Source of the DNA: Deltaproteobacteria bacterium
Lineage (GTDB): Bacteria > Myxococcota > B64-G9
Length of the DNA stretch: 33,231 nucleotides
Direction of reading: 5' to 3'
NCBI GenBank assembly: GCA_019307065.1
Contig: JAFDKH010000032.1
Span: 1 to 33,231 of the forward strand
This document shows positions 1 through 33,231 of the stretch, piece by piece. Made by a program: the position numbers and the translations under genes. Each line of letters begins with the position of its first letter. Within the stretch, counting starts at the first letter, position 1. The notes under the pieces were generated by a model. That model was given only the letters and a program-made list of their open reading frames with translations. It did no database searches and was not told the origin of the DNA.

Positions 1-435
1 ATTGCCGGCCCGGTAAACAAGACGGGAGCAATCTCGCCCGAGGTCAAGTTCGAACCCTTACCGCCCTTGCCGCCCAAAGAAAGAAAGAGTGTCTGGGTCG
101 CTTTCTTGTGGTCGTGCCTGCCGACCGGCGGTATGTACTATGTCGGCAAGTGGGGTTGGGGAATTGGCTATGGTGTTTTAATGGTTGGCGGCATGGTTAC
201 CGGCACTGTCCTGTCGTCAAGAGATGATATGTGGACAGGCTTCGGCATCACGGTCGGTTCGATGATGGTTGGATATTTTGGAAGCATGATTCACGCCGTG
301 GTTGCCGCGGCCTACTGGGAGCCGGAAGACGAGCAGGCCGATCTGCTGCGCGATTTTTCAACAGTCCAGGCTATCGGCCCGGGCAGCGATCCCTTTCCGG
401 CTGTGACTATCCCGATTTTTTGGGGCAATTTCTAA
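1..435 (+). CDS. Partial small membrane protein, C-terminal part
   Basis: The reading frame is open from base 1 to the TAA at 433-435, so the gene starts outside the window. A TTG at 67 is only an internal candidate start. The visible part begins with a Pro-rich stretch (PLPPLPPK), then two hydrophobic Gly-rich segments, roughly VWVAFLWSCLPTGGMYYVG to VLMVGGMVTGTVL and GITVGSMMVGYFGSMIHAVVAA. A soluble acidic tail follows. The Gly/Met-rich membrane segments suggest a TM2-like or otherwise small integral membrane protein, but I do not recognise the family. It is separated from the next operon by about 70 bases that hold a promoter-like sequence, so it is probably the last gene of a different unit. 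Confidence 0.6.
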   Translation: MAGPVNKTGAISPEVKFEPLPPLPPKERKSVWVAFLWSCLPTGGMYYVGKWGWGIGYGVLMVGGMVTGTVLSSRDDMWTGFGITVGSMMVGYFGSMIHAVVAAAYWEPEDEQADLLRDFSTVQAIGPGSDPFPAVTIPIFWGNF

Positions 436-447
436 CACTTGTAGCAC

Positions 448-476
448 TTGTGTAGGTTCGTCCCCTTGTGTACAAT
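448..476 (+). promoter_or_regulatory. Possible sigma70-type promoter of the reductase/Mo-hydroxylase operon
   Basis: TTGTGT at 448-453 and TACAAT at 471-476 are separated by 17 bases. The -10 matches the consensus at five of six positions and the -35 at about three. It lies about 30 bases before the GTG start at 506. A short direct repeat (CACTTGT, twice) overlaps the -35 region. This is sequence resemblance only. Confidence 0.4.
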
Positions 477-505
477 GCAGAACATTAAAACTAAGGGGTA
501 GCGAC

Positions 506-3037
506 GTGTCAGGAAAAGCTAAAAGTTTCCAAGAGTTCGGGCCTGGGCTACGACTGGAAGCGGCCCTGGACGAAGCCTATCGTTGTCTGCAATGCGAAGA
601 TCCTCCCTGCGAAAAAGGCTGCCCGGCCAAGGTCGGCATTCGCAAGTTTATACGTAAAATCAGGAATTTTGATTTCCGCGGAGCGGCCCAGGTCATCCGC
701 CGGGCCAACGTACTCGGCGGAACCTGCGCCAGGGTATGTGCCACCGCCGAGCAGTGTCAGTTAAAATGCAGCCGCAGCGAGCTGGATCGCCCGATCGATA
801 TTGGGGCCCTGCAGCGCTTTGCAACTGACTGGGAGATTGCCAACGGCGTCTATCTTACACCGCGGGCCGAATCATCGGGAAAACGAGTCGCCGTGATTGG
901 CGCCGGACCGGCCGGGTTGGCGGCCGCCTCCGAGCTGGCCCTGTTGGGTCACCATGTGACCGTCTTCGAACGAGCGGCCAAACCGGGCGGTATGCTGATC
1001 CACGGGATTCCGTCGATGCGTCTGCCGCTGCAGGTGATCGATCACGAAGTTCAAGCGATTGAGCGCCTGGGCGTTGATTTCATGTTCGGGTCTGAAATCA
1101 AGAGTCTTACCGAACTCAAGAGCAACTTCGATTGTACAGTCGTCGCAGTCGGTCTGACTAAAGAAGTCAAAATGAATATCCCCGGTGAAGATTTGCCAGG
1201 AGTTCATCAGGCCCTCGAAATTCTCAAATCCAAAGCCGCTCAGGGCAAGCCCAAATTGGGTCCCCGGGTAGCCGTAATCGGGGGCGGTAACACCGCTATG
1301 GATGTGGCCACTACGGCAACCCGCTTAGGGGCCAGTGAAGTTACCGTGATCTACCGCCGCTCCGATAACGAGATGCCGGCCTGGGCCGAGGAAGTCCAAA
1401 GGGCAAAGCTTGAAGGTGTCACTTTTAGGACCCTGACTCAGCCGGTTGAGTTCGTCGAAGAAAACGGCAGGTTGAGCAAGATCGGTTGCCTGGTTACCGT
1501 ACTTGGCCCGGCCGACCAAAGCGGCCGCCGCCGGCCGGTCCCAATTGAGAGTGCCAGGTTCGATCTGGAAATCGATGACGTAATAATTGCCGCCGGCGAG
1601 TTGATTGACGATCAACTGATTGCTTCTTTGAACCTGTCGCTCGGCAGCGATGGGCTGGTTGAGCACGACCAGCTCGAAACCAAGACAGCCGGCGTGTTTG
1701 TGGCCGGAGACCTTACTCGCTATCGACGCACGGTGGTCGATGCCGTGGCCGACGGTAAAGCAGTTGCCGGCCGGGTGCATACTTTTCTGGGCAGCCAGCC
1801 GATAGAAGTCGTCGATAGTGAAGTTTTGCCTGATGACGTTGATCTCTCGGTCGACTTTTGCGGAGTGCGCTTTGTAAACCCGTTTGTCTTAGCGGCGGCA
1901 CCCCCAACCGACGACCTGGATATGCTGCGGGCCGGGTTCAAGGCCGGCTGGGCCGGGGCGGTCTTAAAGACCACGGCGGTCGAGTCCGAGCCGGTTGGAT
2001 TGAAATATCCGATGATGGCCGGTTATGACGTCTTCGGGCGGCGCTGCGTCGGCCTGGGTAATATCGATTTGATAAGTGAGCACCACATTGACGTCGTCGA
2101 AAAACGAATTCGAACGCTGAAAGAAGAGTTTCCCGATCGGGTATTGATTGGTTCGATGATGGGCTCGACCCGTCAGGACTGGGAACAATTGGTCACCCGG
2201 CTGGAGGCCGCCGGGGCGGATGTGATCGAATGCTCCTTTTCTTGCCCGCAGGGTACCCTGGGCGGTGAAGGTTCTTTCGCCGGACAGATGCTGGGGCAAA
2301 ACATTGAACTAACCCGCGAGGTAACTTCGTGGATCAAGGGCGCGGCCAAGCGCGCCCCGGTTGTGATCAAGATTACCCCCCAGGTGGCCGATATCAACGC
2401 CGTGGCCCAGGCAGTCAAAGAGGGCGGCGCGGATGCGCTGTGTGCCTCGAATACTATTCCTAGCCTGATGGGAATCGATCTGGAGTCGCTGAAACCCCAG
2501 CCGGATGTCAACGGCAAGACGTCGTTCGCCGGGCTCTCCGGGCCGGCGATTTTCCCAATCACCTTGCGCAATATTGCCATGGTGGCCCGCTCGAGCGGTT
2601 TGCCGATTACCGGCACCGGCGGGCCGGCCAACTGGAAGGATGCCGTTCAGATGATGCTGGTCGGGGCGGTTAATGTTCAATTTTGCACGGCCGTGATGAC
2701 CTTCGGTTTCGAAATTGTCGAGGATTTGTTGAGCGGGATGGCTTGGTATCTCAAAGAAAAGGGTTTCAAGTCGCCGGCCGATTTGGTTGGTCGCAGCCTC
2801 GAGCAGATCGCAACTCATGATCAACTGGCCCCGGCCAGCCGGGTCCGTTCGCGCATCGACGAACGTATGTGCATCCACTGCGGGCGCTGTTATATTACTT
2901 GCCGTGACGGAGGACACCTGGCGATTGGGTTTGCCGGCGACCGGCTGCCCAAGATCGACGACGATAAATGTGTTGGTTGCGGCATGTGTACCGCGGTCTG
3001 CCCGGTAATCGGTTGTATGCGAATGACTTCGGTTTAG
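506..3037 (+). CDS. PreT-PreA fusion: dihydropyrimidine-dehydrogenase-like NAD(P)H oxidoreductase
   Basis: This 843-residue iron-sulfur flavoprotein combines in one chain what most bacteria split into PreT and PreA. The N-terminal GltD-type Fe-S domain has Cys at 27, 30, 35, 39 and 74, 78, 84, 88. An FAD Rossmann motif (GAGPAG, about 132-137) and an NAD(P)H motif (VIGGGNTAMD, about 257) follow. A PreA-like FMN TIM barrel starts near 448 (VDFCGVRFVNPF, CSFSCPQ, ASNTIPSLMGID). Two 4Fe-4S ferredoxin motifs close the protein (CIHCGRCYITC about 788, CVGCGMCTAVCP about 821). This is the domain order of animal DPYD. At the position of the DPYD catalytic Cys (LACGQD) I read QMLGQN, so Leu596; the alignment is by eye. 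GTG start with AAGGGG at 493-498. The reaction is probably reduction of a uracil-like ring or electron transfer for the downstream hydroxylase; the substrate is unknown. Confidence 0.88.
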   Translation: MSGKAKSFQEFGPGLRLEAALDEAYRCLQCEDPPCEKGCPAKVGIRKFIRKIRNFDFRGAAQVIRRANVLGGTCARVCATAEQCQLKCSRSELDRPIDIGALQRFATDWEIANGVYLTPRAESSGKRVAVIGAGPAGLAAASELALLGHHVTVFERAAKPGGMLIHGIPSMRLPLQVIDHEVQAIERLGVDFMFGSEIKSLTELKSNFDCTVVAVGLTKEVKMNIPGEDLPGVHQALEILKSKAAQGKPKLGPRVAVIGGGNTAMDVATTATRLGASEVTVIYRRSDNEMPAWAEEVQRAKLEGVTFRTLTQPVEFVEENGRLSKIGCLVTVLGPADQSGRRRPVPIESARFDLEIDDVIIAAGELIDDQLIASLNLSLGSDGLVEHDQLETKTAGVFVAGDLTRYRRTVVDAVADGKAVAGRVHTFLGSQPIEVVDSEVLPDDVDLSVDFCGVRFVNPFVLAAAPPTDDLDMLRAGFKAGWAGAVLKTTAVESEPVGLKYPMMAGYDVFGRRCVGLGNIDLISEHHIDVVEKRIRTLKEEFPDRVLIGSMMGSTRQDWEQLVTRLEAAGADVIECSFSCPQGTLGGEGSFAGQMLGQNIELTREVTSWIKGAAKRAPVVIKITPQVADINAVAQAVKEGGADALCASNTIPSLMGIDLESLKPQPDVNGKTSFAGLSGPAIFPITLRNIAMVARSSGLPITGTGGPANWKDAVQMMLVGAVNVQFCTAVMTFGFEIVEDLLSGMAWYLKEKGFKSPADLVGRSLEQIATHDQLAPASRVRSRIDERMCIHCGRCYITCRDGGHLAIGFAGDRLPKIDDDKCVGCGMCTAVCPVIGCMRMTSV

Positions 3038-3059
3038 TGCCTTTTTGTACGGATTGGGA

Positions 3060-3290
3060 ATGTTGAAGGTAAAGGTTACATTGTTTGGATCGCTTCGCGA
3101 ACAGGCAGGTCACGCGGAGCTGGATGTTGAGCTGGAAGACGAAGCTAAGGTAGTTGACGCCATCGCGGCGGTTGGGTTCGAGGACCGGGTTGATATCTGG
3201 GTTTTGGTAAATGGTACGCGGGCCGGGCGAGATACTCGGTTGAGCAATGGGGCCGAGTTAACTTTTTTCCAGCCGGTGGGCGGCGGATAA
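3060..3290 (+). CDS. MoaD/ThiS-family ubiquitin-like protein
   Basis: This is a 76-residue protein with a beta-grasp pattern (MLKVKVTLFGSLREQAG at the start, FVNG-like VLVNGTRA in the middle) and a C-terminal PVGGG. The terminal Gly-Gly is what MoaD and ThiS use to form an acyl-adenylate and thiocarboxylate. The ATG at 3060 gives the typical MoaD N-terminus; a TTG at 3045 would add five residues with no better ribosome site. It sits 22 bases after the PreT-PreA gene and 23 before the Mo subunit, inside the operon. MoaD supplies dithiolene sulfur for molybdopterin, which fits a hydroxylase operon. Whether this copy serves general cofactor synthesis or only this enzyme cannot be told from the window. 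Confidence 0.8.
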   Translation: MLKVKVTLFGSLREQAGHAELDVELEDEAKVVDAIAAVGFEDRVDIWVLVNGTRAGRDTRLSNGAELTFFQPVGGG

Positions 3291-3313
3291 CAAGCAGGCC
3301 AACCGAGGCAGAT

Positions 3314-5578
3314 ATGAAAGTAGTCGGTAAACGAGTAAAACGTCTTGATGCCGAAGAAAAGGTAACCGGCAAGATGCTTTATCCTTCCGACCGCACAATG
3401 GACGGAATGCTTTGGGTTGAAGTTGTGCGGGCGGCCCACCCGCATGCCCGGGTCTTGTCAATCGATACCAGCCGGGCCGAAGCGCACCCGGGCGTAGTCA
3501 AAGTTCTTACGGCCAAAGATGTTCCCGGAGAAAACGCTTTCGGGATCCAAATTCAGGATATGCCGGTGCTGTGCTTTGATCGAGTGCGCTACATGGGTGA
3601 CGCGCTGGCCCTGGTGGGGGCCGAAACTCGCCGGGCTGCCAGGCAGGCCGCTTTAGATGTAGTCGTAGAATACGAAGTTCTCGAGCCGATCTGCGACCCG
3701 GAAGAAGCGCTCAAAGATTCCGCAGTTGCCTTGCATAAAAACGGCAACATCATGCATCAGGGCCACTTCGTCAAGGGTGATCCAGCCGAGGGTTTTCGAA
3801 AAAGCGCTGTGGTGATTGAGAACACCTATCAAGTTCAGATGATTGACCACGCCTATTTAGAAACTGAAGCCGGGACTTCTTATTATACCGAAGACGGTGT
3901 TTTGACAATCGAAGCCTGCGGCCAGTATGTCTTTCGTGATCAGACCCAGGTTGCCCGGGCATTGGGTTTGCCGCTCGAGCAAATTCGAGTAAGCGCGCCG
4001 ATTGTCGGCGGGGCCTTCGGCGGCAAGGATGAGATTACCGTCCAGATTCATCTGGCCCTGATGACCTATCATACCAAGCGTCCGGCCAGAATGGTTGCCA
4101 CCCGGGAAGAATCGATTGTGGCCCACACCAAGCGGCATCCTGCCAAGCTGTGGTTTAAAACCGGGGCTACCAAGAGCGGCAAACTCATGGCGCTCGAGGC
4201 CCGGATTGTGTCCGATACCGGGGCCTATGCGTCCCTGGGCGGACCGGTGCTCAACTTGATGGCCGAACACGCCGCCGGGCCCTATCTGGTGCCGCATGTC
4301 AAGGTTGATGCCTATGCCGTCTATACCAACAACGGCTTCTCGGGCGCGTTTCGCGGGTTCGGCTGCACTCAGGTTTGTGTGGCTATTGAGAGCCAAATGG
4401 ATCTAATGGCCAAAGAGCTCAAGCGCGATCCCCTGGCTTTCCGACAGGCCAATGTGCTTCGTCAAGGAGACCTGGCCGGTCTGGGTTATGAAATGAAACT
4501 CAAGGTCGGGGTCGAAGCGACCATCAGAGCCGCTCGCAAGGGAAAGCTCAGCCGTAAAAAAAGGAGCATCAAAAACGACCGCTCGAAATACTCGGCCTCA
4601 ATGGCTCCGTATATCAAGCGCGGCATTGGGGTGGCCTCTCAGATGCAGGGGCTGGGGCTCGGAATCGGAATTCCCGATTATGCCGAAGTAGAAGTATTGT
4701 TAAAACCAAACGGCCAGCTGGTGGTCAAGGCCGGCACCAATGAGATCGGCCAGGGGGCCTATACCAGCTATGCTCAGATAGCCGCCGAGATTATCGGAAT
4801 TGACTACGAGCGCGTAAGCGTAATAGGTGCGGATACCAGCCTGACGCCCGATTCGGGCACTACGACCGCCTCGCGGACAACCTATGCAGTCGGCAACGCA
4901 ATAATCTTAGCGATCGGCGAGTTGGGAAAGAAACTGGCCGAGCTGGCCCATGAAAGTCAGGGCTGGCCGGTCGACTCGTGTCGTTTGGAGTCGGGGGTGC
5001 TGGTCAAGGGTAGTTCGAAAATCAAGATTGAGAAGCTGGTCGGGCCGCAGGGCGTTGCCGCCCGGGCCACTTTCCACGTGCCGGTACAGGATTATGAGAT
5101 GGGCGACGGCTTACCTCATTTACTTTACAGCTACGGTACTCATGTCGCCCTGGTTGAGGTAAACACCCTGACCGGCGAAGTCAGCGTCGAGGCGGTCGAG
5201 GCCTACCTAGACGGCGGCCGGGTTATCAACCGGACCGGCTTCGAGGGTCAGAGTGAGGGCGGTATTGCCCAGGGTATTGGATATGCTTTGTTCGAAGAAG
5301 TACTTTTTAATAAAGGCCGCTTCGAAAACACCAACTTCAATACCTATATCTTGCCTTCCAGCATGGATGTGCCGCCGGCGCTCAAGACGGTTCCGGTTCA
5401 AGTCAAAGAAGCCAGCGGGCCGCTGGGGGCCAAGGGCATGAGCGAGACAGCCATGGTAGGTGTGACTCCGGCAATTTTGAATGCAGTCGCCGACGCGATC
5501 GGCGTGCGCTTCTACCGGTTGCCGGTCAGGGCTGAAGACATCGTGAATGCCCTGGAGGACAGGCAAAATGAAAGTTAG
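3314..5578 (+). CDS. Molybdenum hydroxylase large subunit (xanthine dehydrogenase/aldehyde oxidase family)
   Basis: This 754-residue Mo-cofactor subunit has the normal length for the family. Diagnostic stretches are GKRVKRLDAEEKVTGKMLY at the N-terminus, the glycine-rich VGGAFGGKDE, FRGFGCTQ, GTNEIGQGAYT and ASRTTYAVGNA. The C-terminal LGAKGMSETAMVG holds the presumed catalytic Glu at 711. Together these bind the molybdopterin cofactor and hydroxylate a heterocycle or aldehyde with water as oxygen source. Partners are the 2Fe-2S and FAD subunits downstream. The ATG at 3314 is preceded by GAGG. The GMSE signature differs from the GVGE common in aldehyde oxidases. Neighbouring reductase and maturation genes favour a purine-like or other N-heterocyclic substrate, but this is inference. 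Confidence 0.9.
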   Translation: MKVVGKRVKRLDAEEKVTGKMLYPSDRTMDGMLWVEVVRAAHPHARVLSIDTSRAEAHPGVVKVLTAKDVPGENAFGIQIQDMPVLCFDRVRYMGDALALVGAETRRAARQAALDVVVEYEVLEPICDPEEALKDSAVALHKNGNIMHQGHFVKGDPAEGFRKSAVVIENTYQVQMIDHAYLETEAGTSYYTEDGVLTIEACGQYVFRDQTQVARALGLPLEQIRVSAPIVGGAFGGKDEITVQIHLALMTYHTKRPARMVATREESIVAHTKRHPAKLWFKTGATKSGKLMALEARIVSDTGAYASLGGPVLNLMAEHAAGPYLVPHVKVDAYAVYTNNGFSGAFRGFGCTQVCVAIESQMDLMAKELKRDPLAFRQANVLRQGDLAGLGYEMKLKVGVEATIRAARKGKLSRKKRSIKNDRSKYSASMAPYIKRGIGVASQMQGLGLGIGIPDYAEVEVLLKPNGQLVVKAGTNEIGQGAYTSYAQIAAEIIGIDYERVSVIGADTSLTPDSGTTTASRTTYAVGNAIILAIGELGKKLAELAHESQGWPVDSCRLESGVLVKGSSKIKIEKLVGPQGVAARATFHVPVQDYEMGDGLPHLLYSYGTHVALVEVNTLTGEVSVEAVEAYLDGGRVINRTGFEGQSEGGIAQGIGYALFEEVLFNKGRFENTNFNTYILPSSMDVPPALKTVPVQVKEASGPLGAKGMSETAMVGVTPAILNAVADAIGVRFYRLPVRAEDIVNALEDRQNES

Positions 5579-6053
5579 TGTTTCATTGAATATCAATGGC
5601 TCCCTGGCGCTTTTCGAAGTCGAGTCCGACGAGCGCCTGGTCGACACCTTGCGAGACAAGGCCGGTTTGACCGGGACCAAGGTTGGATGCGGCATTGGTG
5701 AATGCGGGGCCTGCTCGGTGTTGATGAATGGTAAGCTAGTGGCCAGCTGCCTGGTCTTGACAGCTTCGGCCGATGGGGCCGAGATTACTACCGTTGAAGG
5801 TCTGGGTCGTGACGGCCAGTTGTCAGATCTTCAAAAAGCTTTTGTTGATGAGGGCGCGATCCAGTGCGGTTACTGTACACCGGGGATGTTGATGGCTTCG
5901 GCCTACCTTTTGGCGCGCTATAAACGACCAACAACGGCACAGATTCGCCATGGTCTGGCGGGTAACTTATGCCGCTGTACAGGATATACCAAGATCATTT
6001 CAGCAATCAGAAAAACAGCCCGTAAAAGGTCTATTAGAAGAAGTGGGAGGTAA
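5568..6053 (+). CDS. Molybdenum hydroxylase 2Fe-2S subunit
   Basis: This 161-residue CoxS/XdhC-type iron-sulfur subunit (not the XdhC chaperone) has both expected clusters. The plant-type ferredoxin cluster uses Cys41, Cys46, Cys49 and Cys61 (CGIGECGACS). The second helical cluster uses Cys100, Cys103, Cys135 and Cys137 (QCGYCTPG and GNLCRCTGYT). It moves electrons from the Mo site to FAD. The ATG at 5568 lies inside the end of the Mo subunit gene (11-base overlap) with GGAGG at 5554-5558. A start at 5547 would only add a tail from the other gene's frame. The overlap suggests translational coupling of the two subunits. Confidence 0.93.
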   Translation: MKVSVSLNINGSLALFEVESDERLVDTLRDKAGLTGTKVGCGIGECGACSVLMNGKLVASCLVLTASADGAEITTVEGLGRDGQLSDLQKAFVDEGAIQCGYCTPGMLMASAYLLARYKRPTTAQIRHGLAGNLCRCTGYTKIISAIRKTARKRSIRRSGR

Positions 6054-6056
6054 ACA

Positions 6057-6977
6057 ATGGAGCCGGTTTCAGGAGAAGGAACCAAAACTATCGCGATGGA
6101 ATTGCAGCGCCTGATCGAGGAGGAAGAACCCGGTGTGCTTACTCTGGTTGTCCGTTCGGTTGGGTCTGCTCCGGGCAAGGTGGGTGCCAAGATGATAGTC
6201 CTGCCGGATGGCAGCATTCGAGGCACAGTTGGCGGAGGAGTGGTTGAGGCCCGGGTTATTGCCGATTCGCTCAACGCCCTGGAGGACGGGCGCGGTCCGC
6301 GCACAGTTCACTATAAGCTCGATGAACTGGGGATGAGTTGTGGCGGTGAAATGAGTATCTACGTTGAGCCGGTGCAACCACCCAAGAAAGTAATCATATA
6401 CGGCGGTGGACACGTGGCGGCTGCCGTGGCCAATGTTCTCGGAACTCTGGGTTGCCGCATTCGGGTTGTCGACGAGCGCGAAGAGTGGGCCAATCGGGAA
6501 CGTTTTCCCAACGTAGACGAGGTTGTCAATCGCCCCTTTGCCGAAGAAATTGCCGCGCGACCGCCCGGCACTAAAGATCATGTCCTGATCGTTACTCGCG
6601 GGCATGAAATGGATCAGCTGGTTCTTGAGGGAGCAGTCGATAAAAACCCGTTTTATCTGGGCATGATTGGCAGCCGTAAAAAAGCGGCCAAGTCGATTGA
6701 GTTGCTCAAGGCCAAAGAAGTTTCTGAAGAGCAAATCAGAAATATTCGCTCTCCGGTAGGTTTGGATATCGGCGCGGTCACCCCGGAAGAGATTGCAGTC
6801 TCGATCGCCGCCGAACTGGTTACACTTTGGCGGCGTGGTTCGCCAGTGAATGTGCAAACCAAGGCGCCGGTGGCCAAACCTCAGAAAAAGGCTCCGCCGC
6901 CCAAGCCGATGGGAAAACCCAAGACGCAATCGCTCGAGGATGTTGTGTTTGACGATAGCGGCGAGGCAGAAGAGTAA
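6057..6977 (+). CDS. xdhC: XdhC/CoxI-family molybdenum cofactor insertion protein
   Basis: This 306-residue protein belongs to the XdhC/CoxI family, which receives Mo cofactor, promotes its sulfuration and hands it to hydroxylases. The N-terminal XdhC domain includes GSAPGKVGAKMIV, GTVGGGVVEA and MSCGGEMSIYVEP. A Rossmann domain begins near 113 (IIYGGGHVAAAV) and contains VVDEREEWAN, IVTRGHEMD, YLGMIGSRKK and GLDIGAVTPEEIAVSIAAEL. The last 30-40 residues are a Pro/Lys-rich then acidic tail not seen in minimal family members. GGAGG lies at 6047-6051, just before the ATG. Only three bases separate it from the Fe-S subunit, so it is made together with the enzyme it matures. Confidence 0.9.
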   Translation: MEPVSGEGTKTIAMELQRLIEEEEPGVLTLVVRSVGSAPGKVGAKMIVLPDGSIRGTVGGGVVEARVIADSLNALEDGRGPRTVHYKLDELGMSCGGEMSIYVEPVQPPKKVIIYGGGHVAAAVANVLGTLGCRIRVVDEREEWANRERFPNVDEVVNRPFAEEIAARPPGTKDHVLIVTRGHEMDQLVLEGAVDKNPFYLGMIGSRKKAAKSIELLKAKEVSEEQIRNIRSPVGLDIGAVTPEEIAVSIAAELVTLWRRGSPVNVQTKAPVAKPQKKAPPPKPMGKPKTQSLEDVVFDDSGEAEE

Positions 6978-6995
6978 ATTGGCCAGGGGTTTTTA

Positions 6996-7895
6996 ATGAT
7001 CGATTTCTTGAAGCTTACCTCACTTGAAGATGTTACCGAGATGCTTTGGGCCGATGGACCGGCAGCCCTGCTGATCGCCGGAGGAACGGACATTCTCGTG
7101 CATCCGGAGCCTTTTAGTGAGAAGAAGATATTAATCGATATCAGTCAGGTCGACGAGTTGAGAAAAATTGAGTTCGAAAAGAAAGGACTAATAAAAATCG
7201 GCGCAGCCGTAACCCATCAGGAGATTGCCGATGATCCGCTGATCCGACGCCGGGCACACCTGCTGGGACTAGCCTGTGCGGCGGTCGGTTCGACCCAGAT
7301 TCGCAATCTCGGAACCATAGGGGGCAACCTTGGCAATGCCTCGCCTGCCGGAGATTCAATACCGGCCCTGGCCTGCCTGAAGGCCGAGATTATCTTGACC
7401 GGTCGCGACCGGCAGCGTTTTGTGCCGATCCTGGAGTTTTTCAAAGGTCCTGGTGAAACAGTACTTGGTTTCGACGAAATCATCGAAGCCGTGAAAATTC
7501 CGATTCGTAAAGGTCGCACAGTTGCATTTTTCAAAAAGGCCGGACAGAGAAAAGGGATGTGTTGCTCAAAGGCTTCGGTAGCACTGATTGCCAGGCGGCA
7601 TTCAGACGATCGCTTGTCTAAGGTGTGTATAGCCATGGGGGCTGTCGGGCCGGAAGTGATAGACGTGCCCGAGGCAGCCAGGGCTTTAGAGGGCCAGGTG
7701 CTCGGGGCCCAGGTTATTCGAGCGGCGGCCGATTGTTGTTGCCGGGCGGTCAGAGCAATTGACGATATTCGCTCGACTGCTAAATACCGGCGCCACGTTG
7801 TTGGGGCCCTGCTGACCGAAGGGTTGCTTGAGATCTTCGACCACATGAGCAAGCTGAAAAAGCGTCGCAAGCGAAGGCTTAGGAGACTTCGCTGA
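6996..7895 (+). CDS. Molybdenum hydroxylase FAD-binding subunit (CoxM-type)
   Basis: This 299-residue FAD subunit passes electrons from the 2Fe-2S clusters to an acceptor. FAD pyrophosphate-binding motifs are LLIAGGTDILV near the N-terminus and TIGGNLGNASPAGDSIPAL in the middle. The C-terminal CO-dehydrogenase-flavoprotein domain ends in AKYRRHVVGALL, followed by a short basic tail (KLKKRRKRRLRRLR). The TGA overlaps the ATG of the next gene by one base. Length and motifs are ordinary. With the 754- and 161-residue subunits this gives a three-polypeptide hydroxylase like carbon monoxide dehydrogenase or bacterial nicotinate and purine hydroxylases. Confidence 0.92.
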   Translation: MIDFLKLTSLEDVTEMLWADGPAALLIAGGTDILVHPEPFSEKKILIDISQVDELRKIEFEKKGLIKIGAAVTHQEIADDPLIRRRAHLLGLACAAVGSTQIRNLGTIGGNLGNASPAGDSIPALACLKAEIILTGRDRQRFVPILEFFKGPGETVLGFDEIIEAVKIPIRKGRTVAFFKKAGQRKGMCCSKASVALIARRHSDDRLSKVCIAMGAVGPEVIDVPEAARALEGQVLGAQVIRAAADCCCRAVRAIDDIRSTAKYRRHVVGALLTEGLLEIFDHMSKLKKRRKRRLRRLR

Positions 7896-8482
7896 TGGCA
7901 ATTGCCGGTGTGGTGCTCGCGGCCGGAGCATCGCAGCGTATGGGTACATGCAAAGCATTACTGAGATACCAATCCGAGACATTTCTAGATCTTTTGAGCC
8001 AGGCTTTACATGCTGGCGGCTGTTCTCCGGTAGTAGCAGTTGTCTCCAACCCGACTGATCTGATCGTCAAAGAATGCAATCTTGTGAATGTTGAGGTGGT
8101 CATCAATCCCGATCCATCCGGCGGGCAGATATCGTCGGTCAGGTCGGTCCTGCCGGCCGTGGGCAATGTCGAGGGCCTCTTGGTTGTCCTGGTAGACCAG
8201 GCCTGCATAGAGCCAGAGACAGTCAGTCGGGTTCGCCAGGGACTCGGACAACATTCTGTCGTAGTAGCTCGGTATAGAAACCAGCCGGGACACCCAAGCT
8301 GCTTTTCGCGCAGCTTATTTGCCGATCTGAAGTCGCCCATGGCCGACAAGGGGGCCCGGGCTGTCGTCGAAAGCGAGTTGGCCGCCGGGCGAGTCAGCTA
8401 TCTGGACTTTGATGATCCGGGAGTAATTAGAAACCTCAATACACCTGAAGACTATCAGGCCTTTCTGAAACGTCCGACTTGA
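7895..8482 (+). CDS. MocA-like molybdopterin cytidylyltransferase / MobA-type NTP transferase
   Basis: This 195-residue nucleotidyltransferase has the signature VVLAAGASQRMGTCKALLRY at its N-terminus. It also has the metal-binding DQ in VVLVDQACIEPE, a GHPSCFSRSLF substrate loop and the terminal NLNTPEDYQ. Members of this group attach CMP to molybdopterin (MocA), producing the MCD cofactor of xanthine-dehydrogenase-family enzymes. The gene starts on the last base of the FAD subunit gene, which supports that role. MobA proper is the alternative, but gene context favours MocA. Confidence 0.85.
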   Translation: MAIAGVVLAAGASQRMGTCKALLRYQSETFLDLLSQALHAGGCSPVVAVVSNPTDLIVKECNLVNVEVVINPDPSGGQISSVRSVLPAVGNVEGLLVVLVDQACIEPETVSRVRQGLGQHSVVVARYRNQPGHPSCFSRSLFADLKSPMADKGARAVVESELAAGRVSYLDFDDPGVIRNLNTPEDYQAFLKRPT

Positions 8483-8484
8483 AG

Positions 8485-10941
8485 ATGGTGTCACGGTTCG
8501 ACCAGCACAAACTGCCCATGCGCCGGCCGCTCATTTCCCTGGCGGTAGCTTTTGCTCTCGGGATTTTACTTCAGGATCTAAGCGGCTGGCCGGCGGCGTT
8601 GGGTTTGTCTATTGCAGCAGGTTTCAGCCTGGTCGCAGGCAGCCTGGCCCTTTTCAAGGTCGGGGGCCCACTCCGGTTTTTTCTGTGGCTGACGGCTTTT
8701 TTAGCGGTTGGATTCTCGCGCGGGACTTTGCCGGATGTTCCCGATTTGCCGAAGTTTGAATCGAAGACCGTAATCTCGGCTGTGGCCGAGTCGGGTTGGG
8801 AGGTTCTGCCCAACAAGCGGAGAATAGAGCTGCGGCTGCATTCACTCCGGGAGCCGGGCGGCCTGCCGATTGCCAGCCGGGCGCGTGTACGTTTGACCGT
8901 CTATGATCATTGGTCAGAAGATGGCCCGGATTGCCCCGAGATCTTGCCGGGCAATACAGTTCGGGCCCTGGCCAAGGTACGCCTGCCGAACTCGAGCCAT
9001 AATCCTGGAGTTACTGATTATGGATTGATGCTGCGGCGACGGGGAATCGACTGGACCGCCACAGTTGGATCCTGTGAAGACATACTGGTCGAGGTCCGAT
9101 CAGATTCAGCCTCGCTGGCTGGCTGGGTTGCAAGTGCCCGGGCAAGCCTACAGAGATTTATTCAGGCACGTGACGGCCCAGTCGCTTTAAAAAGTGTTCT
9201 GGTGGCTTTGACAATCGGGCAGAAGGGTCAAATACCGACGGCCACCCGGGAATCATTTCAGCGGGCCGGGCTGGCCCATTTACTGGCCATATCGGGTCTT
9301 CATCTCGGTTTTGTGGCTTTTGGTGTGTTTGTTTTACTGCAGCTACTTCTCGTTCGAATAAAAAGACTAGCTTTGCGTTTTGATATCCGCCGGCTGGCGG
9401 CCGTTACGGTTATCCCGGTGACAGTATTTTACATTTTGCTCTCAGGAGCCCACTTGCCGGCGATCCGGGCCGGCATAATGGTTATATGTTTTTTAGTTGC
9501 CGTGATAGTCAGAAGGGAATCTGATCCGTTGCAGACCCTGGCGGCCGCGGCCCTGATTGTGCTGGGTATCTGGCCCCAATCTTTGTTCGCTGTGTCCTTT
9601 GGGCTGAGTTTTTCGGCTGTTACTTTTGTGATAATCGGAATGCCGGTTTTAAGCGCCTGGCTCAACATGCCGCTGAACCGTAAAGGACTGGCCGATCCAT
9701 GGTACCGCAGGATCTTCGTCAGATTGGTTCATTTTTTACTGTTGTCTCTGACCGCCATACTGGGAACAGCTCCGTTGGTGGCCTATTATTTCAATCAAGC
9801 CAGCCCGATCGGGTTGTTGGCCAACCTGGTGGCTGTACCGTTGGCGGCCTGGTTGATTGTGCCGCTCGGTCTATTAGCAGCCCTTGTCTTTCCCCTGAGT
9901 GCCGGGTTGGCCGGCCTGATTGCCGACGCGGCCCTGGGATTGACCGGCTGGCTGGTCGAGCTGGCCGGTTGGCTGGGCGGGATCTCCTGGGCTGCATTCT
10001 TCATGGCTACTCCATCGGTTCTACAAGTGATCGTTAGCTATGCAACCACCTTTATGTTTCTGAAAATGAAGCTGCGCTGGGCACGCTGGGCGGCCGTCAG
10101 CGGGCTTGGACTGCTGGTTGTCTTATGGGTGATTGGCCGGTTGGCTCCGATATTTTCGGATAAGCTGGAAGTGACCTTCCTGGATGTTGGCCAGGGAGAT
10201 TCTACGCTGGTGAGACTACCCGGATCGGACACAATCTTGATTGACGGTGGCGAGGCTCAAGAGGGTGGATTTGACACCGGGCGGCAGATAATCGCCCGCT
10301 TTCTATGGGGCCAGGGAATTACTCATTTAGACACGGTGGTTGTGACCCATCCCCAGTCGGACCACGCCGGTGGTTTGGCGTCGATCGTACGCATTTTTCG
10401 CCCGCGTGAGCTGTGGACGGCGCAAGCATTGGAAGACAAGCCGGCGACTGAAGCTTTAGCCCGGGCGGCTAAGGAAACCGGGACTCATGTCAGGCAGTTG
10501 CGGGCTGGTCAGCAGATGCTAGCAACCGAAGGACTTGTCGTTGATGTCGTCTGGCCGACAAAAGCCGCCCAAGAACTGTCTGATAACGAGCGCTCCTTAG
10601 TGTTGAGGATCAGTTACGGGCAGCACACGTTTTTGCTGACCGGCGACCTGGAAAAGGACGGGGAGGCTGGCCTGATTGCCCGGGCTATCGAGTTGGAGGC
10701 TGATGTCCTCAAGCTGGGCCATCATGGTAGCCGCAATGCGACCTCGAAAGAATTACTCGAAAAAGTCAAGCCGGACTTCGCGGTTGCTTCGGCCGGTCGC
10801 GACAACTCGTACGGGTTTCCGCATCCCGAACTGCTCGAACGGCTCGAGGCTGCCGGTGTCCGGGTTTTCAGGACGGATCTTCACGGGGCGGTCAGCTTTG
10901 AAACTGATGGGCAGACTCTTGAGGTCAGCCGCTTCAGGTAA
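8485..10941 (+). CDS. comEC: ComEC/Rec2 DNA uptake channel
   Basis: This is an 818-residue polytopic membrane protein with the three usual ComEC parts. First comes an N-terminal DUF4131-like region with several membrane helices and an extracellular OB-like loop. The central competence domain carries LLAISGLHLGFVAFG. The C-terminal metallo-beta-lactamase domain carries LDVGQGDSTLVRL, VTHPQSDHAGG, LTGDLEKDGE and LGHHGSRNATS. ComEC carries single-stranded DNA across the inner membrane. The start is taken as ATG 8485, two bases after the previous stop; a TTG at 8479 is possible. Its position directly behind a Mo-cofactor gene is odd for function and may be simple read-through transcription. It converges with the next gene with three bases between stops. 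Confidence 0.93.
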   Translation: MVSRFDQHKLPMRRPLISLAVAFALGILLQDLSGWPAALGLSIAAGFSLVAGSLALFKVGGPLRFFLWLTAFLAVGFSRGTLPDVPDLPKFESKTVISAVAESGWEVLPNKRRIELRLHSLREPGGLPIASRARVRLTVYDHWSEDGPDCPEILPGNTVRALAKVRLPNSSHNPGVTDYGLMLRRRGIDWTATVGSCEDILVEVRSDSASLAGWVASARASLQRFIQARDGPVALKSVLVALTIGQKGQIPTATRESFQRAGLAHLLAISGLHLGFVAFGVFVLLQLLLVRIKRLALRFDIRRLAAVTVIPVTVFYILLSGAHLPAIRAGIMVICFLVAVIVRRESDPLQTLAAAALIVLGIWPQSLFAVSFGLSFSAVTFVIIGMPVLSAWLNMPLNRKGLADPWYRRIFVRLVHFLLLSLTAILGTAPLVAYYFNQASPIGLLANLVAVPLAAWLIVPLGLLAALVFPLSAGLAGLIADAALGLTGWLVELAGWLGGISWAAFFMATPSVLQVIVSYATTFMFLKMKLRWARWAAVSGLGLLVVLWVIGRLAPIFSDKLEVTFLDVGQGDSTLVRLPGSDTILIDGGEAQEGGFDTGRQIIARFLWGQGITHLDTVVVTHPQSDHAGGLASIVRIFRPRELWTAQALEDKPATEALARAAKETGTHVRQLRAGQQMLATEGLVVDVVWPTKAAQELSDNERSLVLRISYGQHTFLLTGDLEKDGEAGLIARAIELEADVLKLGHHGSRNATSKELLEKVKPDFAVASAGRDNSYGFPHPELLERLEAAGVRVFRTDLHGAVSFETDGQTLEVSRFR

Positions 10942-10944
10942 GAG

Positions 10945-12882
10945 TTATTGAGGAGTTGGCAGGTGAGCAATTTCCAGGCGATAAATGACCTTTACGTCCT
11001 GATACCTGGGCGGAGGCGGGAACTTCAGTCTACGAATCTGCATTTCCAGGCAGCGCCCGGTTTTCTTGCCGGCCAGATTTGATTGATCGACTTTGGAGAT
11101 GGCCACGTAGCCGTTTACGGCAATTAGAAACCTGATCAGAACCCAGCTGACTGGTTTCGAACGCTCGGATGGTTCTTTGCTGAAACAATCGGACAAGACT
11201 GCCCGGTTTTGATACATGACACCCATTATCAACGCCCGGCTCAGTTTGCCTTTGATCTCAGCCGGCTTGAACCTGATGCCCGTAAAATCTTTTAGCTGGG
11301 TGTCAATTTTTTCTATCTGCAGCCGGGCGGTGGAGTTGTCGGGATCAGGACAATTCGACTCGACTTGGGTGAGCTGTTCTCGGGCTTGACTGAAGTGATG
11401 CAGGCTTGTCAATGAGTGAGCCAGAGCCGATCTTACTTGGCAGACATCTTCTTTTTTGGAGCACAGTTTCAAATAGGTTTCGGCGGCGGCGATGAAATCC
11501 AGATCGGTCTGAAATTCTTCTTTCTGCATGAGATGTTGACGAGCCCTGACAATGCCATAGGCGGCTTCACAAAGGAAAAAGCCACGCGGGTGTCTCTTCG
11601 TGCCACTGCTCATAGATCTTATGGATGTTTTGCGTTTTTCATGGTGGGCCAAATCGGTTTCGATGATCCTTTCATATTCCATTATTGCCAACTTGTACTT
11701 CTTACGCGTGGTTGTCAGAAAGTCGGCATAGACGATTCGCATGACATAGGCCTGATCGGTATCGGGGAAGATTTCCAGATACAGGCCAAGTATTTCTTCG
11801 GCCTGCTCAGCGGCCAGGGGCGGAGCATACCTGGCTTCTTTTTCCCAGGTCCCTGCCAGGCGGGCAATGCTGTCGGCAGCATCCTGGCGGGCTTCAGCGT
11901 ATTTTGTTTGGTAGTTTCTGCGGCGAATTCTCTTGGAGCGGGTTGCCTGCTGCAGCGTCTGAGCGAGTTGTTTCACTTCGAGCAGGATTTCGTTCTTCAT
12001 GCCCAATCGGGCAGATGCCTTGATGATATAGACATGCAGATCGATTTTATGAAGAGGATCGAGTTCGGTTTTGATCAAATGACGCAGGACGGTGATTGTA
12101 TCGGTAAATTTTCCATGATCGATATAAAGCCTGAATAAGCGATCGAGCATATCGCGAACCTGGCCGCCAGCAAAGCTCTGAAACTCGGCTTGCGCTTTTT
12201 CTGCCCGACCGAAATGGCTGTATGCCAGCACATAGTCATGAAGAGCTTCTTCTCTAATACAGTTTTTGTGATCAAAATCGTGTTTGACGATAATTTTCCT
12301 AAAGAGCTGGCCGGCTTTCTCGAATTCCTGCAGGTTGATATGGATCCAGGCCAGTTTGTAGACGGCGTAGTCGGCTAAGCTAGAATTCTCGTGTTTAATG
12401 GCTCGTTCGTATGCTTTTCTGGCCATGAGCATATTAGCCTGGTTGAAGTAGAAGTCACCGATAGCCACCAGGGCATCCGGGACAAACTTACCGCCCTTAA
12501 TAATAAGTTGCTGATAAAGTTCCAGAGCTTCTTTTGCCCGTTTGGCATCATTCAACGCGCTGGCCAGCAAGAATATTACTTCGTCGAGCCGCTGATAGCT
12601 CGAGTGGGTTTCGATGATCCGGCCATAGGTCTTTATGGCCAATTCTAGTTGTTCTTTAGGTAGATCGATACAATCATAATACTGTTCAAGGTAGATCCTG
12701 GCCTTGCGCAGAAAAAGATCAGCCCGGCGATCTGAGTCTTTTTCGAGGTCGATCAGTTTATCGAGTTGGATGACTATATTTTGTCTTTTTTTATAGGCTG
12801 AGGTGTTTGGGCAGGATTCAGCCGACACCTGGGAGCCGAACAAGACGACGATTAGCAAGATAAGAAATCTGGAATCGGCCAA
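10945..12882 (-). CDS. Exported TPR-repeat protein with AgmX/PglI-like C-terminal domain
   Basis: This 645-residue protein starts with a signal peptide (FLILLIVVLFGSQVSA, cleavage probably before ESC). Many helical tetratricopeptide-type repeats follow, for example ALELYQQLIIKGGKFVPDALVAIG and AGQLFRKIIVKH. The last ~100 residues (YQNRAVLSDCF, LIRFLIAVNGYVAISKVD, CLEMQIRRLKFPPPP, VKVIYRLEI) resemble the AgmX/PglI C-terminal domain of myxobacterial envelope proteins. In that pattern a Cys pairs with a later Cys before a Phe-Pro motif. The start is a TTG at 12882 with GGGG about eight bases before it. It is probably an envelope assembly or motility-related scaffold; no enzymatic motif is seen. 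Confidence 0.75.
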   Translation of the reverse strand: MADSRFLILLIVVLFGSQVSAESCPNTSAYKKRQNIVIQLDKLIDLEKDSDRRADLFLRKARIYLEQYYDCIDLPKEQLELAIKTYGRIIETHSSYQRLDEVIFLLASALNDAKRAKEALELYQQLIIKGGKFVPDALVAIGDFYFNQANMLMARKAYERAIKHENSSLADYAVYKLAWIHINLQEFEKAGQLFRKIIVKHDFDHKNCIREEALHDYVLAYSHFGRAEKAQAEFQSFAGGQVRDMLDRLFRLYIDHGKFTDTITVLRHLIKTELDPLHKIDLHVYIIKASARLGMKNEILLEVKQLAQTLQQATRSKRIRRRNYQTKYAEARQDAADSIARLAGTWEKEARYAPPLAAEQAEEILGLYLEIFPDTDQAYVMRIVYADFLTTTRKKYKLAIMEYERIIETDLAHHEKRKTSIRSMSSGTKRHPRGFFLCEAAYGIVRARQHLMQKEEFQTDLDFIAAAETYLKLCSKKEDVCQVRSALAHSLTSLHHFSQAREQLTQVESNCPDPDNSTARLQIEKIDTQLKDFTGIRFKPAEIKGKLSRALIMGVMYQNRAVLSDCFSKEPSERSKPVSWVLIRFLIAVNGYVAISKVDQSNLAGKKTGRCLEMQIRRLKFPPPPRYQDVKVIYRLEIAHLPTPQ

Positions 12883-12943
12883 GTTCTACCCCGCTGTTGA
12901 AAGCTTGTATCTATTAGATACGGAATAGATGCAATAGTTCCCT

Positions 12944-13705
12944 TCAATCAACGGGATCTACGTCGCCGGCTTCGACTGGAATTGTTGTGCCTTTTCGGTC
13001 TACTACCATCAGCGTCCCGAAGGGATCTACTCCGGAGGCCGTAGCCTCGAATGGTTCGCGGCCGGGCGGAGATACTTTGACCTTCTTTCCAAGGGTCAAG
13101 CAGTTGGCAGAAAAAGTTGTGACCAGGCTCCGCGGAGTTTGAAACCACATTTTACGATAAGCCTTGAGATGAAAGAGAACCGACTCCAGAAATTGGTCTC
13201 TTTTTACCGCTTTACCGCGCAGCATACCCAGCGAGGCAGCCGGCCGCCGCAGATCGGCTGGAAAATCTCCGGCCCGCGTGTTCAGGTTTACGCCGATCCC
13301 TAAAATGGCAGCCGAAACAGGCTGGCTGATCAACTCGGCCAGGACGCCGGCCAGCTTGAATCCCGAAGCCAAAATGTCATTGGGCCACTTAATCTGTGGA
13401 ACAATTACAGGCGGAAGAAACTCTTCGACTGCTGCACGAACCGCCAGACCGCCGAGCAAGGGGACCAGGCGCAGGCTCTCTATCGGGGCTATGAAAATCA
13501 TCGAGAGCGTCAGGTCCAGGCCTCGAGGCGAATGCCATTGGCGGCCCAGGCGGCCACGTCCGGCGGTTTGATAATCGGCGACCAGCGTGGCCCCATCCGG
13601 CGCACCAGAATTCAGCCACTCGCGGGCGGCGTCATTGGTAGATGTTGTCGTGGATAGGACTTTCAGGTTTGGCTTATCAAGCGTAGTCAGATCACTAACG
13701 CTCAC
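12944..13705 (-). CDS. birA: Biotin-[acetyl-CoA carboxylase] ligase, no DNA-binding domain
   Basis: This 253-residue biotin protein ligase activates biotin as biotinyl-AMP and attaches it to the carrier lysine of acetyl-CoA carboxylase. Motifs are TTSTNDAAREWL, TAGRGRLGRQWHSPRG (nucleotide/biotin loop), IKWPNDILASGFKLAGVL (catalytic Lys region) and a small SH3-like C-terminal domain (FEATASGVDPFGTLMVV). The N-terminal helix-turn-helix of E. coli BirA is absent, so it is the monofunctional class that does not repress transcription. GTG start at 13705, two bases after the nadC stop, so it is the last gene of a valS-nadC-birA unit. Confidence 0.93.
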   Translation of the reverse strand: MSVSDLTTLDKPNLKVLSTTTSTNDAAREWLNSGAPDGATLVADYQTAGRGRLGRQWHSPRGLDLTLSMIFIAPIESLRLVPLLGGLAVRAAVEEFLPPVIVPQIKWPNDILASGFKLAGVLAELISQPVSAAILGIGVNLNTRAGDFPADLRRPAASLGMLRGKAVKRDQFLESVLFHLKAYRKMWFQTPRSLVTTFSANCLTLGKKVKVSPPGREPFEATASGVDPFGTLMVVDRKGTTIPVEAGDVDPVD

Positions 13706-13707
13706 GA

Positions 13708-14550
13708 CTATTCCAGCTCCATCGAGATGTCGACTGATCTGGCCCCGTGAGTTATCGCACCAACCGAGATGAAATCCACTCCGCTCTTGGCTACCGCTCT
13801 GATGTTGTTCAGGGTGATGTTGCCGGATGCCTCGGTAGCGGCCTGGCCGTTTACGATAGTAACTGCCTTGGCCATTTTCTCGGGCGGCATGTTGTCGAGC
13901 ATGATAATATCGGCCCCAGCGGCCAGGGAATCACGAACTTGTTTTAAGTTACTGCATTCGACTTCGATTTTTAGAGTAGGTGGAATCGATTTGCGGACTG
14001 TATTGACTGCCGCTCGAATAGAGCCGGCCGCCGAGATATGGTTGTCCTTGATCATGGCGCCATCGAAGAGTCCCAGGCGATGGTTTGAACCGCCACCCGC
14101 TCGTACGGCGGCCTTTTCGAGACGGCGTAAACCCGGAGTGGTTTTACGAGTATCTAAAAGAGTGCAGCCGGTGCCCTTCAGGGCTTTGACATATTCGCGT
14201 GTCAGCGAGGCGATCCCGCTCAAATGCCGAATGAAGTTTAAAGCCAGACGTTCTCCAGTAAGGAGTGCCCGGACAGGGCCATGAACCCGGGCCAGAACAG
14301 TCCCTTGCTTGGCCCGACTGCCGTCTTGGGTGAGTATCTTGAAGGAACAAGCTTGGTCTAGACGAGTAAAGACCGCGGCTCCGACATCGAGACCACTGAC
14401 AACCAAGGATTCACGAGCAATCAAGCCGGCCGCACCGTTGGCTCGCGCTGTAAACAGAGCATTGGTCGTCAAGTCACCGCTGCCCAGGTCTTCGGTCAGG
14501 GCCAGGTCGATTAAGGCAGCCAGCTGCGGGTCAGGATTAGTGGTATTCAT
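13708..14550 (-). CDS. nadC: Nicotinate-nucleotide pyrophosphorylase (carboxylating)
   Basis: This 280-residue quinolinate phosphoribosyltransferase makes nicotinate mononucleotide in de novo NAD synthesis. Recognisable stretches are ALTEDLGSGDLTT at the N-terminus, GERLALNFIRHLSGIAS, DTRKTTPGLRRLEKAAVRAG (substrate-binding Arg/Lys residues), HRLGLFDGAMIKDNH, and IEVECSN with ADIIMLDNM in the barrel. The ATG at 14550 overlaps the valS stop as ATGA, so I prefer it to the GTG at 14562, which would add four residues. Length is typical. Confidence 0.94.
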   Translation of the reverse strand: MNTTNPDPQLAALIDLALTEDLGSGDLTTNALFTARANGAAGLIARESLVVSGLDVGAAVFTRLDQACSFKILTQDGSRAKQGTVLARVHGPVRALLTGERLALNFIRHLSGIASLTREYVKALKGTGCTLLDTRKTTPGLRRLEKAAVRAGGGSNHRLGLFDGAMIKDNHISAAGSIRAAVNTVRKSIPPTLKIEVECSNLKQVRDSLAAGADIIMLDNMPPEKMAKAVTIVNGQAATEASGNITLNNIRAVAKSGVDFISVGAITHGARSVDISMELE

Positions 14551-17216
14551 GATTCTGCCCACTCTTTGATTTGTTCGAGCGCTTCTTTGAGCTTGGCTTG
14601 TTTGGCTTCAAACTCGGCAAGCTTCTGTCTTTCCTTTTCAACGACTTGCTCCGGAGCGCGCCCCAGGAAATTTTCGTTTTGCAGCTTCTTGGCAGAGCGT
14701 TGACGGTCGGCATCGATTTTTTTGATGTCTTTGAGTAATCGGTTTTTTTCAACGGCGAAATCGATCAAGCCGCTCATCGGCACACAGACTTCGACATTCT
14801 TGGCCACAAAAATTGCTGATTGGTCCGGACGCTGATCGGGCTTGGCCAGAATCAGGTCTGACAGACGTCCCAGGTGCTTGATTGTGTCGCTATGCTCTTC
14901 GAGGGTCTTTCGTACGGCTTCGTCATTGCAAAGGATGTGGGCCGGGATAGGCTTGCCCGGCGGCAAGTCGCTTTCTCCGCGAATATTGCGAATGCCTGAA
15001 ACAGCCTCGATCACCCAGCCGATTTGCTGCAAGGCTTCTTTGTCTTCGGGAATTTGCTCGATCTGGGGCCAACTGGAGCTGACTAGATACTGACTGTTGC
15101 GTTGAGCGAGCGGAAGTTTCTGCCAGATCTCTTCAGACACAAACGGAGTAAAGGGGTGCAGCAATCGCAATGAAAAATCCAGGACTTGAACCAGGACTCG
15201 CTGGCATTCGGCCCTGGCCGCCTGGCCATCGCGGCCGTTCAAGACTGGCTTGATCATTTCGACATACCAGTCGCATAGCTCGTGCCAGAAAAAATTGTAG
15301 ACCGTCGCGGCTGCTTCGTTCAGTCGGTAAGCCTCCAGGGCTTGCTCAACCGCCGCCACGACCTGGCGGGTTCGGGCTAGAATCCAGCGATCATACAATG
15401 AACGCAGCTTGGGGTTGGCGGCGGCATTGATATCGAAATCGTCCAAATTCATCAGCGCAAACCTGGCCGCATTCCATATTTTATTGATGAAATGTCGATA
15501 GCCCTCTACTCGCTCGACACTCAATTTAATATCGCGACCCTGGGCAGTTAGTGAGGCCAGTGTAAAACGCAAGGCATCTGCGCCAGACTTCTCGGAGACG
15601 TCCAGCGGATCGATTACGTTGCCCTTGGTTTTAGACATTTTCTGACCTTGCTCGTCGCGCACCATGGCGTGCAAATATACGGTCTTAAACGGGACATCCC
15701 CCATGAATCTCAAGCCCATCATCATCATCCGGGCTACCCAGAAGAAAATAATGTCGAATCCGGTCTCCATCAGGGTGGTCGGATAGAATGTCTTGAGTAA
15801 CTTGGTTTCATCCGGCCAGCCCATCGTAGAAAACGGCCAGAGTGCTGAAGAAAACCAAGTATCGAGTACATCCGGATCTTGAGTGATTTTTAAACTAGCG
15901 CACTTTGGGCACGAATCGGGTTCAGTTCGGGCGACAATTACCTCACCACACTCGCAGAACCAGGCCGGAATTCGATGGCCCCACCACAGTTGGCGCGAAA
16001 CACACCAGTCACGAATGTTGTGCATCCATTCGAAGTAAGTCTTCTCCCACTGCCTGGGAACGAATACAGTCCGGCCGTCTTCGACTGCTTTAATGGCTTC
16101 GGCGGCCAGTGGTTTGACGTCGACGAACCATTGTTTGCTCAGCAGCGGTTCGATGATCTCGCTACAACGTTGACAGCGGCTGAGCTCTACTTCGTAATCC
16201 TCGATCTTGGAGAGCAGCTGCTGGTCTTCGAGTGCAGCGACGACTTTTTTTCTGGCTTCGAATCGATCCAGTTTGGCGAAATCTGGCCCAGCCGGCTGGG
16301 TCATTTTGCCAAAAGTGTCGATTACGCTGATCGATTCGAGATTATGACGTCGGCCGGTTTCGAAATCATTGAAGTCGTGGGCCGGGGTTACTTTTACACA
16401 GCCGGTACCGAATTCGGGGTCGACTAGCTCGGAGTCTCCGATGATCGGAATAGTGCGACCGGTCAGCGGCAGGTTGACTTGCTGGCCAATCAATTCTTTG
16501 TAACGCGGATCGTCCGGATGAACTGCGACGGCCGTATCGCCCAGCATTGTCTCGGGCCGGGTAGTTGCGACCGATAAGTGCGTCTGGCTGCCGACGACAG
16601 GGTAATCGATAGTCCAGAGCTGGCCATCGGTGGCCTCCAGGTTGACCTCCAGATCGGATAAAGCAGTTTGACAGCGCGGGCACCAGTTAATCAGACGCAG
16701 GTCGCGATAGATCAGTCCATCTTCGTAGAGCTTGACGAAAACTTCACGGACCGCCCGACTCAGGCCGTCGTCCATCGTGAAGCGTTCACGCTGCCAGTCA
16801 ACTGAAGCCCCCATGGCTTTGGTTTGCTCATTGATGCGATTGCCATGGCGCTTTTTCCAATCCCATATTTTTTCAATGAAAGCCTCACGGCCGATATCAT
16901 GACGGCTCTTGCCCTCGCTCTGTAACGAGCGCTCAACAACCATCTGGGTCGCTATGCCGGCATGGTCGGTTCCAGGTAACCACAGCGAATTGTAGCCCTG
17001 CATTCGCTTGAAGCGAGTCAGGATGTCCTGAATTGTAAGGGTCAGGGCATGTCCCATGTGCAGGGTGCCGGTTATGTTCGGCGGCGGAATCACAATCGAA
17101 AATGCCGGCCGGCTATCTTGATCGCTGGCATTGAAACAACCTTCGGCAATCCATTTTTCGGCCCAATGGGGTTCGACTTGCGAGGGATCGTAATGTTTTG
17201 ACAACTGAGTGCTCAT
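14547..17216 (-). CDS. valS: Valyl-tRNA synthetase
   Basis: This 889-residue class I synthetase charges tRNA-Val and edits mischarged Thr. The HIGH motif is in PPPNITGTLHMGHAL and the KMSKS motif in GQKMSKTKGNVIDP. The editing domain contains ATTRPETMLGDTAVAVHP. Zinc-type Cys clusters are present (WCPRCQ, CQRCSE, CECGEV with CPKC). The C-terminus is the expected coiled coil (about the last 65 residues, KQAKLKEALEQIKEW) that binds tRNA. Length is typical. The start lies only about 20 bases beyond the U-tract of a strong terminator hairpin, leaving little room for a separate promoter. Its stop overlaps the nadC start. Confidence 0.97.
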   Translation of the reverse strand: MSTQLSKHYDPSQVEPHWAEKWIAEGCFNASDQDSRPAFSIVIPPPNITGTLHMGHALTLTIQDILTRFKRMQGYNSLWLPGTDHAGIATQMVVERSLQSEGKSRHDIGREAFIEKIWDWKKRHGNRINEQTKAMGASVDWQRERFTMDDGLSRAVREVFVKLYEDGLIYRDLRLINWCPRCQTALSDLEVNLEATDGQLWTIDYPVVGSQTHLSVATTRPETMLGDTAVAVHPDDPRYKELIGQQVNLPLTGRTIPIIGDSELVDPEFGTGCVKVTPAHDFNDFETGRRHNLESISVIDTFGKMTQPAGPDFAKLDRFEARKKVVAALEDQQLLSKIEDYEVELSRCQRCSEIIEPLLSKQWFVDVKPLAAEAIKAVEDGRTVFVPRQWEKTYFEWMHNIRDWCVSRQLWWGHRIPAWFCECGEVIVARTEPDSCPKCASLKITQDPDVLDTWFSSALWPFSTMGWPDETKLLKTFYPTTLMETGFDIIFFWVARMMMMGLRFMGDVPFKTVYLHAMVRDEQGQKMSKTKGNVIDPLDVSEKSGADALRFTLASLTAQGRDIKLSVERVEGYRHFINKIWNAARFALMNLDDFDINAAANPKLRSLYDRWILARTRQVVAAVEQALEAYRLNEAAATVYNFFWHELCDWYVEMIKPVLNGRDGQAARAECQRVLVQVLDFSLRLLHPFTPFVSEEIWQKLPLAQRNSQYLVSSSWPQIEQIPEDKEALQQIGWVIEAVSGIRNIRGESDLPPGKPIPAHILCNDEAVRKTLEEHSDTIKHLGRLSDLILAKPDQRPDQSAIFVAKNVEVCVPMSGLIDFAVEKNRLLKDIKKIDADRQRSAKKLQNENFLGRAPEQVVEKERQKLAEFEAKQAKLKEALEQIKEWAES

Positions 17217-17236
17217 GGCATTTCGCTCTTTTGGAC

Positions 17237-17271
17237 AATAAAAAGGGGATGATGTATCATCATCCCCTTTT
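17237..17271 (-). terminator. Strong hairpin terminator between the response regulator gene and valS
   Basis: Bases 17241-17254 and 17258-17271 are perfectly complementary: a 14-bp stem (AAAAGGGGATGATG) with a 3-base loop. Read on the minus strand it is followed by TTTTTATTG, giving an intrinsic terminator for the response regulator gene ending at 17300. The flanking A/T runs also give a short T-tract on the plus strand, so it could work both ways. Confidence 0.85.
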
Positions 17272-17299
17272 CAGGTTCTACCGCTGGATGAATACAGTC

Positions 17300-18838
17300 C
17301 TAGTCAGTAAGTTTTTCTTTCACCAGCTTTTCGATTTCTTCGCGAAGAATCGTTTCAGCCAACTGGGGAACTATCTCCCAGACAACTTTTTCGATTGCTT
17401 CTTTCGCAATCGCCTCGAGCCGATCCTTGGGCAAAGATTGTGCAGCTTCCTCGCCAAAATCAACATCTTCGGACGGGGCTGCTTGATCAGAAGTTGTATC
17501 TGACTGGGTTTCGCCAACCTCGTCCGGCTTGGGAATGAATTCGTGGATCGGGGCCAATTCGGGCTTGGCGTCGGTTGCATCATCAACCAGGCCCTCGTCA
17601 TCGATGTCCACCGAAGGTAGTTCGACATCCTCAGCTGGTTCGGCTGTCGATGTTTGATTGGCTAATTCCGCCAGGGTTTCCTCTTTAGGTTCGAAGGTCT
17701 CTTCTTCGACCGGCGCTGGTTTTTCGTCGATGCTTGAGAACGGTTGGGTAACATCGGTTTTAAAATCATCATCTTTAGCATCTGCCTCGACTGGGGCCGG
17801 TTCCAGATCGGTCAGCGGCTCGGATGCCCCGAAGGCCGGGACTGGCGTAGCCGCAGGAGACTCCAGCGCTGCCGGTTCGATCGGTTCCGGTTCACTGGGC
17901 GTCAAGTCCAAGGGTTCCGGTTCGGCCGGTTTGTCGTCGATTGGTCCCAGTTCGAAAGGTTTGGGTTCATCGGCCGGGGACTCGATTGGTTTTGGCTCAA
18001 ATGGAGCTGGCACGGGCGCAGGCTCTATCGGGGTTGGTTCCAGAGGTTTGGGTTCTAGTGGTGTTGGTTCAAACGGTTTGGGCTCCAAAGGTTTGGGCTC
18101 CAAGGGCTTGGGCTCCAAGGGCTTGGGCTCCAAAGGCCTGGGCTCTAAAGGCTTGGGCTCCAAAGGCTTGGGCTCTAAAGGCCTGGGCTCTAAAGGCTTG
18201 GGCTCCAAAGGCTTGGGCTCTAAAGGCTTGGGCTCCAAAGGCTTGGGTTCTAAAGGTTTGGGCTCCGGAGTGACCGGCGGCGATATCGGCGCCGGTGGTA
18301 CGGGAGAAACCACCGGGGGAGGCGGTGCCGGAGAAACAACCGGCGCTGGTGTTGCCGGGGCTGGCTTAGGAGTTGGAGCTGGTTGTGGGGATATCGGTTC
18401 AGGTGTTGCAGCCGCCGCTGGGGTTGCTGATGTAACCGGTTGTAGCGGCGAGGGCATGCCCGGAGAAGGTGCAGCTCCAACCAGTTCATTGACTTTATCG
18501 ATCAACGCCTGGCTCTCAAAGGGCTTCGTGATATGGCCATCGGCCCCGACTTCACGCGCCCGATTCTCATCAAAAGCCTCAAACGTACCGGCAAGTAACA
18601 AGACAGGTACATGCTGGAGATCGGGATCGTTCTTAACTGCTTCGCAAACTTCATACCCGTTTTTCTTGGGCATTATCACGTCAGCCAGAATAATGTCGGG
18701 TGTAATTTCTTTTGCCTTGGTGACAGCGTCTTCGCCGTTATCAACAGTGGTTATTTCATAATCTTCATTGGCAAAAGTAATACCAACAACCCGTTGAATG
18801 GTGATGCTATCGTCAGCTAGTAGTAAAGTCTTGGGCAT
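17300..18838 (-). CDS. Response regulator with long Pro/Glu repeat linker and C-terminal helical module
   Basis: This 512-residue protein starts with a CheY-like receiver (residues 1-120) with Asp9, Asp10, phospho-acceptor Asp53 and Lys105 (LADDSITIQ, ILADVIMP, HITKPF). It has no DNA-binding or enzymatic output domain. A Pro/Ala-rich stretch leads into about 16 pentapeptides of the type PLEPK, then more Pro/Glu- and Asp-rich sequence. The last ~45 residues form a predicted amphipathic helix region (AIEKVVWEIVPQLAETILRE). To my knowledge that end is shared by receiver proteins of Geobacter- and Myxococcus-like bacteria. The start at ATG 18838 has GGAGG at 18844-18848; a longer frame to 18949 has no ribosome site and a non-receiver N-terminus. 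A TTGACA lies at 18949-18944, but no good -10 is correctly spaced. The repeat probably acts as an extended spacer. Confidence 0.88.
   Translation of the reverse strand: MPKTLLLADDSITIQRVVGITFANEDYEITTVDNGEDAVTKAKEITPDIILADVIMPKKNGYEVCEAVKNDPDLQHVPVLLLAGTFEAFDENRAREVGADGHITKPFESQALIDKVNELVGAAPSPGMPSPLQPVTSATPAAAATPEPISPQPAPTPKPAPATPAPVVSPAPPPPVVSPVPPAPISPPVTPEPKPLEPKPLEPKPLEPKPLEPKPLEPRPLEPKPLEPKPLEPRPLEPKPLEPKPLEPKPLEPKPFEPTPLEPKPLEPTPIEPAPVPAPFEPKPIESPADEPKPFELGPIDDKPAEPEPLDLTPSEPEPIEPAALESPAATPVPAFGASEPLTDLEPAPVEADAKDDDFKTDVTQPFSSIDEKPAPVEEETFEPKEETLAELANQTSTAEPAEDVELPSVDIDDEGLVDDATDAKPELAPIHEFIPKPDEVGETQSDTTSDQAAPSEDVDFGEEAAQSLPKDRLEAIAKEAIEKVVWEIVPQLAETILREEIEKLVKEKLTD
18031..18268 (-). 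repeat. 15-bp in-frame tandem repeat encoding PLEP[K/R/T]
   Basis: About 16 copies of a 15-base unit (plus-strand form GGCTCCAAAGGCTTG) run through the response regulator gene. Inner copies are nearly identical and differ at C/T third positions; outer copies are more degenerate (PFEPT, PLEPT, PIEPA). PLEPR variants recur three units apart, which suggests a 45-bp higher-order unit. The length is a multiple of three, so changes in copy number keep the frame. Confidence 0.92.
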
Positions 18839-18995
18839 TAACGCCTCCTTCCCCAATCCTGGGATGTTATGCCCATTTAAGGGGAATGATATTGGGAAAA
18901 ACGTATAAAAAACGTAGGGAGAACTATCATAAAGATGTAATAGTGTCAAGGGAATAGCACCCCTGGACCAAGTTGATGGCCGAGCCAGAGTGTGC

Positions 18996-19023
18996 TTGAC
19001 AGGTACACTAGTTGACTGTTAAT
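18996..19023 (+). promoter_or_regulatory. Possible promoter of the small anchored protein gene
   Basis: TTGACA at 18996-19001 is a perfect -35. GTTAAT at 19018-19023, 16 bases later, matches four of six -10 positions. The expected transcript would start about 18 bases before the ATG at 19048. Confidence 0.4.
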
Positions 19024-19047
19024 TTCGTCTTCTTTGGAGAGTAACCA

Positions 19048-19353
19048 ATGAAGCGTCTTTTAAAAATAATTATCCTGTTGGCAATCCTGGCTGGGGCCTA
19101 TTTCGGACTCAGGCCGCATATTCTCTGGCTGGACTATTTTGATGGAACTATCACGGAAAAGGTCGAAAAATCAGTTCCAACAGTGATGGATAAGAAGCAT
19201 GCCCAGGATATCAGCGAATATTCCTTCATTGTCGCTACCGATGACGGTCGCGAGCTCAAGGTTTTGGTCAAGCAGCTGCAATACTTCAGATCGCGTCCGC
19301 AAATGCGGGTCAAGAAGGGGCCTTTTACTTCTGATATTCAGCTTATAGAGTAA
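19048..19353 (+). CDS. Small membrane-anchored protein of unknown function
   Basis: This 101-residue protein has a basic N-terminus and one hydrophobic segment (LLKIIILLAILAGAYFGL), so it is either an uncleaved anchor or a signal peptide. A soluble domain of about 75 residues follows, with several charged beta-like stretches (YSFIVATDDGRELKVLVK). No family is recognised. ATG at 19048 with GGAGAG about eight bases upstream. It stands alone between a divergent response regulator gene and a downstream hydrolase with its own possible promoter. Codon use resembles its neighbours. Confidence 0.72.
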   Translation: MKRLLKIIILLAILAGAYFGLRPHILWLDYFDGTITEKVEKSVPTVMDKKHAQDISEYSFIVATDDGRELKVLVKQLQYFRSRPQMRVKKGPFTSDIQLIE

Positions 19354-19406
19354 AAGCCTGGCCAGCCTATATCGCTTAGCCTTACTACAGCCATTCCATA
19401 CTCTGG

Positions 19407-19433
19407 TTGACGTGCCGCGTCATTTCTGATAGT
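19407..19433 (+). promoter_or_regulatory. Possible promoter of the hydrolase-acyltransferase pair
   Basis: TTGACG at 19407-19412 and GATAGT at 19428-19433 are 15 bases apart, a weak sigma70-like pair. It lies in the 123-base gap between the small anchored protein and the hydrolase. Confidence 0.25.
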
Positions 19434-19455
19434 AACACATTAGAACATAGAACAA

Positions 19456-19469
19456 CCTCTATGTAGAGG
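19456..19469 (+). promoter_or_regulatory. Small hairpin covering the hydrolase ribosome-binding site
   Basis: CCTCT (19456-19460) pairs with AGAGG (19465-19469) across a 4-base loop. The right arm contains most of the Shine-Dalgarno GAGGA used by the TTG start at 19477. A five-pair stem is modest, so a regulatory role is only possible. Confidence 0.3.
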
Positions 19470-19476
19470 AGTCGAC

Positions 19477-20205
19477 TTGGAAAGCATCAGCAATATCAGA
19501 AGGTTGCCATCTTTTTGGCGCGGATCTGTCCATCAGACTTTGGCAACTTTGGATAAGCCGATTCGCTTTACGCCCTCGGGGCCTCGCCCAATAGTTCTCA
19601 TTCCAGGTGCTTTTTGTACCTCGAGCGTGATGAATCGTCTGGGCAATAAACTGATCGAACTTGGCCGCTCGGTGTGTGTTCCGCCATCATTTGCCTATTA
19701 CTATTCGGCCCTGGCTAACTTGTGTCGCCTGCCCAAGGCAGCCAGAGATTTCATTAAGTGGCTTAATCAGGCCGGGCAAGAATATGGCTTCGATCAAATC
19801 GATGCGGTCGGACATTCGAATGGCGGCCTGATCGCCCTATTGGCCCAGGACATGGTCGACCAGGGCGAGGCGAAGTGCGCGGTTCGGGTGAAGCGAGTGT
19901 TTACCATGGCGGCGCCATTTAAAGGTCTGCCGAATGCCAAGGTCCTTTCACCCATGGTCCCGTGCTGCCGTGACCTGGTTGCCGGGAGCGACACTCTGCA
20001 AAGAATCGCGAGAGTCAGGCAGCTGGTGGTTCATTGTCTGGTGGCCGAAGGAGATTTCCTGGTTCCGCCGGCCAGTCAGTTTCCCGAAGATCAAACAGGG
20101 ACAGTTATGGAGGGGTTTCAGCATATGGATTTCATTGTCGGGACCGACGAGAAAGTCGAGCGCACGGCCAAGGAGATAGTCAAATGGTTGGGGACGGAAT
20201 GCTGA
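19477..20205 (+). CDS. Lipase-like alpha/beta hydrolase
   Basis: This 242-residue alpha/beta-hydrolase resembles bacterial lipases and PGAP1-like esterases. The oxyanion-region sequence is PIVLIPGAFCTSS. The nucleophile elbow is GHSNGG with Ser114. Asp193 (VAEGDFLVPP) and His216 (GFQHMDF) complete a plausible catalytic triad. No signal peptide or clear membrane helix is seen, so it is probably cytoplasmic. The start is a TTG at 19477 with GAGGA six bases upstream. It overlaps the following acyltransferase by seven bases, suggesting shared lipid or acyl-ester metabolism. The substrate is unknown. Confidence 0.82.
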   Translation: MESISNIRRLPSFWRGSVHQTLATLDKPIRFTPSGPRPIVLIPGAFCTSSVMNRLGNKLIELGRSVCVPPSFAYYYSALANLCRLPKAARDFIKWLNQAGQEYGFDQIDAVGHSNGGLIALLAQDMVDQGEAKCAVRVKRVFTMAAPFKGLPNAKVLSPMVPCCRDLVAGSDTLQRIARVRQLVVHCLVAEGDFLVPPASQFPEDQTGTVMEGFQHMDFIVGTDEKVERTAKEIVKWLGTEC

Positions 20206-21056
20206 GTTTGGAAAGTATAAAAACTGTTGCGACCGCTATGTTGTCATCGGCCGATCCAGATCAGATCGAGGGAATTGATCCAGAGTTTATTCAACTTTTG
20301 GTCCCGACTCTGGATGTGCTCAACCGGATATATTTCCGGATGGATATCGAGGGAATGGACGAAGTTCCCAAGGGGGCCGGTCTGGTTGTCGGTAATCACA
20401 ACGCCGGGATCACGTTCTTAGAGCCAATCGGCCTGGGAGCTCGCTGGTACATCGAAAAAGGAATGAACGATCCCCTCCATTTTTTGGTACATGATGCCAT
20501 GGTGGCCTTGCCGTTGTTGCGCACCTTCCTGATCCGCGCCGGTTGCGTACGGGCTTCGCATAAAACCGCCAACAAGCTCTTATCTAGCGGCAAGAAGGTC
20601 TTCGTCTTTCCGGGTGGCAATCTCGAGGCTTTTCGCCCGTATCGTGACCGCTACAAGATTACTTTCGGTGGTAAGAAAGGGTTCATTCGTTTGGCCTTGC
20701 GGGAAAGAGTTCCAATTATCCCTGTGGTTCTGGTTGGCGGCCACGAAACCTTTTTTGTACTGAACAGCGGTGAACGGCTGGCAAAACTATTACGGCTGAA
20801 AAAGCTGGTACGTTCTGAGACCTGCGCCCTTTTCTTGGGCTTACCCTGGGGCCTGGGGTTTGGACCGATATTCCATTTTCCGCTCCCGGCTAAAAGCCAG
20901 GTTCGTTTCCTCGAGCCGGTTTCTCTCAAGAACTACTCGCCCAAGGACATAAAAAACAAAAAGGCCGTCGATGAGATTTACCAAAAGGTCACTGGTCGAA
21001 TGCAGGCAGCCGTCGATGAATTGTCTGCTAAAAGGAAATATCCGGTTATAGGCTAG
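20199..21056 (+). CDS. PlsC/DAGAT-like glycerolipid acyltransferase
   Basis: This 285-residue protein is of the lysophospholipid acyltransferase superfamily, nearest by eye to the MGAT/DAGAT-like branch. Supporting motifs are EGMDEVPKGAGLVVGNHNAG (His67), FVFPGGNLEAFRPY, and KKGFIRLALRERVPIIPVVLVGGHETFF. The usual HX4D catalytic motif is not intact: His67 is followed by NAGIT, with Glu75 as the nearest acidic residue. I chose ATG 20199, which overlaps the hydrolase end by seven bases. The frame is open further upstream, but that region codes for the hydrolase in another frame. It probably acts at the inner membrane on an acyl acceptor of unknown identity. Confidence 0.82.
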   Translation: MLSLESIKTVATAMLSSADPDQIEGIDPEFIQLLVPTLDVLNRIYFRMDIEGMDEVPKGAGLVVGNHNAGITFLEPIGLGARWYIEKGMNDPLHFLVHDAMVALPLLRTFLIRAGCVRASHKTANKLLSSGKKVFVFPGGNLEAFRPYRDRYKITFGGKKGFIRLALRERVPIIPVVLVGGHETFFVLNSGERLAKLLRLKKLVRSETCALFLGLPWGLGFGPIFHFPLPAKSQVRFLEPVSLKNYSPKDIKNKKAVDEIYQKVTGRMQAAVDELSAKRKYPVIG

Positions 21057-21066
21057 TGGCTTTTGG

Positions 21067-21324
21067 CTAGACTGGTGGGTTTTCGGGCGGGATCGCGCCA
21101 TCTTCGTGTACTTTGAGCAAGTATCCCAGGATCAAGAGCGAAGAAGCATTCTCAATTGCTTTGTCCGGGCTCGCCTCAATTACCTGGCGAGCATAGTTGA
21201 ACATAACGGCCGCCAGCTCCTCGCCGACCTGTTTACTGATGATCATGCGCAGACGTTCCGGCTCCATTTTCCCCAAATCTTTGAGAAAACTGACTGCGAG
21301 ATCTTTTTTTGAGCTGGTTTCCAT
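21067..21324 (-). CDS. Small helical protein of unknown function
   Basis: This 85-residue protein is rich in Lys, Glu, Ala and Leu, almost all predicted helix (KKDLAVSFLKDLGKMEPERL, VGEELAAVMFNYARQVIEAS). It ends in a Pro-rich tail. ATG at 21324. It converges with the acyltransferase, ten bases between stops. Two plus-strand open frames over the same bases have unlikely composition, so I prefer this one. No family is recognised and the ribosome site is weak. Confidence 0.55.
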   Translation of the reverse strand: METSSKKDLAVSFLKDLGKMEPERLRMIISKQVGEELAAVMFNYARQVIEASPDKAIENASSLLILGYLLKVHEDGAIPPENPPV

Positions 21325-21438
21325 GCAGCCAAACTACCAACTTAGGGTTAGCGGGTCAAGCAGCGATTCGCCTGTAGTATGTGGTTGGTCGAATCCTGAC
21401 TCGTTGACAAAACTGGATAGATGTTCAATGCTCTTTAG

Positions 21439-22248
21439 ATGATTTCAAAGAGTAATATTGCTATTTGCCTGGTGTTGGTTTCAGCAATAGCAGGCGGGCT
21501 GGCAATCGCCGGGCCCGGCGGCCGTGAAGTCTACCCAACCCGACCGACTAGCCGGGTGGCGATTGTGGATGAAGCCGAAATGATTTCGGCTGAAGACTAT
21601 CTCAAGATAAATAGCCTTATCGACACGACCCTGACGGAGACAGCTGTTCCAATCGTGGTGGTCACCATTTCCCGGCTTAGCCACTATGGGGCCGCCAGGA
21701 TGTCTATCGAGGGATACGCTCAGAATTTGTTCAATAGTTGGGGTATCGGACATAAAACAGTTCTGGTTGACGGTCAGGAAGTTCCCAGAAACCTGGGGGT
21801 TTTGTTGCTGGTTTCAAAAGGCGATCGTAAGGCGCGCATTGAATTGGGAGCAGATTGGGCGCACGAAAAAGATGCCACTTGTGCCGATATCATGCAAAAC
21901 CACATCATCGCTGCATTCAAGCGGGGTGATTTCTCGACCGGTATTTGCTCAGGAGTAGAAGCCCTCAGCGCCATGATTCGTGAAAAAGAAATACCCACAC
22001 CGCCGCGGCCCATATGGCACTATCTCCTGGTGGTCGGTGCGGCCGGTTTGGCTATTTTTACGGCAGCCTCAATGATTCGCCGGGGTTCGAGCGGCTGGGC
22101 CTGGCTTCTTTGGGGGCTGATATTCAGCATAATCGGGTTTGTTATCTACCAAGTAATGTCGTCACGCCGGGGTGGTGGCGGTGGATTTGGCGGCGGATCG
22201 TTCGGCGGCGGTTTTTCCGGCGGGGGCGGTGCCAGCGGGAGTTGGTAA
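21439..22248 (+). CDS. TPM-domain (DUF477) membrane protein with Gly-rich C-terminus
   Basis: This 269-residue protein has an N-terminal signal peptide (ICLVLVSAIAGGLAIA) and a TPM domain (about 40-190). The TPM domain includes VAIVDEAEMISAEDYLKINSL, WGIGHKTV, RNLGVLLLVSKGDRKARIELG and the GDFSTGI region. Two membrane helices follow (about 192-208 and 215-235). The terminal Gly/Ser-rich tail (FGGGSFGGGFSGGGGASGSW) is typical of this family. TPM proteins are linked to photosystem repair in plants and to poorly defined envelope roles in bacteria. It is followed six bases later by a second TPM protein, so the two probably form a complex. Confidence 0.88.
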   Translation: MISKSNIAICLVLVSAIAGGLAIAGPGGREVYPTRPTSRVAIVDEAEMISAEDYLKINSLIDTTLTETAVPIVVVTISRLSHYGAARMSIEGYAQNLFNSWGIGHKTVLVDGQEVPRNLGVLLLVSKGDRKARIELGADWAHEKDATCADIMQNHIIAAFKRGDFSTGICSGVEALSAMIREKEIPTPPRPIWHYLLVVGAAGLAIFTAASMIRRGSSGWAWLLWGLIFSIIGFVIYQVMSSRRGGGGGFGGGSFGGGFSGGGGASGSW

Positions 22249-22254
22249 ACAGCT

Positions 22255-22938
22255 ATGGAACGGGCAAGCACATTCTTTTCTGATCAAGAACGCAGCCAGA
22301 TAGCCGCAGCGGTTGCCGAGGCTGAGAAAACAACCGCCGGCGAAATCGTACCGGTTGTGGCGACTGCCAGCGGCGATTATGACAGGGCCGAGGATGTCGT
22401 CGGGTTGTGGGTGGCCGCGCTGGCCCTGGCTGGGTTTTGGTGGTTTAGCCTGCCGGCAGCCGAGACTGGCGACTGGGTGGCGCGTGAGATTGTAGTTTCC
22501 TGGAAGGGCCTCCTGGCGGCCATCGGAGTTGTGGTTGCCGGATTTATTCTGGGGGCCGCCGTAGCCACTCAAATCGGCTGGCTGAGGAGACTATTTACCA
22601 GCCGGCGGTTGATGCGTAATGAAGTGGAACGCGCGGCCTATCGAGCTTTCTTTGAACATGGTTTGCGAGATACCCAAGAAAGAACCGGGATCTTGATTTA
22701 TTTGTCGTTGTTCGAACGCATGGTCACTGTCAGCGGTGATCAGGCGATTGCAGAAAAGCTATCTGATCGTGATTGGGCGGAAGTTCGCGATTTGATTCTC
22801 AAAGGAATTAAAGAGGGTAACCCCGGAAACGGAATGGTGGCAGGCGTCGAGCGCTGTGGTCAGATTTTAACTGAGCACTTCCCGATCCAGCCCGGTGATG
22901 CCAACGAGTTGAGTAACGATCTGCGTATTATTGACTGA
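22255..22938 (+). CDS. Second TPM-domain protein with internal membrane segments
   Basis: This 227-residue protein is split by hydrophobic segments: residues 1-45 begin a TPM-like domain (FFSDQERSQIAAAVAEAEKTTAGEIVPVV). Segments near 48-65 and 83-105 are membrane helices. The rest (VERAAYRAFFEHGLRDTQERTGILIYLSLFERMVTVSGD) completes the TPM fold. This interrupted layout is known for partner proteins of Gly-tailed TPM proteins such as the one just upstream. ATG at 22255, six bases after the previous stop. No catalytic residues can be named. Confidence 0.83.
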   Translation: MERASTFFSDQERSQIAAAVAEAEKTTAGEIVPVVATASGDYDRAEDVVGLWVAALALAGFWWFSLPAAETGDWVAREIVVSWKGLLAAIGVVVAGFILGAAVATQIGWLRRLFTSRRLMRNEVERAAYRAFFEHGLRDTQERTGILIYLSLFERMVTVSGDQAIAEKLSDRDWAEVRDLILKGIKEGNPGNGMVAGVERCGQILTEHFPIQPGDANELSNDLRIID

Positions 22939-22972
22939 GATCCGACTGGCTCGACTCAAATAGATTGAATTC

Positions 22973-23758
22973 ATGAATCAAACCGATTCAAAAATCGCCA
23001 GATTATTACGCAAGCAGGGAGTTCTGGAACAGTTCGAGTATCAAAGCGCCCTGGACTATACGAGTGATCGCAAGCGAAAATTTCATCTGGCGCTGCTGGA
23101 CCTGGGCCTGGTTTCCGAGGAAAAAGTAGTTGCGGCTGTCTCGCAAGTGACTGGTCTGCCCAAGGTCTCGCTTAAAAAAATGAAAGTAGATCTGGCTGCG
23201 CTTCAGGCGTTGTCCGGTGAGTTTTGCGCCGTCAATGAAGTTTACCCGTGTGCAGTTCGCGATCAGGGTAAGACTCTCTGGCTGGCTATGGCTGACCCGA
23301 CCGATATCAAGGTCAGGAATGCGGCCCGCGCGCAGAGCGGCATGGAAATTCGGTCGTTGGTCGGTCGACTGAGTGAAATCAAAAAGCACATCCAGGATCG
23401 CTACACTGATCAACAGGATCAAGGTGGACAATTCGTGGTCGGTGCGATTGACTTGTCGTTATCGGAAGAGGAAGAAGAAGAGTTCAAGATAACCGACATG
23501 TCCGGCAGTACCGCCGTAAAACATAGACGCGACATTGATCCGCCTGTCAGGCCAATGCCGCATGCCACGACCTCCCATCAAAAATTGGACTCGAAATCGA
23601 CACCGACCGATCAGGTAAGCCCGAAACTCGACAAGCGGGTGGATCAGTTGATCGAATATCAGATCAAGGCCGAGAAGATATTTCGCTCGGTTGTGCGCTT
23701 GCTGGTCGACAAGGGCCTGTTCACGGCCGGAGAATTTCGCGATCGAATGAAGAAATGA
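22973..23758 (+). CDS. GspE/PilB N-terminal-domain protein without ATPase domain
   Basis: This 261-residue protein has an N-terminal MshEN/GspE-N-like domain (about 1-145). The pattern is LGLVSEEKVVAAVSQVTGLPKVSL, then YPCAVRDQGKTLWLAMADPTD, as in type II secretion and type IV pilus ATPases. The Walker A/B ATPase part is missing. A charged linker with an acidic run (SEEEEEEFKI) leads to a C-terminal helix (LDKRVDQLIEYQIKAEKIFRSVVRLLVDKGLF). Some MshEN domains bind cyclic di-GMP, so this could be a stand-alone sensor or adaptor. It follows the TPM pair by 34 bases and converges with hisD 19 bases on. Confidence 0.78.
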   Translation: MNQTDSKIARLLRKQGVLEQFEYQSALDYTSDRKRKFHLALLDLGLVSEEKVVAAVSQVTGLPKVSLKKMKVDLAALQALSGEFCAVNEVYPCAVRDQGKTLWLAMADPTDIKVRNAARAQSGMEIRSLVGRLSEIKKHIQDRYTDQQDQGGQFVVGAIDLSLSEEEEEEFKITDMSGSTAVKHRRDIDPPVRPMPHATTSHQKLDSKSTPTDQVSPKLDKRVDQLIEYQIKAEKIFRSVVRLLVDKGLFTAGEFRDRMKK

Positions 23759-23777
23759 TTTAGCAGGTCATTTGGAT

Positions 23778-25043
23778 CTAGGGCTTGCGTCGCTCGGCCG
23801 CGCGGGCATGGGCTTCGAGGCCTTCCAGGCGGGCCAGGGCTGCGGCATCTGCAGCAAATTGGCCGGCTTGCTGGGGTTGGTCGATTCGCAACCAGGTTGT
23901 GACTTTCAAGAAGTTCAAGACCGACAAACCCCCGCTGAATCGGGCCGTGCCACCGGTTGGCAGCACGTGGTTGGGGCCGATACCGTAGTCGCCGAAAACT
24001 TCGGCCCCGCTGGCCCCAATGAAGACTGCCCCGTAATTTGTTAGCTGTTGGCTGACCTTCTGGCTGTCTTGACAGCAAAGTTCGAGGTGCTCGGGCGCGA
24101 GTTGATCGCAGACTTCGACAGCCTGGTCGACATTTTCAACCACCAGGCAAAATCCATTGGCTAAGGCTTTTGCGGCAGTAGCCCGGGTCGGCAAGTCGGA
24201 CAATTGAGCCTCGAGTTCAATATCGACTCTGTCGGGCAGAGCCTGGTCTAAGCTTATCAGGATGCAGATTGCCTGAGGATCGTGCTCGGCCTGAGCCAGC
24301 AAGTCCGCAGCGATCAAACCGGGATCGGCCGTCGCATCCGCTACAACCACGAGCTCCGAAGGTCCGGCCAGCATGTCAATCGCGACCTGGCCGGCTACCA
24401 GCTGTTTGGCGGCCGTTACCCAGCAATTACCCGGACCGACGACTACATCGCAAGCCGGGACCGGATTGGCTCCATAGGCCATAGCGGCAATGGCCTGAGC
24501 GCCGCCGGCTGCCAACAGGTAGTCGGCCTGGGCGACATGCGCGGCGGCTAAAGTGATCTGGGCCGGGCGAGGGGAGGCGACCCAAACTGTTTCGACTCCG
24601 GCCGTGCGCGCTGTTACTGCGGTCATTAGCACCGATGAGGGTAAAGGAAATCGCCCGCCGGGAGCGTAGCAACCCGCGCGACGAAGCGGAGTTATGCGCT
24701 GACCGGCTAGACCCCCCGGGACGCTGATCGAGATCTCTGCCAGGCTTTCTCTTTGGGCCGAGGCAAAACGACGAATTTTTTCGGCTGTTCGCTCAAGCAG
24801 CCCTTGCTGGTCGACAGTCAAAGAAGCATAAGCTGCCTGAAGTTCGTTGGAGCTATAGATTAGTTTGCCCAATGGATCGAGATCACCGACCTGGGCGGCA
24901 ATTTCTGATAGAGCTTCCAGACCACGTTCTTTGACGGCTTTTACGATTTTGGCGGCCTGATCAAGGGTGTCTTGATCAACCGCAATTCTTACAAACTCGG
25001 GAACTTGGCAGGCTTCAAGCCTGCGCAGTTTTGTTGCGTTCAT
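23778..25043 (-). CDS. hisD: Histidinol dehydrogenase
   Basis: This 421-residue zinc enzyme performs the last two steps, histidinol to histidinal to histidine, with two NAD+. Diagnostic stretches are GCYAPGGRFPLPSSVLMTA, VVGPGNCWVTAAKQLV, DMLAGPSELVVVADATADP, LLAQAEHDPQA (catalytic and zinc residues) and YGIGPNHVLPTGGTARFSGGLSV. Its ATG overlaps the hisA-I-E stop as ATGA. It is the last gene of the operon, whereas many bacteria place hisD near hisG. No terminator is visible in the 19 bases before the convergent gene. Confidence 0.97.
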   Translation of the reverse strand: MNATKLRRLEACQVPEFVRIAVDQDTLDQAAKIVKAVKERGLEALSEIAAQVGDLDPLGKLIYSSNELQAAYASLTVDQQGLLERTAEKIRRFASAQRESLAEISISVPGGLAGQRITPLRRAGCYAPGGRFPLPSSVLMTAVTARTAGVETVWVASPRPAQITLAAAHVAQADYLLAAGGAQAIAAMAYGANPVPACDVVVGPGNCWVTAAKQLVAGQVAIDMLAGPSELVVVADATADPGLIAADLLAQAEHDPQAICILISLDQALPDRVDIELEAQLSDLPTRATAAKALANGFCLVVENVDQAVEVCDQLAPEHLELCCQDSQKVSQQLTNYGAVFIGASGAEVFGDYGIGPNHVLPTGGTARFSGGLSVLNFLKVTTWLRIDQPQQAGQFAADAAALARLEGLEAHARAAERRKP

Positions 25044-26314
25044 GAGGCAACCTCCGCATTTACTTTAGCATCACCCCTTCGCCGGGTGACTTTGAGCGAG
25101 CGCCGATTCAGTTCGGCCTCGACCGCTGCCAGATCGACTCCGGCTCGAGCCAGTGCCACCAGCGAGAAATACAAGAGGTCGGCGGCTTCACGGGTGACTT
25201 CGGCCTGGCTGGCTGCGCAGCCCAACTCGCCGGCTTCTTCGATGAGTTTGGCTTCCAACAGACCCTGCTCTTCGAACAAGCGTTTTGTGTAAGAGCCGGA
25301 CGGGGCCTGGTGAGTTCGGTCGGTTAATCTGCGAAACAGGGCCGGCAGACCGTCTTCTGCGCCCCAGCAGCAAAAGCTGCCGCGATGACAGAAGCCGCTA
25401 CCGTTTTGGCGTACGCTGAATCTTAAAGCGTCCCGATCGCAATCGAGATCAACTCGCAGCAGTTTTTGAGTTGCGCCCGAGGTTTCTCCCTTGATCCACA
25501 GACCGCGTGAACGCGAGTGATAAACCCCCCGGCCAAGTCTGAGGGCTTCAGCCAGGCTTTCAATGTCGGACCAGGCCAGGCCCAGGGCCGTGCCATGTTG
25601 ATCGACCACGACTGTAGGCCAGAGGCCGTCGGCCCGATCTGATTTCAAGGGAGCCGCCAGAGCATCGGCCAGGCTTAGTTGGCCGGTATAGATCGCCATG
25701 CCAACCTGGGCGTCGGCTCCCAGCGAATCAAGGCTGGCGATTTCAGCCTGGCTGGTGATGCCGCCGGCTATGGTCAGACTAGCACCGTCGGCGGCCCGAA
25801 CAAGCTCGTCAACCCGATCGAGCGCGGTGCCTTGCAGGCGACCTTCCTTTTCTACAAAGGTAACTAAGAAGCCACCGACCAAACCCGACAATTCCTGCAG
25901 GCGCTCGACGACCCGCCGGCCGGTTTTCTTGCGCCAGCCCTGAATCACAACATCGTCATTTATCGAATCGAGGGCGGCTATCACCCGCTCGGGCGGCAGC
26001 TCCTTGAGCACTTCGGGCACTGCGGCGGTGCCCAGAATCACCTTACGGGCCCCGGCGTCCAGCCACTTGACTGCATCTGAGACAGAGCGGATTCCGCCCC
26101 CAACCCGGCAAGGAGCGATCCGGACGAGTTCAGCTATCAGATCGCTGTTCGAGCCGCGACCCAGGGCAGCATCCAGATCGATAACAGCGATCTCTCCGAT
26201 TAGACTGAATTGCTCAGCTAATCTGAACGGGTCGCCGGCATCGATTACTTTTTCTCGGCCGCCAATTAGCTGGACGGCATTGCCATCCATAATATCGATC
26301 GATGGAATTAACAT
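25040..26314 (-). CDS. hisA-hisI-hisE: Trifunctional HisA-HisI-HisE fusion
   Basis: One 424-residue chain carries three enzymes. Residues 1-222 are HisA (ProFAR isomerase), with IPSIDIMDGNAVQLIGG (Asp7), VGGGIRS, VIAALDS (Asp116) and TIAGGI. Residues 228-320 are HisI (phosphoribosyl-AMP cyclohydrolase), with VYHSRSRGLWIKGETSG, DCDRD (291-295), and NGSGFCHRGSFCCWG with metal-site Cys309, 315 and 316. Residues 325-424 are HisE (phosphoribosyl-ATP pyrophosphatase), with GSYTKRLFEE, AKLIEEAGEL and REAADLLYFSLVAL. HisIE fusions are common, but joining HisA in front is unusual to my knowledge. In HisA the usual TDI-rDG strand reads TFVEKEG (151-158). ATG at 26314 overlaps the hisF stop by seven bases. 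Confidence 0.94.
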   Translation of the reverse strand: MLIPSIDIMDGNAVQLIGGREKVIDAGDPFRLAEQFSLIGEIAVIDLDAALGRGSNSDLIAELVRIAPCRVGGGIRSVSDAVKWLDAGARKVILGTAAVPEVLKELPPERVIAALDSINDDVVIQGWRKKTGRRVVERLQELSGLVGGFLVTFVEKEGRLQGTALDRVDELVRAADGASLTIAGGITSQAEIASLDSLGADAQVGMAIYTGQLSLADALAAPLKSDRADGLWPTVVVDQHGTALGLAWSDIESLAEALRLGRGVYHSRSRGLWIKGETSGATQKLLRVDLDCDRDALRFSVRQNGSGFCHRGSFCCWGAEDGLPALFRRLTDRTHQAPSGSYTKRLFEEQGLLEAKLIEEAGELGCAASQAEVTREAADLLYFSLVALARAGVDLAAVEAELNRRSLKVTRRRGDAKVNAEVAS

Positions 26315-27063
26315 GGGCGTACCTCCACTTTGCCTTGCGACAAAAATTCCTTAAGCTGGCCAACCGAGAATTCGGCATAATGAAATATTGAGGCTGCCAG
26401 GACGGCATTCGCTCCGGCCCTGAGCGCCAAGAGCAAGTCTTCGGGTTTAGCTGCACCGCCCGAAGCAATGACCGGCACATTGACGGCTTTCGAAACAGCT
26501 TGGAGTAAACTAAGATCGTAGCCTGACCTGGTTCCGTCCCGGTCCCAGCTGGTCAGCAGAATTTCGCCGGCCCCTAGCCTGGCGGCAGTAGCGGCCCACT
26601 CGATTGCATCGAGCGGCACTCTTTGAGTTCCTGAACGGACGACAACTTCGTAACCGATTTGCCCGCGGGCGGCATCCAGGGCCAGTACGGTACACTGACT
26701 GCCGAAACGTTCGGCAATTTGGGTCAGCAGGCCGGGCTGTCGAACGGCGGCCGTATTAACGGCTATCTTGTCGGCTCCAGCCGACAGCAACTGGCCGGCA
26801 TCTTCGACTCTTCGGACTCCGCCTCCGACCGTTAACGGAATAGAAAGACGGGCTCGAACCTGACGGACGCACTCGAGCTGGGTCGAACGTCCTTCGGGCG
26901 TGGCGGATACGTCCAGTAATACCAGCTCATCGGCGCCCTGGGCCTCGTAAGCCGCAGCCAATTTCGCCGGATCTCCGGCGTCACGCAGCGAGCTAAATCG
27001 AATGCCTTTGACCACCCGGCCGTCGCGAACATCCAGACAAGGAATAATTCGAGCGGTCAACAT
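26308..27063 (-). CDS. hisF: Imidazole glycerol phosphate synthase cyclase subunit
   Basis: This 251-residue TIM barrel uses ammonia from HisH to convert PRFAR into imidazole glycerol phosphate and AICAR. Motifs are ARIIPCLDVRDGRVVKGI (catalytic Asp at position 11), PLTVGGGVRRVED, VLALDAARG (second Asp), ILLTSWDRDGTRSGYD and PVIASGGAAKPED. The ATG at 27063 gives the conserved N-terminus; a longer frame to 27153 has a non-homologous extension inside hisH. The start overlaps the hisH stop (ATGTTGA) with AAAGGAG upstream. Confidence 0.97.
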   Translation of the reverse strand: MLTARIIPCLDVRDGRVVKGIRFSSLRDAGDPAKLAAAYEAQGADELVLLDVSATPEGRSTQLECVRQVRARLSIPLTVGGGVRRVEDAGQLLSAGADKIAVNTAAVRQPGLLTQIAERFGSQCTVLALDAARGQIGYEVVVRSGTQRVPLDAIEWAATAARLGAGEILLTSWDRDGTRSGYDLSLLQAVSKAVNVPVIASGGAAKPEDLLLALRAGANAVLAASIFHYAEFSVGQLKEFLSQGKVEVRPC

Positions 27064-27680
27064 GGCAAAACTCCTTTCAATGCCGAGGTCGTCAGCCAGC
27101 GCTTGAGGAGATCCAGCCCGAAAGCGGAGGACAGCTCCGGGTGAAATTGGCAAGCCAGTACGTCACCTCGTTCAAGGGCCGCTACGAATGAGCCGCCATA
27201 GTCAGCGAAAGCAGCCCGCCAACCGCGGGGCGCCTGCTTGAGACAGTATGAGTTGGCGAAGTAGGCGTAGCCATCGCGTAACAGCCGGCAACTCTCCTGG
27301 GCCACGATCCGGTTCCAGCCCAGCTGGGGCACTTTTACGCTAGCTGGAAATCTTTGGGCCTGGCCGGGAAAAATACCCAAGGCCCGTCGGCCGGGGCTCT
27401 CTTGACTGCCGCTCGCTAGAAGTTGCAGGCCGAGACAAACCGCCAGAGTGGGCAGGCCCTGGAGGAAGCGCTCGGTCAAGGCTGAGGTCATACCGATCGA
27501 ATCGAGGTGGTCCATGGCGCTTGCCAGGGCCCCGACTCCCGGCAAAACTACTCGCTCAGCGCGTCGAACCACGTCGGGATCTTCGGTCAGGCAGGGGTCT
27601 GTGCCACAGCGCCGCAAGCCCGCCAATACGGAGGCAGTGTTGGCGGTACTGGTTTGAACAACGAAAACAGGTTGGGCCAT
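27057..27680 (-). CDS. hisH: Imidazole glycerol phosphate synthase glutaminase subunit
   Basis: This 207-residue class I glutamine amidotransferase delivers ammonia to HisF. Motifs are NTASVLAGLRRCG, VVLPGVGALASAM, the nucleophile Cys82 in LAVCLGLQLL, and His180/Glu182 in ACQFHPELSS. The common PHMGWN reads PQLGWN here. Two starts are adjacent: GTG 27683 and ATG 27680. The AAAGGAG site is seven bases from the ATG, so I use the latter. It overlaps the hisB stop by one base (TGATG). Confidence 0.94.
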   Translation of the reverse strand: MAQPVFVVQTSTANTASVLAGLRRCGTDPCLTEDPDVVRRAERVVLPGVGALASAMDHLDSIGMTSALTERFLQGLPTLAVCLGLQLLASGSQESPGRRALGIFPGQAQRFPASVKVPQLGWNRIVAQESCRLLRDGYAYFANSYCLKQAPRGWRAAFADYGGSFVAALERGDVLACQFHPELSSAFGLDLLKRWLTTSALKGVLPC

Positions 27681-28267
27681 CACAATACTCCTTTGGTGCT
27701 GGGTATCTGGTTTGAATTATCGCAGGCAACGGCCTGGCGCAGGGCCAGAGCCAAAGCTTTATATGCACTTTCGGCCCGATGGTGGTCGTTGGCACCTTTG
27801 AGAATGTCTACGTGTAACGTTGTGCGCGAAGCCATGGCAAACGAAATCAAGAAGTGGCAGATATTCTCACAAGCCAGGCCGCCGAGTCTGTCGCGGGCGA
27901 GCCCTAGATCGACACAGGCATAAGGTCGGCCTGAAAGGTCGACAACCACGCGAGCTAGTGATTCATCCAGCGCAACCAGCGCCCAACCGAAACGAGTGAT
28001 ACCGCGGCGCTGATCGAGCAGGCGGTCCAGAGCTTTACCCAGAACCAGGCCGCAATCCTCGGCGGTGTGGTGATCGTCGACCTCCAGATCTCCACGGCAG
28101 CTCAGGGTCAGATCGAAACGGGCATGCCGGGCCAGAGATGTTAGCAAGTGATCCAGAAAGCCGATTCCGGTTGATACTTCAGCGCGACCCGTTCCGTCAA
28201 GGTCGAGTGAAATGACGATATCGCTTTCATTGGTTTTTCGTTCAATTTCGATTTGACGGGTACTCAT
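27680..28267 (-). CDS. hisB: Imidazoleglycerol-phosphate dehydratase
   Basis: This 195-residue protein holds only the dehydratase; the N-terminal phosphatase domain found in E. coli HisB is absent. Manganese-binding motifs are FLDHLLTSLARHARFDL and DDHHTAEDCGLVLGKAL in the N-terminal half, and ICHFLISFAMASRTTLHVD plus the NDHHRAESAYKALALALR stretch in the C-terminal half. The ATG overlaps the hisC fusion stop as ATGA. Because it lacks a phosphatase, the HAD domain fused to HisC is the natural candidate for the later histidinol-phosphate step. Confidence 0.97.
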   Translation of the reverse strand: MSTRQIEIERKTNESDIVISLDLDGTGRAEVSTGIGFLDHLLTSLARHARFDLTLSCRGDLEVDDHHTAEDCGLVLGKALDRLLDQRRGITRFGWALVALDESLARVVVDLSGRPYACVDLGLARDRLGGLACENICHFLISFAMASRTTLHVDILKGANDHHRAESAYKALALALRQAVACDNSNQIPSTKGVL

Positions 28268-30012
28268 GACAAAATCTCCTCAATTTCATTGAAGTCTTCG
28301 ATAATCCTGGCGGCTCCCGAGAGTTCTAGAGCTTGATCTGCCTGGCTGGCTTGATCTCCCGGGGCCCGAATACCCAGCGGTACTACTCCGGCCGACCGGG
28401 CGGCGTTCATATCGTCGGGTGTGTCTCCAACCATCCAGGCCCGTTCGATTCCAAGTCTTTTGAGTGCCAGACGGACCGGGGCCGGATCGGGTTTCAAGGG
28501 CGCATCTTCTAGGCAGATTACTTCTTGTACCAAGCCAGTCAGGCCGGATTCGTTCAAAAAGCGGGCTGCATCTTTGCGGGGCCGTCCAGTCACGATAGCC
28601 AGCGGTAAACGAGCCGCCAGACGTTCCAGGACAGCTCGCTCGGGGATGAGACGTTCGCGTGTGCGCAGGCCGGGTTTCTCTGAAGTTCCCTGGTAAATAT
28701 TTTCGAACCTGGTTTTTACCTCGCTAAGCGTGGTCTTAATCCCGCTGTTTTCCAGTAAACGCTGCGTAGTCTGCCAATCGTTGTTGGCGCCGGTTTGAGC
28801 TTTGGCCCGACTTACTTCCTCGTAGCTTAAGGCCAGGCCGAACGTTTGCGCAGTTTCTATGATTGTCTGGCGGTATGAATTGGATACATCTGCCAGGACA
28901 CCATCCATATCCAGAAGCAATGCCCTGGGTGCCAAGACCGTTTTCAAGGCGACCTTCAGCCGGGCAAATGAAACTTTTTTGCCGGGACAGGTAATTCGCA
29001 GGCAACCTTGCAGGCTTTTGTCTGAGTTGAATATTCGGACTGAGATTCCCAAGGCCGCCAGTCCATTGCGTACCCAGCCGGCATCTCGAAAACGGGCGAG
29101 TACAAAGTTGGCTTGAGAGGTAAACGGCTCGGCGCCGAGGCTGCCTAGCAAGTCCGACAATTCGGCTCGTTCAAGCCTGACGCGCTTGATGAATTGGGCT
29201 ATGGCCTGGTCGCCAGCCTGAAGACGAGCTGTCGCCAGGGCTAGTGATGGCCGTCCGACTGGATAGGGGTGCCCGGCAGCACGCAGTAACTCGATTATAT
29301 CAGGATCCGCTGCTGCATAACCCACCCGCAACCCGGCCAACCCCCAGGCTTTGGAAAAAGTCCGCACCACAACTGCATTTTTCAAACCAAGTGCTGTATC
29401 GGTCAGGTCTTGATCGGCAAATTCGGTATAGGCCAAATCCACCAACAGGATCGCCTGCCGGGCGCAGGCCGAAAGGCGTTTTAGTTCAGCCGCGCTTACT
29501 ACAAAACCATTCGGATTGTTGGGGCTGACTACAGCAATGACTGCAGTTGCCGGACTGATTCTGGATATGACGTGTTCCAGAGGATAGGCAGCCTGGGTCC
29601 AGTCGACGGAAACGATTTCGGCGCCGGCCAGGTGTGCATAGCGGGCGATCATCTCGAAGGTCGGCCGGCATTGAATTAACTCACGTCCGGGCGCGCAGAA
29701 TGACCGACAAACCCGATCGATGGCGTCATCGCCGCCGGCTGTCACCATGACGGCCGCCGGATCTATCTGTAAGCGTTTTGCCAACAAGGCTTCCAGTCCG
29801 GAGGCATCCGGATAGCGATTCAGCAATTGGCGGCCCTGTCGTTCAAGCGAGTTCAGCAGGGCCAGATCCGGGGCACGACCCTCGTTGCTGTCGAGCCGCA
29901 AGTCAACCGGAACTGCAATTCGCTGGCCGCGATAAGCCTTGACTCCGGCGACCCGCTCAGCCGGGAATGGTCGGATAAGGCTGTTGGAGTTGTCGCTGCT
30001 AAGGGTGTTCAT
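28264..30012 (-). CDS. hisC: HisC aminotransferase fused to HAD phosphatase (probable histidinol-phosphate phosphatase)
   Basis: Residues 1-360 of this 582-residue protein are a PLP-dependent histidinol-phosphate aminotransferase. It has NRYPDASGLEALLAKRL, VVSPNNPNGFVV, DLAYTEFAD and the PLP Lys221 in TFSKAWGLAGLRVGYA. Residues 363-582 are a HAD subfamily IA hydrolase: LLLDMDGVLADVSNSY (Asp368 nucleophile, Asp370), IVTGRPRKDA, LKPDPAPVRLALKRLG and MVGDTPDDMNAARSAG. The HAD part resembles, from memory, a small IA clade whose members occur fused to or near histidine genes. Since no other phosphatase is in this otherwise complete operon, it probably removes phosphate from histidinol phosphate made by the HisC domain. 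ATGA overlap with hisG. Confidence 0.93.
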   Translation of the reverse strand: MNTLSSDNSNSLIRPFPAERVAGVKAYRGQRIAVPVDLRLDSNEGRAPDLALLNSLERQGRQLLNRYPDASGLEALLAKRLQIDPAAVMVTAGGDDAIDRVCRSFCAPGRELIQCRPTFEMIARYAHLAGAEIVSVDWTQAAYPLEHVISRISPATAVIAVVSPNNPNGFVVSAAELKRLSACARQAILLVDLAYTEFADQDLTDTALGLKNAVVVRTFSKAWGLAGLRVGYAAADPDIIELLRAAGHPYPVGRPSLALATARLQAGDQAIAQFIKRVRLERAELSDLLGSLGAEPFTSQANFVLARFRDAGWVRNGLAALGISVRIFNSDKSLQGCLRITCPGKKVSFARLKVALKTVLAPRALLLDMDGVLADVSNSYRQTIIETAQTFGLALSYEEVSRAKAQTGANNDWQTTQRLLENSGIKTTLSEVKTRFENIYQGTSEKPGLRTRERLIPERAVLERLAARLPLAIVTGRPRKDAARFLNESGLTGLVQEVICLEDAPLKPDPAPVRLALKRLGIERAWMVGDTPDDMNAARSAGVVPLGIRAPGDQASQADQALELSGAARIIEDFNEIEEILS

Positions 30013-30884
30013 GGCACTATCCCGGTAAGTTGGGTGATAACGATATCATTGCCGCCGCTGGCTTTTATTTCGGGAATGACTCGTGGCAAGTCGTCGCGCG
30101 GCACGGCCGCCTTGACGGCATAACCGCTGTTGCCATACAGGGATGAAATTGTTGGTTCGCGCATACACGGCAAGACACTGATGACTGCCTCGAGCTTTGC
30201 GGCCGATACATTGACTTCGACCATGACCCGGCGGCGCGATTCCAATACCGAGCGCAACAGCATGACAAAGCGCTCGATTTTTTCTCGCTGTACTTTACAG
30301 TCCAGCACCCGCGGATTGACATACAGGCGAGTGGAGGACGTCATCAGTTGATCTACAATCAAGAGTCCGTTGGCGCGCAGAGTCGAGCCGCTGGTGGTGT
30401 TGTCTACGATACAATCGGCATCCTCGGGAGGGAAGACTTCGGTTGCGCCGTAAGAACGAACGAAAGTAGCCGACAGCCCTTTTTGGTTTATCCAGTTGGT
30501 GGTCAGGCGCTTGTATTCAGAAGCCACGACCAAGGGCACATCAGGGAGGCGGCCGTCTACAACGAAATCCTTGGGAGCCGCGGCTACAATCCGAACCGGA
30601 TCGAGATCTGTATTGAGAACTTCGACTAGTTCAGCCCCGAGTTCGATAACCCAATCGCTTCCGGCGAATCCGATGTCGCGTGAACCGACGTGCAGCATTT
30701 CGACAATGCTTCGCGGTTTGAGGATCTTGGCTTCAAACCCGGCCAGGGAGATCTTGGGTCGATAGTCGCGCGAGCCGGATCTGAGCTTGATGCCGGCTTC
30801 GGCCAGCAGCCTGAAGATCTCGACCTGCATACGGCCTTTGGGTAAGGCCAGACGGAGAAAATTATCTTTTCTTTTTGGTGCCAT
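30009..30884 (-). CDS. hisG: ATP phosphoribosyltransferase, long form
   Basis: This 291-residue first enzyme of the pathway is of the long HisG type with a C-terminal regulatory domain. The catalytic part has LRLALPKGRMQVE, RDIGFAGSDWVIE and the PRPP loop CIVDNTTSGSTLRANGL. The last ~80 residues (VMVEVNVSAAKLEAVISVLP, KAAVPRDDLPRVIPEIKASG, DIVITQL) match the HisG_C domain that binds histidine for feedback inhibition. No HisZ is needed for this form. ATG 30884 has GGAGG at 30890-30894; a TTG at 30902 is less likely. It is the first enzyme gene after the leader attenuator. Confidence 0.96.
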   Translation of the reverse strand: MAPKRKDNFLRLALPKGRMQVEIFRLLAEAGIKLRSGSRDYRPKISLAGFEAKILKPRSIVEMLHVGSRDIGFAGSDWVIELGAELVEVLNTDLDPVRIVAAAPKDFVVDGRLPDVPLVVASEYKRLTTNWINQKGLSATFVRSYGATEVFPPEDADCIVDNTTSGSTLRANGLLIVDQLMTSSTRLYVNPRVLDCKVQREKIERFVMLLRSVLESRRRVMVEVNVSAAKLEAVISVLPCMREPTISSLYGNSGYAVKAAVPRDDLPRVIPEIKASGGNDIVITQLTGIVP

Positions 30885-30940
30885 TTGAGCCTCCTGCAAC
30901 ATTAATGCGGCCCGGGCGGCACCAAACGCTTTAAACGAAT

Positions 30941-30963
30941 GACGCCGGCCCAGGGCCGGCGTC
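30941..30963 (-). terminator. Attenuator terminator hairpin of the his leader
   Basis: Bases 30941-30950 and 30954-30963 form a perfect 10-bp GC-rich stem (GACGCCGGCC) with a 3-base loop between the leader ORF and hisG. The minus-strand tail is ATTCGTTTAAAG, a poor U-tract, so termination may be weak or factor-assisted. Its 5' arm can instead pair with the end of the leader ORF (see the antiterminator entry). Confidence 0.72.
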
Positions 30964-31028
30964 GATAGCGTTAGTAGTGATACACTACACCATCATCCGA
31001 CCCCACGGGTCTGGTGGTGATGATGGTG
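30953..31028 (-). promoter_or_regulatory. Alternative RNA pairings of the his attenuator
   Basis: On the transcript, CACCAUCAUC in the His codons (31028-31019) pairs perfectly with GAUGAUGGUG just after (30997-30988). GACCC (31011-31007) pairs with GGGUC (31003-30999) inside it: the protector stem. If a ribosome stalls in the His codons, GGGUCGG (31003-30997) is free to pair with CCGGCCC of the terminator 5' arm (30959-30953), seven pairs with one G-U: an antiterminator. A further small hairpin, GUAGUG/CACUAC (30988-30983 and 30979-30974), lies between. Confidence 0.72.
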
Positions 31029-31049
31029 ATGATGTACACAACTGTTCAT
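30993..31049 (-). CDS. hisL: Histidine operon leader peptide (seven consecutive His codons)
   Basis: An ATG at 31049 opens an 18-codon frame reading MNSCV, then seven His (codons 6-12, bases 31034-31014), then QTRGVG and TGA at 30995-30993. A GAGAG sequence about nine bases before the ATG can serve as ribosome site. The layout (short ORF with a run of codons for the operon's product, competing stems, GC-rich hairpin, then hisG) is that of enterobacterial hisL. When charged tRNA-His is scarce the ribosome should stall here and let the operon be transcribed. It is too short for routine gene calling. Confidence 0.9.
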   Translation of the reverse strand: MNSCVHHHHHHHQTRGVG

Positions 31050-31063
31050 GAATTGAAGCTCTC

Positions 31064-31097
31064 ACAGACAGGGCATGTCTGTCAAGTAGGTTGTCAA
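31064..31097 (-). promoter_or_regulatory. Inverted repeat and -35-like boxes upstream of hisL
   Basis: ACAGACA (31064-31070) and TGTCTGT (31076-31082) form a perfect 7-base inverted repeat with a 5-base centre. Two minus-strand TTGACA boxes (31097-31092 and 31085-31080) lie just upstream or overlap it. I see no convincing -10 at the right distance from either, so the his promoter is not placed precisely. The palindrome could be an operator or a weak 3'-end hairpin of the preceding gene. Confidence 0.35.
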
Positions 31098-31126
31098 TAG
31101 ATTGTTCCCCAACGAAAGATTAGGAT

Positions 31127-31945
31127 CTAGACCAAGGTCTTGTCTTCATCATCTGCGGGTCTGCCAAGTCCCAATAGACGATGCAAGGAGTTGAAAAACT
31201 GGACCAGCATGACCGGTTTTGTCAGGAAAAGGTCGGCTCCGGCAATATAGGCCGACTTTTTGGCTTCATCGCCCCCGGCGCTGGCGGTGATAACCGGTAA
31301 GGCATGGGTTTTTTTGTCCTTCCGAATCGCGCGTATGATTTCTTCTCCACTCATGATCGGAATTTTCAGATCGATTATTGCCAGATCAAAATCCTGGGTC
31401 TGGATCAGATCCCAGGCTTGCCGGCCGTCCAGGGCTTCGACTACCTCCAGTGCTCTATGATCGGACATCCTGACGCCATGAAATTTCTGTAAGCCGAAGC
31501 GGAACATCTCGCGAACCTCACGGTTGTCTTCAACCAGAAGGACACGAAAAGGAGAACTGTCTACGGCCGCAGATTCAGGTGAATCGGTTTCCCGAGATTC
31601 AAGCAAGGCAAGAGATTTGACCAGTGTCCGGATTCTCTCAGCCTCTTCTTCTGATTCGAAGACAAAAGCCACGCCAATGCCGGCCGGTGAATCTTCGCTG
31701 GCCTGACTTTCGGGGCGGCTCCAGCGCACATGTCCCTTGCAACGAATCGATGAGACCAGCCCCGGAAAAGAGATCGAAAAAGAAAGTTTCTCGCCATCTT
31801 GAAAGGACCGCTGGGTGGCAATGAAAACTCCTCCGTCACTGGCATTCGAAGCATAGTCAGCCAGGAAATCTTCCGGGCTGTCATAGTCGACCTTGAGAAT
31901 GACTTCGGTCCGCGGGTGTTTTCGAGTATGGTCTGAGTCGGCCAT
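31127..31945 (-). CDS. PilZ-receiver protein (cyclic-di-GMP and phosphorylation input)
   Basis: Residues 1-110 of this 272-residue protein are a PilZ domain with both cyclic-di-GMP motifs intact: RxxxR (Arg8-Arg12) and NASDGG (34-39). WSRPES and GIGVAFVF fit the fold. A linker of about 20 residues leads to a receiver domain (133-260) with Glu139/Asp140, phospho-acceptor Asp192, Thr220 and Lys243 (VLLVEDNREV, AIIDLKIPIMSG, LTKPV). There is no DNA-binding output. The PilZ style resembles a family expanded in myxobacteria. It follows the lipoprotein gene by 25 bases and is probably the last gene of that operon. No histidine kinase is nearby. Confidence 0.9.
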   Translation of the reverse strand: MADSDHTRKHPRTEVILKVDYDSPEDFLADYASNASDGGVFIATQRSFQDGEKLSFSISFPGLVSSIRCKGHVRWSRPESQASEDSPAGIGVAFVFESEEEAERIRTLVKSLALLESRETDSPESAAVDSSPFRVLLVEDNREVREMFRFGLQKFHGVRMSDHRALEVVEALDGRQAWDLIQTQDFDLAIIDLKIPIMSGEEIIRAIRKDKKTHALPVITASAGGDEAKKSAYIAGADLFLTKPVMLVQFFNSLHRLLGLGRPADDEDKTLV

Positions 31946-31970
31946 TAGTTGCTTTCTCTCGACTTGTGAC

Positions 31971-32375
31971 CTACCTGACGATAGCGAGAAGCGCTTGATT
32001 AAAACGTTCCGCCTGGGCCGGGCAGCTATCAGTGAATTTCATCAGGACCTTTATGGCATGTTCAGAGCCGCTAGTCAGGTCGTCTGGTTTTTCCGGTTGC
32101 TTGATCATCTTTTCGACAAAAGATTCTTTATTGTGAGCAATAAAACGTAACAAGCTCGCTTGGGTAGCAGAGCAATCGTCCTTGTGATCACGAATGATCT
32201 TTTCGATCTGGTCTTGATGAATCACTACGAACAACATTGGATCTATATTGAGCGTCTTTTTTATAGCCTTAGGCAGCGCAGCGTCGCCGTTGGCAACGCC
32301 GTTTTTATGATTACTCGAACAACTCACGACGGCCAGAATCAAGATCAGGCCGAAAAAATCGATGACAAGCTTCAT
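31971..32375 (-). CDS. Small lipoprotein of unknown function
   Basis: This 134-residue protein has a lipoprotein signal: basic-hydrophobic start (MKLVIDFFGLILILAVVSC) and a lipobox VVSC, so Cys19 is the predicted lipidated residue. The mature part is mostly helical and charged, with two Cys (in DDCSA and DSCPA) that could form a disulfide. No family is recognised. ATG at 32375; the GAGG ribosome site overlaps the stop of the HEAT gene just upstream, suggesting coupled translation. Confidence 0.78.
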   Translation of the reverse strand: MKLVIDFFGLILILAVVSCSSNHKNGVANGDAALPKAIKKTLNIDPMLFVVIHQDQIEKIIRDHKDDCSATQASLLRFIAHNKESFVEKMIKQPEKPDDLTSGSEHAIKVLMKFTDSCPAQAERFNQALLAIVR

Positions 32376-32387
32376 AATGGATCTACC

Positions 32388-33231
32388 TCATTCTGATAAT
32401 ATTTTCGCCAGAGCGCGTTTAGCGGCGGCCTGAACGGTGGCCTCTTGATCCATGGTCAGTTTTTTCAGCCGATCTACCGCCGAACTGGCCAGGGGCCCGA
32501 TGCAGCCCAAAGTGTGCGCCGCCAGTTCTCTGAATCGGGGAGAAGGATCCTTGAGCATTTCAAACAATACTCCGACAGCTGGGGCGGCTTTGGGGCCCAT
32601 TCTGGCAAGGGCCAGCAAAGCTGCCTGGCGTAAGCGAAAGGACTTGCTCGTTAGCATCTGGGTCAAGGGCGGTACAGCCTTGACCGCTTTTTTACCGTTT
32701 GAACCGAGTGCCCTGGCAGCCGCCACGACTACATTTTCGTCTGCCTCGGAAAGTGCCTCAATCAAGGTGCCGATTACGTCAGGGTTGGCACAGTTCATTT
32801 TCCCTAATGCCTCGGCTGCTTCGGCCGGAACAGGCTTCTGGCCTTCTTTTAGCAGCTTGGCAACATCTTCGGCATGGTCCGGGCAATCACCGGACAGCCG
32901 GGCCAGGCCGGCGTGGGCCCAAACGCGAACCCGAGGATCGGGGTCCTTGGTTGCTCGATCGAGGTGATCTTCGGCGGCCGGGTGTCCGATGAAGGCCAGT
33001 GCTTTTGCGCTGGCTGCCCGAATGCCGGGCTTTACGTTGCGCAAAAATTCAAAGATTTTTGGCAGGGCCGGCTCGGCCTTTTTTCCAAATTTAGACAAGA
33101 TCTTAATTGCTTTGCTGCGTACTTTCGGGCTCGGGTCGGCCAGATAGTCGGCAATTTTTGGCGAAGATGCCGGGCCACCCATTGCCAGCGTATCGATCTG
33201 GGCGGCCGCGATCCGATCGGCGTGGACACTT
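32388..33231 (-). CDS. HEAT-repeat protein, N-terminal part beyond window
   Basis: The frame is open to the last base of the window on the minus strand, so the true start lies outside; the first ATG seen is at 33182. The visible ~280 residues are tandem helical HEAT/PBS-lyase-like repeats of about 30-37 residues, for example DPSPKVRSKAIKILSKFG, DPDPRVRVWAHAGLARL, DENVVVAAARALGSNG and DPSPRFRELAAHTLGCIG. Such repeats form a curved protein-binding scaffold. No catalytic motif is seen. It leads an apparent operon with the lipoprotein and PilZ-receiver genes. Confidence 0.88.
   Translation of the reverse strand, partial: SVHADRIAAAQIDTLAMGGPASSPKIADYLADPSPKVRSKAIKILSKFGKKAEPALPKIFEFLRNVKPGIRAASAKALAFIGHPAAEDHLDRATKDPDPRVRVWAHAGLARLSGDCPDHAEDVAKLLKEGQKPVPAEAAEALGKMNCANPDVIGTLIEALSEADENVVVAAARALGSNGKKAVKAVPPLTQMLTSKSFRLRQAALLALARMGPKAAPAVGVLFEMLKDPSPRFRELAAHTLGCIGPLASSAVDRLKKLTMDQEATVQAAAKRALAKILSE

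Follow-up and report, generated by a model that had tools for sequence, protein, structure and literature searches.

A predicted ribosome-mediated attenuator, likely on a leaderless mRNA, ahead of hisG in a Myxococcota genome and its relatives

Known Attenuators and the Position of This Locus

Attenuation by means of a His leader peptide is textbook enteric biology, and the enteric his RNA is described by a six-segment A-F scheme. The available text of one paper gives the enteric hisL leader peptide seven consecutive His residues, calls leaderless transcripts rare in Firmicutes and Proteobacteria, and describes leaderless his operons in Corynebacterium with no His leader peptide before hisD (PMC3896937). 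His attenuators in gammaproteobacteria and Firmicutes are treated in the accessible parts of two others (PMC9413887, PMC2965389). Regulation before hisG in gammaproteobacteria is named in a further paper, whose accessible part also cites a comparative survey of bacterial attenuation and a conference paper on Actinobacteria His leader peptides (PMC4833913). The trpL RNA of Sinorhizobium meliloti begins with the ATG of its leader ORF, according to the part available of PMC7298713. Among the literature matches listed, which covered few subscription papers, none dealt with his leaders in Myxococcota, Planctomycetota, or Acidobacteriota.

The window described here is the whole of a 33,231-nt stretch, contig JAFDKH010000032.1 of the Myxococcota assembly GCA_019307065.1. 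Its minus strand at 31085-30931 very probably encodes a ribosome-mediated his transcription attenuator, likely made as a leaderless mRNA. With E. coli/Salmonella hisL (RF00514) it shares a seven-His short ORF before hisG, alternative pairings, and a terminator hairpin. E. coli hisL has a 5' UTR, whereas the distance from TTGAC to the start codon is 35-39 nt in most of the leaders studied here, and a single 1:2:3:4 set of segments suffices, as in trp attenuators. S. meliloti trpL is likewise a leaderless attenuator, but it has tryptophan codons, precedes a trpE(G) operon, and belongs to Alphaproteobacteria. Mycobacterial polycysteine leaderless short ORFs are reportedly cysteine-responsive attenuators, to judge by the title of a 2020 paper by Canestrari, and would thus be leaderless too while differing in the amino acid, cysteine, and in the phylum, Actinobacteria. 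The Firmicutes His leaders (PMC9413887; hisS/hisZ in PMC2965389) have consecutive His codons and a terminator/antiterminator before his genes; they differ in phylum and partly in the genes concerned, and the accessible text of these papers does not mention leaderlessness. What appears to be new here is a predicted his attenuator of classical logic that falls outside RF00514, has a likely leaderless leader ORF, and is widely distributed.

The Leader ORF and the his Operon

The leader ORF has the following parts:

30993-31049, minus strand: leader peptide ORF MNSCVHHHHHHHQTRGVG, 18 codons, stop included in the coordinates, read from the sequence and from the upstream scan
31049-31047, minus strand: ATG start codon of the leader, read from the sequence
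30995-30993, minus strand: TGA stop codon of the leader, read from the sequence
31014-31034, minus strand: seven consecutive His codons (codons 6-12) in the sequence, the presumed regulatory codons

The 18-codon ORF with seven consecutive His codons that a preliminary description placed ahead of hisG can be read directly in the sequence, and a short His-run ORF does lie upstream of his genes. CAY runs of at least five codons occur in three places in the genome sequence analysed, the leader included. Neither of the other two (L132 and L133) is a short leader ORF. In locus L132, on contig C177, a six-CAY run at locus positions 1965-1982 (numbered along its minus strand) is about 60 nt downstream of a TTGACA, and no in-frame start precedes it; the other run sits within a 126-codon open frame. 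The 176-nt leader folds more stably than all of 200 dinucleotide shuffles (z -4.26).

Downstream of the leader lie seven his genes, identified by their domains:

30890-30895, minus strand: AGGAGG, Shine-Dalgarno (SD) sequence of hisG, read from the sequence
30009-30884, minus strand: hisG, long form with HisG_C, 291 aa from an SD-preceded ATG (HisG 8e-32, HisG_C 6.6e-19)
28264-30012, minus strand: fusion of a hisC-like aminotransferase and a HAD hydrolase (hisC model 224.8 bits, below the curated cut-off of 276.55)
27680-28267, minus strand: hisB (IGP dehydratase), by domain models
27057-27683, minus strand: hisH (TIGR01855 above cut-off)
26308-27153, minus strand: hisF, by domain models; coordinates of the ORF as listed, the true start probably further in
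25040-26314, minus strand: hisA-hisI-hisE fusion (hisA models below cut-offs, hisE domain TIGR03188 above)
23778-25043, minus strand: hisD, by domain models

The hisG product scores above the equivalog cut-off, and the gene likely starts at 30884 rather than at 30902 as in the mechanical ORF list. Two of the seven genes are fusions, hisC-like/HAD (28264-30012) and hisA/hisIE (25040-26314). The operon would supply every step of the pathway, provided that the HAD domain acts as the histidinol phosphatase.

In the family of the window genome (f1, nine genomes), a HisG match was found in two genomes only, the window genome itself and G007, whose HisG is 35% identical to that of the window. The seven genomes without a match imply that the operon was either lost by the kin or gained in the window genome; these relatives may be histidine auxotrophs, or the operon a gain. 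Contamination of the assembly is not favoured as the source of the contig, since the ValRS of the window is closest to those of three genomes of its own family (75, 72, and 69%), with a best match of 57-58% outside the family; five other family members have a more distant ValRS.

Distribution of the Leader

The scan for leaders covered up to 600 nt upstream of hisG and accepted ORFs of 8-60 codons with at least four His in seven residues; for nine of the loci with no hit the upstream sequence available was shorter than 600 nt. The His-rich short ORF that the preliminary description led one to expect before the hisG of related genomes was found at 116 of the 209 loci examined. The reverse strand gave none (0 of 209), and mononucleotide shuffles of the same 209 upstream regions gave a mean of 0.2 hits (20 rounds, maximum 2). 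Nine of the 209 loci are second genome copies, six from Myxococcota and three among the loci of named genomes. Removal of the six duplicate copies that have leaders left 110 unique leaders, 39 of them with the HisG type of the window (type A) and 71 of type B.

HisG is present in 124 of 195 Myxococcota genomes, and 123 were scanned, G121 being left out because its match lies at a contig edge. One Myxococcota family, f8, has a type B leader in 71 of its 73 HisG-bearing genomes (the misses are G066 and G035), while no leader passed the scan in any of the 23 genomes fetched from family f13. Four Myxococcota genomes with type A HisG pass it (the window genome G000, G034, G059, and G058); in a fifth, G020, the short ORF contains three His. 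Among the HisG loci of named genomes, 35 of 80 have a leader. Together with the four just listed they make up the 39 type A leaders, which come from six phyla, as given by the sequence record or the tree label: Planctomycetota (16), Pseudomonadota (7), Myxococcota (7), Acidobacteriota (4), Spirochaetota (4), and Sumerlaeota (1).

When the leader label (L004 included) is mapped on a HisG tree with 87 type A rows it is clustered, with 15 changes against a shuffled mean of about 29 (0/500 shuffles). No leader was detected for 47 of the 87 rows, support is poor at 43 of the 84 inner branches of the tree, and the position of the window operon is not given by it (no starred set). In one supported mixed pair (SH-aLRT 99) a Myxococcota genome groups with an Acidiferrobacteraceae genome, both with leaders; this is compatible with transfer of operon and leader together, although it does not prove it.

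The Promoter Region and the Start of the mRNA

Three elements precede the leader ORF:

31080-31085, minus strand: TTGACA, candidate -35 box, 36 nt before the leader start codon, from the sequence and the spacing in relatives
31057-31062, minus strand: AGAGCT, the -10 place given by a 17-nt spacer, a poor match to TATAAT, seven nt before the ATG at 31049
31064-31082, minus strand: ACAGACA-TGCCC-TGTCTGT, a perfect inverted repeat of 7 bp with a 5-nt centre, between the -35 and -10 places

A consensus promoter scan of window positions 30880-31300 found no promoter, and a 71-nt promoter query matched only itself in its own genome. The inverted repeat is a candidate operator, which could account for the poor -10.

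TTGAC begins 35-39 nt before the start codon in 96 of the 110 unique leaders (29/39 type A and 67/71 type B), while any other 5-nt bin between 10 and 64 nt before the start has it in only 0-3 leaders. The start codon of type A leaders was taken as the nearest ATG before the His cluster, regardless of promoters; the rule for type B, chosen once the first loci had been inspected, was to take the start nearest to six codons upstream of the cluster. In three of the type A exceptions (L010, L177, and L208) TTGAC lies 36-39 nt before the next ATG upstream. Among 14 leaders found later with the RNA model described below and in new genomes, seven have an exact TTGAC at 34-38 nt, and five more have TTGCC, TTGTA, or TTGCA at 36-40 nt. 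Where type A leaders have TTGAC at 35-39 nt (29 cases), the best -10 hexamer has two to five of six matches and ends 6-10 nt ahead of the start codon; transcription would then begin on the AUG or within about three nt of it.

An SD core (GAGG/GGAG, 18 to 4 nt before the start) precedes the leader ORF in 3 of the 110 leaders, compared with 13.7 in shuffles (range 5-24), and the window leader has none. At the same loci a core is found within 60 nt before the HisG match in merely 26 of 110, so the missing SD may partly be a trait of these genomes. Taken on promoter spacing in 96 of 110 leaders, with a poor -10 in the window itself, the leader mRNA is likely leaderless, unlike that of E. coli hisL. 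If the leaderless start is real, the system would be a clean test bed for why attenuators do without an SD, and for how ribosomes load on leaderless mRNAs in these phyla.

RNA Segments, Terminator and Antiterminator

The RNA from the His codons to the U-tract can be divided as follows:

31019-31028, minus strand: segment 1, within the His codons; predicted to pair with segment 2 (protector) when no ribosome is present, 10 bp with GAUGAUGGUG
30982-31004, minus strand: segment 2, GGGGUCGGAUGAUGGUGUAGUGU, around the stop codon; pairs with segment 1 or segment 3
30953-30970, minus strand: segment 3, CGCUAUCGACGCCGGCCC, antiterminator partner of segment 2; 30963-30954 is the terminator 5' arm
30941-30963, minus strand: terminator-like hairpin GACGCCGGCC-CUG-GGCCGGCGUC, 10 bp, 3-nt loop, -20.7 kcal/mol; the 3' arm is segment 4
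30931-30940, minus strand: weak U-tract AUUCGUUUAA, five U in 10

Most of this architecture was already in the preliminary description. Its 10-bp terminator hairpin is present at 30963-30941, is also listed by a consensus terminator scan, and covaries in relatives, and its antiterminator pairing holds, GGGUCGG (31003-30997) being complementary to CCGGCCC (30959-30953). Of the proposed 10 + 5 bp protector the 10 bp stand, while the inner five do not and fold instead as 6 bp with a one-base bulge. Protector-stem stability has a mean z of -1.2 over 35 leaders (four left out), weak evidence by itself. When the full-length leader is folded to its minimum energy, segments 3-4 pair with a GC-rich stretch further down, UGCCGCCCGGGCCGC at window positions 30907-30921 (minus strand).

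Alignment A2 contains 29 of the 39 type A leaders; ten with differing geometry or a doubtful hairpin call were left out (L007, L010, L159, L164, L191, L196, L199, L206, L207, and L211). The terminator is paired in 95.4% of the cells of these 29 leaders, changes on both sides occur in five of its 10 pairs, and its covariation score is reached by 0 of 500 shuffles. For the antiterminator in fixed columns 74.4% of the cells are paired (reached by 28/500 shuffles) and seven of 12 pairs are changed on both sides (17/500), and when it is slid by one or two columns there are as many both-side cells as in the true register. Covariation of the stems, by which the preliminary description was to be judged, is thus clear for the terminator and modest for the fixed-column antiterminator, a test that is weak alone because shuffles and slid controls come close to it or equal it.

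A register-free measure favours the antiterminator more strongly. The duplex with a leader's own arm has a mean energy of -21.3 kcal/mol, against -19.3 kcal/mol with the arms of other leaders, and none of 5000 permutations, which ignore kinship among the leaders, was as low (31 of 39 leaders, eight left out; all 39 likewise gave 0/5000). Since the arms resemble one another across leaders, the own arm comes out best in just two of 31 (median rank 11).

An intrinsic terminator is accordingly predicted between the leader ORF and the first gene from the hairpin and its covariation, with a weak U-tract in the window. The preliminary description took this U-tract as a possible sign of a variant mechanism; that view is not supported, as 22 of the 39 type A leaders have just three to six U in 10 after the hairpin. 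Strong tracts, with at least seven U in 10, are found in 14 of the 39.

Ribosome Position and Folding

Ribosomes were modelled as masks with 16 nt assumed from the first P-site base to the leading edge, and RNA made to +100. Before segment 4 is made, the antiterminator of the window has a probability of 0.98-1.00 when any of codons 6-12 occupies the A site, 0.49 for codon 13, and 0.00 at the stop codon, while ribosome-free RNA gives 0.07. Once segment 4 is present the terminator is favoured at equilibrium in every ribosome state, so the decision of the switch must be kinetic. Classical attenuators likewise decide kinetically.

The same contrast is seen in the relatives. Upstream pairing of the terminator arm in all 39 type A leaders has a mean of 0.75 with the ribosome on the His codons and 0.31 with it at the stop. 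Even in ribosome-free RNA the mean is 0.55, so the protector is not general in type A. The difference between His and stop exceeds 0.3 in 28 of 39, and 16 of 39 are both above 0.5 on His and below 0.2 at the stop. The 69 distinct type B sequences give means of 0.66, 0.15, and 0.22; here 62 of 69 show a difference above 0.3 and 49 of 69 are above 0.5 on His and below 0.2 at the stop. With the ribosome in mid-His the values are 0.76 versus 0.31 at the stop for type A (0.57 versus 0.45 with dinucleotide-shuffled linkers) and 0.69 versus 0.15 for type B (0.55 versus 0.43). The mid-His minus stop difference is thus 0.45 (A) and 0.54 (B) for the real linkers, and 0.12 (A) and 0.13 (B) for the shuffled ones. 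In folding calculations before segment 4, then, the antiterminator is favoured on His codons and not at the stop.

Proposed Mechanism

The hisL logic of the preliminary description is supported by the anatomy, the position, the relatives, the compensatory changes in the terminator, the preference of the antiterminator for its own partner, and the ribosome-masking calculations, and for these reasons hisL-type attenuation is the best reading, in which termination in vivo and the histidine response are predicted. The guess in that description of a Myxococcota-like genome is also supported, whereas the probable leaderless start and the broad occurrence of the leader had escaped it. Transcription would start at the leader AUG or within about three nt of it, and a ribosome would load on this AUG without an SD. 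When charged His-tRNA is plentiful the ribosome should reach the UGA in segment 2 and cover this segment, and the 3:4 hairpin would stop transcription. When His-tRNA is short the ribosome would stall on one of codons 6-12 and cover segment 1 only; segment 2 could then capture segment 3 before segment 4 exists, and the polymerase would continue into hisG. If no ribosome is present 1:2 would form, and the terminator too.

Alternative Explanations

The alternatives that leave the hairpin and the His codons in place differ from the attenuator just described in where transcription starts or in what the hairpin does. In a conventional attenuator with a 5' UTR, transcription would start further upstream, for instance at a different type of promoter or at one using the first TTGACA (31097-31092), and yield an SD-poor leadered mRNA whose downstream working is unchanged. 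We regard this as unlikely though deserving of some weight: the -10 of the window is poor at the expected place, another TTGACA is found 12 nt upstream of the candidate -35 box, HisG itself seldom has an SD core before it in these genomes, and in E. coli hisL a TTGCTT (a promoter assigned in this analysis) lies 68 nt before the ATG and leaves a real 5' UTR, while the spacing of TTGAC in the great majority of leaders, and its near absence from the other bins tested, points to the leaderless start. Less probable still is that hisG is controlled by Rho or through translation, with a hairpin that only pauses the polymerase or insulates, the weak U-tract meaning little termination. Two type A relatives have merely two U in 10, compared with five in the window, and segments 3-4 are also able to fold with sequence downstream of the hairpin, which would suit this explanation; it is opposed by the covariation of the hairpin, by the many relatives with strong U-tracts, and by the SD of hisG at 30895-30890, which lies outside the switch.

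The remaining two explanations do away with the switch. Poly-His binds metals, so the His run could belong to a peptide with a role of its own, such as metal binding, and the hairpin could be the ordinary terminator of an upstream transcript. This is very improbable, given that type A peptides have little in common except the His run (many end like ...AG or GVG before the UGA, within segment 2) and that both the behaviour with ribosome position and the partner preference of the antiterminator point to a constraint on the RNA. That a chance His run precedes a chance hairpin is hardly credible. The small size of the ORF is the only point in its favour, set against the fold stability relative to shuffles, the rarity of CAY runs in the genome, the covariation of the terminator, and the leaders of relatives; it is best excluded by the last of these, because they are found in more than half of the upstream regions and in none on the reverse strand. 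Ribosome-mediated attenuation from a likely leaderless mRNA is thus retained below.

RNA Family and Spread of the Leader

At the gathering threshold Rfam has no family in the window or in the loci of 20 relatives, RF00514 His_leader included, whereas the E. coli hisL control scores 131.6 bits with RF00514 against a gathering threshold of 49. A permissive search of the window piece gave Thr_leader as the only sub-threshold match (28.8 bits versus 55). A T-box riboswitch was rejected, there being no Rfam family at gathering in the window.

RNA model R1 was built from the 29 aligned type A leaders, which cover Planctomycetota, Pseudomonadota, Myxococcota, and Acidobacteriota; the Spirochaetota leaders and the single Sumerlaeota leader, whose hairpin is differently made, were left out. 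At E 0.001 R1 has no match in the genome of L159 (Sumerlaeota) or in that of L206 (Spirochaetota), and it does not find E. coli hisL. When run on 189 Myxococcota genomes it matches 21 at E <=0.01. All four matches with E <1e-6 are leaders before hisG, those of G020 and G058 being outside the alignment, while eight weaker matches made into loci have neither HisG nor a His ORF; the leader of G059 was missed. The genomes of 40 named-genome loci give 28 matches at E 0.001, mostly by construction, and three extra matches (L253-L255) proved on checking not to be his leaders.

Two phyla were searched more widely. Among 343 genomes of the phylum of G195 (Phycisphaerae record L134; Planctomycetota) 25 match at E <=1e-4, including four that the alignment already contains. 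In 11 of the 21 new genomes hisG follows closely and an ORF with at least three His in seven is present, one of these (L278) being doubtful; no HisG turned up next to the match in the other 10. The phylum of G234 (Acidobacteria record L213; 297 genomes) gave nine matches, two of which are in the alignment; two of the seven new ones combine hisG with a His ORF, a third carries a His ORF at the end of its contig, and the other four show no HisG adjoining. Matches weaker than about 1e-6 are a mix of his leaders and other hairpins.

It can tentatively be suggested that these leaders form a single ancient leaderless his attenuator RNA family, which spread with type A HisG in Myxococcota, Planctomycetota, Acidobacteriota, and Pseudomonadota and has diverged members among Spirochaetota and possibly Sumerlaeota, and that a second, differently built leaderless his attenuator arose in one myxobacterial family. 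The promoter of such a family would be locked to the leader start codon and combined with a GCCGGC switch, in which an 'anti-His' segment (UGAUGG) would pair either with the His codons or with CCAUC, a mimic of these codons next to the terminator. Initiation by 70S ribosomes on leaderless mRNA would be built into the sensor, tying the first nucleotide of each transcript to a ribosome. The interest of this lies in a shared, likely leaderless RNA in four phyla, before hisG in groups such as Planctomycetota and Acidobacteriota.

Type B Leaders

In type B leaders the terminator arm CGAAGGCCCGUC has its partner within the ORF, in an GACGGGACCGUUCG-like stretch that encodes the peptide DGTVR; this holds for most of ten examples, and in L083 both sides of the pairing differ. 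Many leader peptides of family f8 (L014-L125) read HHHHAHHRxxxDGTxRRAHAWV or a near variant. The DGT part looks to be kept for RNA pairing, and the later His codons (AHAWVTH) may form a second stall site.
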